Of a stretch of DNA of 64,000 nt, positions 1-64,000 are shown piece by piece. The DNA lies in assembly GCA_943736015.1 (NCBI GenBank), contig OX031065.1:52244992-52308991 (forward strand), read 5' to 3'. The notes beneath the pieces are model-generated. The model was not told where the DNA came from and made no database searches. It worked only from the letters and a program-made list of their open reading frames with translations. A program made the position numbers and the translations under genes. The stretch comes from Tridacna crocea. Taxonomy: Eukaryota > Mollusca > Bivalvia > Cardiida > Cardiidae. Within the stretch, counting starts at the first letter, position 1; the number at the start of each line of letters is the position of its first letter.

Positions 1-150
1 ATACTTTCCAGTAGGACAGGTCAAAAATTTTGCTTGGTAAACTAAAGGGCTGCCTTTCAAATATTGTGGCAAAATGAGCAATCCCTCATAATGATCGAGT
101 TATCACCCCGCAGTTTAATTTATTCACATAAATCATAATTTCACCAAATC

Positions 151-345
151 CTAACTCCTCTATAATACCAAACAACAACACTTTGGACTAATCCAAACTG
201 AAAGCATTTCCAGATGAAAAATAATAAGTTTCACACAATGTAAACTATCATGGTGAAGAAAACATTATGGAAAAAGAAGAAAATGCTGGTTGCCAGCATT
301 TTCTTCTTTTTCCACAGTGTTTTCAAGAGCCAATAACCTCAGGGT
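151..345 (+). mobile_element. Family A MITE, decayed
   Basis: Forward (the side with TCCAAATTGAAAGCA first). The palindrome at about 255-325 is intact except for its apex; the right end is lost. Confidence 0.65.
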
Positions 346-455
346 CAGGTCATTACAACAGTTACTAGAATTGTTTTGTAAAGATGTATTGCATGCTGAT
401 AATCAATATTGCGTGATGTAATCAACAGCAATTTCCTTTCAGGAGGCATTGAATC

Positions 456-689
456 GACCCTTTTCAATATACAATCCCTGGTTTTTACGACCCGTAGGAA
501 GCAGCCTTCTGAAAACAATGTGGGAAAAGGAGAAAATGCTTGTTAAATAGCACTTTCTCCTTTTTCCATAATGTTTTTTTACTCTTCTGAAGTAAAGTTT
601 AATTTCTTGAGTCACATTTATTTTGTCATTTGAAAACGTTTTCAAGTTCTATTTGGACAAATCTAGAATGTTGTTTGGTAAAGAGTTAA
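456..689 (-). mobile_element. Family A MITE
   Basis: Reverse orientation. The left terminus is degraded, the right TTAA is at 686, and the apex of the palindrome is mutated (TTGTTAAATAG). Confidence 0.75.
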
Positions 690-789
690 CAACCACCAGT
701 GCTGAAAGGTCAGTTACCCTTTTAGCATTGCATTACTACAACAAACCCGGTACCACATCAGTTTTGAACATGAATTTCAGTTGTATGTA

Positions 790-1019
790 TTAACTCTTTA
801 TCACACAATCCCGACTGTTAACAACGCGGAGAAAGAAGCCTTTAGAAAACATTGTGGGAAAAGGAGAAAATGCTGGTAACCAGCATTTTCTCCTATTCCC
901 ACAATGTTTTTCACCCTTCATAAAATAAATTTCAAATTTTCAGTCAATTTTATTTTTGTCGTCTGCAAGTGCTTTCAGTTTGGACCAGTATAAATTTTTT
1001 TTGTTTGGTAAGGAGTTAA
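790..1019 (-). mobile_element. Family A MITE, full length
   Basis: 230 bp between TTAA at 790 and 1016. One mismatch in the GGAGAA/TCCTAT part of the stem. Confidence 0.9.
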
Positions 1020-1639
1020 ATGCATGTAAAGAACACTGAGGCAAAAGGAGATAGTGCTAAATTTATTAATCTTTTTCTTCAATTGCTCAATTCACCTGAT
1101 CCCAAAAAGTTACTACAATAATTTTTTGAAAACAAAAAGGCCATAAAGTACCATCTTCGCGAGCCAAGGTTATGATCACTATGTGGATCTTACCTTGGCT
1201 GATTGAGCCTGATTTCGAGATTCCTGCGATGCGCCCTCTATTGGATGCTGGTTATTACCTCCCTTTACATCATATTTCTAAAAGCCAATGAAATACCGTT
1301 TCACAAACCACTTACGAATACACATGAAGCGATAAGCAGACATCCCTGTGGGTTTCCATGTTTACCTTCTATTCGAAAGGTAGTGACCTTATTCTATTTT
1401 TATCAAAGATGAAATGCTACGAGCAGTTTCATTCATTGCAGTCAGAGCTGGCTGCATCCAATGAAAATGCATATCGGGGGGAATTTAAAAATCAAGCTCG
1501 ATCCGCCAAGGGTAGTGTAGCGTAGTGAATTGTCAGCCTTGGCTTGCGAAGATGATAAAGTGCTAGTATTTGCCTCAGTAAAGTTATCTAGGATTGATAA
1601 AGCTAAAGAAATCCTGGTTGTGATGCATAACACATTAGT

Positions 1640-1869
1640 TTAACCCTTTACCACACAATCCTGAGATTTCACAACCCTGAGAAAAAAGCCCTTTGAAACC
1701 CTTGTGGGAAAAGGAGAAAATGCTGGTAACCAGAATTTTCTCCTTTTCCCACAATGTTTTCTACCCTTTCCAAATCAAATTTCAATTTCTGATTTACAAT
1801 TATTTTTTCATCTGCAAATGGTTTCAATTTGGACTTGTCCAAAAATTTTGTCGTTTGGTAAAGAGTTAA
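1640..1869 (-). mobile_element. Family A MITE, full length
   Basis: 230 bp. TTAA ends at 1640 and 1866; the stem apex reads GCTGGTAACCAGA. Confidence 0.9.
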
Positions 1870-1935
1870 TGACATACACTTTGACCGACTTGACCCACTT
1901 TTGAACTTGTAAGAGGCATCATTCCTAAATTTCTG

Positions 1936-2084
1936 TTAAACCGTTTACCAAGCGACAAAATCTGAAAACACTTGCAGATGGCAATATATAGCTCAAAAAT
2001 TGAAATTTGTTTCCTGCAGGGAAACCAGCATTTTCTCCTTTCCCACAATGTTTTCAAAAAGCTTCTTTTTCAGGGTTATAGTTC
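1936..2084 (+). mobile_element. Family A MITE lacking the left palindrome arm
   Basis: TTAA at 1936. Sequence jumps from TTGAAATTTGTTT to AAACCAGCATTTTCTCC, so one whole arm is gone. Confidence 0.7.
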
Positions 2085-2223
2085 ATCCCGGTAATTATTT
2101 TGGTATTTTGTAAGTAAATATAGACAAGGGGTCTAACATGACCAAAGGGCAGATATTACAGGGTTCAAATTCAGACCAAATAACAAAGTCTATTTCGTTT
2201 CAATTTTGTCATGAAATGTACTA

Positions 2224-2887
2224 TGTTACAGGAGACCACTCCTTCATGCAAGGCTTCGTCCTGATTTAAATACAATACTTAATAACTGTATTGGGGAGAT
2301 ATCTCTTTGGTTCAGTGGTTAACCCATCACGAAACAGCAAAATTTTAGACTTATCCAAATTGAAAGCATTTGCAGACGACAATTTCAAAGTGGCTCAAAT
2401 GGCGCAATTTTGCTTTGATAGGGTAGAAAACTTTGTGGGAAAAGGAGAAAATGCTGGTTACCAGCATTTTCTCCTTTTCCCACAATGTTTTCAAATGGCT
2501 TCTTCCCCAGGGGCGTCAAAAGGTGTCAGTGAGTGGTAATGGGTTAAGGTATTGGCCTTTCACCCGGGGGTTTGTAAATGGGAGGTCATGCAGGATTGGC
2601 CATTGAGCCATTAATCCTATTTGTTGTCCAAAACGGACTTTTTGTCTAATAAGGCTTTGAGTCATTAATAAATGAGGACTTCAAGAGGGGTTGTGTTACA
2701 GGAAACCACTCCTTCATGCATGGCTTCATCCCAATTTAATTATAATACCTAACAACTGTATTGGGGAGATACCTCTTTAGCTCAGTGGTTAAGGTATTGG
2801 CCTTTCAGGGTTTAAATCCTGCCCAGTCCCTTATTTCTGCCATGTATTTGTTAATTTGTTTCTTTGTTATCGACTCTGTTCGTAAGC
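2224..2887 (+). mobile_element. TRIM-like element 1, older copy carrying a MITE
   Basis: It has the same layout as the element at 39416. The 5' LTR starts at 2224 (TGTTACAGG). A decayed primer site is at 2579-2596 (about 13 of 18 matching). The purine tract AAGAGGGG precedes the 3' LTR at 2694-2887. The flanking duplication is ACTA (2220-2223 and 2888-2891). The 5' LTR has lost about 80 bp and contains a family A MITE at 2319-2547. Confidence 0.75.
2319..2547 (+). mobile_element. Family A MITE inserted in the TRIM 1 LTR
   Basis: 229 bp with TTAA at 2319 and 2544. The flanks TTCAGTGG and GGTATTGG join across a single TTAA in the homologous LTR at 2785-2800. Confidence 0.92.
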
Positions 2888-3011
2888 ACTAAATAACAGC
2901 TATATGAATATGTTCGTCCATGAAGCTACAATCACAGATCAAATATCAAGCAAATTAGGGTCAATTTTGCAGGTCGAACATAACCGTGCAACTGTGACAT
3001 TACCCTTATTT

Positions 3012-3751
3012 CAGGGCTAAATGCCACATCTTAGACAATGACAGCAGGTTTTCCTACCATGCATCGATTTAAAACATGATGTTAATAAATAACTTCCAGG
3101 CAATAAAATTCTGTTTCCAACAAAGTCAACAGTGTTTTCAGATTTATAATCTTTCAAATCGAAACTAGCCATTTTGACAAGCTTTCATGTATGTTAAAAA
3201 AGATTTCATCGGTCAGTTTACTGGTTCTCTACCCTACGCTATCAATGAATTACAAAGCCAATACTCTTACAGTAGAACTAAAATGCAATGGTACAAAACT
3301 GAAACTGAAAATTAGATTTCTTTAATTTACATCTAAGACATTTACGCTTACACAATGGTTCTGAATAAGAATCAACAAGTTGCATTTAAAATTGCCAAGA
3401 AGGGGCACAATTTGCAATTAAATGAGCCCAGTTAACAAGCATTTTCAGATTTCTACAAGTCAAATCTCGTGGTAAATTTCATCGTAACTTGAATCCTGTG
3501 TCATAGTTGTGGTAAGACTGAGCCAAATCAAGTAACAACCAATCAAATTGCATTTTACAAAAGAGTTGTTTCGGTCAAGTATGGCGTTAATTTGAAATTA
3601 GCTGTGACAATGTAATTGACAATTGGTTTTGTTCTCTGGTTGATCAATATGGAAAGAAATAGTCGTCTGTAAGTTATTTATTAACATGTTTTAAGTCAAT
3701 GCATTGTAGGAAAATTGGCTGTCAATGGCCGAGATGTGGCATTTAGCCCTG
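3012..3751. mobile_element. TIR element, 740 bp
   Basis: The ends are inverted copies for about 85 bp, opening CAGGGCTAAATGCCACATCT on each side, with several mismatches further in. No coding frame and no clear target duplication. Confidence 0.65.
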
Positions 3752-5315
3752 AATGTAGAGTGGTGTTTCAGTTGCACTGTTGTCACATGTTGTGTCAGGG
3801 TTGCGAAATTGAACCTATTTGGCTAGATATCTTGATCTGTGTTTGGTTTAACGGACTGATTATGGTTACTTGACTTTATTATTGGGCCTAAATCCGAACC
3901 CAGTAATATCTGCCCTTTAGTCATATTCAACCCTTTGTCTATATATACTTACAAAATAACAAAACATTTACTGGATCAAGTCCCTGTACCTACAAGCAAA
4001 AGAAGATAAATTATAATAAATAGAAAGTGCTGCTTTCCAGCTTATGTCTTCTATCTTCAGTCTGAAAGTCTGCTCCAATGCTACTTTTTGTTTCTGGTCT
4101 TCGCAGACCTTCAGAGCAACGTTCATGAAACAGGTCTGGAATAAATACGATTTTACCCACATCTTTTGGAACAGCTCTAATGACAGCTAATAAGATGGGC
4201 ATGGATCGTTAAAAAATGATTAATCTTTGCAAAAAAACTGATGTTAGTTAATATCTAAATCTTACCTTCCAGGAGTGTAAAATGTTTTCTTTGTCTACTT
4301 GTCCTGTAGGACGAGTGGGTAGAAAAGTTACTTATGATTATCCGTATGACACTATCACTTGTCCCAACTTGAGGACTTGAATGACCATTTCTATTGAATA
4401 TACTATGGTATAAACAAAGCAGATGGTGTTTAATACCGACTTTCTTCTGGTGACTTGACTAGTAAACATGACCCGATCTAACAATAGAGGAACATTGCAG
4501 CATAGATCTTACAAGTATACTACTCTAACCAACGCCCACTCGTCACAATTTGGCCAATTCCGTACCTACATCTAATCTCGTCTGTATTACAGTCATTTCC
4601 ATTTGAACTAACATTCATGTGATTCTATATATATCACACCACTGACAGTCGTTTGACAATGACATAAACAGCATTGATGAAGTTATTCACATCTGTCTAT
4701 TTGTTGTTGAAAATTTTAATTGGGATATGATAAACCAATTTAAAAATGAATATAAATCTATAAAGTGTTTGTCATTTGTCATTTAAAATATATAAAGAAA
4801 GATTTTGACAGCAAAATGAATCTCAAGTTTTCCTTTGACATTGTTAGACGAGTCTTACAATTTTCAGAACAGTAAACCGGTGTTTTTCTGGGCGATGACA
4901 CTCGTCACAACTCGGCTGATTACATACTTGCATCTACAATTGATGGCTCCCATCACCTGAGGTATGTCGAATGGGGCGATAAATGTACCAATCTGCTCCA
5001 TATCAAGACGCCATGAACAGAAAACCCGTCAAGCACTTTACAGATGCGCATGCATAATAAACAAACATCCTGTATCATGATCACGAGACACTCTGGAATT
5101 TCACTTTTACTTTCGTTTTGTGTTCGCCGTGAAATAACTTGTAATTTGATTTTTACTTGACAAACTTAGAATTCAATAGTTATAAAATGTTATCGTCTGA
5201 CAGGATGAGCTTGGCATTTTTTCTACTTGCCTGAAGCCGAATGTTCTTGTCAATGAGAAGTCAAGTGGAATTTTACAACCCGGCCTTTGTGCAAATCTGT
5301 ACTTTTCAATGTAAA
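3752..5315. other. No gene seen
   Basis: AT-rich sequence with the family C fragment. GACGAGTGGG (4312) and its inverse CCCACTCGTC (4541) suggest an eroded element, but I cannot draw its borders. Confidence 0.4.
4053..4126. repeat. Family C fragment
   Basis: Diverged single-arm relative of the hairpin at 57006, sharing CTTCAGTCTGAAAG-like and CTGGTCTTCGC blocks, and extended by GCAGACCTTCAGAGCAACG. Confidence 0.55.
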
Positions 5316-6850
5316 TACTGTGGATTCATATAATTTCGTTGGTATGAAATTTCGTGAATTTTTCAAATTCGGCATTTTCGTTGGACCGTAAATTCGTTGA
5401 TTTTCCATTTCCAAAAGAAAATTTTTTTAGTGAAAAAAAAATCTAAACTGTCCATTATAAAGTGTGTCAAAGAAAAAAAGATAACATAAGACGGGACTCG
5501 ATCGATGACAAGTATACAGGTATCGTAACGGGTGTAAAGGGTGTAAAGTTTATGACACTTATCTGATAATCTGGTCGCCGGTCTCAAGTCTATCAATTAA
5601 GACATGCGTCATTATTTACAATTTACACGGTTATTATTTAATCCTGTTGTCACAGTTTACAGTCAAATTTTAAGCCGTAAAAAATACGACGACGTTTTCA
5701 GATTCGTCTGCTTTGAAATTGCTGACTTCTGAAGCTACCCTTCCCACATGTCTGGGTCACTTAGGAAAACAAGACTGCTTACCGCATATTCGCCGATATA
5801 TTGTGACAGAAGGAAAGAGATCTTATGTTTAGAGCTCGAGTCGTTTATCATTACTGAAATGATACATTTTACCTTGTTCTCCAAAAGTGTGTCCGAAATA
5901 GTAAGTGTAAACTCCGACAAATTTGCATCTAGATCTATATTTAAAACAAACGTGAAGGGTTAAAATTGTAGGAGACCTAAGTTTCGTCTTCCATTCAATC
6001 TTGCGCGACTTCCAAAAGTTGCTTTCTAATACGAGCTAAGCCATTGTTCAACTGGATGGGATAGATCGACGATCAGACTGCAAGTTCTGTTTAGTCTGAC
6101 ACCGTCCAACAACACCTTGAAATCCACCATCTTGTCATCACCAAATTCAATATTAGAACGACCCAAATATAAAACAAGCCATCCGTCAACATGATTTTAT
6201 GCCAGTCGCAGGTACACACGCGTTTGCAGTAACATTTTGATTTGGGGTAGATCTATGACGTAACGTGTAGGTCATTCGAGCAAGAAGGTTGTAAAACAAA
6301 CGTTTGTTTTACTAATTTACGACTGTTTTACCCCAGGAAATCTATGGTCACATTGCGTTTAGAAATGGCTATTTCAAAAACACATGGGCAATCGTGTCAC
6401 GTTTTGTGTAGTCGGCAGAAAAGTGGTATGGCTGTTTGTAAAAAAAAATCCTCGCAGCCGAAATGCAACAGTAAAAGATAAACATGGATTACTTGACTCG
6501 CTGCGTGTAGGTAGTTTTTCACCAGTGTTTATGCAGTCGTCGCCAGGATAACAGAAAAAGAAATGAAGTTAAGGCAATGAAAAAAACCACTATTTTTACT
6601 TGGTAATTCTTAAGTCTCAACGAAATCTTTATAGGAACAAATAATCTAAGGTGTAAATAACTTTCTGTTCAATAGTGTGTACATTTTAACGTTGGCGTTG
6701 TCACGTTCGTTATTGATCAATTAAGCCAAACCCAACTTAGTTGAAGATGGTAAAGGACCTATCTTTCGTAGGGAACTTGAATTCGTGGACTTACCTACCC
6801 ACGAAATCAACGAAAATTAGTACTCAACGAATATTAATGGTTTCACAGTA
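5316..6850. mobile_element. TA-flanked TIR element, 1.5 kb
   Basis: The left end TACTGTGGATTCAT, with TTTCGTTGGTA further in, matches the inverted right end. TA flanks each side, as in Tc1/mariner-type insertion. The inside has no transposase frame. A decayed relative of the end motif occurs at 42075-42150. Confidence 0.55.
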
Positions 6851-7190
6851 ACTGTTGATCTACTTGAGAAATGAAAACACAGTAATATCATCAATGCGCA
6901 TGTTTCAGCTTGTGCGAAAATGGTTATTAGAGAACAAGACTGTACAAAATTGTTTAACGGAAGTCGCCTTGTTAGTTGTTTACAAATTACATTGGTTTCA
7001 CTTACTTTGAAAAGAAAACGATAAATTTCCATTGATTTAATTGCTGCTCTGCAGCACAGTTTGCATGATGTTAAAGATTGATCATTTGTCTAACGATATA
7101 TGCCGATTTTATAAGCTGTCATTTGAAATTTTGTCACAAAGAGCTGTTCGAAAGATGCAGGTAATATCATATTAATTCAAGATACTTTTA

Positions 7191-7264
7191 ATGAACGTTG
7201 CTCTAAAGGTCTAGCAAAGACCAGAAACAAAAATAGCATCGGAGCAGACCTTTAGACTGAAGGT
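7191..7264. repeat. Family C fragment, opposite orientation
   Basis: It carries AATAGCATCGGAGCAGACC and GACTGAAGGTAG as in the 57006 arm, plus GAACGTTGCTCTAAAGGTCT as in the 4053 fragment. Confidence 0.55.
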
Positions 7265-7315
7265 AGCTCATATCCAAATGTCCATTTCTCATAATGTTAT
7301 TTTCTACAAGGTCGC

Positions 7316-7545
7316 TTAACCCTTTACCACACAGTCCCGACTTTTAACGACTCCACCAAGGAGGCCTTTTGAAAACATTACGGGAAAAGGAGAAAATGCT
7401 GGTAACCAGCATTTTCTCCTTTTCCCACAATGTTTTCTATCCTTCCATAAACAAAATTTCAATTTCCAAGTCACACTGGTTTTGTCAGCTGCAACTGCTT
7501 TCAAATTGGACAAGTCTCAAAAGCTGTCGTTTGGTAAAGAGTTAA
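7316..7545 (-). mobile_element. Family A MITE, full length
   Basis: Its right TTAA (7542) is also the left TTAA of the next copy. Confidence 0.9.
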
Positions 7546-7768
7546 CCCTTTCCAAAACAAGCCCTTGTTTTCACGTGTCTGCAGTACAGGTCTTTGAAAA
7601 CACTGTGGGAATAGGAGAAATTGCTCGTAACGAGCAATTTCTCCTGTTCCCACAGTGTTTTCTACCCATTTAGAGAAATTTCTGCCATTTTTATCAAATC
7701 TGAAATTGTCGTCTGCAAACTCTTCGAGTTCGGAAGGGTCTAAAATCTTTCGTTTTGTAAAGGTTTAA
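7542..7768 (-). mobile_element. Family A MITE, divergent subfamily
   Basis: The stem differs in paired positions (CACTGTGGG with CCCACAGTG; ATTGCTCGT with ACGAGCAAT). The end TTTCCAAAACAAGCC resembles the copy at 11874. Confidence 0.85.
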
Positions 7769-9104
7769 GCACGGGATCGTCTGGCAAAGGGTAAAAAAAA
7801 GGTCATTTTTATCAAATTATCCAAACGGTTCAAGGACTGAACTTCAGTCTGAAGGAGGGAGTGTCAATTGTCAAGCAACATGCCTTCATGATATTACAAA
7901 AAAATCTGTATAATCTCCTGAAATCTTTAAAGGTTCTGAAAGAAATCAACTTCATGAAAATAAACCAATACGAGATCTCAATTGAAAACACTAGGAAATA
8001 GTTTAAAATAGGTTGGTTTTACCGGTAGTTGCTGGAGAACCATGTCAAATGTTTGAGCTGTCGACAGGAAAATCACTTACAACATGCTTGAACTAAAATG
8101 GTTGTACAGTTTTAACTATAGATGGCAGTGAGGTTGACGTCAAAGTAGTTCCGGCCACTCAAATGTACCGGTGTATATATGGTGATACCGGAATCTACGG
8201 ATATCGGTACATAGTAAAAAATATTTTAAACGCTTTGCCCTTTTAGTTCAACCGTGACCTAGACAATGTGAATCCCCAATTACTTTATAAAAATTTAAGT
8301 ATACGTGCAATAATCTATTAGATAGAATTTCGTCTACCGATTTATATGTTGTTTGAATGTATAATAATTATGTTTACATTCTGCTTAACAGTATAAATAA
8401 ATCGTCACTTACAACTTCGAATTGTAGCGGTTGTTGCGTTTACAAACGAGATGACAAGCAAGGGAGACTACCGACTGGTTAAAAATATTATTAGCATTCT
8501 TTCATTCTTTTACGCCTCTCTTGATTTTGGATTATATAGCAATCCTTCAGAAACGTAAATATTTACGTTACCATCGTGAAAACATTATATAATCCATTAT
8601 AAGTAAGCGTAAGAGTTTTTTTTTTATGCCGATCGTCTCCACAAACTATGAGCGTGCACCATATATTTTTTTATTCGTCTTTGGTTTTAGGCTGCTCAGA
8701 ATTGTAAGGGAGACGACTCTGGACCTACGCAGATTTAAGAAAGTACGAGTTTTCTCCCTTAGACCATTAAATGTTTGCAATATCGCCAGTCTTCAGTGTA
8801 ATGAAACATAGAACTTGATTCGGGTTTTATTCGAATGAAGAGCGCAAAGGGAAGTAAATACGTGAGAAAATATGGAGAAAAAGAAATAAATATTTGTAAA
8901 TAAATAGGTAAATGGATGTGTTTTGCTTCACGTGGCTGCACAAGTTCCTCATTACATTTTCTATTTTGGTTGCTATTCAAACAGCAGGAACAAAACTACT
9001 GGAAACAAAGGAAATGACTCAAATCCATAATAAGCATTAACTCCATAAACAGTATCAGAAACCATTTTGCCAAAATATTTGCACTAAAATATTTTCACTA
9101 AAAT
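7769..9104. other. No gene or repeat recognised
   Basis: AT-rich and with short reading frames only. Confidence 0.4.
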
Positions 9105-10460
9105 GGTAAAGAGTTTTGAAATCCATTTTTTTTTGGGGGGGGTGTAAATGGTAAAGACTTTTGAAATTCATTTTTTTTTTTTGTAATGTTTTACCCTCTT
9201 GTTTGAAAGATCTTTTTTCCTTGGTGTCTATAATACTTAGCAGTGCATGCTGTTACATTATATTGCAGTTTAAAGACATCAAAAAGCAAATGAGAAGAAA
9301 CTTCCAACCACTTTAGCAAAATTTTTTTTCTAAAATGGTAAAGAGTTTTGAAATTCAAATTGTTTTTTTTTTTTTGGTACTGTTTTACCCTATTGTTTGA
9401 AAGATCGTTTTCCTCAGTGTCAATAGTACTTAGCAATGCATGCTGTTACATTATTTTGCAGTTTCAAGACATAAAAAAGCAAATGAGCAGAAACTCCCAA
9501 CCATTTTAGCAAAATATTTTCACTAAAATGGTAAAGAGTTTTGAAATCAATTTTTTTAAAAGCTTTTTACCGTGTTGTTTGAAAGAACTTTCTTCCTCAG
9601 TGTCTATAGTACCTAGCAATGCATGCTGTTGCATTATATAGCAGTTTCAAGGCATAAAAAAGCAAATGTGTAGCAACTCCCAACCATTTTACCAAAATAT
9701 TTTCACTAAAATGGTAAAGAGTTTTGAAAGCCATTTTTTAGGGGGTATTGTTTTTCCCTCATGTTTGAAAATGCTTTCTTCCCCAGTGTCTTAAGAACTT
9801 ACCAATGCATGCTGTTACATTATATTCCAATTTCAAGACATAAAAAAAAGCAAGTGAGTAGAAACTCCCAACCATTTTACCAAACTATTTTCACTAAAAT
9901 GGTAAAGAGTTTTGAAATCCTTGTTTTTTTTGGTACTGTTTTCCCCTTTTGTTTGAAAGATCTTTTTTCCTCAGTGTTTATTGTACTTAGCAATGCATCC
10001 TGGTACATTATATTGCAGTTTCAAGACATAAAAAAGCAAATGAGCAGAAACTCTCAACCATTTTAGCAAAATATTTTCACGAAAATGGTAAAGAGTTTTG
10101 AAATCAATTTTTTAAAGCTTTTTACCGTATTGTTTGAAAGATCTCTTTTCCTCAGTGTCTATAGAACCTAGCAATGCATGCTGTTACATTAAATTGCAGT
10201 CTCAAGACATAAAAAAGCAAATGAGCAGAAACTCCTAATCATTTTACCAAAATATTTTCACTAAAATGTTAAAGTGTTGTGAAATTCATTTTTTTTTGTA
10301 CTGTTTTACCCTATTGTTTGAAAGATCTTTTTTCCCTCATTGTCTATAGTACTCAGCAATGCATGCTGTTACATTATATTGCAGTTTCAAGACATCAAAA
10401 AGCAAATTGAGTAGAAACTCCCAACCATTTTACCAAAATATTTTCATTAAAATGGTAAAG
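9105..10460. repeat. Satellite-like array, 186-bp period, about 7 units
   Basis: The landmark GGTAAAGAGTTTTGAA (or a close variant) recurs at 9150, 9337, 9530, 9713, 9901, 10087, 10268 and 10454, spacings 181-193 bp. Each unit has CCATTTTA...TAAAATGG facing each other and the block GCAATGCATGCTGTTACATT. Weak relatives run on to about 10820. Confidence 0.85.
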
Positions 10461-11335
10461 TGTTTTGAAAGAAAAATATCCTTTTTCAACTCTTCGTCTT
10501 TGTGAAAGTATAAGAAGAAGTAGATACTTTGTACCATCTTACATGCACACAAATCACTGTTGGACAAAACTTCAGTTTCTTGAACATAAAGGTAGAAACT
10601 CTTTACCATCTTACTTGTAAAAGAAAAAATGAAGCTTCCATGCTAAAGAGTTTCGAGAAAAGAAAATAATTACTTTTCTCGCAATGTTTGCAACAGCTTT
10701 CTTTCTCAGTGACCATAAAACTTAGCACCATATGCAGTAGATAAAGTTAAAGTTTTTCAGACACTGAAAAGCAAATAAGTAGAAACTCTTCCATCTTTTA
10801 ATATGAAATGGTAAGGAGTTTTGGAAAATTTGCTATTAATTCAAAATTAAAGGGCTCGTGGAAAAGGTTTGATTTTTTTTGCACATATACGAAAGAAATA
10901 ATTCATATGTATCAACATAGAGTTTTTAGAAATATTTTCATGATCAATATTTTGAAAAGATCAGATTTCACGGCCTTGTGAAATTCCCCTGTTAGAAATT
11001 CCCGGGATTTTTTGGTAGCGGACGAAAAATAGTTCGCATGTTGAACATGTGTTTTTTGATGTTTCCAAGATGAAAAACAGTTTGCATGACCTCCTGAATT
11101 TAAAACTACAAGGAAATATATTACACTGTATACTTCTAACAATATAAAATGGCCGTATTCAATTTCTTTCAAACCGTACAACCATCGAAAAATGAAAAAA
11201 ATAAATAAATCGCCTGACCATTTTAGTTCGACCTTACAACATGTACAAGTCGATAGGGACTAAACCGCGAGCGGATTAGACTTAAAATAGAACACTTAAC
11301 GGATAAAATCGTACCCAAACTTACATTTTTATTTC
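10461..11335. other. Degenerate satellite edge, then unrecognised sequence
   Basis: Weak GTAGAAACTCTTTACCATC-like echoes of the 186-bp satellite reach about 10820; nothing is recognised after that. Confidence 0.4.
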
Positions 11336-11395
11336 CTTCATCATCATCACCACCATTCCTACCATCATCATCCTCAACATATTATTACTATCATT

Positions 11396-11428
<33 letters not shown>

Positions 11429-11430
11429 GC
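11336..11430. repeat. ATC/ATT trinucleotide microsatellite
   Basis: Imperfect TCATCA and CCATCA units change into an uninterrupted ATT run. Confidence 0.85.
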
Positions 11431-11873
11431 TGTTTTATCATTAATCTATATATCCTGAAGAAAACTTTTGTGAGAACTACAGTATTTATCCTGTTACCTG
11501 CAATATTTTCGTGACATGAAGTGAGCTTTGATTAACCCTTAGCCTCGTAAAATCAATATCAGACGGCTTAGAACAAGCAGTATGATCTTTAAATTAAAAC
11601 ACTATCCGATAAACAGATGTCTCTCCCATCAAAGAAAAGAGAAAAAATGGGTTTTCATCATTGGGTTGAAAGTTTTATTTCGCTTATTTTGAAGGATAAA
11701 GTTTTTTCAAAGATGTTTGAAATCAAGTCGTCAGCTTGCAATTGGAAAAATTTTCATTACGGCCAATTCTTTTTATTTTATCCCCACATCCTGAATTTAA
11801 TCGATCAAAGTTTTAAAGAAACTTTACCTCAGAAATAATACACAATTTGAAATGAAATGTAGTTAGAACAAAA

Positions 11874-12085
11874 TGAACCCTTTCCCAAACGACAAATTTT
11901 GGACTCTTCCAAACCAAAAGAGTTTGCAGATGACAATTTTAGATTTGGAGAAAATGCCAGAAAGTTCTCAAAAAGGGTAAAAAACACTGTGGGAAAAGGA
12001 CAAGCAATTTCCCCTTTTCCCGCGATGTTTTCAAGACTTTTACTGCAGACACGTAAAAACCAGGGCTTGTTTGGGAAAGGGTTAA
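11874..12085 (+). mobile_element. Family A MITE, divergent subfamily, partial stem
   Basis: The right end GGCTTGTTTGGGAAAGGG with TTAA matches the 7542 subfamily. The palindrome centre is shortened to AAGGACAAGCAATTTCCCC. Confidence 0.75.
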
Positions 12086-12437
12086 CTTGAAAAAATAAAC
12101 ATAATTTTGCTAAAAGATCTACATGTTAATGTTGAAAAGGTTCTAAACACGAGCAGTATTTGAATTCATGTTTTTATGAAGTGGTCAGGTATGGAAGATA
12201 TTTCACGACAAAATTTCACGTGTTTGGGCCATCCTCTGTGAAAAGGGGGACTTACTGAATCTGTGAAAAGGTATCTACCGTTGTCAGCCTGCCCAGTCTG
12301 ACCCAGTTTGAAACATTTACCCATTGGTCCATTTCCTGCATGTAAAAGGACCATATTCTTCACCTTCATAGTGTTCGACATAACAAATCATGAAACCAAC
12401 TAATGACCTGCCTGGCATCATGCCTCAAGGAGATGTA

Positions 12438-12665
12438 TTAACTCATTACCAAACGACAATAAAATAGGCTTGTCCAAATCCAAAGTATTTGCAGACGACA
12501 AAATAAAAGTCACTGAAAATTTGAAATTTTTGTTGTGAAGTTTGGAAACATTGTGGGAAAAGGAGAAAATGCTGGTTACCAGCATTTTCTCCTTTTCCCA
12601 CAATGTTTTTTAAAGGTTTTTTTCTCAGGGTCGTCAAAAGTAGGGATTGTGTGGCAATGGGTCAA
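12438..12665 (+). mobile_element. Family A MITE
   Basis: The right end has decayed to TCAA. It lies 4 bp from the next copy, in the same orientation. Confidence 0.88.
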
Positions 12666-12669
12666 AGAG

Positions 12670-12898
12670 TTAACTCATTATCAAACAACAAAATTTTAGG
12701 TTTGTCCAAATCAAAAGCATGTGCAGACGACAAAGTAAAAGTGACTGAAAATTTGAAATTTGTTTTGTGATGGGTAGAAAATATTGTGGGACAAGGAGAA
12801 AATCCTGGTTACCTGCATTTTCTCCTTTTCCCACAATGTTTTCTAAAGGTTTCTTTCTCAGGGTTGTCAAAAGCAAGGATTGTGTGGTAATGGGTTAA
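12670..12898 (+). mobile_element. Family A MITE, full length
   Basis: TTAA at 12670 and 12895. Three unpaired stem changes (GGACAAGG, ATCCTGG, CCTGCA). Confidence 0.9.
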
Positions 12899-13361
12899 AA
12901 TGATCATGAATAGGGTCAGCTCAATCAAAGACTACAAGTCCATCAAGGTGGACATTTTGCTCCCCAGTATCAAGCACTTTCATACCTACCTACTTGCTGT
13001 TTTTTTTCTGTAGCCTGTTAGACAGCAGACATTGGAGAGTTGGACTACTAAGCAGAATGAAAAGCTCATCCTGTATTCCACACATAAAAAAGAAATACAT
13101 GTTTCGCCAATTTTCAAAACTGCTTGAAGGTCTAGAAAAAAGGTGATGCTTCACACACATTGTGAAGCTGCAGTCTATGCAGCTCAAGACAAAATAAATA
13201 AAAACAGAAAATTAACTGGCTTGATCTGTTTGCTTCTATCTATATTTGTTACCTACCAAACAGTAGATTCTTGCTGTGAAAACATGGTTAGAGTATAGAC
13301 TGATGAGCAATGAGTGATCTCACAGCTGAGCCATATGCTCAGATGATCTGCAGCGTAAAGC

Positions 13362-13568
13362 TTTACCCTTCACCAGATAACAAAATGAAAGCCTTGTCAA
13401 AACTGAAACTATTTGCAGACAATTGATTTGTGAGTTAAGTAAACTAGAAAACATTTTGGGAAAAGGAGAAAATGCTGGTTACCAGCATTTTCTCCTTTTC
13501 CCACAATGTTTTCAGAACTCTTCTTCCTATGAGCTGTAAAAACCGGGGATTGTTTGGTAAAGGATTAA
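13362..13568 (+). mobile_element. Family A MITE, shortened
   Basis: The palindrome is nearly perfect but the left unique region is about 20 bp short. Right TTAA at 13565. Confidence 0.8.
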
Positions 13569-13676
13569 TGCAATATGCATCTTCATGATCTTGGATACTT
13601 TTAGTGATTTGTCAGATAAACAACTTACGGGTATGGGGTTGCTTTGGCTATGATATTTTCCTAAAATGACTAACAA

Positions 13677-15300
13677 AAACAAGAGGGCCAAGATGGCCCT
13701 GGATCGCTCACCTGAATTTTTGAGATGACCATAGTCTATTTTTTTTTTTTGAGGTATTGAAACATTGGAACCAAATTTATAATTTTGCCAAGCAATTTTC
13801 AAACGGTCACCTGTAAAAGTCATTTCGAAATCTGACCATCAGTTTCAAAAAGAAGAATTTTTAAGAATTCTTCATTTCTGTATAAGAGCAATTAGCCCCC
13901 ATCCATGAGAGCCATGTTTCTTGATGGATCAAAATTTACGAACAAGTTTTGAAAAGGGTCACCCAAGGAACATCTCTCTGAAATAATTTCAAAATCTGAC
14001 CAGGGGTTTCAGAGAAAGAGAATTTTAAAGAATTTCATCATGTCCATATAGTGCAAGTAGCCCCCATTCACAAGAGCCATGTTTCTTGATGGATCAAAAT
14101 TATATGTACAGCTTTTGGAAAGGGTCCCCCAAGGAACATCTCAGTCAGATTATTTTAAAATCTGACCACAGGTTTCAGAGAAGAAGAATTTTCAAGAATT
14201 TCTTCATTTCCATATAGTGCAAGTAGCCCCCATTCACTAGAGCCATGTTTCTTGGCCAATCAAAATTTTGCAAACAATTTTAGAAAAGGGTCACCCAAGG
14301 AACATCTCTGTGAAATTATTTCGAAATCTGTCCAGCCATTTTAGAGAAGAATAATTTTCAAGAATTTCTTCATTTCTACATGTACATTGTATATAGTGCA
14401 AGTAGCCCCCATTCACCAGAGCCATGTTTCTTGACCAATCAAAATTTCGCGAACAATTTTTGGAAAGGGTAACCCAAGGAACAAGTCTGTGAAATTATTT
14501 CAAAATCTAACCAGCGGTTTCTGAGAAGAAGAATTTTTAAGAATTTCTTCATTTCTGTATAGTGCAAGAAGCCCCCATTCACCAGAGCCATGTTTCTCGA
14601 CAGATCAAAATTTCGCGACCAATTTTTGAAAAGGGTCATCCAAGGAACATCTCTGTGAAATTATTTTAAAATCTGACCAGCGGTTACAGAGAAGAAGAAT
14701 TTTTAAGAATTTCTTCATTTCTGTACAGTGCAAGAAGCCCCCATTCACCAGAGCCATGTTTCTTGACGGATCAAAATTTCGCGAACAATTTTTGAAAAGG
14801 GTCACCTAAGGAACATCTGTGTGAAATTATTTTAAAATCTGGCCAGCGGTTTCAGAGAAGAAGAATTTTTAAGAATTTCATCATTTCTGTATAGTGCAAG
14901 AAGCCTCCATTCACCAGAGCCATGTTTCTTGACGGATCAAAATTTCACGAACAATTTTTGAAAAGGGTCACCCAAGACACATCTGTGTGAAATTATTTTA
15001 AAATCTGGCCAGCGGTTTCAGAGAAGAAGATTTTTAAAGAATTTGCTAAAAAATTCCATTTCGTTGCCATGGCAACCAGAGTTTTTGACGGAATCAAATT
15101 CTGTGAACAATTTTTAAAGAGGACCTCCCAAGGAACATTCCAGCCAAGTTTGGTCCAAATCCGCCCAGCGGTTTAGGAGGAGTTGATGTTTAAAGAATTG
15201 TTGACGACGCACGACGCACGACGCACTGACGCACGACGGACGACGGACACCGGGTGATCCTAAAAGCTCCCCTTGAGCACGTTGTGCTCAGGTGAGCTAA
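13677..15300. mobile_element. Pearl/Helitron-like element P1
   Basis: The 5' end reads ACAAGAGGGCC with a GGGCC/GGCCC hairpin and GCTCACC. A tandem core follows at 13840-15010 (about 7 units of 165-166 bp, landmark GCCATGTTTC). Then comes an ACGACGC/ACGG-type microsatellite (15203-15251) and a terminal hairpin GAGCAC-GT-TGTGCTC ending GGTGAGCTAA. The layout is that of bivalve pearl elements, now usually treated as Helitron relatives. Confidence 0.75.
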
Positions 15301-15429
15301 AAAAAAGGCTATCATTATGTTATATATTTACTCAATCCATTAATGTACAAAATGTTTTTTTTTCCACATGTGCTACTGCTTGGTACTTTTGAGTAATTAC
15401 TCCTTTGCCATCAGTTCTTTACATACTGT

Positions 15430-15575
15430 TGAAGGAGGTCCTGCGTGGGTCTATGGTAAGGTATAAGACTTAATACCTGGAGGTCGTGGGTTCTAGGCCT
15501 TGGCCTCCACTTGGTTTTCATGGGAATTTCCAAGGGGAAGACATTTCAGGGTCCTGGCCTAGGACTGGTGAAACC
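15430..15575 (+). mobile_element. Possible tRNA-derived SINE S8, decayed
   Basis: GGTCTATGGTAAGGTATAAG followed 40 bp later by GGTCGTGGGTTCTAGGCC resembles degraded A and B boxes. No target duplication is seen. Confidence 0.35.
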
Positions 15576-15937
15576 AACAAAAAGCATAAGTATTTGAGCT
15601 GTCAGCGTGAAATCACTGAAATAATGTTGACAGTGTTTCATTCAATCAATCATTTGAAAGACGCTATTTTGATTTTTGAAAATATTTTAATAGTTCTTTA
15701 CAGGTCATTAAGTAGCCTTTTTTTGGTCATAATAAATGGACATAGGAAAATAAAAAGCCCAAACTGTTTTCAACACAACATTTGTATAACATGCACCTTG
15801 TACAATTATATCAAGCAAATAGAACAATACAAGACAAAAAAGTGCAATAAAAAATATGTTAACATATTTTGTCTTCAGGTCACTTTACACAATCAACCCG
15901 GTATTCAAAGATCACCAATGTGAACAAAAATGGTCTT

Positions 15938-16166
15938 TTAGCCCTTCATCCCATACAACATTTCTTTGGTATCTCTAATTGACCCTAAATAACAGCAAGG
16001 ATGAAGCTGTTTCTTATATGTATATGACATCTTTTGATAGCACAGAAAACATTGTGACATAAGGTGAAATTGCTTGTCACAAGCAATTTCACCTTTTGCC
16101 ATATTGTTTTCCAAAGGCTCATACAAGCAATGCGTAGAAATGAGTATCTATGGAGTAAAGGGTTAA
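15938..16166 (+). mobile_element. Family B TTAA hairpin MITE, copy B1
   Basis: 229 bp, with TTAG (decayed TTAA) at the left and TTAA at 16163. The palindrome centres on TTGCTTGTCACAAGCAA and lies between AAAACATTGTGAC-type and GCCATATTGTTTT arms. Confidence 0.8.
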
Positions 16167-16203
16167 AGCAAGTGGTCTTTAATTGCAAAATCATGTATGT
16201 CGA

Positions 16204-16418
16204 TTTCACTCTTTCCCAAAAAACAATATTTTAGACTAGTCAAAATTGAAAGCAAAGGACAAAATTTGTATGGCACACATGAAGGGATTTGTATCCAATC
16301 GTCCAGAAAACATTGTGGAAAAAGGAGAAAATGCTGGTAATTAGTATTTTCTCTGTTTCCCTCAAAATGCCTACTTCTCAGTGTTGTTAAAACTAGGGAT
16401 TGACTGTTAAAGGTTTAA
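16204..16418 (+). mobile_element. Family A MITE, decayed
   Basis: The right arm is eroded (TTAGTATTTTCTCTGTTTCC). Right TTAA at 16415. Confidence 0.7.
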
Positions 16419-17649
16419 GCTTTTCACACCTTATACTGAATTAGAACAATCCTAGGCAATAGTAATGTGAAAAACAGTAAGTTTGCAACCAGCAATGTAT
16501 CCCATTCTCACAAATTTTGTCATTTGTTGAAGAATTAAGAAGAGATGTAGAATAAAACAACTGGTCTCTGAAAGCAGTGAATTGTTTAATGAAGATTTTT
16601 TTTTTTTTTAAGAAAGTTTTGACTGACTGTGCATAAAACTAGCAACAGCTTAGACTCTCTATAGACTCATATTGTGCTTGTAAATATTGTGGGTAAAGGA
16701 GAAATGCTGGTAACCACATAATCTGTATGCTATCATCTATCGCAAGGAGAAGTCACCTAAGCCTGTAGACATTTTCATTTTGACTAATAATGGCAGATGA
16801 ACGATGGTGTATGAAAAAAATTGTGATGTAAAAAATAATGAGATGTGATTCATAAAGTAATGATTCATCAGCATTTTTTGCTATAAATGTATGTGTTAAA
16901 TTTGGGTGGGATAGGTCCAGTGGGTCTCCCACAGCAACTATTCTTAAAGGGATAGCATTGTGATACCTGTGTCAAGATGACATTTCAATGTTGACTACTT
17001 ACAATTTGTTTCAGTTATCTCCCACTATCTTCTTTACGAGACACCATACCCTCTGAAGATCTTTTATGCCATTTAAAAACAAGAGATCTGTTTACATTTG
17101 AAAATCAATTGGCATCCTTTAATGATTTTTATCTGTTGGTGTTTCCCCTCGGCCATGAAAAACTTTATTATTCCTTTTTTCTCTTCCTGCATTAGTGCTG
17201 CCATTTCTATCCTTGAGTCAGCCTTAAGTTAACAGGCTATATATCCTAAAGTACCCAACAGATGATGCTCAAATATGCAAGGATGTTACATGCAACTTCA
17301 TCACATAAACAGACAACATTTGGTATAATTTGGTACCATTTTGGAGAACCAACACAGATATCAACAGTACACAGTGCAGTCAAGAAACTGGTTACTGGAG
17401 ATTCCAACCCAAGACTAATAAAACTTAATTCTGTTAAATACAAGTATAATACATCTTTGTAAACCATACAACTCTTTTAACATTTAAGTTGACTGTTCAG
17501 CTGTTCAGTGTGAGTCCAAAAATTTATTGATTTCCGTTGAATAAAGTTACAATAAAAGTTTAAGTAAGTTTAAACCACCCTTGTATATGTTACTAAAGTA
17601 GTCATTTTGTCACTTTGAGGATTGTCAATGCTGAATCATGTATAGTCCC
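16419..17649. other. No gene seen; downstream flank of NCDN
   Basis: It may include NCDN 3'UTR sequence. A minus-strand AATAAA lies at 17523-17528, about 610 bp past the stop, but others could serve. Confidence 0.3.
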
Positions 17650-17870
17650 CTGTACAAAACAATCCCATGTTTCAACAACCCTGAGGAAGAAGAATTTTAA
17701 AAGCATTACAAGAAAAGAGGCAAAATGCCTGTAATCAGCATTTTCTTTTTTCCTGAATCATTCACTCCTTTTTCAAAGACAAACACATATACCATCATTT
17801 CTAACACATAAAAATTTATCATCTAAAAAAGCTTTCATTTATGGCAAAACTTGTTTCTGTTGGGTTTAGA
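17650..17870 (-). mobile_element. Family A MITE, strongly decayed
   Basis: AACAATCCC, CCCTGAGGAAGAAG and a partial GCCTGTAATCAGCATTTTC stem remain. Confidence 0.5.
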
Positions 17871-18135
17871 TGCTAATTGTTTTCATCAAACACCATGCCA
17901 TCACTAAAACCTATCCTGCGCTCAGGTGGGCATGCACACAGGCTTCACAGGAACAAAACTTCAGTTTGATCCGATGAAATATATGTACATTCAAACTAGT
18001 ATTTGAGGCTGACCACACTAACATAGAACTGACTTTGAATGTCAGTAGAGCATTGTAGCTTCAAACGTTATGATCTGTCTGTAAATACACCCCAAATAGC
18101 TTTTGTTACTACATGTAAAGATCATTTCAAACTGG

Positions 18136-18199
18136 TCACTGTTCTCCAACTGCACTAGGTCTTTGTAGGATGTTATGTAACTCCTTTGATTTGTATAAC
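18136..18199 (-). CDS. NCDN: NCDN exon 18, terminal
   Basis: After the split Met it encodes LYKSKELHNILQRPSAVGEQ and stop TGA (18138-18136). It matches the human C-terminus SHYRMAALEQCLSEP in position and length. The acceptor TTTCAACAG has a long pyrimidine tract. A competing acceptor near 18910 gives an immediate non-homologous stop and was discarded. Confidence 0.85.
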
Positions 18200-21100
18200 C
18201 TGTTGAAAGAAAAAGTTAAGCAAGTAAATTTACTAACAAAATGAAATAATAAACATCTTTCTAAATATCAAATGACAAAGTTACATAAAAATTCTGAATT
18301 TGATATTTTAGTTAACTCTATACTAGACAAAAAAAGTTTTAGAGTTACCAATCTTGTAAGTATTTGCAGTAAACAAATGTGTCTTAACCCTTTACCAAAC
18401 AATCCATGGCTTTTCGACCCTGAGAAAGAAAAGCCTTTTGAAAACATTGTGGGAAAAGGAGAAAATGCTGGTAACCAGCATTTTCTCCTTTTCCCACAAT
18501 GTTTTCTACCCTGTTGGAAACCAATTTCAGTTTTTGAGTTATGTTCATTTTGTCTTCTGCAAGTGCTTTCAATTTGTACCAGTCTAAAATTTTGTTGTTT
18601 GGGAAAGGGTTAAATGACTTGTACTGGAATTTTTTTTTTTACACTTTATGTGTCCGTAACAACCAGATCCGTATTCACCAACCATTCTTGAGAACATCCC
18701 TGGGCTAATTCTGGATTTAAAAAGTAACACATCTTTTGATTGGCTTAACCATTGGGTTAAGCCAATCAGAAACTGTGTTACTTTCAAATTTAGAAATTTC
18801 TTGAGAATAACACAAAGAAAGCTTATATGAATTGTTGGTGGATAAGGACCCGGATCCAAACCTGAGGTCTCAATCTTTTCTCTTATCTCATGCAATGATA
18901 CAATTTCTTGGTCTTAAAGGAAAATATTAAATGAATCAATATTGTGCATTCAACTTTATCAAACAAAATACCCCACAAAGAATGATAAATGAAATAAGAG
19001 TCAAGAATAAATACATACATTGAAATTTCTATTCCTTTCTGTTCTTTAATGATCATTTTCACAGATTCTGATTCCTTTGCAACAGATACCAATAACAACA
19101 AGTAACAACTTCTAGTTTCTTCTGTTACACCGTTACCTGAATACAAAGATGTAAATTTTACACTTCAAATCTGGAAAGAGCAGTACTTAGAAAACCTCAA
19201 TGCAACATTCACATATTTTTAAAGATCAGAGAAATCTTACTAAAAATAAACAAGCATGTAATCAAATTGACTCTGTGACCTAAATTTTGACCCATCTAGG
19301 TCAGCTTCCAGAAGTAGAGGTAATCTGGCACCAAAATCTGGCAAAGATAATCAGTATCAGAACTACATGCTATCAAAATAATGACCTTGGATTAAAAAAA
19401 AAAAAACACATGTTTATGCCCAATAAAAATTATGCTGTCTGCAATATCTAGAGTTCTCTAGGAAAAATCATGGACCTCAAGGCTCATAGCTTAAATACTT
19501 TATGTTGCATCACCGTTTTTGGTCAATAGAAAAGTTGTTCAATTATGTCCAAAAAGTCAAAACTGGGCCTGCTTAACTCTTTACCAAACCACAAAATTTT
19601 AGACTTCTTCAAATTGAAAGCATTTGCAGATGACAAAATGTGACTCAAAAATTGAAACTTGACTTTAAAAGAGTAGAAAACATTGTAGGAATAGGAGAAA
19701 ATGCTGGTTACCAGGTTTTTATCCTTTCCTACAATGTTTTTAAAGGCTTCTTTCTATGGGTCCTTGAAAGTTTGGATTGTGTGGGAAAGAGTTTAGGGAG
19801 CGAAAGGCTGCAGAAAGGTACTGGTACATGTACATGGAATTAAATTTTTATTCTATAGTGAAAGACCTACAGCTCTGATTATTTGATGGTCCATACCTTT
19901 TTGTCATGGTGTATTGTTCAGTGTTTAAAAACTACAATACATTGCTTTTTTCTTCAAACTAGCAAAATAGGAGGGTGCTTTTGAAATGCAAGTATGACTG
20001 GTTAAAAGTGTCTAGGAATCTTTTAGAGTTTCTGATTATCATTTTTTAACTCCAGTTTACCTATTCTTCATACATACTGAAAATGTAACGGCTTGATCCT
20101 TTACCAAACAACCCCTGATTTTAAATGACCCTAAGGAAGAAGCCTTTTGAAAACATAGTGGGAAAAGGAGAAAATGCTGGTAACCAGCATTTTCTCTTTT
20201 TCTCGGGGTATTGTCTACTCTTCCAAAGTCCAGTTTCAATTTTTGATTCACATTTATTTTGTTGTGTACAAGTGCTTTAATTTGGACAAGTCTACCATTT
20301 TGTTATTTGGCAAAGAGTTAAATAAAAGAAAAGGCCACGCAAGGATATTTTTTGTGAAGTTTGGCTGAAAAAGGCCAAGGTATACAGGAATAGATGTTAA
20401 GAGAATTACTGAGGGTTGAAATTCAAGATCTATAAAAGGAAAGCATGAGCAAACCTTTGACTTCAAGGAGATTTTTCAATACATTTGATAGCCAACCAGA
20501 CTGCACAACCACTGATGTCAACTCCTTATAAAGTGGTATACACGAAGAGAAGGCTGCAAGAAAAACAACAAAACCACAGAGGTTTAAATCATTCAGCTCA
20601 CTGTGTCTCGTGTGTGTATGTTAATTAATAGGAAAACTTTTGTAATACATCATTTGAAAAGGTACAAGTTACACCATATTATGCAGTGAAATTATGTTCA
20701 ACCATTTCTAAATTATAAATAGCAAGACCACAACATACAGGTGCCAAGTGCTTTTAGAAATAAATTTATTTTCAGTAAACAATCTAAGTTGAAAATGGGG
20801 CATAAATGCCTCAAAAATACTTTGATAGTTACCTGCCAAACCGGTATGGGTTCTGCTGTTGCTAACATACAGCTAGTAAGACTTTGAGATCAATATCTAC
20901 AGTAATGACAGAGATATTATAAATTGTCAAAGTGTTTGTGTGACAACAACAAAGACAATTAGTCGAGCTAATAAGTCGAGCTAAAAATATTTTCATGGTT
21001 GAGTACTAAATGTCAAACCTCTTTTCATATTATGGGAGTCAAAAATTTATGTATTTATGAGTATAAATCAGACTTACATCTACTTTCATATGGAGTGCAA

Positions 21101-24100
21101 CACGCGAAAAGGTGCATTCGGACATTTGCGTAAAGTGTCGTCACTGATTAGCCTGCGCAGTCCACGGCACTTTACGACTACATTAGATTTTGTGCTACAG
21201 TAGACTTGCGTAAAACAGAAAATCACATAAAATCGGAAAGTGTCGTTTCGAATTAGCCTGCGCAGACTGCACACGCTGATCAGAGACGACACTTCACGCA
21301 AATATCCGTATGACCCTTTTCGCGTGTTGCACTCCATATGATACACTAGGACAAGATAAGGATACAAAACTACCTTGCATGCTCAGGAACCAAGTTTGTG
21401 ATATTTGATCCCAGACTGGTACGTAAAGCTCTGCAATGTCCATCACAATGTTGCCTTTACGCTTGTGTTTCACTGTGTATGCACTATTCAAATAGTTAAT
21501 GCACGATTTGAAAAATACTGTCACACTTTCTGGTTCCAAGATTTCTTCTGAAATGAGATTAAACAAACTTTTTGCTCTGATGTGCTACTGTTCATTCATT
21601 ACTTCCCACAAATAGCTAGAAGCTGCCACTTTTGAATACATTGGTGCAAAACTAAGAAAATGCTAGTAACAAACATTTTCTCCTTTTGCTACAGTATTTT
21701 TGATTGCATTCATATATCAGACTATAGTTCTGGTTTGTTATCCATATTTTTGTGTGCTGAAATGTTGTCCATTGCAAGTTTGTTTCTCTAGGTAATGACT
21801 TAATTCAGAAAGCTAGAGCTGCATTTTTATCATATAGCAAACACATACATGCACATGTAATATCTTATACTACAAATCTTGTTATGTCATTAATCACAGC
21901 TAAACTCTTTACCACATTACAAAAAGGTAGGCTTGTCCCAACTAAAAGCATGTCCAGATGCCAATTTGAATGTGACTCGAATAAGGAAATTTGTCTTTGA
22001 TAGGGGAGAAAACATTGTGGAACAAGAGCTTCGCAAAGCGGCGCATATACGCCCGAAGGGGCTTGTCAGTGAAATGAGTTGAAATGACGGAAGGGCCATG
22101 AATGAAGAGTAGTTAATCTCCATGATATGTGAAAAACATTAAAGGGCAATAACTAAAAAAAGAAGGGTGACAGTTACAAATTTTGTGAATTGCTGTTCTC
22201 CACAAGGTGTTCTATCAGTCTTGAAAGGTTCAAGATTATAGCTTTTATATTTTAGAAATTGTGGCACAGGCGAAAATTCAAAGAGAAAACTAACAAAGGG
22301 CAATAACTCAAAAAGAAGGATGGCACTTCTTCATAATGTGTTCTATTAGTCTTTGAAGTTTCTAGATTATAGGTTTTAAAGTTTAAAAGTTATAGCCTGG
22401 ACAAAAATTAAAACTGAAAATTAACAAAAGGGAAATAACTCAAACAATAAAGGTCATAGAGTTATAGTTCATGGGCACTGCACTTCTCCATAATGTGTTC
22501 TATCAGTGTATGTAGTTTCAAGTTGATACCTTTTATAGTTTGGAAGTTATGGCCTGGACAAAAATTAAAACTAAAAATTAACAAAGGGCAGTAACTCAAA
22601 AAATAAATGTGGCAGAGTTATATTTTATTGGCACTACACTTCTCAATAATGGGTTCTATCAGTGTATGAAGTTCCAAGTTAATAGCTTTTATAGTTTGAA
22701 AGTTATGGCCTGGACAAAATTTCAAACTGAAAATTAACAAAGGGCAATAACTCAAAAAATAAAGGGGCAGAGTTATGGTTCATGTGCACTGCACTTCTCA
22801 ATAATGTGTTCTATCAGCATATGAAGTTCCAGGTTAATAGCTTTTATAATTTGGAAGTTATGGCTTGTACAAAAATTCAAACTGAAAATTAACAAAGGGC
22901 AATAATTAAAAAAATAAAGGTCACAGAGTTATGGTTCATGTGCACTGCACTTCTACATAATGTGTTCTATCAGTGTATGTAGTTTCAAGTTGATACCTTT
23001 TATGGTATGGAAGTTAAGGCCTGAACAAAAATTCAAAGTGAAAAGTTGGTTATTTCAGAAATCAAGGGCAGATAATTTTAGAACGCAAACAGCCATCAAA
23101 ATTCTAAGACCCAGGTGCACAACTAGACATCATGGAGATTCATTGTGGCAAGTTTCAAATAATTCCGATGAAAACTGTAGGAGGAGTTGTGCACACAAGA
23201 AATTGCTAACGGACGGACGGACGGACGACCGGGGGTATAACATAATACGACCCTTCGGGCGTATAAAAAGGAGATATTGCTGGTTACCAGCATTTTCTTC
23301 TTTTCCCACAATATTTTCAAAAGGCTTCTTCCTCAGGGTCATTGAAAGTAGGAATAGTGTGGTAAAGAGTTAACTAACTCTTTACCACACAATCCCGACT
23401 TTTAACGACCCTGACAAAGAAGGCCATTGAAAACATTGTAGGAAAAGGAGAAAATGTTGGTAACCAGCATTTTCTCCTTTTCCCACAATGTTTTCTACCC
23501 TTTCCAAATCAAATTTCAATTTTTAATTCACATTTATTTTGTCGTCTGCAAATGCTTTCAATTTGGACTAATCCAAAATTTTGTCGTTTGGTAACAAGTT
23601 AAACATCCAAATACATGTACAGGCATCATAACTTTATGTAAATGACATCATAGCACACAGAACATAAACAACTAGAACTGTCCTAAGTGGACATAATCCC
23701 AACCACCACAACCAATGAACCAAAATGATTTTGATAAAAATGATCACCTTTACTTTGACCTTTGACCATTGTAACGCAGAGGCTATAGGACACTTCCTTG
23801 GATCAAAAACAATATTTGTATAAAATGTCATGATCCTAGTTAATAGCTAAACAGTTTTCTTCTCTGTATTAAAAAAAAAAAGATTTTTTGTGAAAGCTTA
23901 TAGAAACACATAATTACTAAAATACAGGCTAGTAATTCTAACAGTCATGTCAATTACCTGTTTTCCTGTGAAGAAGTCGGATCAGCATCAATCCAAGGGT
24001 CACTAAATGGGACCATAAAACTATACAATTTGATTCTGAAAAGAAAAATTCGCAACAAATAGTTTTGATTCTCTGTATTTTAATAAACCTTTCAAAGATA

Positions 24101-27100
24101 AAACAGAGATGAAAGGTACTTACATGTATAATGTTTAATGTTTTATTCACTTACAACATTATTTGGCCAGGGTACCCATCCAACCATTCAAGAATTCCGT
24201 ATACCAGTACTTTGCAAAACATTTTCTGTGTCAACTCACATATAATAGTATTAATTACTGATTTAGTTTAACCCTTCACAAGTCAATCCAAGGTTTTTAT
24301 GACCCTAAGAAATAAGCCTTCTGAAAATATTATGGAAAAAGGAGAAGGTAACCAGCATTTTCTTCTTTTCCTGCAATGTTTTCTACCCTTCAAATATCAA
24401 TTTGTTAGTCACATAAATTTTGTTGTCTGCAAATGCTTTCAATGTGGACAAGTCTAGAGTTAAATTGTTTAGTAAAGAGTTAAGAAAGATGACCGATACA
24501 TTACTGTATCACTCACCACTACAAACCAGAACTTTACAAGTACACCTAAGAGTTTGCTCTAGTGACTGATTTTCAACAGAATTACACCATAAAATACAGT
24601 AATTATCCCAAACAGATTGAAATATATGAGTCTGGCAAAAGGTAAAGCAATATACATACATCAATAAATGCCAAAGATTCAGTGCAAAATAACTACTATG
24701 GCTTTTTTTACCTCTGGCTTTTTTACCTAGATTCATAATTACAGATCTATAAGATCTTGTTGAACAAATGTCTGAATCATAGGAAAGACTGGTTCTTTGA
24801 TAGACAAAAAAGTTTCAACCCAGGTCAGCCTGCTTTGTACATGCATTCTAACCGTGGTCAATACTTTTTGCACTTGTAATAAACCCCCTTTTCCATACAC
24901 ATGGCTCAAAAACATAATGAAGCAACAAAAAATGAAGATCATTCAGCAATGGAAGCGATACCTTATGTTTTTCTTTGACTGAAATATTAAATGCCTTTTA
25001 AGATTAACTTCTAAAGTACTAATCATAATGTCTGTTGATTTTGCTGCTAGTGTAGATCAAGATCAGACTGCCCACTCTCCAACACTGGGGCTAAGTGTGT
25101 TGTCAGAATGTATGATCTTGAATCTTCACAGTCTACTATGTTGAATCTACACTATCCACATTTCTGGACAAACAGTGCTGTAATAGAGCTTCTTCAGTTC
25201 TGTCCTTCATGACTGATACTCAGTATCAATCTGCTAAGAAAGATATCAGTGCATAATTTTCAGGCTGTCTTGGCCATCATTTTCTCCAGTACCAAATGAT
25301 GGGTTTTTCCTCTCACTCAAACAATAAAAGTTTACACTGGTCCAAAAGGATAAATGAGAGACTGGACTGTGTAGTAAGGGGCTCATTTCTTCCAGCACCA
25401 AGTTTCTAGACTCAACCTTTTTTGACCATTGAAACTCTAAGAGAGCTCTACCTTGCAGGCTTGACTATGCAAACCGATGGTATAGATCCAAGATCAGACT
25501 TCGTCGTCTTTGTTGACCTATGCCACTTCCAAAAGCCGCTCCTTTTGCCCTTTGAGGCTGAATGTTACCCCTTTACCACACTATCCTGACTTTTAGCAAC
25601 TCTCACTAGAATAAACCCATTACGACTGAATCCCTACTTTTGACACCCCTGGAAAAGAAGCCTTTTGAAAACATTGTGGGTAAAGGAGAAAATGCTGGAA
25701 ACCAGCATTTTCTCCTTTTCCCACAATGTTTTCTAACTAATCAATAAGCAATTGCACCATTTGAGCCACACTGAAATTGTCATCTGCAAATGCTTTCAAT
25801 TTGGACAGAGCTAAAATTTTGTCCTCTGGTAGAGGGTTAACTTCTAAAAACTTTGTCAGAAAAGGAAAAATGCTGGTAACCAGCATTTTCTCCTTTTCCC
25901 CCAATGTTTGCTACCATTTCACAGACAAACAACATGATTTAAGTCACACATAAGTTGTTGACTGCAATTACATTTGATTTGAACAAGACAGAGTAAACTA
26001 GCATGAGGACTTTCTTCAGCCTGTGAAATATGAATCAATTAAAAGAAGAAAAACTGGACTCACCAGCAACCTGAATACCTTTCACAGTAAGAAGTAGAAT
26101 ATGGCTGAACTCTTCGTATTTCGTGACTACATCAGGTTCTACTATTGTCAAATTTAGGAATATGTTACATAGTATCACAATACTGGACTGAAAGCGAAGA
26201 CAGACAGAAAATTTTGAGCAAAAACTGTAGTGTAACATTCTTAACCCTTTCCCAAACAATCCCTGGTTTTTACGGGTCTGGAATAGTAGCCTTTTGAAAA
26301 CATTGTGAGAAAAGGAGAAAATGCTGGTAACCAGCATTTTCTCCTTTTCCCACAATTTTTTCTACTCTATCATAGACAGAAATCATCTTTTTCAGCAAGA
26401 GTTGAATTGTTGTCTGCAAATGCTTTCAATTTGATCTAGTCCAAAAGTTTGTCGTTTGGGAAAGGGTTAATACGACTTCTCGAATTTACATTTCTGTGCT
26501 ATAATCACAACAAAATTCTGCTGTTACCAAGTTAGTATTAATTTATATTGGAGTTGAAATTTCTGGTAAAGTTCTTTTCCATTCCATGAAATACTATGTC
26601 CAAAATATTGCATAAATCAACTTACATTAATAATTTACCTCCTGAAACAAATCTAAAGGAGAGAGCTTTGAAAGCATCCTTTCAAATTAGGGCTTACCAA
26701 ACCTAAGTGTGATAAGACAAATGACTAAATTTTAATCATCCCAGTTTCTCTTTTTTCCAAATCATTTTCAGAGACTGCTCTAGGAGAAAAGAGATTTGAA
26801 AGGAATTGTTGTGAAATAGCACCTAACAGACAATTTCAGTGAGCTATCCATGGCAGGGTCAGCTATAAGTGAAGGCTTATTGCTAGAATTCACAGATTGG
26901 ACTTTTATGCCACTTTCAACATTATGATAGTTATATCATAGCTACAACTGGCTCCTTTACCTCTGTCCCAAGTTTCACCAGTACTTAGCAAGGATTCTGA
27001 CAAATATGAAACTCCCAGTGCATTTAGTGAGGGCTGATTCCCATGCCTCTAGCTTCCATACCTTCCCTGCGTAGCTATGCCTATCCTATACTATAGTCAC

Positions 27101-30100
27101 ATCAGCTAAGGAATTCCTATGTAAGATTTAACTCGTTACCAAAAGACAATATTTTTAGACTGGTCCAAACTGAAAGCATTTGCAGACGACACGACGCTGG
27201 TTACCAGCATTTTATCCTTTTCCCCCAATGTTTTCAGAAGACTTCTTTCTCAGGGTCGTTAAAAGTCTGGATTGTGTGGTAAATAGTTCATTACCATCAC
27301 ATCAATAACTATACATGTTGACACACATGAAGGCTATATGACTTGCAACATGCGAAAAGGGACACTCAGACATTTGCGTAAAGTGTCGTCTCGAATCAGC
27401 CTGCGCAGTCCGCGCAGGCTAATCCGAGACGGCACTTTACAGCTATATTAGATTTTCTGCTTCAGTATACTTGCACAAGACAGAAAATTGCTTAAAAACG
27501 GAAAGTGTCGCCTCGGATTAGCCTGCGCAGGCTGATCCGAGACGACACTTTACGCAAATGTCCGAGTGTCCCTTTTCGCGTGTTGCAGGCCATATATGAA
27601 CCATGATCTCGCAGAGCGGGGTTCAATGCACCTCTGTGACTATACAAAGCAACTGACAGAATGGTCCTTGGACATGCAGAAAATTTATAAAGAGCACAAA
27701 GTGTTGACCCATGTCAGCAGGTTGACATGGGCCCATACTTTTTAAGAGATGCATTATGCTTCCTTTTCAGAGAACATGGTGCACAGGGTTTTCCCTCGGC
27801 TTTGAAAATTGGGGGTCATTGTGACCCCCTTCCTCATTAGTTGCGGGTCATTTCATTAATTTTGGGGGTCAAAAATATGGATTTCCTCATCATCAACTTC
27901 AAACACGATTTACAATGCATTTTACCTTTGAACGCAAACTTCCAAAATTGAAAAGTCGGTCGATCATTTCTGACGGAAAGCCGGATGTCACTTTTTGACA
28001 GACCAAACATTTTCGTCTGAATCGCTGCTTGACGTGGTTGTAGGAAGCAGACGATAGAAGAATGCTACAGTTTTCTTCGTCATGACATCTTTCCGCTAAC
28101 AGCACAGACCGGTAATGTGTACTTTTATATACCAGAAGTCGTGTAAAATATGCAATGAAATACAGAGAACCCAACCACGACTTTGACTGGGCCCATATTT
28201 ACGTCACGTGTCCAATATACATTTCGGCAATAATGCGTTAACCAGTCTTATTCCATAAATAAATTACCGGAAAACCACTTTTATCTAAAATAAACCCAGT
28301 TGTTAAAAAAAGAACTGTGTTCGTCTGACATTGAAGCAAGAACAAGCTTGGAATTATGACGCTTCAGTCAACTTCGTACATTATTTAGATTTTGGAAAGT
28401 TGCGTCACCGATGACGCACTGTCATTTATTTTGGGGGTCATTTGAATTAAAATTGCGTCAATGACGCAGGATTTGTGCGTCATGGAAAACCCTGGTGCAT
28501 ATTATTGTAAGTACCTGTACTTCTCTGTTGGCTGGCATCTTCAGGAAATTTTCCCATTGCTTCCACATGTATAAATCCAGTAAACCAAGAGCACCACAAT
28601 TGAGCAGTATTTCACGGGGAATTTCATCTGCAGTCATGTGACATAATCCAGGCAAAAGGAAATGAAATATGTTCACACGTAAATGCAAGTTTAATAATTC
28701 TCGATCTGAAAGCACAGCCTTATTATCTTCTGCAATGTTTCGTAATACTTTCACATCATATACTTCTTCATAATCCTTTTTCATATTTAAACCATTTTCA
28801 GTCTGTAATTTAGAATCAGAATTGTTTAAGTTTTTACTCTGACCACCATCTGTATCTTTGAAGGTCACTTGTTTTCTTTCTTTCAAACTTTTGTCTTTAG
28901 ATAGTTTATCACAATCATCATTTACTGTCAATATTCTGTTCCCAACATCTCTTATTTCTGAATCTTGATTTGAGAGTTTAACACCTCCTAGAGTTTTTGC
29001 TATTAACTCGTCATCATTATTTGTAATCTGTGCATGATCTCCAACTGCTGTAGCCGTCTGATTTATATCCTCTGACTGAACTGGACTTGTTGTTGTATTT
29101 AATACATTGGTAAAGTCATTTTGAGCATTAACCTCTGCTGAATGGCAGTATTCATCTGTACTTTCTCCATTGCTGATTGGGAGGCAAAGTTTACTGTAAC
29201 AGAATACACATCAATAGATGTACATCTTATTATATTAATCTGCAAGCACTCAATGGCCAATTTAAACAAAGATTTTATAAAAAGAGTTTATGCATGTATA
29301 TGTACAAATATATATTAATGTGCACATGTCCACACAAAAGTATACAATGATTATGGTCTATTTCAAATGTCTATGTTTTAAAGCAAGATACAATGATTAA
29401 TTTTTCACATTTACAATCATATTTCAAGGTCATAAGTTCAAAGTGTCATAAGTTCAAAGTCAACCCAAATTATGTAAAGACCTGGGTTAGAGTCCTGTCT
29501 CTCGAGTACATGCAAAATAAAGCAGTAATCTGACACAATTGTTTTTTTTTATTTAACAAATGAACACCACATACCAGAGGTACAAGGACTGGGAAAGTGA
29601 GTAACTTAGCCAATCCCCCTGCCGCCCCCCCCCCCCCCCCCCCCCCCCCCCACTGCTGGTTGCCTTGTCACTGAATCAGGCAATAATTTAACTCTTTACT
29701 AAACAATCCCGAAATTTAACAGACATGTGGAAAAAGCCTTTTAAAAACGCATATAGTGAGAAAAGGAGAAAATGCTGGTAATCAGCATTTTCTTCTTTTT
29801 CCACACAATTTTCTACCCTCTCGATGACAAATTCCATTACTGCAGCCATGTTTATCCCTTTACCAATCGACAAAAAGTTACTTGCCCCTTTCAGTTCCTT
29901 TTTTTTTTTTTTGCAAACAATTGTCCAAGTTTGAAATAAATATCATCTGTAATTACAGGTATATTACATAATGTAGAAGTTTTCATACTGTCACAACGCA
30001 GAAGACAACACCAGGGCTATGACAATAACTGTTCCTTTTCTTCGAAAACTTTGAGCTAACAACCATAATGGAGCAGCAATTCCAATGATAGGAAAGCTTG

Positions 30101-33100
30101 CTATAAGATTTCAGACAAACTGGTTTTAAACTTAAGGTGGAGAAGAGAACAGAGAATTGTGTCTACACACAGGCAGACAGGTCAGTATACCTCTTACTTT
30201 CTGATGGGGGGAGTACAATAGAGGAAAAAAAAAAGATAAAGAAAAAAACTCACCTGACTTGTACAAGAAAGGGAATTAGATTACACACCTCAGTTTTCAA
30301 AGCTGATGTTTCCTCAGCCATCCATGCTGCTAGGATACGAATCGTTGCCAGTACCACACTGTTCCACTGGATGTACATGAAGAAAAAACTGACATTACGC
30401 AATGTTAGACTCACAAACAAAACATGAACACAAAAAAGTAATCTACTGCTGTCCACATTCTATCATCCGATTAAGTCCGTTTCTCTTAACTGCTTTTAAT
30501 GGTTTGCGTTTATCAATATTGTATTTTCAAAAATCAGATTTTAAATGTAGGAATATCGCCGATGAAACAATTGACAAGAAAATGAGACAAGGGAAAAGGT
30601 TCAATCATAAAGCATAAATAAATGAAATGGACTTCCTCCGTCATGATAAACTCCTATACTTATAAAGTATTTTCCTTTTGCCAAAATATTCCACAAAATA
30701 GCAGATGTGTAAATCAAGGATCAGACTACAGCTTCTGTGAGGTCTGATCATGACCTATGTCTGATCATGACCCATATTGTTTGGATAAGCAACTGGGGTT
30801 GTAGTAAGAACTCTAAAATAATGAAAAGTAATGAAAACAATGAACCTGTATAGTGGCATCAGCTTCAACTCGCTTTAGGAAATGAACAACAGCACTAAAG
30901 GCACCAGTTAAAGCAGAATGGAGCTGTAAAATTTGTCTTTCATCAAAGTGCAGGTTTGAGCTTGTGGTCAGATGATTTATAACACTTTCCAGATAACTGT
31001 AGCAGGATGACAGTAGGTGACCATTACTAAAAGCCTGCAAGAACATGGAAAAGTAAACATCACTATCAAACCATTATCGTTAACTCTTTACCAAATGACA
31101 AAATTTTGGACCAGTCAAAATTGAAAGCATTTACAGACAGCAAAAGAATTTTGAGTGAAAAATTAAAATTTTGATATGGAAAGGGTAGAAAACATTGTGG
31201 GAAAAGGAAAAAATGCTGGCTACCAGCATTTTCTCCTTTTCCCACAATGATTTTAAAAGGCTTCTTTCTCAGGTTCTTTAAAAGTCGGGATTTTGTGGTA
31301 AAGACTTAAACATTAGTCAATCTATATTCTGACCAGTTGTTTCTTATTGTGTTGCTTTTCACAGAGAATGCAAAAAACTTGATGGTAACTACAAAGCTAG
31401 TAATCATTTGGTTGTAACCTCAAATACAAAGAAAAATTCTCTCTTGGTATAATGACAGTCATTCTTGCAAGAATCAGTCCTGCTCATGGCTGAACACTAT
31501 TTAAAATTTTTCCCATGTGAAGAAGGCCTACCAAGACATTCAAAGAGATAATGCTGGAAACCAGCAGTTCCTATGTTTCCCATAATTTTTGCTACCTTTT
31601 AAAAGACCGAAATCTTCATGAGCTCTATATTTGATTGTCTACAATAGCCTAGCTTTCTGACTTGTCCATTACAAAATTTGTCATCTGGTTAAGAGTTAAC
31701 TTTTTAAATTCTGTGGGCAACAGGGGCTTTTGTAGACAAGGTAGATCAAGATCAGACAGTGCTGTCAGATCAATGATCAAACCTGTCCACTTTTCTGTGT
31801 TGTTTTTGCAGATTTCAGCCTTGAAATTGCTACAGGCAAATTTGTCTACTTTCAAATGGTACATATGCTCAGCAATTTTGTGTTAGAGAGCCTTTAACTC
31901 TTTACCAAACAACAAAAAATTAGACATTTTGGATGGGGAAGAAAACGTTGTGAGAAAAGGAGAAAATGCTGGTTATCAGCACTTTCTCCTTTTCCCACAA
32001 TGTTTTCAAAAGGCTTCTTATACTTGCGTGTTAAAAATCATGATTGTGTGGTACAGAGTTAAAAGAAATAGAAAACAAGAGGGCCATTGGCCCTGGAACG
32101 CTCACCTTAGACTATAGCTTATGAGTGAAATTCAATTCTTTGAGCAACTTTGGTAAAGCTTCACCCAAGGAACATCCCTGCCAAGTTGCATCAAGATTGG
32201 CCCAGTGGGTTAGGAGAAGATGTTTAAAGAAACTGTTGACGGAAGACAGACACCGGACATAGGGCAATCAAATATCATAAAGCTCTACACCTTCAAGTTT
32301 CAAAGAAGAACTATACATTTTCCTTTTTTGTCCTATGTTCGAACTTGTGGTCCCCGGGGCTGGGTCAGTTTTAACCAAAGCAGCATCCTTGGAACAAACT
32401 TGGTAGAGGTCCACTCAAAGATGCTACATACCAAGTATCAAGGCTCTACACCTTTCCGTTTAAGAGAAAAAGAAATTTAAAATTTTCCTTCTTTGTTCCT
32501 ATGTTCCAACCTGTGACCTCCGGGGCAGGGCCGGTTTAAACGCCAGGGACATCATATGACCAAACTTGGTAGAGGTCCACTAGAAGATTCTGCATACCAA
32601 ATATCAAAGCTCTGCACCTTCAAGTTTCAGAGAAGATTTCTAAAGCTTTCCTTCTTTGTTGCTATGTTCCAACCTGTGACCTCCCGAGGCAGGGCCAGTT
32701 TTGACCCCAAGGGCACAATATGAACAAACTTGGTAGAGATCCACTAGGAATTGCTACATGCCAAATATCATAGCTCTATGCCTTCTAGTTACAGAGAAGA
32801 AGAATCTTAAAATTTTCTTTCATTGTTCCTATGTTTGAACTTGTGACCCCCTGGGCAGGGCCAGTTTTGACCCCACTGGCATGATTTGAACAAATTTGGT
32901 AGAGGTCCACTAGGAGATGCCACATACCAAATATCAAAGCTCTATGCCATCTAGTTTCAGAGAAGAAGAAATATAAAGTTTTCCTTCTTTGTTCCTATGC
33001 TCAAACTAGTGACCCCGGGGTGGGGCCAGATTTGACCCCAGGGACATTATTTGAATAAACTTGGTAGAGGTCCACTAGGAGATACAAAAGACCAAATATC

Positions 33101-36100
33101 AAAGCTCTATGCTTTCTAGTTTCAGAGGAGAAGATTTTTAAAGTTTTCCTTCTTTGTTCCTATGCTCAAATTTGTGATCCCAGGGGTGGGGCCAGTTTTG
33201 ACCCCAGGGACATACTTTGAACAAACTTGGTAGAGGTCCACTAGGAGATGCCACATATTAAATATCAAAGCTTTACGCCTTCAAGTTTCAGAGGAGAAGA
33301 TTTTTAAAGTTTTCCTTCTTTGTTCCTATGCTCAAACTTGTGACCCTTGGGGTGGGACCAGTTTTGACCCCAGGGACATAATTTGAACAAACTTGGTAGA
33401 GGTCCACTAGGAGATGCTACATACCAAATATCAAAGCTCTACCCCTTCAGGTTTCAGAGGAGAAGATTTTTAAAGTTTTCCTTCTTTGCTCCTATGCTCA
33501 AACGCGCTAAAACGCGTTATCCCCTGGGGCGGGACCAGTTTTGACCCTAAAGGCATAATTTGAACAAATTTGGTAGAGGTCCATTGGGAGATGCTACATA
33601 CCAAATATCAAAGCTCTACCCCTTCTAGTTTCAGAGGAGTGGATTTTCAAAGATTTTTTTTTTTTTTGTTTTGTTGCCACAGCAACTAGAGTTATGGGTG
33701 GAATTAAATTCTTTGAACCATTTCGGTAGAGCTTCACCCAAGGAACATTCTTGCCAAGTCTCATGAAGATTGGCCCAGTGGTTTAGGAGGAGAAGATGTT
33801 TAAAGAAATTGTTGACGGACGACGAACGCAGACAACGTACGACGGGCGACGGACGCCGGACATTGGGCGATCACAATAGCTCACCTTTAGCACTTTGTGC
33901 TAAGGTGAGCTAAAAACACACACCTGTTTCATGTCCTCAGCTTCAAGTAGCATCCTCACTTCAACACAACAGAGATGGGCTGTGAGAAGGAACAATTTAC
34001 AGTCTGCTGTAACTGGAGGCAGCATACTCTCAACACCACATGCTTGAACCAACATAGATGCTAAACGTAGAGAAGGCTCTTTCTGCTTTGCACCTGAAAT
34101 ATCATTATAATTATTCATGGACTGATTCTATCCAAGAATGAATTTTTGCTATTTCAGTGTTCCAAATAATCTTGGCAAAACAACTGTAAGAATGTCCTTA
34201 ACCCCTACTACCCCCCATATCATATCAACATCTTTTTAAACCATCCTGTAAATTTTAAACACATCTGAAAGTGACATATCAAATGCAGTTCAAATGATGG
34301 ATGTCGTCTTTGAAAGGAAGAAAAGTCTAGGAAAAGGACAAAGTACAAGTAACAAGCATATTTATCTTTTTGCCAATGATGTCTTCACAATCTCTTGTCC
34401 TCAGATTGTAATTACAAAGGATTTTGGGGTAAAAGATTTACAAAGACTCCTTACATACCATATCCATTATTTTCACTGAATTATCACTCATAGACAAATT
34501 TCATAGATACTCCTTTTTCAACATGTGAAAGAGTATTCTTCTATTCTCTGAATCCTGAACAAAATGACTAGAAGTGCCTTTAACGTCAAAATAGCTCACA
34601 TTGACGTCAAAACAATTAAAAGTTGTGCACGTATTATCTGATTAACTCTATACCAAACAACAAAATTTCAGGCTTGTCTAAACTGAAATCATTTGCAGAT
34701 GACAAAACAAATGCAACTGAAAAGTTGAAATTTGTTTTGGGGAGGATAGAAAACATTGTTGGAACAGGAGAAAATGCTGCTTGCCAGCATTTTCTCCTTT
34801 TCCTACAATGTTTTCACAAGGCTCCTTCCTTAGAGCCGTTAAAAGTCAGGATTGTGTGGTAAAAGGTTAAACAAAAACATGTCTTTTTCAGTTTCTTCCA
34901 TACATACCTATTTTGCTTCTTAGAATAGTTTCAAGTCCTGACACAATATTTTCAATCCATGGTGGCTTGTCCATGTCTTCCTGTAAAATATAATTAGCCC
35001 ATTAGTGGTGTCCGTGGTCATGAGGTAGAGCGTCTGCCTCGTAACCAAAAGGTCCTGTGTTCGATTCCAGGGAGCGGGTGTCAACTTTGGGATTTTTCAT
35101 CGGCCCACACATTAGGCGCGAGTACTGGTGTAGTTCCCAGGAAGCAGAATCGAAAGAGATTAGTATAAGTTGTCAGAACTTGTTTCTCAATTGATGTAAA
35201 ATAAATATGTTTAAACTAAACTAATTAGCCCATTACCTCAGGCCAATAATTCTTAACTTGGCAGCTAATCATCATTGATAGATAATTACTCTTGTAACAA
35301 TTTCCAAGTCTGTTCCATGTTTTAACTCTTTACCACACAATCACGACTTTTAACGACCCTGAGAAAGAAGCCTGTTGAAAACATTGTGGGAAAAGGAGAA
35401 AATGCTGGTAACCAGCATTTTCTCCTTTTCCCACAATGTTTTCTACCCATCCCAAATGGCCTTTCAATTGCGTAGTCACATTCATGTTGTCAAATGCAAA
35501 TGCTTTTAATTTGGACCAGTCTATTATTTCGACGTTTGGTAAAGAGTTAATGACCCTGGCAAAAACAGCTTTTAAAAACATTCAGGAAAAAATTTTAAAA
35601 AATGCTGGTAACAAGCAATCTCTTTTCCAACAATGTTTATGACCCTTTCATGGAAAATTTCCATCGTTTGAACACCATTTCATTTGTTGTCTGCAAATGC
35701 TTTCAATTTAGACATATATCCAGATTTTGTCATCCTGTAAACAATCACAATGATCTAGAGTGTATTCATGTATTACTCCTTTATTATTTCATGCTTTCTG
35801 GTAGGGTATCGAGAAATAGCAGTGAAAATATTTTTCGAATATAAAAATATTACACTGGTACAACCAGTGAAAATACCGATTTTCACGTTCTTGTTGCCTA
35901 GATGAGTTGCGCATGCCTAACAACCAGATGGGAAATATGACGTCATATACCCGGTACCTTGCATTTCTCACGCTTGACATAATATTGTAATATGTTGCTA
36001 TGCGGGAGGGGTACGCCACGGGGAATAACGGAAAAGAACTGTACTGGATTTTGATAAAGCTCCTCCCAGAAAGGGTTAAAAGCATGAAATAAATAGAATA

Positions 36101-39100
36101 TTTGTTTTTTTCTGTGAAAGATCGAAATCTATTTCCTCTCGTGAACACCATCAGTAATATTTTCATGAGAGGTGCAGCCACGAGTGAAAATATTACCGAT
36201 GGTGTCCACTCAATGAAATAAATTTCGATCTTTCACCGAAAAAGACAAATATGATCTATTTCAAAAGTCTGGTACATGAAATTATTATCATTTATGTCAT
36301 TTTACCTAGGCTGACACTTGATGATGTTGCTAGTCACATTTTATTGTCTCATGAAAACAGATGCTGATAGGACATCTATCATTTATTGAGAGAACAAAAA
36401 GGATCTACTGATTTCCAAGCAGTTGAATTATGACACTCAAGAACATGCATCATGTTAAAATTTTGTCTTCATGGACATGCTGTTGGGAGCCAAATTTAAT
36501 TGTCATGCTCTTTTCAATTCCGAACTGTACCAGCAGACTTGTATCATAGGACTAAGAAGTATCTTGGCAACATTAAGAAACATATTGCAAATAATATGTT
36601 CTTTTTCTTGATGTAACAAACATACAAGTCATGATCTTATGTTAGACCGACTTGACGTCAATAAACACTAGTATGTACACTGTATGTAGATATAGTGCTG
36701 TCGTTGATCATGGTTCCAGACTTCAGCATTTTAGCAAGGTGCCAGTATATGTATAAGCCTAAAACCAAACAGGCAAAAGCAGTGAACTTACAACTTCCCT
36801 TGGCACAGTTGTCAGCAGAAATACCAGGGTTTTACACAGTTCAAACTTTCTCTCTCCCTGTATATTCAAAAAGATAAAAAAAATTAACAAACCTCCCCCT
36901 CCAGATCTCTTTTTTCAGCAGACCACTTCTACAAACATTGAGGCAGTAAGAGATTCTGTTTACTTCAAGCAAATGCTTTTTTGCCATAGTGTTGCATATG
37001 AATGTACGATAGTAAATTTCTCTTGATTAACAATGTAAAGTTTCTGCTACAAGGTTGTCTAAAGAGATGATGAGTTAACTTTATTGTAAATTAGGTAAGA
37101 AAGCAATCATAACAAAAGTTCTGAGAAATTCCATTAACCCATTTCCACACAATCCCTACTTTTGACAACCCTGAGAAAGAAGCCTTTAGAAAACAATGTG
37201 GGGAAAAAGAGAAAATGCTGGTAACCAGCATTTTCTCCTTTTTCCACTATGTTTTCTACCCTTCACAAAACATATTTCATATTTCCAATCACTTTTATTA
37301 TGTTGTCTGCAAATGCTTTTGATTTGGACAAGCCTAAAATTTTGTTGATTGGTAATGAGTTAACTATGAAACTTTACACATATTTAAAGTTAGTGTTAAA
37401 GTAAGTATCATCTAGCCGTGCTGAAATTTGGGAGATTTGCAACAGTGTTACATGCATATGAACTAATAAAATGCCATATCAAACCTGTTCCTCCTTGAAT
37501 TGTTGACTGAAGTGGGAGAAGATGGAGTTAAATACCATTTCACATCCATACCAGGCTCTTACTCCAACACTTGATATGATACAAAACAGCAGATCTTGAG
37601 CTTTCTGGCAGCCTGCAAAGATTGCACATGGTAGTTTGGATTGGAACATAATTATGAATTACATTCCAAATACTACTAATAATTATGAGTTATATTCCAA
37701 ATACTACAAAAAAATGCTAATAGTGAAAAATCATTTGTACATTTAAACGATTACAGTCCTCAAAGAACATGACTTAACCCATTACCACACAATCCCTACT
37801 TTTGACGCCCCTGAGAAGGAAGCCTTTTGAAAACGCTGTAGGAAAAGGATAAATAGCTGGTAACCAGAATTTTCTCCTCTTCCCACAGTGTTTTCTACCC
37901 CTCCCAGAACAAATTTCAATTTTTCAGTCATCTTTATTTTGTCATCTGCAAATGCTCTCAATTTGAACCAGTCTAAAATTTTGTCATGTGGTAAAGAGTT
38001 AAGTTAGGATTGCATGGATCTATTTTCTGTGACATGCTTGCTGTAAATGTCTGCAAACAACAGAAAAAACAACATTTAAACACGCCCAGGGGCACATTGT
38101 CTAGCACGTTATGTTTCTGACGAGTGTATACTGCCTTTTAAAAATCCAATTTTCACAATGTTATCAATTTGTAAGATTTCAATAAAATCCGCTGACTATT
38201 ACTTGTCATAAAAATACATGTACAGAGGAGGTGAAATCCACAATTTACAGCCTGAATTATTGATCGTAATGCAAATGGACTCTCACTAATTTCATCAGTT
38301 TCAGTTTAACTAATTACCAGACGACACAATTTTAGGTTTGTCCAAATTGAAAGCATTTGCAGACAACAAAATAAAAGTGACTGAAAATTTGAAAATTGTT
38401 TTGTGAAGGGTAGAAAACATTGTGGGAAAAGGAGAAAATGCTGGTTACCAGCATTTTCTCCTTTTCCCACAATATTTTCTAAAGGCTTCTTTCTCAGGGG
38501 CGTCAAAAGTAGGGATTGTGTGGTAATGGGTTAATTTAAATCACAAGAATGGTGATGTGTCATACTACACTGAACAAACAAAATTGTTGCTGTTCAAAGA
38601 TCATTAAATTTATAGAAATTATTGATCAGACATAGAATTTTAATGACATGTACATCAATACATGTACATGCATTGAGTCTTCACTTATGACACAATTTCC
38701 TCTGTAACCCTTTACCGAAAACTCCCAGGTTTAAAAAGCTGAGGAAAAATGCTCTTGAACACATTGGAGGTAAAGGAGAAAATGCTGGTAACCTGCATTT
38801 TCTCCTTTTCCCACAATGTTTTCTACCATTTACAAAGCATCCCATAATTTCAGCCACATCTGTTTACTTGGATGCCACTGCTTTATATTTGGACAAGTCC
38901 AAAATTCTGCCATTTAGTAAAGCGGTAATTAAAGATGAAGAACCTTACACTGCAATTTCATACTAACCATATAACCTAGAAGTCACAGCCTTGCACAAGG
39001 TAGACACAGTTTTTTCCTGTAACATAACTTCAATGCCCTCTGGTGACTGACAGAGCAAACTAAAACACTGGTAAGTATCATCAACCAGCTGACAACTCAT

Positions 39101-42100
39101 CATGTCATCCTGACTGTAAAACATATATTTGTAATAATGTTCATTCAAGTTTACTGACTGTGGTAAGGCCCAGTAGCTCCACTATTAATATACAATGCTA
39201 TTAATCCATGGGTCATCAAAAAAAAGTCCAGTTCGACCTACATGCATTCCAGGAGTTACTTTACCATTTCTACCCTTTCCAATACACTGGCTACCTCTTT
39301 ACATAAACAAAAATGAGAATTTATTTAGTGATGAAAGAGGCCACAATTACTGTCATCAGTCCTACAAAAAAATAGGCCAAAATGGTTGGTATAGTTCAAC
39401 GATCAGACTGCAAGTTGTTACGGGAGACCACTCCTTCCTGCATGGCATATACTCCCGATTTAAATACAATACCTGGCTACTGCGTCAGAGAGATATCTCT
39501 TTGGCTCAGTGGTTAGGGTATTGGCTTTGCGTCCGGGAGTTCGGAGTTCGAATCCCGCTCCGATCCTTATTTCTGCCATGCATTTATTCATTTGTTTCTT
39601 TGTTGCGGACTTTGTTCGTAAGATGGGGGCTCGTCCTGGATTGGCCATTGAGCCATTAATCCCATTTGTTGTCCAAAATTGGACTTCCTGCCTAATAAGG
39701 CTTTGAGTCATCAATAAATGATGACTTTAAGAGGGGGTGTGTTACGGGAGACCACTCCTTCCTGCATGGCATATACTCCCGATTTAAATACAATACCTGG
39801 CTACTGCGTCAGAGAGATATCTCTTTGGCTCAGTGGTTAGGGTATTGGCTTTGCGTCCGGGAGTTCGGAGTTCGAATCCCGCTCCGATCCTTATTTCTGC
39901 CATGCATTTATTCATTTGTTTCTTTGTTGCGGACTTTGTTCGTAAGAAAGTACTGCGAGTCTTAGAACTGCCTCCACAGGATCACCTTCAGTTTCGTTCG
40001 CATTGGAGTTTTGAGCCATTTTAACAGCTTAAGTCATATCATGGCAGTCAGTGATGCACCCAAGTGTTTCCTTGCTTTCTCAAACCAGTACTGACACAAC
40101 TTTCTTTCCAGAGCCACTGATTGCTTTCTCACATGTATCAGAAAAATATCTGGAAAGAAAGTTCGCAGCAACTGGTTATCAAATCCTCAACCTCTACATC
40201 ACCAGTCAGATAGGCTAACCAGTGGGCTTTCTGGCCGGGCAGATCACCTTGAGAAAATGTTTCTTGAACTCTTTACCACACCATCCCGACTATTAACAAA
40301 ACTGAGAAAGAAAGCCTTTGAATACATTGTGGGAAAATACTGGTAGCCAGCATTTTCTCCTTTCCCCACAATATTTTCTACCCTTTCCAAATCAAATTTC
40401 AATTTTTAACTCAAATTTACTATGTCGTCTGAAAAGGTGTACAATATAGACTGGTCCAAAATTTTGAGTGTGGTAGAAAGTTAAGACTACTGAACCCTTT
40501 TCAAAATCTTAAAAGCTAAAGCAAGACTACATCAAACTCTTTTGAGACATCACCAAAACAAACAATCTGACCAAGTTTGAAGAGTATAAGGATGTAAATG
40601 TGGCCTCTAAAGCATACACAAGTTTTTTCTAATTTTTTACCCAGTGACCTAGTTTTTGATTCCACATGACCCATTTTCAAACTCGTTCAAGGTATCACCA
40701 AGACAAATATTATGAACAAGTTTCACGAGTATCAGACTGAAAATGTGTCCTCCATAGCATACACAATAGCATTTGACCTATTGACGTAGTTTTTTACCCA
40801 ACATGACCCATTTTCATACCCATCCAAGATATTATCAAGGCAAACATTCTGACCAATTTTCAAGAGTGTTGGACTGAAAATGTGTCCTCCAGAACATATA
40901 GAAGGTTTTTCTAAGTTTTGACCTGGTAACCTAGTTTTTGACCCAACATGACTCATTTTCAAACTCGTCTGCGATATCATCAAGACAAAGATTCTGACCA
41001 ACTTACGAAGGTTTTGGACTGAAAATGTGGCCTCTAGAGTGTACACAATGTTTTTCTTTGATCTGACCTAGTGACCTAGTTTTTGACCGACATGACCCAT
41101 TTTCGAACTCACCCGAGATTTTATTGAGACAAACATTCTGACCAAGTTTCATGAGTATCGGACAGTGTGGTCTCTAAAGCATACATAAGGTAAGAGTTGA
41201 TGCATGACAACGCACAACGGACGCCAGACACAGTGCGATCACAATAGCTCACCATGAGCACTTCGTGCTCAGGATTGATGAGCTCACAAAAAAGTATTTA
41301 AAATACCTTGGATTAAGTAACACAATTCCATGGCAGCTTGTCATATTATCTTTGAGAACTGGTTGTAGAGCCTGAAAACATAGTCAAACAATGCAATACT
41401 CAAACTGGTAGCTTGATAATAAAAGATCCATATGAAAAACCTTTCCAAAAACTTTTTGGGAAAAGAAAAAAACATCTAGAACCAGCATTTTCTTTTCCAC
41501 TCTAGAGCAAGCTAGCCAGACATGCATGTAATCTCAAGTGGAAAAGAAGGAACAATCCTCGTCTCCATGATTTATGAATTGATTACAATAAAGAGCACAG
41601 AACAAGTTCAATGAAGTAAAAAGGGAAGAAAAGGTAACTCTCCTAAATTCTCTCCATATATCTAAATATTCTCAGCGAGTTTTGTACCCGATATTGCTCT
41701 TCACTCAGTCTTGACCAACATCATAGGCTATTAACCCTTTACTCCATAGATACTCATATTTAAATATTGCTTGTGGGAGCCTTTGGAAAACATTGTGGCA
41801 AAAGGTGAAACTGCTTGTGACAAGCAATTTCACCTTTTGTCACAATGTTTTCTATGCTACCAAAAGGTGTCATATACACATAAGAAACGGCTTCATCCTT
41901 GCTGTTATTTAGGGTCAATTAGAGATACCATACTAGAAATGCCTTATGGGGTAAAGGTTTAACAATAGGGCATCCTAATGAGATTCATGTAATATCACCT
42001 TCCATTGCCAAAATCATACTGATTCCACTAGGACTCAGGTTAATCCATATCAATGCAGGGAACCAGCATTTATTGTATAGGTGGAAATTTTTGTGAAGTG

Positions 42101-45100
42101 GAAATTTTTGCGATTTCGTGAATTGGGAAAGTTTGTAAACTTTTCTGTTTGCATATTTTACTACATGTATACCAACAAATGAAGAATCCCTTGAGTTCAC
42201 ATACATTTCAGTACCCAAAATGTCCAATGTAATTAGCAAAATTTTTGTCACACACATATATATATATCCACATGTACAGTAATTTGACAATGGATTACCA
42301 ATTACAAAGGTTTCCTGGCAATGAAAGGCAATGAATCATTATCAAGAATCCCATTGAATCTATCCTTGAGGTGTGGTACCTCATGCAGCTAATGAGCTTA
42401 TGGAGAAAAATGAGGTGACCCTGACTGATTCTCAAACCAATGACCCATCAATCACTGACTGTACAACTGCTCAACAAAGTAAGCTACCAGATCACTTCCT
42501 CCCAAGCAAAATGGTTTACAAAACTGTTTGACCTAAAATATATGTAGATAGCTCCATTATTTACCTCATTACCAAATAACAAAACTCTAGATTTGTCCAA
42601 ATTGAAAGCATTTGCAGACGACAACATAAATTTGAAATTTGTTTTGTAAAGGGTAGAAAACATTTTCTCCTTTTCCCACAATGTTTTCTAAAGGTTTCTT
42701 TTTCAGGGTCCTCAAAAGTATGGATTGTGTGGTAATGGATTAAGTATGTTCCAGTATACTTAAATACATGTATATGTATGTTTAGAGAGATAGAGTGAGT
42801 CTGTATAGAAGCTCTTTCTTTAGGGACAAATCCCATCTTTTGGGCAGCACTTGATTTATTGTCTGTAAATGCATTTGATGTGCGCAAAACTGTAGATTTT
42901 TTTGTTACATGTTTATGAATTACAGAAGCAAAATTAACAGGGATGGCCAGGTGGACTCTACAGTCATTTTGGTATCAAACCTACATCATCCTTCTGTGAA
43001 GACAAAAAAATCTAAATAATGAATGACTCACCATTTCTGGCTGACTGCACAGAGCCGACAAGATGGATATTGCCACCGACTTGTAAATATTTGGTGGACA
43101 ATCATCAGGGACTGTTTCTACAATAACAAATGGACTACTATTATTGTTTATCGCACTTGACACATTTTCCATAAGAGCTATGCTCTGTAAAAATGGGGTT
43201 TAACGCATCTCTGTGATGCATTATACCGAGCAGTTATCCTAAAACAACAAGATTTAAGGTTTGTCTGAATCGAAAGCATTTGCAGACAACAAAATGAAAG
43301 TGATTGAAAATTTGAAATTTGGTTTGTGAAGGGTAGAAAACATTGTGGTAAAAGGAGAAAATGCTGGTTACCAGCATTTCCTCCTTTTCCCATAATGTTT
43401 TCTAAAGGCTTCTTTCTCTGGGATGTCAAAAGAAGGGATTGTGTGGTAATGGGTTAAACTCAAAATTTGTATAACAACTAACAGTTACTGCATCATGAAA
43501 TTGAGTGAACCTAGGTCATGCAGGATACAGTATTTACAAATAGCAAGTTTCAACCCATGTCAGCCTGCTATGACTGCACAGGGTGATATGGGTCTATGCA
43601 GATTTTTGCAGATACATAAAGCCCCCCTATTTACCAAGCATGGCTCATAATTATTGAGAAACAATGTTTTATAGAGATTGAACTTGTTAACTCTTTACCA
43701 AACGATAAAGTTTTGGACTGGTCCAAATTGAAATCATCTGAAGACAACAATTTCAAAGTGGCTCAAATGGTACAATTTTGCTTTGATAGGGTAGAAAACT
43801 TTGTGGGAAAAGGAGAAAATGCTGGTTACCTGCATTTTCTCCTTTTCCCACAATGTTTTCAAAAGGCTTCTTCCTCAGGAGCATTGAAAGTCGTAATTGT
43901 GTGGTAAAGGGTTAACTCTTTACCAAACGACAAAATTTTAGACTGGTCCAAATTGAAAGCATTTGCGGTTGAAAAACAAAATGTGGCTCAAAGGTAGAAA
44001 ACATTGTAGGAAATGGAGAAAATGCTGGTTCTAACAATGTTTTCAAAAGGCTTCTTTCTATAGTCGTTAAAAGTCGGGATTGTGTGGTATAGAGTTAACA
44101 GAGGACAAGATTTATACTTTTCTATACTGACAGCATTAATCTTTGCAGACCATAATGTAAGGTACATCAAACAACAGAATTTGCCTTCAAGAGAGCAGAA
44201 AATACTGCTGGGAAAGAAGAAAATTCTCGCTTCAGACAAGTTCCCCCTCTGCTTCAGGCTTATAAAAACACAGAAAGCTTTGGTAAAGTTTATCTTTACA
44301 AATAAGAGATACAAAAGGCTATTTTTTTACCATTACCTACTACACTAGCATGCAATGATAACTAGATTATAATCCCCACCAGCTGCTTGTCCCAAAAACA
44401 GGTCTTTATAATAGAATACAGATTGTTTTATTACAAAAGTAAGATTGGAAGAAAGACCAAGGGGAGATAATTCTGCAACAAATCGCAGCAGGGTCATGAA
44501 AATTGCTTATGCACAACTTCATACATATAGGAACACTGTGTGTGAATTTGAGTACAGTACCTTATAATGTATTATAGTATTTCACAGGAAAAATTTATTT
44601 CTACAAACAGACGGACGAACAGAAGGATGAACAGATGGACGGACAAACAGCCATGGCGATTCCAGTTTACCCCCCTCAACTTCCTTGTGGGAGGTATAAA
44701 AATATGTATGTCTACAAGCGTATAAAGTTTAGAACATAACACAGCTTTAACTGAAATTTGCGAAGGTCTACCAAAATATACAGAATAGTATGTTCAGAGC
44801 AGTTGATGACCCTTTTGAAAGCTGTTTGCTAAATCAGTACAAGGCTGGGACTCTACTATGCCATGCCTAAGGACACTTCAAAAAAAACAAAAAAACTGAT
44901 TGCTTCTGGCGAGGACTGAACCAGAACTATCTTAACCTTTGAACTGACAGGACAACAGAACATATGAACTGTCAACTTCCGGTATTACAAAAGTGTTATT
45001 AGAGAAAACTGTACCTTGAGGCAGACTAATAAACATATACATCAACATATATACATAAAGAATCAAACTAACTTACTTGTTTTCAGGAGTCTGGAAAAGA

Positions 45101-46077
45101 ATTTTTTCCCAATTGACTCCAAAATCTGCTTCTTCATATCTATATCACACTTTTCATTCTGAGTAATTTTAGCAACCTACAAAATATGTGATTTAATATT
45201 ACGTAATGTTCCTCTATGCTTTTTGTGAGACTGAATTTGACATCTTGATGTTTACACCGACAAAATTTCAATTGAATCAATTTTCTCTTTGCTGTTCATA
45301 TTACCCTAACGGCAAAATTTTTGGTTGGTCCAAACTTAAAGCATCTACAGACGACAAAATAACAGTGTCTGAAAATTTGGAATTTATTTTGTGAAGGGTA
45401 AACAACATTGTTGGAAAAGGAGAAAATGCTGTGAATTCAAATTCCAAATCATTTCATCAACTATATCTGTATATTAACTCATTATCAAACGACAAAATTT
45501 TAGACTGGTTCAAATTGAAAGCATTTGCAGACGACAAAATAAAGGTGACTGAAAAATTTGAATTTGTTCTGGAAAGGGTAGAAAACACTGTGGGAAAAGG
45601 ACAAAATGCTGGTTACCAGCATTTTCTCCTTATCTTACAGTGTTTTCAAATAGCTTCTTTCTCAGGGGCGTCAAAAGTTGGGATTGTGTGATAAAGGATT
45701 AATAAAACATTCCTGGATGGTCTCAAAATTCAAAATAGGGTATGGATACTTTATGACGCAAGACAAGCTTTACAACCGATACAATCCATAAGCATAGTCA
45801 TTTAAACATGTAAATATCTTTTGGGAAAAAGGGGTCTATGTGTCTCAGGGGTCTAATTGTCACCAAAATTTTATGAGGTCTAAGTGGTCAGAGTCTCAGT
45901 GTCTGACATCGACTCGCGAAAACCCATGACTTTTCATGCAGTATGATAGAAAAGACAGATTTTGAAATCAAAGAGTTCTAGTACCATGAGCAAGGCAGCA
46001 AATTTTTCATTGTCCGTTACAGCGTTTTTTAGTGCTTCCAAATAGGGCAGAATTTTTTCGTCTTCTTTTGAATCCAT
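18136..46077 (-). CDS. NCDN: Neurochondrin gene, whole coding span (18 exons, 874 aa)
   Basis: Neurochondrin is a cytoplasmic helical-repeat (armadillo/HEAT-like) protein. In vertebrates it is neuron-enriched, promotes neurite outgrowth, restrains CaMKII phosphorylation and binds group I metabotropic glutamate receptors. Exons were joined by hand, each with GT/AG boundaries and matching phase. Family matches run in order along the whole protein: NEKFAALLM, LVDDTYQCF, KFELCKTLVFLL, CCVEVRMLLEAED, RILAAWMAEETSALKTEV, FLLPGLCHM with PREIL, LVTLGLMLIRLL and TWFLSMQ. The human protein is 729 residues; the extra length is mostly in exon 12. The start is the ATG at 46077 (G at -3, G at +4). The frame stays open upstream to about 46276 but has no other ATG. 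Start and stop align with human NCDN. Identification is firm; the molecular role in molluscs is inferred. Confidence 0.95.
18384..18613 (-). mobile_element. Family A MITE, full length, in NCDN intron 17
   Basis: TTAA at 18384 and 18610. The 33-bp arms pair without a visible mismatch. Confidence 0.92.
18666..18852. mobile_element. Family E TIR element, copy 1
   Basis: It opens CCGTATTCACCAACCATTCT and ends with an inverted, diverged match. In the middle is a hairpin ATTGGCTTAACC-ATTG-GGTTAAGCCAAT. In NCDN intron 17. Confidence 0.6.
19019..19136 (-). CDS. NCDN: NCDN exon 17
   Basis: It encodes NGVTEETRSCYLLLLVSVAK then KMIIKEQKGIEIS, matching the human segment around MVAAYQGVLVELARAN. Acceptor ATTCAG; donor AAT-GTATGT, phase 2. 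Confidence 0.88.
19573..19795 (+). mobile_element. Family A MITE
   Basis: The right arm is eroded (CCAGGTTTTTATCC); the right end is TTTA. Confidence 0.75.
20094..20321 (-). mobile_element. Family A MITE
   Basis: Left end TTGA, right TTAA at 20318. The distal stem has decayed on the right (TTCTCGGGGTATTGTC). Confidence 0.8.
20455..20553 (-). CDS. NCDN: NCDN exon 16
   Basis: It encodes FSSCIPLYKELTSVVVQSGW then LSNVLKNLLEVK, matching human [20 protein letters not shown] and LLQLLGSV. Acceptor CTTGCAG; donor AAAG-GTTTGC. Confidence 0.9.
21088..21341. mobile_element. Family D TIR element, copy 1
   Basis: The ends are exact inverted repeats opening CATATGGAGTGCAACACGCG. Sub-terminal inverted blocks ACATTTGCGTAAAGTGTCGT and GCCTGCGCAG follow. 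254 bp, in NCDN intron 15. Confidence 0.78.
21374..21547 (-). CDS. NCDN: NCDN exon 15
   Basis: It encodes EILEPESVTVFFKSCINYLN then ELYVPVWDQISQTWFLSMQ, matching human EYEGIWADLQELWFLGMQ. Acceptor ATTTCAG, donor GTAGTT. A family D TIR element lies in the intron just beyond the donor (21088-21341). Confidence 0.94.
21630..21710 (-). mobile_element. Family A MITE remnant
   Basis: Only the stem region is recognisable (AAAATGCTAGTAACAAACA, TTTTCTCCTTTTGC). Confidence 0.4.
21901..22021 (+). mobile_element. Family A MITE, left part, interrupted by P2
   Basis: It runs through GAAAACATTGTGGA and then breaks. The missing part resumes at 23268. Confidence 0.8.
22022..23267. mobile_element. Pearl/Helitron-like element P2, nested in a MITE
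   Basis: It starts ACAAGAGCTTCGC with ATACGCCCGAAGGGG, has about six core units of about 155 bp (landmark GAAAATTAACAAAG), a CGGACGGACGG tract and ends CCCTTCGGGCGTAT, so the two ends carry inverted matching motifs. It splits the palindrome of the family A copy at 21901/23373. Confidence 0.75.
23268..23373 (+). mobile_element. Family A MITE, right part after P2
   Basis: It resumes with AAAAGGAGATATTGCTGGT and runs to TTAA at 23370. Confidence 0.8.
23374..23602 (-). mobile_element. Family A MITE, full length, abutting the previous copy
   Basis: Left end CTAA, right TTAA at 23599. In NCDN intron 14. Confidence 0.88.
23958..24035 (-). CDS. NCDN: NCDN exon 14
   Basis: It encodes SNCIVLWSHLVTLGLMLIRL then LHRKT, matching human NVATLGLLMARLL. 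Acceptor CTTTTCAG, donor GTAATT. Confidence 0.92.
24268..24483 (-). mobile_element. Family A MITE with small stem deletion
   Basis: TTAA at both ends. The left arm lost about 8 bp around the apex (GGAGAAGGTAACCAGC). Confidence 0.82.
25611..25840 (-). mobile_element. Family A MITE, beside an older end fragment
   Basis: Left end decayed to TAAA, right TTAA at 25837. Positions 25565-25610 look like the end of an older copy (CCCTTTACCACAC-like) into which it was placed. Confidence 0.8.
25850..25997 (-). mobile_element. Family A MITE, truncated
   Basis: It keeps the proximal stem around GCTGGTAACCAGC and the GTTGTTGACTGCAATTAC region; both termini are lost. Confidence 0.6.
26064..26187 (-). CDS. 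NCDN: NCDN exon 13
   Basis: It encodes SSIVILCNIFLNLTIVEPDV then FSHILLLTVKGIQVA, matching human CCHIFLNLVVTAPGLI. Acceptor CTTTCAG, donor GTGAGT, phase 1. Confidence 0.92.
26241..26470 (-). mobile_element. Family A MITE, full length, near NCDN exon 13
   Basis: TTAA at 26241 and 26467. It begins 54 bp upstream of the exon 13 acceptor. Confidence 0.92.
27128..27292 (+). mobile_element. Family A MITE lacking the left palindrome arm
   Basis: GCAGACGACACGACGCTGG shows a direct join from the left region to the apex. The right end has decayed to TTCA. Confidence 0.8.
27335..27597. mobile_element. Family D TIR element, copy 2
   Basis: Same end motifs as 21088 (TTGCAACATGCGAAAAGG and CCTTTTCGCGTGTTGCAGG). 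It holds additional GCCTGCGCAG palindromes, in NCDN intron 12. Confidence 0.78.
27784..28494. mobile_element. TIR element with CAGGGTTTTCC ends, 711 bp
   Basis: Both ends carry CAGGGTTTTCC, and GTGCA is repeated on each side (27779-27783, 28495-28499). The CAGGG start recalls hAT ends, but an 8-bp duplication is not visible. A 91-codon frame on the minus strand (27899-28174) matches nothing I recognise. It stops 20 bp short of NCDN exon 12. Confidence 0.6.
28515..29193 (-). CDS. NCDN: NCDN exon 12 (long exon with hydrophilic insert)
   Basis: 679 nt, residues 430-656. Roughly the first 160 residues are rich in Asn, Asp, Ser, Lys and Thr and look disordered. They replace a linker of some 40 residues in the human protein. 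The conserved fold resumes with VNIFHFLLPGLCHM, then PREILLNCGALGLLDLY, matching human LRLLLPGWCHL and PREILIKEGAPSLL. Acceptor GTTACAG, donor CAG-GTACTT. A TIR element starts 16 bp beyond the donor. Confidence 0.94.
29625..29651. repeat. Poly-C tract of 27 bases
   Basis: An uninterrupted C run in NCDN intron 11. Its length may be unreliable in an assembly, and it is G-quadruplex-capable on the other strand. Confidence 0.8.
29688..29880 (-). mobile_element. Family A MITE, rearranged
   Basis: Left TTAA at 29688 and most of the stem are present. Beyond it is a second terminus-like CCCTTTACCAATCGACAAAA in the other orientation. Confidence 0.65.
30254..30366 (-). CDS. NCDN: NCDN exon 11
   Basis: It encodes WNSVVLATIRILAAWMAEET then SALKTEVCNLIPFLVQV, among the best-conserved blocks of the family (human VRILGAWLAEETSSL). 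Acceptor CATCCAG; the strong donor is CAG-GTGAGT. Confidence 0.95.
30846..31034 (-). CDS. NCDN: NCDN exon 10
   Basis: 63 codons in phase 0, containing SSCYSYLESVINHLTTSS and LTGAFSAVVHFLKRVEADAT. It matches the human helical segment ending IGAVIHYLLQVG. Acceptor CTTGCAG, donor CAG-GTTCAT. Confidence 0.92.
31080..31309 (+). mobile_element. Family A MITE, full length, in NCDN intron 9
   Basis: TTAA at 31080 and 31306. It ends 46 bp from exon 10. Confidence 0.9.
31525..31699 (-). mobile_element. Family A MITE, decayed
   Basis: Eroded stem (GCTGGAAACCAGCAGTTCC); right TTAA at 31696. Confidence 0.55.
31894..32061 (+). mobile_element. Family A MITE with internal deletion
   Basis: The stem is intact but the left unique region is cut from 100 to about 45 bp. 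It ends 11 bp before P3. Confidence 0.82.
32072..33914. mobile_element. Pearl/Helitron-like element P3
   Basis: 5' ACAAGAGGGCCATTGGCCC and GCTCACC; about nine core units of about 166 bp (landmark CCAGTTTTGACCCC at 33192 and 33358); ACGG-like tract at 33815-33860; terminal hairpin TAGCAC-TT-TGTGCTA with GGTGAGCTAA. It occupies NCDN intron 9 and ends about 10 bp from the exon 9 donor. Confidence 0.78.
33924..34093 (-). CDS. NCDN: NCDN exon 9
   Basis: It encodes AKQKEPSLRLASMLVQACG then LFLLTAHLCCVEVRMLLEAE, matching human NPALKLAARLAHACG and LLVNLACVEVRLALEE. Acceptor ATTTCAG; donor CAG-GTGTGT. The donor is about 10 bp from the end of a pearl/Helitron-like element. Confidence 0.95.
34312..34441 (+). 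mobile_element. Possible family A remnant
   Basis: A weak stem (GGAAAAGGACAAAGTAC, TTTATCTTTTTGCC) and an end-like GGGGTAAAAGATTTA. Confidence 0.3.
34642..34870 (+). mobile_element. Family A MITE, full length, beside NCDN exon 8
   Basis: TTAA at 34642 and 34867. The apex carries two substitutions (GCTGCTTGCCAGC). Confidence 0.9.
34908..34980 (-). CDS. NCDN: NCDN exon 8
   Basis: It encodes EDMDKPPWIENIVSGLETIL then RSKI, matching human LQAGLARILGSKL. Donor GTATGT. A SINE target duplication begins only 10 bp outside its acceptor, and a family A MITE ends 37 bp beyond its donor. Confidence 0.92.
35005..35221 (+). mobile_element. tRNA-derived SINE S1
   Basis: A 14-bp duplication TAATTAGCCCATTA lies on both sides (34991-35004, 35222-35235). 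The head has an A-box-like TGGTCATGAGGTAGAGCG and a B-box TGTTCGATTCC. The tail is AAATAAATATG-rich. It is inserted in NCDN intron 7 next to the exon 8 acceptor. Confidence 0.85.
35322..35550 (-). mobile_element. Family A MITE, full length
   Basis: TTAA at 35322 and 35547; the stem is perfect. Followed directly by a decayed copy. Confidence 0.9.
35551..35745 (-). mobile_element. Family A MITE, decayed
   Basis: CCCTGGCAAAAACAG, a degraded stem (AATGCTGGTAACAAGCAATC) and GTCTGCAAATGCTTTCAAT remain. Confidence 0.6.
35780..36092. repeat. Inverted-repeat-bounded segment next to the 36093 foldback
   Basis: ATTTCATGCTTT at about 35787 and its inverse AAAGCATGAAAT at about 36079 bound the segment. 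A second hairpin GTGAAAATATTTTT pairs near 35825-35865. Confidence 0.4.
36093..36262. repeat. Foldback repeat with 70-bp arms
   Basis: Inverted arms share GTGAAAGATCGAAAT, CACCAT and TAATATTTTC around a 20-bp loop. In NCDN intron 7. Confidence 0.65.
36792..36857 (-). CDS. NCDN: NCDN exon 7 (66-nt micro-exon)
   Basis: 22 codons, GERKFELCKTLVFLLTTVPR then EV, matching human [20 protein letters not shown]. Acceptor ATATACAG, donor GTAAGT. It is short enough to be missed by simple gene calling, but it is required to bridge exons 6 and 8. Confidence 0.93.
37134..37363 (-). mobile_element. Family A MITE, full length, in NCDN intron 6 side
   Basis: TTAA at 37134 and 37360. It ends 122 bp from exon 6. 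Confidence 0.9.
37485..37612 (-). CDS. NCDN: NCDN exon 6
   Basis: It encodes CQKAQDLLFCIISSVGVRAW and then FNSIFSHFSQQFKEEQ, matching the human segment with LLVGLLAAAETQCW and LRGLSEDFQKAED. Acceptor TTTGCAG; donor CAG-GTTTGA; phase 0 at its 3' end. Confidence 0.92.
37774..38002 (-). mobile_element. Family A MITE, full length
   Basis: TTAA at 37774 and 37999. Stem substitutions include AAACGCTGTAGG opposite CCCACAGTGTTT. Confidence 0.9.
38306..38534 (+). mobile_element. Family A MITE, full length
   Basis: TTAA at 38306 and 38531. Near-consensus, with a one-base T at the palindrome centre. Confidence 0.92.
38703..38928 (-). mobile_element. Family A MITE, diverged
   Basis: Ends decayed to GTAA-like. 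The distal stem differs (CACATTGGAGGTAAAGG). Confidence 0.7.
38968..39113 (-). CDS. NCDN: NCDN exon 5
   Basis: It encodes QDDMMSCQLVDDTYQCFSLL and then VSTLCKAVTSRLY, matching human SMIDDTYQCLTAV and TVSALCQAY. Acceptor TTTTACAG. Donor GTTAGT is preferred to a nearer GTTATA because of the exon 6 phase. Confidence 0.93.
39416..39947 (+). mobile_element. TRIM-like miniature LTR retrotransposon 2, with tRNA-like LTRs (532 bp)
   Basis: Two 208-bp LTRs (39416-39623 and 39740-39947) appear identical on reading. They begin TGTTAC, end GTAAGA and are flanked by the 4-bp duplication AAGT (39412-39415 and 39948-39951). Directly after the 5' LTR is TGGGGGCTCGTCCTGGAT, one base different from the proline-tRNA primer site familiar from murine leukaemia virus. 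A purine tract AAGAGGGGG (39729-39737) stands just before the 3' LTR. The 116-bp interior has no coding capacity. It lies in NCDN intron 4, antisense to the gene. Confidence 0.85.
39490..39570 (+). promoter_or_regulatory. tRNA-like Pol III promoter in the 5' LTR of TRIM 2
   Basis: It contains an A-box-like TGGCTCAGTGG and, some 50 bp later, a B-box-like AGTTCGAATCC, spaced as in tRNA genes. The same pair recurs in the 3' LTR (about 39814-39894). It does not look like a working tRNA gene because no acceptor stem closes. Confidence 0.65.
40020..40245 (-). mobile_element. SINE S3, same family as S2, decayed
   Basis: It shares TCATATCATGGCAGTC, CCAGTACTGACACAACTTTC and AGAAAGTTCGC with S2. The tRNA head at the right end is weak. 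Confidence 0.6.
40265..40484 (-). mobile_element. Family A MITE with left-arm deletion
   Basis: Left end TGAA, right TTAA at 40481. GGGAAAATACTGGTAGCC shows loss of about 10 bp of the arm. Confidence 0.78.
40490..41285. mobile_element. Pearl/Helitron-like element P4
   Basis: Degenerate core units of about 141-146 bp (landmark GACCTAGTTTTTGAC) lead to GACAACGCACAACGGACGCC and a hairpin GAGCAC-TT-CGTGCTC. The 5' end is not clear. It lies in NCDN intron 4, close to exon 4. Confidence 0.65.
41307..41371 (-). CDS. NCDN: NCDN exon 4
   Basis: A 65-nt exon: ALQPVLKDNMTSCHGIVLLN followed by a proline and a split codon. Acceptor TTTTCAG, donor GTATTT. It is weakly conserved but its length and phase fit exactly between exons 3 and 5. 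It lies directly beyond a pearl-like element that ends at about 41282. Confidence 0.8.
41434..41500 (-). mobile_element. Family A remnant
   Basis: A short stem trace (TTTTTGGGAAAAG, CCAGCATTTTCTTTTCC). Confidence 0.3.
41731..41962 (-). mobile_element. Family B TTAA hairpin MITE, copy B2
   Basis: Opposite orientation to B1, with TTAA at both ends. Arm TGTGGCAAAAGGTGAAACTG pairs with its inverse around CTTGTGACAAG. Confidence 0.85.
42561..42743 (+). mobile_element. Family A MITE lacking most of the palindrome
   Basis: GTAGAAAACATTTTCTCC joins the left foot of the stem to the right arm. TTAA at 42740. Confidence 0.78.
43032..43177 (-). CDS. NCDN: NCDN exon 3
   Basis: Residues 65-113. It contains VPDDCPPNIYKSVAISILSA and LCSQPEM, matching human DGCPDHVLRALGVALL and FCSDPEL. 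The acceptor GCATAG was chosen over an upstream CAG because only it keeps the phase left by exon 2. Donor GTGAGT. Confidence 0.9.
43232..43457 (+). mobile_element. Family A MITE, near NCDN exon 3
   Basis: The left end has decayed; right TTAA at 43454. It begins 55 bp from the exon 3 acceptor. Confidence 0.85.
43687..43915 (+). mobile_element. Family A MITE, full length
   Basis: It belongs to the same subgroup as the 2319 copy (GTGGCTCAAATGG in the left region). Its right TTAA is shared with the next copy. Confidence 0.9.
43912..44098 (+). mobile_element. Family A MITE lacking the right palindrome arm
   Basis: GAGAAAATGCTGGTTCTAAC then AATGTTTTC: the right arm is almost absent. TTAA at 44095. 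Confidence 0.85.
44430..44701. mobile_element. Pearl/Helitron-like element P5, short relative of P2
   Basis: There is essentially one core unit, a GACGGACGAAC-type tract at 44610-44650 and an end with GTGGGAGGTATAAAA resembling the P2 terminus. It lies in NCDN intron 2. Confidence 0.5.
45077..45176 (-). CDS. NCDN: NCDN exon 2
   Basis: Residues 32-64 plus one base. It reads VAKITQNEKCDIDMKKQ then ILESIGKKFFSRLLKT, matching the human stretch ending FPNRLLTTK. Acceptor TTTGTAG, donor AA-GTAAGT. Confidence 0.92.
45297..45433 (+). mobile_element. Family A MITE, left half
   Basis: It runs from CCCTAACGGCAAAATTTT to GGAGAAAATGCTG and stops exactly at the palindrome centre. Confidence 0.75.
45474..45702 (+). 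mobile_element. Family A MITE, full length
   Basis: TTAA at 45474 and 45699. It carries the paired change ACTGTG with CAGTG. Confidence 0.9.
45985..46077 (-). CDS. NCDN: NCDN exon 1 (coding part)
   Basis: Residues 1-31, beginning MDSKEDEKILPYLEAL and ending FAALLM. The donor GTACTAG follows an intact ATG codon, so the exon ends in phase 0. It aligns with the human segment around ALREAKNDSEQFAALLLV. Confidence 0.88.
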
Positions 46078-46462
46078 GCCTAGCCAACGAAGGTCAAACA
46101 AAACGTAGTCAACATCGTGCAGACGATTTAAAAGTTGCGGAAGCGACTTCGTTTGAGTCCACTTCGTTTGACCATGGTTTATTCGATTCGCGTTGTTTAC
46201 ACGAAACCTTTCCTGAAGAACATGTGCAATTTCCGCCAAGACTATAGTTTTGTATCGAAGTTTTCTGCGAGGCGATCACAAAAAGGAAACACATTTAAAC
46301 AATTAACGAGTTTTAAGAATTGAAACCTTGTAAAGTAGAAAATATAGCGTTATAGACTCATACATTTATTACACATTATCAGATCGTTACTGAATATCTG
46401 TGACAGGTAGTAGAAAAATATTGCAGGCATTCAGACGTCACTGAACTTACTTACCAGAAAGC
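46078..46462. promoter_or_regulatory. Probable bidirectional NCDN/EXOSC4 promoter region
   Basis: 385 bp separate the two divergent start codons. The interval is one of the few here without a recognisable mobile element. A CRE-like GACGTCA lies at about 46434-46440. No TATA box is clear. An isolated donor-like GTAAGTAAG on the minus strand at 46454 and an acceptor-like CTCGCAG ending at 46265 could frame an NCDN 5'UTR intron. Confidence 0.5.
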
Positions 46463-46633
46463 ATGGCAGGAATGGAATTGCTGTCTGATCAAGGATTTAG
46501 AATTGATGGTAGAAAGCCAACTGAGCTTAGGAAAATTCAGTGTAAAATGGGTGTTTTTAGTCAAGCTGATGGCTCTGCATACATTGAACATGGAAACACA
46601 AAAGTTCTTGCAGCTGTATATGGACCACATGAG
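46463..46633 (+). CDS. EXOSC4: EXOSC4 exon 1
   Basis: 57 codons from [11 protein letters not shown] to VYGPHE. Donor GAG-GTTCGT. The ATG aligns with the human start (MAGLELLSDQG). Confidence 0.96.
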
Positions 46634-49600
46634 GTTCGTAACCAAGAAAACTCGCACCAAAATTTTAGACTTGTCCACATTAACTCATTACCAAACGATA
46701 ATATTTTAGGCATGTCTAAATCGAAAGCAATTGCAGACAACAAAATTAAAGTGACTGAAAATTCGAAATTTGTTTTGTGAAGGGTAGAAAACACTGTGGA
46801 AAAAGGAGAAAATGCTGGTTACCAGCATTTTCTCCTTTTCCCACAGTGTTTTCAAAAGGCTTCTTTCTCAGGGGCATCAAAAGTAGGGATTGTGTGGTAA
46901 TAGGATAAAGGCTGTTACAGGTGTCAAATTTGATTTTATACAAATGGTGTGTGGGAAAAAGAAGAAAATGCTAGTGACCAGAATTTTCTGGTTTTGCCCC
47001 GGTATTTCAGAAGCCTTTTTTTTCTTCCCTTTTCTCTTTGTAAAGGACAGTAAGACAGACCCGTCGGAAGAAAATTTCATTTGGTCCGGCCAGTATTGGT
47101 CTGGCCATTTTTCATTTTTGGCCGAAAATTGGCTTCCGACGGCCTTGTAAGATTGTGTGGAAGACAGTATTATACAACTGATAAAAATTAGAGCTTTCTA
47201 TATGATTACACCAAGATTCAACCTTCTATTAGACAACAAAAGTTAAGGTATTACCATCCTAATGCTTGTAGTGCAAAATGGAATTAAATTTTGTATTAGA
47301 TGATAAATAAGATTTATACTTAACCCATTACCACACAATCCCTACTTTTGACGACCCTGAGAAAGAAGCCTTTAGAAAACATTCTGGGAAAAGGAGAAAA
47401 TGCTGGTAACCAGCATTTTCTCCTTTTCCCACAATGTTTTCTACCCTTCACAAAACAAATTTCAAATTTTCAGTCACTTTTATTTTGTCGTCTGCAAATG
47501 CTTTCGATTTGGACAAACCTATACTATTGTCGTTTGGTAATGAGTTAAATAATATTTTTGCACATTTCTTACCGCTAGAAATTCCTTTGATACCCATCTT
47601 GAAATTATTTGTTGAGATTTTTGCTAGCTTTGAGAAAAGGGAGGTAATTGTTATCTCCCTTTGTAATGAGAATAGAATGGTCCTAGATTTATAAGTGATA
47701 ATTCTAGGATGGAAAAAAATGGAAAAAGTAGCTTGGTCAAAGTAAAACAATACTCATTTTCAATCATTGCAACTTTTTTAGGATAATGTTATCGTGGAAA
47801 TAGCTGTTTGCTGTTTTCCTTTAGAATGGTACTACCTCAAGACTTCTCCAAATGCAAGTACTGTATATCCATTCAACAAGTTGAATGTGACTAAAATGAC
47901 AAAACTTGCAATGAAATGGTGGAAACACTGTTCAAAAGGAAAAAATACTGATTTTCCATGATGTCCCTCAACATTTTCAATAGACTTTCTACTCATATTT
48001 TCATGTAAGTAGTTAAACTCAGGGTTGTTCCGTTAATTGGCTCTTTGAAAAGGAACAAAGCTGAAATGTTATGTCTAAAACCAAGCTTATCTAGGCCTAT
48101 AAACTCACATAATCTTGATCCTGATGGAGAAGGCTTTTGAAACATTGTTGGAAAAGAAGAAACAATGGTGAACCAGCAGGTTTTATTTTTCAATTACACA
48201 TCTTTTCTTCTCAAATTTAAATTTGCACTTTTGACAATTTCCCAAAGGACAAATATTAAGAAACTCTGAAATTGCAAGCATCTGCAGAAGACAATCTTGA
48301 AATGAGACAAATCAGCTAAAGTTCTCTTTTGAGGTAGAAAGCATTATGGGAAACGGAGAAATTGATGGTTACAAGCATTTTATCTTTTTCCCACAATGTA
48401 TTGAAAAGGTTTCATCCTCAGGGTTGTTATTGCGTGGCAAAGGGTTGAGTCACATCTTACATGCGCTTGTCGCTTGCAAGTTTATGTTTTCAATTTTAAC
48501 CCTTTACCCCATAAGGCATTTCTATGGTATCTCTAATTGACCCTAAATAACAGCAAGGATGAAGCCATTTCTTATATGTATATGAGACCTTTTGAAAGCA
48601 TAGAAAACATTGTGACAAAAGGTGAAATTGCTCGTCACGAGCAATTTCACCTTTTGCCACAATGTTTTCCAATGGCTCCTACAAGCAATTTGTGGAAATG
48701 AGTATCTATGGAGTAAAGGGTTAATGAGTCTGAAATTGTAATGCCTGGTAAAGGTTTTGATTTATTTTATTTTCATCTCTTTACAGATCACTGGAAGTAG
48801 ATCAAAAGCTCTCCATGACAAGGTTCTCGTAAATTGTCAATACAGTATGGCAACTTTTAGTACAGGAGAGAGAAAAAGACGACCACGAGGGGACAGGAAA
48901 TCAAAGGAAATGACAATGCATCTGCAACAAACTTTTGATGCTGCAATTCTAACTAGCCTGTATCCACGATCTCAAATTGATATTTTTGTTGAGGTTCTAG
49001 ATTATGCTTATTAGTCATTTTTGTTTTAATTCTTCACTAGAAGAAGCCTGAATTTTAACAAGACAAAAGGCTTTCGAAAACATTGTGGGTTTGGAGAAAA
49101 TGCAGGTAAATAGCATTCTCGCAAAATGTCATTTAGACAAATGTGTGGTAAACATGTGTATATACAATGTATAGGAAAGATTTTTTTTTTAATGTATTAC
49201 TGATCTCGGAGAAAAATCAACCATATACTGAATGTTCTTTTTTTTATACACACAAAAAAAAATTATAAAATTCTGACGTTATAAATTATATTATTTGAGC
49301 AACATTAATTTTAATCTGTCCTGAAATGCTTCCGATGGGTACAACTTAACTCATTACCAAACGACAAAATTTTAGACTAGTCCAAATTGAAAACACAGGC
49401 AAATGACAAAATTAACGTAACTGAAAAGCTGAAATTTGTTTCCAGCTGGGTAGAAAACATTGTGGGAAAAGGAGAAAATGCTGGTTACCAGCATTTTATC
49501 CTTTTCCCTCAATGTTTTCTAAAGGCTTCTTTCTCAGGGGCGTCAAAAGTAGGGATTGTGTGGTAATGGGTTAAAAATCCGATGCAAGAACTCATATTGT

Positions 49601-50048
49601 ACTCTTGTCTATTACAAGCTACTGTACTACTTCATACATCATATTTATAATGTGTACACTGATAAATAACATTTCATTAAATCAGGTTTTACAGTCAGAT
49701 GGTGGAAACTACTGTGCAAGCGTGAATGCAGCAACCTTAGCTCTGATAGATGCAGGGATACCTCTGAGGGACTTTGTGTGTGCCTGTTCTGCAAGCTTTG
49801 TGAATGATAAACCTATTCTAGACATTTGCTACATAGAAGAATCATCAGGTGGGGCGGAGTTGATCGTGGCTACTTTACCGAAATCCGAACAGATAGTGTT
49901 TCTAGAAATGAACTCCAGACTTCACGAAGACAACTTGAGTACTGTATTAGATCTTGCAGTGAAAGGTTGTAAAGATATTCATGATGTTTTAAATCAAGCT
50001 GTGAGAGACCATGTTGGAGAGGTAGCAAGTGTGGTAGAGTTGGAATAG
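46463..50048 (+). CDS. EXOSC4: EXOSC4 / RRP41 exosome core subunit, whole coding span (3 exons, 246 aa)
   Basis: EXOSC4 (Rrp41) is one of six RNase PH-fold subunits of the ring of the RNA exosome, the 3'-to-5' RNA processing and decay complex of nucleus and cytoplasm. It pairs with EXOSC9 and is catalytically inactive in animals. The predicted 246 residues compare with 245 in human, nearly collinear: [20 protein letters not shown] near the N-terminus, [52 protein letters not shown] with [12 protein letters not shown], and LLEM-type ILFLEM-like [11 protein letters not shown] near the C-terminus. Three phase-0 exons join cleanly. It is divergently arranged with NCDN and probably shares a promoter region with it. 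Both introns carry family A MITEs. Confidence 0.97.
46652..46679 (+). mobile_element. Family A terminal fragment
   Basis: CCAAAATTTTAGACTTGTCC is the left interior of an older copy, now directly abutting the intact copy at 46680. Confidence 0.6.
46680..46908 (+). mobile_element. Family A MITE, full length, in EXOSC4 intron 1
   Basis: Left TTAA at 46680; right end decayed to ATAA. It carries the paired ACTGTG/CAGTG change. Confidence 0.9.
46930..47030 (+). mobile_element. Family A remnant
   Basis: Degraded stem GTGTGGGAAAAAGAAG, ATGCTAGTGACCAGAATTTT. Confidence 0.45.
47060..47146. repeat. Small foldback, 87 bp
   Basis: CCGTCGGAAG at the left and CTTCCGACGG at the right, with inner GGCCA motifs facing each other, in EXOSC4 intron 1. 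Confidence 0.45.
47320..47548 (-). mobile_element. Family A MITE, full length, in EXOSC4 intron 1
   Basis: TTAA at 47320 and 47545; a single stem change (ATTCTGGG). Confidence 0.92.
47830..48005 (+). mobile_element. Probable family A remnant
   Basis: TCCAAATGCAAG, GAAACACTGTTCAAAAGG and AACATTTTCAATAG are in family order but weak. Confidence 0.35.
48100..48235 (-). mobile_element. Probable family A remnant
   Basis: CTGATGGAGAAGGCTTTTGA, AACATTGTTGGAAAAG and GTGAACCAGCAGG survive. Confidence 0.4.
48236..48448 (+). mobile_element. Family A MITE, decayed
   Basis: The stem is recognisable (GCATTATGGGAAACGGAG, TTTTTCCCACAATG); the end GGCAAAGGGTTGA has lost its TTAA. Confidence 0.65.
48496..48724 (+). 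mobile_element. Family B TTAA hairpin MITE, copy B3
   Basis: TTAA at 48496 and 48721. The apex is CTCGTCACGAG where B1 and B2 have CTTGT-ACAAG, a paired change. It lies 62 bp before EXOSC4 exon 2. Confidence 0.85.
48787..48993 (+). CDS. EXOSC4: EXOSC4 exon 2
   Basis: 69 codons, from [20 protein letters not shown] through [10 protein letters not shown]. Acceptor CTTTACAG; donor GAG-GTTCTA. It holds the conserved [10 protein letters not shown] stretch of the RNase PH fold. Confidence 0.96.
49046..49140 (-). mobile_element. Family A remnant in EXOSC4 intron 2
   Basis: AGGCTTTCGAAAACATTGTG and GGAGAAAATGCAGGTAAATA only. Confidence 0.45.
49346..49574 (+). mobile_element. Family A MITE, full length, in EXOSC4 intron 2
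   Basis: TTAA at 49346 and 49571. It ends 111 bp before exon 3. Confidence 0.92.
49686..50048 (+). CDS. EXOSC4: EXOSC4 exon 3, terminal
   Basis: 120 codons and stop TAG, from [20 protein letters not shown] to [11 protein letters not shown]. The acceptor AAATCAG was chosen over a CAG 9 bp further in because it restores the conserved VLQSDGG. A family A MITE begins 17 nt after the stop. Confidence 0.96.
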   Translation, partial: VLQSDGGNYCASVNAATLALIDAGIPLRDFVCACSASFVNDKPILDICYIEESSGGAELIVATLPKSEQIVFLEMNSRLHEDNLSTVLDLAVKGCKDIHDVLNQAVRDHVGEVASVVELE

Positions 50049-50064
50049 GATGTTATATACCCAA

Positions 50065-50293
50065 TTAACTCTTTACCAAATGACAATATTTTAGACTGGT
50101 CCAAATTGAAAGCATTTGCAGATGACAAAATAAAAGTGACTGAAAATTTGAAATTTGTTTTGTGAAGGGTAGAAAACATTGTGCGAAAAGGAGAAAATGC
50201 TGGTTACCAGCACTTTCTCCTTTTCCCACAATGTTTTCTAAAGGCTTCTTTCTCAGGGGCGTCAAAAGTAGGGATTGTGTGGTAATGGGTTAA
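50065..50293 (+). mobile_element. Family A MITE, full length, directly after the EXOSC4 stop codon
   Basis: TTAA at 50065 and 50290. It contains AATAAA at 50129-50134 followed by TTTGTTTTGTG at about 50154-50164. Confidence 0.93.
50129..50165 (+). promoter_or_regulatory. Candidate EXOSC4 polyadenylation signal supplied by a MITE
   Basis: AATAAA 81 nt past the stop, then a GT-rich stretch 20 nt later, the normal spacing for a cleavage site between them. No transcript evidence is available here. Confidence 0.45.
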
Positions 50294-50454
50294 GGCAGTG
50301 ATACTTCTAGTGCAGCATGGCATAAAATTTCTTGACAGTTGGTAAAGACAGATTCATACAGATATAATACTTTTGCACATTTTTAACCGACCAGAAATTC
50401 TTTTGATGTCTATCTTGAAATTATTTGTTGAAACTTTTGTTAGTTTCCAGAAAA

Positions 50455-50597
50455 GGGACCAGCATTTTCTCCTTGTCCCATAATATTTTCTACCCTGTCA
50501 AAGTCCGAAATTAATCATATAATCAAGATTTAATTTGTTGTCTGCAGATGCTTTGAATTTGGTCCAGTCCAAAATTTTGTCTATCTGTAAAGAGTAA
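50455..50597 (-). mobile_element. Family A MITE, right half
   Basis: It runs from CCAGCATTTTCTCC through GTTGTCTGCAGATGC to GTAAAGAGTAAA. Confidence 0.7.
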
Positions 50598-50995
50598 AGC
50601 CTTCAAAGCAATCCAGTGTTTATACGTGTTGGTTGTATTGGGGTGTAATGCCACTTTAACAGCTAAGGTCATATCATGGCGGTCGGTGATGCATGTGTTT
50701 CCTGGCTTTCTGACACTGGTACTTACACTACTTTCTTTCCAAAGCCACCGACTACATTTCTCACATGCTTCAGCAGAGGTGAGAGGCGAAAATACGCTAG
50801 AAAGAAAGTTTGCCTCAACCGGGCATTGAACTCACAACCACCAGGTCACGAGTCCGACACGCTCACCACTGAGCCACCCGGGTGGGCAGTGTTTATACAG
50901 CCCTGAACTGAAAGGCTGTTATAAACTTCGTTAGAAAAGGAGAAAATGCTCGTAACCACCATTTTCTTCTTTTTCCTATAGTGATTACATGTACT
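50598..50995 (-). mobile_element. Family A MITE, decayed, split by SINE S2
   Basis: AAAGCAATCC before the SINE and GAACTGAAAGGCTG, AGAAAAGGAGAAAATGCTCG after it read as one reverse-oriented copy. Confidence 0.55.
50626..50886 (-). mobile_element. tRNA-derived SINE S2
   Basis: A 12-bp duplication CAGTGTTTATAC lies on both sides (50614-50625, 50887-50898). On the minus strand the head reads GGTGGCTCAGTGGTGAGCG then GTGAGTTCAATGCC. The body carries TCATATCATGGCGGTC and ACTTTCTTTCC blocks shared with other SINEs here. It interrupts a decayed family A MITE. Confidence 0.82.
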
Positions 50996-51035
50996 ACCTT
51001 TTTAAAGACATTTGATATTGAATTTTCGACGTCAT

Positions 51036-51268
51036 TTAACTCTTTACCACACGACAAAATTTTAGACTTGTTCAAAATGAAAGTACATGTATTTGCAGAC
51101 GACAAAATCATGGTGACTGAAAAATTGAAATTTGATTTGGGAATGGTAGAAAACACTGGGAAAAGGAGAAAATGCTGGTTGCCAGCATTTACTCTTTTTC
51201 CTACAGTGTTTTCAAAAGGCTTCTTTCTCAGGGGCGTCAAAAGTAGGGATTGTGTGATAATGGGTTAA
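51036..51268 (+). mobile_element. Family A MITE, full length
   Basis: TTAA at 51036 and 51265. The apex is GCTGGTTGCCAGC; the distal stem has ACTGGG opposite CTACAGT. Confidence 0.88.
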
Positions 51269-51271
51269 ACA

Positions 51272-51362
51272 CCTCTGGTCATATCATGATGGCCAGTGCA
51301 CCTATGCATGTGTTTCTTGGCTCTTTTTCACCAGTACTGACAGAACTTTCTTTCAGACTCAT
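51272..51362 (-). mobile_element. SINE S4 fragment
   Basis: Only the central block remains (TCATATCATGATGGCCAGTG, CCAGTACTGACAGAACTTTC), between two family A MITEs. Confidence 0.55.
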
Positions 51363-51418
51363 TTACCGCTTTCGCTTTAATCATCAAATATGAGAGTTTT
51401 TGCAAACAAATCCATCAT

Positions 51419-51647
51419 TTAACCCTTTCCCAAACGACAATATTTTAGGCTTGTCCAAATCAAAAGCATTTGCAGACGACAAAATAAAAGTGACTGAAAA
51501 TCTGAAATTTGTTTCGTGAAGGGTAGAAAACATGGTGGGAAAAGAAGAAAATGCTGGTTACCAGCATTTTCTCCTTTTCCCACAATGTTTTCTAAAGGCT
51601 TCTTTCTCAGAGGCATCAAAAGTAGGGATTGTGTGGTAATGGGTTAA
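51419..51647 (+). mobile_element. Family A MITE, full length
   Basis: TTAA at 51419 and 51644. Stem changes GGTGGG and AAGAAG are unpaired. Confidence 0.9.
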
Positions 51648-51700
51648 ATCATATAGGGTTTCTTGACAGCAAATGTATTCAACATGTAGAGTCTTCACTT

Positions 51701-51957
51701 TTTTTCCCATCCTCGGATACCCCAGGGTCTCCCTATTTGCTACGCTACATCGACCTCTGGGACAATTGACTAATAAAACTTTGAATCAGCCGCCGAAAAT
51801 TGCGTACAGTCCACTCGCCCATCACAGAATGATGATGGAACCAATGAAAAGCCAGCATTCGGCCAGCGGTGAAGCGAGGGAAATTCAATTAATTGTCCCA
51901 GGGGTCGATGTAGCGTAGCAAATAGGGAGACCCCGGGGTTTCCGAGGATGTTTTTTT
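51701..51957. mobile_element. Family F foldback MITE, 257 bp
   Basis: Arms of about 65 bp are inverted copies (CATCCTCGGA, GGGTCTCCCTATTTGCTACG, CTACATCGACC) with a 120-bp unique centre. Confidence 0.75.
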
Positions 51958-52025
51958 CCCACAATGAAGACAAGTTCTAGTGTCCATACTTTTGACAGTG
52001 ACAAGATATTGAAAAGTGAGGATGC

Positions 52026-52242
52026 TTAACCCTTTACCACACAATATTGATTTTAGCTACTTTGAGGAAAAAGGCTTTTGAAAACACTATGGGGTCAATG
52101 GTAACCAGCATTTCTCCTTTTCCCACAATGTTTTTTTTTAAACTTCCATAGAGATATTTCAGTTTGAGTCACATTTGATTTGCCCGATGCAAATGCCTGC
52201 ATTTGGACCAGTCTTTGATTTTGTTTTATGGTAAAATTTTAA
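52026..52242 (-). mobile_element. Family A MITE, decayed left arm
   Basis: TTAA at 52026. The left arm is reduced to ACTATGGGGTCAATGG. Confidence 0.72.
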
Positions 52243-53419
52243 TTATGTTATGTATGTCAGGTATGTTTTATGCATCTGATTTCAAATAAAATCATATACT
52301 GAATTTTCTTGCCTTTGAAGATAAAAGTTACCAATAACTGTATCTATACAATGGGTGATTGACATACATGTAGGTGACACAGGAAGGCAAGATTACATGT
52401 AAATAATTCAGCATTAGTTTTTTCATGAATGTTGCCAAGTTCTGATTGGCTGATGTTTTTTTTCATAGCTCCATTGAAAAAAAATAGCAGTGCCAGGATA
52501 ACTTTTGCAGTCAAAGTAATATAAACAAACATGTATACAAGATTTCATAATGATTTAGATCTTTATCAAGTCCGAAGTTCAAATTGTTAGCTGAATTTAT
52601 TTTCTCTAAATATTGAAAAAATATCCAACAGTAAATTCAAAGAGAGAGCTGAAAACTTATTGTCACTTTACTCACAGTGTTGGACCGGAAGTGTACAGTA
52701 TTTGAGATTGTATGTCACTTGGGAGTCTGTACAGTGGCGAAATGTCACTTGGTTATCGAAAATTGTATTTACACTGTGAGTGAAGTTAATGTTCTTTCGT
52801 TTATTTTTATAGTTAATTGAATTCTTTGCATTCACATGTACTTTTGATATACATGTATATTGAACATACCAGGCACCCGATCGTGCTATGTGCAACCTCC
52901 TCATAGCAAAAATAATAATGTTTTGATCAGCTTGACGTGAGAAAATTGAAATGATTTTCAACTACAAAAAATACCAAAATTTTCGCTAATTAGCGCATAC
53001 GAGAGAATTCTTTCTGCGATAAAAAGGTATGCCCATGTGTATAGGGCCTACTTTCTTTTTCATCAACGAGTTCAAAGTTGTGAACTTAATAAGCGATTAA
53101 AATGGCGTATTCCTGTTACTAACAAAATTTTGTACTTTCACTTGGAAAGCAATAGTTTAGATTTGTACTGTCACTTGACACGACTTTGTACTGTCACTTG
53201 AATCCGTTCTCAAACTTATTTTGTTCTTATACAAGGAATTTTGATACTTTACAACAAAATCTTGTTTGCTTTGACCCCGTATGTTGACCCACATAATGGA
53301 CACAGAGAAATGAAATTGACTTACAAAGTGCAATTGCTTTTTTGTTATGTCCTCTGGCTGAAAATGGATTTTATTTCAATTGTGGCTTCATACACACCTG
53401 CCCAGACTATAGGATTTGA
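52243..53419. other. Unrecognised, with iterated GTCACTTG motif
   Basis: TTTACTCACAGTGT (52667) faces ACACTGTGAGTGAA (ending about 52784). TGTACTGTCACTTG-like words recur at 52730, 53140, 53175 and 53200. Otherwise nothing clear. Confidence 0.35.
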
Positions 53420-53540
53420 CTGTTGAAAGAAAGAAAACATTGCAGAAAAGGAGAAAATGCTCCTTACAAGCAATTTCTCCTTTACCCGCATTTTTTGCTT
53501 GCCTTCTGCCTCAGGGTCGTAAAAAGAGCGCTTATCTAAT
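53420..53540 (+). mobile_element. Family A MITE remnant of the GCAATTT type
   Basis: The apex CTCCTTACAAGCAATTTCTCC resembles the 7542 subfamily. Confidence 0.5.
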
Positions 53541-53604
53541 AAAAAAATGAAACAGATCCTGGACAGTGAGCCAGCAACTTTAGAGGGACATGGATCCAGG
53601 CCTA

Positions 53605-53771
53605 GGGTCCGTATTCACCCACCATTCTTAGTCTTATGCTTCAGAATTTTGTTAGTATGAAAGTAACAGAACTCCTGATTGGCTAAACCATTAGGTTTCT
53701 GTTACTTCCACAGAAAATCTTGAAGAACAAGACAAAGGATGCTCTTAAAGTTAGTTGGTGAATACGGACCC
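53605..53771. mobile_element. Family E TIR element, copy 2
   Basis: The ends GGGTCCGTATTCACC and GGTGAATACGGACCC are exact inverted repeats. The interior shares GATTGGCTAAACCATTAGG with copy 1. Confidence 0.7.
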
Positions 53772-53956
53772 AAAACTTTTGTGTTTATTGTACACAGTTG
53801 CGTTAGCGAGAAGTCACCTGTGTCGGGGAAAATAAATACATGTACTTTATGAAATATATCGTTGTCAACCAACTCAAAGCATGCATCCATTGCAGAATCT
53901 AGCACTTAAAAGAGCGTGACCGCAGACAATTGTCCTGAAACTAGTGAAAAAAACAG

Positions 53957-55175
53957 TACAGTAAAACTCCTCTATTTAGACCACTCAAGGTACTTTTAAA
54001 TTTTGGTCTTATTAGTGGGGTGGTCTGATTTCCGGGTTTCAAACGCCTACATTTTGATATAAACCCAGGCTGTGAGTAGACTTGTGCAGGGCTTAATGAC
54101 GTGAGTAGTAAATGCATTTGACGTAGGGAAACCTAAGTATACAAATGAAAATGACAACAGCGTTTTCATGTTCACTGAAAAGTATTGTTTTTCCTTAAAT
54201 TTGTGAAATAAATCCTCCTGTAAAAGCATGTCAATTCATAATTGCCTATTTAAAACAATCAAAACCAGGTATGTAAATTAACTAAATGATTCTGAAGACT
54301 AAAGGATCTTATGTTAGTTCTGATAGAATTTATGCTTTTTTTACTTCGTGTAGTCTTAAAAACTCATACTCCAACTGCCGAATTTCATTCTAAAACATAG
54401 AGTTTCGAATACGGGCTGATCTTTGAACGTTTGACGTATACGGACCCCCCCACCCCTCTTTTTTTTCATCCGAGTTGAAAATTCGAACAGGCCTGCTAAT
54501 CGTCGCTCTTACAGTCTTCGTGTTCACTTGTAAACAATCGCATATTCGTTACGGTATAATTACAGTTTGTAAAGTTCCAAATTCAAAATGATAATCCCAT
54601 CTCGATCACCACTAAACCCAAACGTCGTAAATTACATCAGTCAGCTATAAACAATAAATCCTGGTCACCCGGATGTACACATGTTTGTTATCCGGGTCAG
54701 AGACGTGTGATAAACGCTTGATTGCCGTGTGAAAGCCAAATCAATGGTTTAAACATATCCATTCACAGGTCATTTGATTATGTTACGTAACATCCTGATT
54801 AATTAAGACAATCACGTTACAATATTAATTGTCAGTGGACAAACAACAGACCGATAATTGATTGTCATTTCCATCGGACCCAAGAATATTCGAACATGTG
54901 GCACAGTCTATGGTTTGCGATTACGAACGCGTGAAAATTCGCTGCTTGTAAAGATGTTATGGAAATCGAGCGGTCGTTTCTCGGGGTGAAAATCCACAGG
55001 TAAATTCATATTGGTACTGAAAACGGTGGTCGTAATTCCGGAATAGAGGGTTTTCGTATTTCCGGGGTTATGATCATTGATCTTGAAGAAGGAAAAATTC
55101 CGTTCTGGCAAAAATCGTTCTTAATAGCGGGTTGCTCGTACTGTCGGGGTGGTCGGGAGGAGAGGTTTTACTGTA
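53957..55175. mobile_element. Pogo/Tigger-like TIR element, 1.2 kb, non-coding
   Basis: The ends are TACAGTAAAACTCC and its inverted counterpart (TACAGTAAAACCTC read on the other strand), with TA at each border. Internal TTTCCGGG and GTGGTC motifs repeat near both ends. No transposase frame. Confidence 0.55.
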
Positions 55176-55723
55176 CAAATCATCAATAATTAAGAATCAT
55201 AAAATTAGCCACAAAAAAATTTTGATGGTATTCCCTTAAAAGGCTACGTAGCCTCTTACGCTATTTTTAGATTCCGCGCCAAAAATCAATAAAGCATTGT
55301 GGAAATGTCAAGTGACTGGCACGTGACTAAAAACGCTTAAATTCCATTATATAACAAACATGTGATAATTATTTTCCATAATGTCTTCTTCAGACGGATG
55401 TTTGAAACTTCGTCTGTGTTTTCCTGTATTTAAATGAGAGAATTGATAATCTAAAAATAGAACGTGTCTCCTGCTGGTGTCAACCTGGTCCATGATAAAC
55501 CTCTAATTTCTCGTGTTGTCGGATGGTTTTCGACTACTGGGGTTTTATGAACGCAAATTAAAAGGCTTTTGGAGTGTAAGGATGATTTTTTTTTTGCATT
55601 TTTGTAAAATTTTCGTCCCAAAATCTGAAGGGCCACCTTTAAGCCAGAACTTTCTCCCGTGCCCAATAAAAAAATCGCGTAAGCTTTTGCAGAATATCCA
55701 TTACCCGTGCGTTGTGTGTCAAG

Positions 55724-55959
55724 TTGTTTGTTTGTTTGTTTGTTTGTTTGAATGATGTTTCACGTCGCTTTCAACGTTATTTCAGTCATATCACGGCGAC
55801 AGTTCACATATTCATGTTTCCTGGGTTTCACCAGTACTAGGCTAGGCTCTGAAGTGTCTTGCTCAAGGACACTCCTATGAAAAAAAAAAACTCAGTGGAG
55901 CTAGTGAGGCTCGAACGGGGGACCTCCAGATCACGAAACCTGCACTTTACTACTGAACC
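55724..55959 (-). mobile_element. tRNA-derived SINE S5 with TTTG-repeat tail
   Basis: GTGTGTCAAG flanks both sides (55714-55723, 55960-55969). Read on the minus strand, it has a head with CGGTTCAGTAGTAAAGTGC and a B-box CCCGTTCGAGCC, a central TATGACTGAAAT block, and a tail of CAAA repeats. Confidence 0.82.
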
Positions 55960-56099
55960 GTGTGTCAAGCTGACGTTGACAATCCGCCAAGTGACTGCAT
56001 TCAGTGCGATTCATGTTCCATTTGGGTTCATATCAGCTGTGACCATACCATATCATTTGAACCACATTCAATATTATATATAATCTGTCATCCGCATTG

Positions 56100-56285
56100 T
56101 TGCTTGGCGTGTAACGCCGTTTTCAACATTATATTAGTTATGTCGCAGCGACCAGTGCACTTTCCCATGCTTTCCTGAATTTTCTTTTACTACTGCTCCG
56201 CATAGTATTGTTTTAAAGCCTTTGGCAACTTTCAAACATAGCAATCGTGGAAAAAATGGTCAGCGGTGATCTCGAGAGGAATAAA
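56100..56285 (-). mobile_element. SINE S6 fragment
   Basis: It shares TTTCAACATTATATTAGTTA, CAGCGACCAGTGCAC and GGTCAGCGGTGA with S7. The tRNA head is missing. Confidence 0.55.
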
Positions 56286-56997
56286 ATGTCATCTGCAAAC
56301 CTCATCATTGAGAGCAGAGTAAGTATAATTATCATCATCAATCATCATGCTGTTTTAAATAGAGGAATTGTTTGGTATGTATGGAATCAGCAAAACGAGT
56401 AGAAAAATATCTGTTTGACTCAGCAGATGTTCTAACCCACGTATGTAACTCCATGTCTTTGTTCATTTTTTAACGCAAATGACTCAAAAGAAAAAAAAAA
56501 TACATGTTTTTGCGGGTTTTTTTTTTTTATCTTTGTGCGTCTTTGTGGAGTCTTTGTGGTATTTAGAGCGTCTTTATTGTATTTAGTAGGACCCAAAAAT
56601 TTGTCTATACAGTAAATTAAACTTTTCCTATGTTCACAATAATGAAACAAACCATGAAACAATGCCATATTTTGACAAGTCTTTTGAATTAAAAGTTATC
56701 ATTAAAATCCATATTTATGTAGTAAGACTTATTATGAATGAAGTCTGACCATTTTCACATGCCGTAAAACTCCTAATGAGTGTTCCTAGCAAAATGAATC
56801 GAAACCAATCTCTGAATTTTCAGTCTTTACATTGAATGTGTTTACTTTTCTAACTAGATTTATTCACAATTTTGACGATATATAGCTACTAGAACAGACA
56901 TATAGGCCTACAGGACAGAAATTAAGAGCAAGTATTGAGTTTTAGCATTTAGTACCTCAAAAATGATCTATGTATGAGTGCAACAGTATAATTTATT
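56286..56997. other. No gene or repeat recognised
   Basis: Low-complexity AT-rich stretches with A and T runs. Confidence 0.4.
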
Positions 56998-57005
56998 GTT
57001 GCACA

Positions 57006-57120
57006 GTACCTTCAGTCTGAAGGTGTCTGCTCCGATGCTATTTTTGTGACTGGTCTTCGCTAACAAGCGAAGACCAGTCACAAAAATAGCATCGGAGCAG
57101 ACACCTTCAGACTGAAGGTA
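57006..57120. mobile_element. Perfect 54-bp-arm hairpin element (family C)
   Basis: Arms 57007-57060 and 57067-57120 are exact inverted copies around a TAACAA loop. GTTGCACA stands on each side (56998-57005 and 57121-57128) and looks like an 8-bp target duplication. Confidence 0.8.
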
Positions 57121-57501
57121 GTTGCACACTAACTTCTGATTTCGTTAATTATATATATTCACGACTATAACTAAATGTAGGCCAACACTGAGATTTGGAT
57201 ATTTTAACTTTATTTCCTTTGTTATTCTTACTCTCCTACTCTGTTACTCTATTTCACTGATGCACTAGGGGATATAACTTGAAACAATAGGTTAATGATA
57301 GCCCTGTATAGCTCCACTAGCTAATAAGTGAAAACATGTGCAAGCCAAATATTACAATACTTGGAAAACTGGTTTCAAACTTGAAGACATTCAAAATGCT
57401 TTCTATATTTAAAATCCTACGAGAAAGTTATGACCCTTCGGTAAAGCCATTTTCGATCACAAAGCTATTGCTAATTGCTTGAATCCTGGTGGAGGGGTAT
57501 C

Positions 57502-57918
57502 CAGTCGTTTCGACACCCGGTCTTTTCGACACCCGGTCATTTCGACACTTTTTGGTCGTTTCGACCCCGAAGTTGGTCATTTCGACCCCCCATATTTTTT
57601 TTTTTTTTTTTTGCAAAAACTGGTCTTTTCGACACCTGTTCATTATTGCCCTTCCTATAATAGTTGAATATTACTTTGTTTTAACCTATATCCGTGTTTG
57701 TGTTTACTTTTTATTGTTTTACTATTGCAGCTGGACCATCATCTTGGTTGATACAACGGTGGAAATGTATTTGTGGAGAGTGGCAATCGAAGAATATAGA
57801 AATGTTTTATCAGTTAGTGATAAGAATAATAATCATTTATTTTTGCCCTTTGATGTTTTCTCATGTTGATTGAAGAAATGATAATAATGAAACAAAAATT
57901 ATGGTGTCGAAATGACTG
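57502..57918. mobile_element. Family I TIR element with iterated TTTCGACACC motif
   Basis: The ends are CAGTCGTTTCGACACC and the inverse of CAGTCATTTCGACACC. The left side carries five or six further TTTCGACMCC repeats within 130 bp. It ends 385 bp before the cytochrome b5 start codon. Confidence 0.6.
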
Positions 57919-58302
57919 TCATTCGGTGGAGGTCCCAAGAACGTGTGGTTATAAACAAGAAGATTTTCAAAGTTTCCTCAATAGAAGGCCCTGTAAAACA
58001 TGGCACCCATGAAACACAGCTAAATTTAGTAGCCCTGGGCCATATTAAGGTTAGCAAAAATACCACTTATATAGTTTTCACCACAAAAGCCCGCGTAAAA
58101 TTTGAGACCCCTAGTGTGGGGACAAACTTAACCCAAGGCTGAAAGCAAACATGTAGAACAAAATTCTGAAATAAACTTTCAACGCATACATCATACATTA
58201 AACCAAGCGCTTCTTCATTTACTCTTGTCATCGAGTAGCATAGCCATAGGACGTGATTAAATTTGTCGCAAGGAGGTATTTTAAGGGTTAAAAAGGGGAG
58301 AG

Positions 58303-58422
58303 ATGACGGAAACAGAAACGAAAACATTTTCCTTGGCTGAAGTGAGCAAGCACAATGATTCGAAATCGCCATGGTTGGTTATATACGACAAAGTTTACGA
58401 TGTAAAGAAGTTTCTAGAGGAG
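58303..58422 (+). CDS. CYB5A: Cytochrome b5, first coding exon (partial gene)
   Basis: Cytochrome b5 is a small haem protein, usually anchored in the ER membrane by its C-terminus, that passes electrons to desaturases, P450s and other enzymes. Forty codons, beginning MTETETKTFSLAEVSKHNDS and continuing with KSPWLVIYDKVYDVKKFLEE, match vertebrate CYB5 up to the same exon boundary, with a phase-0 donor GAG-GTAGGG. The haem-ligand HPGG motif should open the next exon, which was not found in the following 5.6 kb, so the gene continues past 64000. The symbol assumes the ER form; the mitochondrial paralogue cannot be excluded from this exon. Confidence 0.85.
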
Positions 58423-58639
58423 GTAGGGACCTTTCACATGGGAATCATAGCTCAGTAGCACTCCTTTTTATAAGACGAAGATTTTAATTCTAGTGCACAT
58501 CTCCGTCCGCATAGATCTACTGCATTTCTGTCGGAATCATATTTTTCATTACAAACATTGTTTTTAAATATCTAAGTATTTGAAGGCAAAGTGTATTCCC
58601 CGGCCCTACCTAACAAAATAAGTAATAATTCCCGGCCCC

Positions 58640-59228
58640 TACGGCCCCCCATGCTAATTATTTTATTTTTCGTTGTAAGATGCTCAAAATAGTATTAAAT
58701 TGAAGCTTAGGTATCACGCTTTGTCATGGTATGAAATAAACTGTGGTCATTGCAACACTTTTTGAAATATTGTCAGTGAAATGTGAGTAAGATTTCCGTA
58801 TTTCTTCCAGTTATTTCATGGCTTAACAAAATCCGGCCCCTATGCTAATTTTTTTTATTTTTCGTTGTATTGTGCTCAAAATGGTATGAAATTGAAGCTT
58901 AGGTATCATGCTTTTACATGGTATGAAATAAACTGTGGTCATTGCAACACTTTTTGAAATATTGTCAGTGAAATGTGAGTAAGATTTCCGTATTTCTTCC
59001 AGTTATTTCATGGCTTAACAAAATCCGGCCCCTATGCTAATTTTTTTTATTTTTCGTTGTATTGTGCTCAAAATGGTATGAAATTGAAGCTTAGGTATCA
59101 CGCTTTGTCATGGTATGAAATAAACTGTGGTCATTGCAACACTTTCTGAAATATTGTCAGTGAAATGTGAGTAAGATTTCCGTATTTCTTCCAGTTATTT
59201 CATGGCTTAACAAAATCCGGCCCCCATG
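58640..59228. repeat. Left 192-bp tandem array of the MULE-like element
   Basis: The units are marked by ATCCGGCCCC at 58831, 59023 and 59215, an exact 192-bp period. Adjacent units differ at only a few bases. Confidence 0.85.
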
Positions 59229-60102
59229 CTAAATCCTTAATAAATGTCATCGAAAGCTGCACCGAATTTATTCTTAAATTAACATTTACTCCTTTAGCTT
59301 TCAGTCAATATGTAATACACTATTTTTTTTCCAATCTAATACAAGCTACTCCAAATTCGTACCAAAGTTTCAACCTTTTACCCAACAACATATAACTGAG
59401 ATTGATAAAAAAAAGAGAAATGTTAAGAGTGATAAGCTTGCCTCTCAAAAGTAAGGAATCATTGGGGGAAAAATAACATCTATTTTTAAGGGCAAATAAT
59501 CCCGGGCAAAATAGATCTGATTATCACGCCTTTGGAAATCTTAAAAGGGTAGATCTACATCCTCCTGTATTTTGCCGACTTTCTCAGTTTTAATTTTATG
59601 TTAAACTTTGATGGTCTAAAGCGTATCAGCGTTTTTCTTAGTGTTTCATCCCTTATGTTTGTTAATATTCCAATTTTATAGAAGTGCGGGCCGAATTATG
59701 CCATTCTTGTATGAAATTATCACGAAGTCTTCTTTGAATTTTTTTTTTTTTAATACAAAATTAAAATTATCTATGTTATATCTTGTCCAAATATATGAAT
59801 ATCCAGTTTTATCTAAATTTTCCTTGATTTTTTTTTTTTTTTTAGACCGGGTAAAAGCACTATATCAAAGTTTTGTCAAAAACTGAAATGAACATGTAAT
59901 ATGTTTTCAAAATATACCAGAAGAAAGAACTCTTAATTATTACTCGACAAAGGTTGATGTAATCAAGCACGCTACTTCACCGTAGTACAGTAGCAAGTTC
60001 GAAACGACATAGATTGCATCATACGAAATTAACACCTTGATAATCGGTCATAATAAGATTACGTCGGCACGTGTTTGAGCCATACCATACAATCCAGTAC
60101 TT

Positions 60103-60300
60103 TTAACCCATTACCAAACAATCCCTAATTTTGACGACCCTGAGAAAGAAGCATGAAGGAAACATTGTGGGAAAACGAGAAACCGGCATTTTCTCCTTTT
60201 CCCATGATGTTTTCTACTCTTCACACACAAAAAAATCAGTATCTTTCATCTTGTCGTCTGTAAATGCTTTCGAAATATTGTCGTTTGGTGATGAGTGTAA
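60103..60300 (-). mobile_element. Family A MITE with left-arm deletion, inside the MULE-like element
   Basis: TTAA at 60103. GAGAAACCGGCATTTTC shows loss around the apex. It must have inserted after the host element. Confidence 0.78.
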
Positions 60301-60304
60301 AAAA

Positions 60305-60470
60305 AAGGTGGCTTTAGGAAACATTGTGGGAGAAGGTAACGTGCTTTATGCCAACTGTTTTATTTGCCACAATGTTCTCTATCTAATCACAGACAGTCTC
60401 CAACTATTAGCTTTTAAAGCTCTGTCCCAAACGACAAAATTGTAAACTTGTCCAAATTGAAAACACTTGT
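60305..60470 (-). mobile_element. Family A-like decayed copy
   Basis: GGAAACATTGTGGGAGAAGG, CACAATGTTCTC and a terminus-like AAACGACAAAATTGTAAAC. The orientation is mixed. Confidence 0.5.
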
Positions 60471-60861
60471 TTAAAAAAAGAAAAAGAACGTTTTTGAACG
60501 ATAAATCCCATCATTTGTACAACTTTGGATCAATATGGCGAAATAATACCGTATACATATATGTTAATGTTTCAGAATGTGGTTTTGGTAGTCGGAGCAA
60601 ACGACATATGTTACAAAACTCCAGAGAACGGGTCATTAATTTACACCTAGTTATGTATGGTGTTCATTACAAACAGAATTCTTACGATGTTTTTTTTTTA
60701 TACAATATAAATTTCTTGCATTACTATGTATTGTTTTAAATTTTTTTTTTTTTTGTTATAAAGATAGGTAGATATTTAGAGTGGCATTGAAATAATGACA
60801 ATAAATATGTATACAATACAGTTTGCTTTCTTCTTCAATCACATGTCATAATTCGATTGTT

Positions 60862-61165
60862 TGTTGATTGATTGCTTGTATGCAGTTTCAACATTATTTC
60901 AGTTATATTGCGGCAGCCAGTGCACCTATCCGTGCTTTCCTTGCGTTTCTTTAACCTACACAAGCCAATGGCTGCTTTCCCACATAACCATCGTCGAAAC
61001 AATGATCAGCGGTGAGAGAGGAATGAATCCTGTCACCGGGGATCGAACCCACGACCATTTGTTATAAAGAAGTGCACGCTAACGACTAAGCTACCAGGGC
61101 CGGGGATCGAGCTCTCCACCCTTTCTTCTCGAGTCCTGCACGCTACCGAATAAGCTACCGGGGCT
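60862..61165 (-). mobile_element. SINE S7 with two tandem tRNA-like heads
   Basis: On the minus strand two heads follow one another. The outer has CGGTAGCTTATTCGGTAGCG and GAGCTCGATCCCC. The inner has GGTAGCTTAGTCGTTAGCG and GGGTTCGATCCCC. The body then has CAATATAACTGAAATAATG. It is inside the MULE-like element. Confidence 0.7.
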
Positions 61166-61297
61166 CGGCCCATGATTGAATTTATACTTTCCTCATAACA
61201 TATGAAAATGAAACACAAGGTTCTCTAAATCAATTGAAAGCGTATTTGGTGAACCTCGAGTCTCTATTTTAAACATGGACCGTATACATCCCTGTAA

Positions 61298-61526
61298 TTG
61301 ACCCATTAGCACACAATCCATACTTTTGACGCCACTGAGAAGGAAGCCTGTAGAAAACATTGTAGAAAAAGGAGAAAATGCTGGTAACCAGCATTTTCTC
61401 CTTTTTCCACAATGTTTTCTACCCTTTACAAAACAAATTTCAAATTGTCAGTCACTTTTATTTTGTCGTCTGCAAATGCTTTCGATTTGGACAAACCTAA
61501 TAATTTGTCGTTTGGTACTGAGTTAA
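61298..61526 (-). mobile_element. Family A MITE, full length, inside the MULE-like element
   Basis: Left end TTGA, right TTAA at 61523. Distal stem change TAGAAA opposite TTTCCA. Confidence 0.9.
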
Positions 61527-61639
61527 CCCAACATGCGTCAATTTTCATTTTCTTCGTATCATTCGGAAGCTTTACTCAAGGACTATAGAACGATATCATT
61601 TTTATTTAAATCAAGGGAGAAAAGAGCTTTGAATAGATC

Positions 61640-62260
61640 TATATAGGGGCCGTCTCTTTATATCGAAAAAATTAGGACACGTTTTAAACCCCCCCCCAAA
61701 AAAAAAAACGAATTTCAAACGCTTTTATCACAACGTAACATGCACGAAAAGTCAACTTTTTATATACCATTAGAAAGGTTATTACCTCAGCTATAATTTG
61801 GTGCTAATTTTATTTAATTTGACCAAGAATTAAAATTTTTAGGTAGAGGGGCCGGATTTTTATATCTAACAAAATTACAACACGCTTCAGCAAAAAATAG
61901 ACGAATTTCAAACACTTCTGACACAACTACACATTCATGAAGAATCAAGTTTCTATATACCACGAGAAAGGTTATTATATAAGCTACAATTTGGTGCTTA
62001 TTTTATTAAATTTGACGGATAAATAAAGTATTTAGCTATAGGGGCCGGATTTTTATTTCTAAAAAAAACACTACATGCTCTAGCAAAAAAATGGCTAATT
62101 TCAAACGCTTATAACACAACTATATATGCGCAAAAACCAAGTTTCTATATACCATTATAAAGGTTATTACCTATGCTACAATTTGGTGCTAATTTGATGA
62201 AATTTGACCTAAAAATAAAATATTTAGCTAGGGGGGCCGTTAGGGCCGGGAATTATAGCC
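61640..62260. repeat. Right 192-bp tandem array of the MULE-like element
   Basis: GGCCGG/GGCCGT landmarks at about 61649, 61851, 62044 and 62236 give a 192-202 bp period. Read on the minus strand the units resemble the left array (shared AAATTG-AGCTTA and TGGTAT blocks), but units here differ far more from each other. Confidence 0.75.
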
Positions 62261-62357
62261 TAAATTTTCGATTGGGGCCGGGGAATACACATACCCGTAT
62301 TTGAATGACTACGTGCCGATGTCGTCATGAAAGGTTTTAAAGTGCTCTACTTTATGA

Positions 62358-62480
62358 CCTTTCAAAACAAAAAAATTCTAGATGCATCCATATTGGATGC
62401 AATTGCAGATGACATATCGAATGTAGCTGATGTGGACCGATTTGCGTCAGAAAGGCCAGAAAACATCACAGTAAAAGGAA
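62358..62480 (+). mobile_element. Family A-like remnant
   Basis: Order of blocks CAAAACAAAAAAATTCTAGA, GCAATTGCAGATGACA and CCAGAAAACATCAC parallels the left half of a forward copy. Confidence 0.4.
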
Positions 62481-62481
62481 G

Positions 62482-63273
62482 ACATCCTGGGGTCCTCCTA
62501 AACACAGAACCTAACCGAACCTGACAGTACCTAAGTTTTGTTTTAGCCATACTGTGTTTGTATAACATTAAAAAGTATATTTTCTATTTCAGGAACAGTT
62601 TGATAGCCATAGTTGGAAAAAAAATGTTGTCATTTGTGATATATGACGAAATATTTGGACCCTATCGTTCAACGAACCTAAAAACTCGCAAGACTGTCCG
62701 CCATATTTGAGGCTAAATTATAACCGGGAAATGCAATATACAGGGGTAAAAGCCCGTTTTTCCCAGTACTGTAAAAGGGGGCAGAATTGTACATTGTATT
62801 GTTTCCGTCCAGTCCAAATTTTCAGTCTTTTGATCAGAGTAGGAGTCGAATTTACTAGATACAATGCATCTTAATGAATTTGTAAATTATAAACAGACAC
62901 GGGGAAATTAATGTGGGGATATAGAACAAACTTAACATTCATAATAAGTCTTTATTAAAAAGGTAATCTATATATCATAGACAAATACAATGCAAAATAC
63001 CAGATGTTACTGGTGTATATAGCATTCCTGGGTTATAATAGCCTCTAATATGGCGGACAGTCTCGCAAGTTTTTAGGTTCGTTGAACGATAGGGTCCAAA
63101 TATTTCGTCACATATCACAAATGACTACATTTTCTTTCCAATTATAACAGTCGACTGTTTCTGAAGTAGAAAATGTACTTTTTAATGTTATACAAACACA
63201 TTATGGCCCAAACAAAACTTAGGTTCTGTTAGGTTCGGTAAGGTTCTGTGTTTAGAGGAACTGAGGCATCCTG
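62482..63273. mobile_element. Long foldback element with arms of about 230-280 bp
   Basis: Left arm 62482-62713 and right arm 63041-63273 are inverted copies at roughly 88% by eye. They share ACCTAAGTTTTGTTT, GTATAACATTAAAAAGTA and GGACCCTATCGTTCAACGAA. Weaker pairing continues inward to about 62765 and 62990. It lies inside cytochrome b5 intron 1. Confidence 0.8.
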
Positions 63274-63591
63274 TTTATCATAATTTAATCTTAATATTTC
63301 ATGTACTGAAACATTTACTTTCTGAGTATTATGTTTAAAAAAAAAGGGGGGTAATGGATTTGGAATGGTGGGAAAATTCTGCAACAATATACAAAGATAT
63401 CACTTGTCCTTTCTTTTGAACTAGTTTAGATACATTCCCCTCAATTAGATCTATTCAGAAAATGTCCCCTATTTCTGCAAGTTTTATGGGACGTCTATCC
63501 CCTCACTGAACGATCCTAGACAGAACATTGCATCAGGATTGTTTTCCAAACAGGCTTGTTTAGCCAGGGAGCATGAATATGATAATTTATG
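63274..63591. other. No gene or repeat recognised
   Basis: Presumed continuation of cytochrome b5 intron 1. Confidence 0.4.
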
Positions 63592-63855
63592 GTCTGTAGC
63601 ACAGGAAAAGGGGCATTCGGATATTTGCGTAAAGTGTCTTATCGGATCAGCCTGCACACTCTGCGCAGGCTGACCCGAGATGACACTTTTCATTCTAATG
63701 TGATTTTCTGTTTCACACAAGTCTACTGTAGCACAAAATCTAGTGTTATTGTAAAGTGCCGTCAGAGAATAGCCTGCGAAGATCCCATACAACATTGTAC
63801 ACAAATGTCTGAATCTCCCCCACCCCCCGTCGAGTGTTACAGGCCATATAGAGTT
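63592..63855. mobile_element. Family D TIR element, copy 3 (decayed)
   Basis: It retains GATATTTGCGTAAAGTGTC, CTGCGCAGGCTGACCCGAGA and a TGTTACAGGCCATATA right end. The left end is degraded. Confidence 0.65.
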
Positions 63856-63874
63856 TTCATAGATGCAGGGTTAG

Positions 63875-64000
63875 TTCACCCTTTACCAAACAATCCCTGT
63901 TTTTTATGACCCTGCAATAGATGCCTTTTAGAAACATTGTGGGAAAAGGAGAAAAAGCCAGTAACCATCTATTCATCTGGTTTTCTACTCTTTCCAAAAC
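63875..64000 (-). mobile_element. Family A MITE, cut by the window edge
   Basis: It starts at TTCACCCTTTACC and reaches the eroded palindrome (GGAGAAAAAGCCAGTAACCA). Confidence 0.75.

Follow-up and report, generated by a model that had tools for sequence, protein, structure and literature searches.

Structure of the element and its neighbourhood

The window, by which we mean the whole stretch of 64,000 nt that was analysed, contains a TRIM of 532 bp at positions 39416-39947, that is a short LTR element with a primer-binding site (PBS) and a polypurine tract (PPT) and without proteins of its own, as in the Helenus elements discussed below. All parts are read on the plus strand. The sequence AAGT stands directly on both sides of it (39412-39415 and 39948-39951) as a 4-bp target-site duplication (TSD), deduced from reading the flanks. 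Repeat alignment placed the 5' LTR (TGTTAC...GTAAGA) at 39416-39623 and the 3' LTR, of the same sequence, at 39740-39947; in the comparison by BLAST the two repeats of 208 bp were 100% identical. The internal region of 116 bp (39624-39739) opens with a tRNA-Pro PBS (39624-39641) and closes, directly before the 3' LTR, with the PPT AAGAGGGGGTG (39729-39739), recognised by reading of the sequence. In this respect, the original prediction of identical 208-bp LTRs, an AAGT duplication, a PPT and 116 bp inside was correct in coordinates and identity. The predicted 18-nt proline-tRNA primer site does abut the 5' LTR, but in this copy it shows 17/18 matches to what we take to be the complement of the tRNA-Pro 3' end. 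This mismatch is private to the copy, as 28 of the 30 nearest copies (counting this one) match at 18/18 positions.

Several shorter motifs could be identified within these parts. The 5' LTR holds an A box, TGGCTCAGTGG (39502-39512), matching exactly, and a B box, AGTTCGAATCC (39545-39555), with one mismatch to the consensus sequences that we presume for these boxes; the corresponding boxes of the 3' LTR start at 39826 and 39869. Taking the A box to begin at position 8 of a tRNA, a tRNA-like region would extend over 39495-39570. About 36 nt upstream of this inferred start lies a TATA-like sequence, TTTAAATA (39459-39466), which would suit Pol II as well. Three TVTTT motifs, namely TATTT at 39568, TGTTT at 39593 and TCTTT at 39597 (together 39568-39601), are candidate leaky Pol III terminators. 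An AATAAA is located at 39713 in the internal region, upstream of the PPT. The internal region as a whole folds better than its shuffles (z -2.37), and a 9-bp hairpin around AGTCATCA-ATAAA-TGATGACT is predicted just upstream of the PPT and might serve in packaging or dimerisation.

Regarding the neighbours, exons of RRP41/EXOSC4 were found at about 46464-50048 on the plus strand and neurochondrin-like exons at 28461-31073 on the minus strand, the latter reading frame having one protein match in the protein search. Close relatives of the two proteins come from a common source, where both lie on contigs of 2,480,997 bases that are probably one and the same. A SINE-like repeat at 60841-61180 on the minus strand consists of two tandem tRNA-like heads, one of them with an A/B pair at no more than one mismatch each, and a short CAATCAATCAA-type tail. 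The best named matches of the RRP41 of the window were from Mactra antiquata and Mya arenaria, of which we take Mya to be a heterodont. In a tree of 17 rows it stood together with Mactra, Mya and Dreissena, with supports of 90/83 for a group of seven rows and 89/86 for a group of four rows with Mactra, values that are moderate and come from a bootstrap that had not settled. Mactridae and Dreissenidae are listed under Heterodonta (PMC6934838). Because of this grouping, the host is probably a heterodont bivalve.

A second, older copy in the window

When the LTR and the internal region were compared with the rest of the window by BLAST, a second copy appeared at 2224-2887, likewise on the plus strand and flanked by a TSD of its own, ACTA (2220-2223 and 2888-2891). 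Its 5' LTR (2224-2578) is interrupted by a transposon right behind the A box and has lost part of its remaining sequence. The internal region (2579-2693) is 87.8% identical to that of the first copy, has gained a T5 run and is not predicted to form the hairpin described above. The 3' LTR (2694-2887) is 80.4% identical and its B box has changed from TTCGAA to TTTAAA, so that the central CpG is gone. Of the 11 CpG sites of the first copy's LTR, the second copy retains one, and the observed/expected ratio of CpG is 0.82 in the first copy, 0.52 in the window and 0.28 in the second copy. Judged by these changes, the second copy looks decayed and dead.

The transposon within its 5' LTR is a TTAA-flanked MITE (2323-2543, with TTAA at 2319-2322 and 2544-2547). 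This MITE family of about 220 bp is extremely dense in the window, where it occupies 63 merged places and 9602 bases (further examples at 43707-43907 and 25618-25821). Its core is a 67-bp near-perfect palindrome with often 90-97% matches, and whole-length matches amount to about 72-89%.

The family in the genome

To describe the family beyond the window, the own genome of the host was searched (1,048,827,098 bases or 1.05 Gb, in 31 contigs). Of 1571 first-look candidates 40 were scored, and all 40 were full length at 98-100% identity; one partial match was listed in addition. The promoter segment of the LTR (26 nt, at most one mismatch) occurs at 4417 genomic places and the exact junction of LTR and PBS at 1956, with controls of 0 in both cases. 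Patterns of the TRIM family gave 0 matches in viral contigs (four patterns) and in genome contigs (one pattern).

Among the 30 nearest copies, which were selected by similarity and include the copy at 39416-39947, the TSD pair is identical in 28, this copy among them, and the other two pairs differ at one base. The two LTRs show 0/208 differences in 18 of these copies and at most 3/208 in the others. Each of the 30 has a tRNA-Pro PBS after its first repeat, and in 28 the match is exact (18/18). As a selection by similarity favours young copies, a second set was taken in order of position. It consists of the 30 exact PBS sites that head the listing, which all lie on contig C1, and comprises 23 TRIM sites and 7 others. 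For the TSD count, four of the 23 (L033, L034, L035 and L054) were dropped, being without two full LTRs, and the TSDs match in 16 of the remaining 19 rows, or in 15 of 17 distinct places, two arrays having been counted twice.

A further sample consisted of 20 LTR sites without a neighbour at the usual spacing, picked from the first 100 LTR segments listed. Thirteen of these apparently single sites are solo LTRs, each with a 4-bp TSD, six have an internal region after all and one is a fragment; there were no free SINE-like units among the 20. At three or more places (one with a broken first LTR) elements are arranged as LTR-internal-LTR-internal-LTR. Tandem arrays of this kind were identified at L051/L052, L056/L057, L058 and C1:8601442-8602450; the outer TSDs match in L056/L057 and L058, which have full outer LTRs, and do not match in L051/L052.

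Joining the two flanks of an insertion reconstructs the site as it would have been before. In the window and the fetched loci, uninterrupted repeats span the junction for 9 of 28 copies, five of them gap-free, a spanning match being one that extends 20 bp or more to either side of the junction. As an example, the joined flank of copy L002 matches window positions 18471-18617 over 147 bp. Judged from these alignments, the matches are paralogous empty sites. Neither of the two refuting results named with the original prediction, the second of which concerned an orthologous empty site, was encountered; the empty sites seen here are paralogous, exist for part of the copies and were not found for the copy at 39416-39947 itself in the window and the fetched loci.

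Altogether, the TRIM family is large, recently amplified and recently mobile. The recent mobility that had been predicted from the single copy is supported by near-identical copies throughout the genome, their TSDs, the 18 of 30 identical LTR pairs and the solo LTRs, and the proposed copy count with TSDs yielded the 28 identical pairs and 1956 junctions given above.

A candidate autonomous partner

The seven sites of the position-ordered set on contig C1 that are not of the TRIM all belong to one LTR family (L061-L067). Its LTRs are about 561 bp long, start with TGTTATGTAC and end with ACTCGTAACA, and the pairs are 98-100% alike. The PPT is AAGGGGGGAAG, with one G fewer in L065, a copy incomplete at the fetched end. 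Six copies were fetched with both ends; in all six the TSDs are identical, and these copies measure 6.2-8.1 kb. Reading-frame pieces of L062 and L064 matched Pfam domains in the order SCAN, zinc knuckle (a match below Pfam's own cut-off), integrase and RT, and in L062 an RNase H follows downstream of RT. Thus, these pieces combine a SCAN-type Gag with an integrase before RT, an order that we take to be the hallmark of Gmr1. Both features liken the family to Gmr1-like Gypsy elements, and it differs from those compared in its mollusc host, the placement in the clade being taken from domains and their order. The SCAN domain in Gag is known from Gmr1-like Gypsy elements (PMC4131045, PMC3424704). 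This is a recently active autonomous SCAN-type (Gmr1-like) Gypsy family in a mollusc.

This family is quite probably the helper of the TRIM, as far as sequence comparison can tell. The junction of its LTR with the PBS occurs at 737 genomic places (control 0), and together with the 1956 TRIM junctions this nearly equals the 2790 places of an exact tRNA-Pro PBS, where the junction patterns use the first 13 PBS bases only and the junction and PBS sets are not strictly nested. Both families share an identical block of 21 nt at the PBS (E 1e-6), of which only about 3 nt lie beyond the tRNA, because 18 nt are fixed by the tRNA-Pro complement. The tips of the LTRs are alike (TGTTA...GTAA[G/C]A) and the TSD length is equal. 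The LTR bodies gave only short matches at chance level, and there is no other internal sequence in common; the PBS of the TRIM abuts the LTR, whereas that of the Gypsy family lies 5 nt further in. A preference for target sites was considered as an additional tie, but the base bias in the TSDs of the nearest 30 TRIM copies, with A as the first TSD base in 19 and T as the last in 18, is too weak for this.

Mobilisation by some other autonomous element would fit LTR bodies that resemble each other by chance only and a common internal sequence reduced to a block that is mostly fixed by the tRNA; besides, the survey of Gypsy elements covered tRNA-Pro-primed sites. Against such another helper speak the sampled non-TRIM tRNA-Pro sites, which are of the SCAN-type family in 7/7 cases, the two junction counts that nearly reach the number of exact PBS sites, and the equal TSD length, similar LTR tips and recent activity of both families, so that we regard it as unlikely. 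In the case of the SCAN-type family, a search for autonomous elements with matching LTR, PBS and PPT, as had been suggested, returned the PBS block but no matching LTR body. The idea of movement in trans by an autonomous relative is supported by this candidate, whose likeness to the TRIM comprises the PBS block, the LTR tips and the TSD length and not the body of the LTR. Such sharing without the LTR body agrees with the discussion in PMC10886601, where it is considered that trans-mobilisation may not need LTR homology.

The tRNA-like segment and probable transcription by Pol III

As predicted, A- and B-box-like motifs are present at tRNA spacing in each LTR, the A box exact and the B box with one mismatch. 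When the window strand was shuffled 60 times with its dinucleotides preserved, no pair of this quality (up to one mismatch per box, tRNA spacing) arose, and apart from the element the window has a single further pair, near 61093 in the separate SINE-like repeat of the minus strand. ARAGORN at its default threshold called 0 tRNAs in the 64,000-nt window, and cmscan with Rfam gave 0 hits at the gathering threshold in the window and 0 at E values up to 10 on the element. With a lowered threshold, ARAGORN proposed one tRNA-Asn-like structure of score 33 per LTR, among equally weak calls of many kinds, and the folding of the tRNA-like region is not unusual against background (z -0.05). Because neither ARAGORN nor Rfam made a tRNA call at default threshold, the segment, as judged by these programs, is a promoter-like remnant and not a recognisable tRNA gene.

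This segment is well kept. The A box of the 5' LTR and both B boxes are unchanged in 30/30 nearest copies. A comparison of the 29 copies that have the same length showed the least variability for the tRNA-like region of the 5' LTR (0.0019 versus 0.0056-0.0113 elsewhere, with region limits that were set by us).

The second line of evidence is the distribution of T4 runs. In mammalian cells, T4 runs act as short terminators of Pol III transcription (PMC8466645), and the yeast enzyme is only weakly stopped by T4 (PMC9278858). On the sense strand, T4 runs number 0 in 30/30 nearest copies, 0 in 19/19 rows of the position-ordered set and 0 in 13/13 solo LTRs. Sorted by identity to the copy at 39416-39947, segments of the fetched loci at 90% or above have 0 in 12,903 bases and those below 90% have 7 in 2,245, where the LTR bin below 80% may include a chance antisense self-match of the LTR, its base count being approximate. 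By comparison, the density is 13.6 per kb in the flanks and 9.8-10.6 per kb in six copies of the SCAN-type family. Within the unique 324 bp of the copy at 39416-39947, 0 sense T4 runs were observed versus 3.35 expected (P 0.0038; LTR alone P 0.026, internal region alone P 0.35), and the antisense strand has 1 versus 0.50 expected. Background windows matched for T content were free of T4 in 48 of 3421 cases (1.4%). This test was chosen post hoc, after the data had been seen, the copies are related by descent, and on unique sequence the effect is modest.

An element that Pol III has to traverse in full should be free of T4, and the young copies are. Read-through of the 5' LTR by Pol III is thus supported at the level of sequence. 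Regarding where transcription might stop, TVTTT motifs have been described as moderate terminators in mammalian SINEs (PMC8466645). Those of the TRIM, at LTR positions 153, 178 and 182, are unchanged in 29/30 5' LTRs and are retained in the 3' LTR of the copy at 2224-2887; a comparison with shuffles showed no enrichment of these motifs (P 0.17). A model of leaky terminators is put forward here as a proposal.

These observations also bear on the view that the element is an ordinary Pol II TRIM, its tRNA-like segment being a fragment captured from a SINE or a tRNA that no longer acts as a promoter. The TATA-like TTTAAATA upstream of the tRNA-like start, the lack of a default-threshold tRNA call and the internal AATAAA before the PPT would fit such an element. 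A captured fragment agrees poorly, on the other hand, with the intact boxes in all 30 near copies, the lowest variability of just this region and the absence of sense T4 from young copies, against a density of about 10 per kb in the Gypsy family; the AATAAA stands outside the LTR, where the poly(A) signal of an LTR-to-LTR Pol II transcript would be expected. Transcription by Pol II alone is therefore doubtful in our opinion, and we consider it fairly probable, from the boxes and the T4 pattern, that active copies are transcribed by Pol III.

Comparison with known systems

TRIMs with tRNA-like LTRs were named Helenus by Kojima 2024 (PMC10886601) and are described there from six animal phyla, with bivalve families listed from Pteriomorphia only. 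According to the same source, animal Helenus elements have 4-bp TSDs and presumed Gypsy partners, the PBSs in bivalves include tRNA-Pro, tandem arrays and solo LTRs occur, and the age estimate of over 470 My rests on Pteriomorphia (PMC10886601). The idea of a parallel invention, raised in the original prediction for an animal TRIM with a promoter of tRNA type, thus finds no support, as the kind was already described. Our TRIM resembles Helenus in the A and B boxes of its LTRs, the PBS, PPT, 4-bp TSD, tRNA-Pro, arrays and solo LTRs. In detail, the PBS for the 3' end of tRNA-Pro matches at 18/18 positions in 28/30 copies and the 4-bp TSD is found in 28/30 nearest copies and 16/19 position-ordered rows; likeness to a tRNA-derived LTR sequence exists at the level of the boxes only. 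Because all testable defining features are present, the TRIM belongs to the already described Helenus kind, assigned by described features and not by a match to a consensus sequence. It differs from the published bivalve Helenus in that its host looks heterodont, whereas those listed are from Pteriomorphia only, and its B box reads AGTTC versus the conserved GGTTC of Helenus (PMC10886601). The word 'Heterodonta' is absent from the main text of that paper, and the literature searched contained no heterodont Helenus. In the same main text a terminator is named only for Cassandra and a depletion of T4 runs is not discussed.

Other TRIMs share some of these features. Cassandra of plants and Ajax of nemerteans are TRIMs whose LTRs contain a 5S rRNA-derived sequence that is, or resembles, a Pol III promoter, and the RNA of Cassandra runs from the 5' LTR to the 3' LTR (PMC10886601). 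The likeness lies in a Pol III promoter or promoter-like sequence within the LTRs of a TRIM; the difference is that this sequence is tRNA-derived in our case and 5S rRNA-derived in theirs. Identity with either was rejected, there being no Rfam match of any kind in the window or the element. The bivalve biv-TRIM (Satovic 2019, PMC6934838) has repeats of 202-218 bp, tandem arrays and solo repeats, an internal region of 77-80 bp, a PPT that is mostly GGGGAGA, a conserved TGATCCCAAAGGAC and no clear PBS. Here the length class of the repeats, the arrays and the solo repeats agree, in contrast to the internal region of 116 bp, the PPT AAGAGGGGGTG and the clear tRNA-Pro PBS. As TGATCCCAAAGGAC is absent from the TRIM within 3 mismatches and the internal lengths differ (116 versus 77-80 bp), identity with biv-TRIM was rejected as well.

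Identity with a SINE was likewise rejected on the LTR pairs and the 4-bp TSDs at 28/30 full and 13/13 solo copies. A reading of the 208-bp unit as a SINE, with two such SINEs lying next to each other by chance or in tandem, is very improbable in spite of a tRNA-like head similar to that of a SINE, given the tRNA-Pro PBS after the first repeat in 30/30 nearest copies (28 of them exact), the TSDs just mentioned and arrays with the LTR-internal-LTR-internal-LTR pattern of LTR elements. The TRIM is not a free SINE because all 13 solo LTRs carry 4-bp TSDs; accordingly, the expectation under which the 208-bp unit would always be a free SINE was contradicted, the examined copies being either paired with a PBS or solo with 4-bp TSDs.

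Proposed mechanism and significance

Taken on its sequence features, the element at 39416-39947 is almost certainly a Helenus-type TRIM (TRIMp3), i.e. non-autonomous and with a tRNA-derived internal Pol III promoter in its LTRs. As a whole, the explanation that we find best, and highly probable, is that of a Helenus-type TRIM whose RNA is made by Pol III and which uses the SCAN-type Gypsy family as helper. Pol III would start near the tRNA-like start at about 39495 in the 5' LTR, read across the T4-free element into the 3' LTR and stop either within this LTR or in the flanking DNA, where leaky TVTTT sites may be the signal. Such an LTR-to-LTR transcript would result in an R region common to both RNA ends. 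The SCAN-type (Gmr1-like) Gypsy element may then provide the Gag that packages this RNA and the RT that copies it from a tRNA-Pro primer, and the integrase of this helper would insert the TRIM with 4-bp duplications.

A more specific version of this mechanism is tentative. A heterodont Helenus might parasitise a SCAN-type Gypsy element by means of little beyond the PBS and the LTR tips; as it would be purged of strong Pol III terminators, Pol III might pass a leaky one in the 5' LTR and stop at its counterpart in the 3' LTR, thus making R regions. If true, this would be a Pol III counterpart of retroviral LTRs that ignore their first poly(A) signal, and trans-mobilisation would be shown to need no LTR homology.

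To date, Helenus has been a bioinformatic definition with a predicted transcription by Pol III, mostly without a matched autonomous partner. What is likely new here is a Helenus-type TRIM that resides together with its likely autonomous partner in one genome. LTR segments of the TRIM, many of which are young, number in the thousands in this one genome, and candidate-helper junctions with the same PBS in the hundreds. The co-residence makes two questions testable: whether Pol III can be the maker of the genomic RNA of an animal LTR element, and which cis sequence lets the TRIM hijack its helper. Finally, if the host is a heterodont, the range of Helenus in bivalves would extend beyond Pteriomorphia, the basis of the age estimate of more than 470 My.
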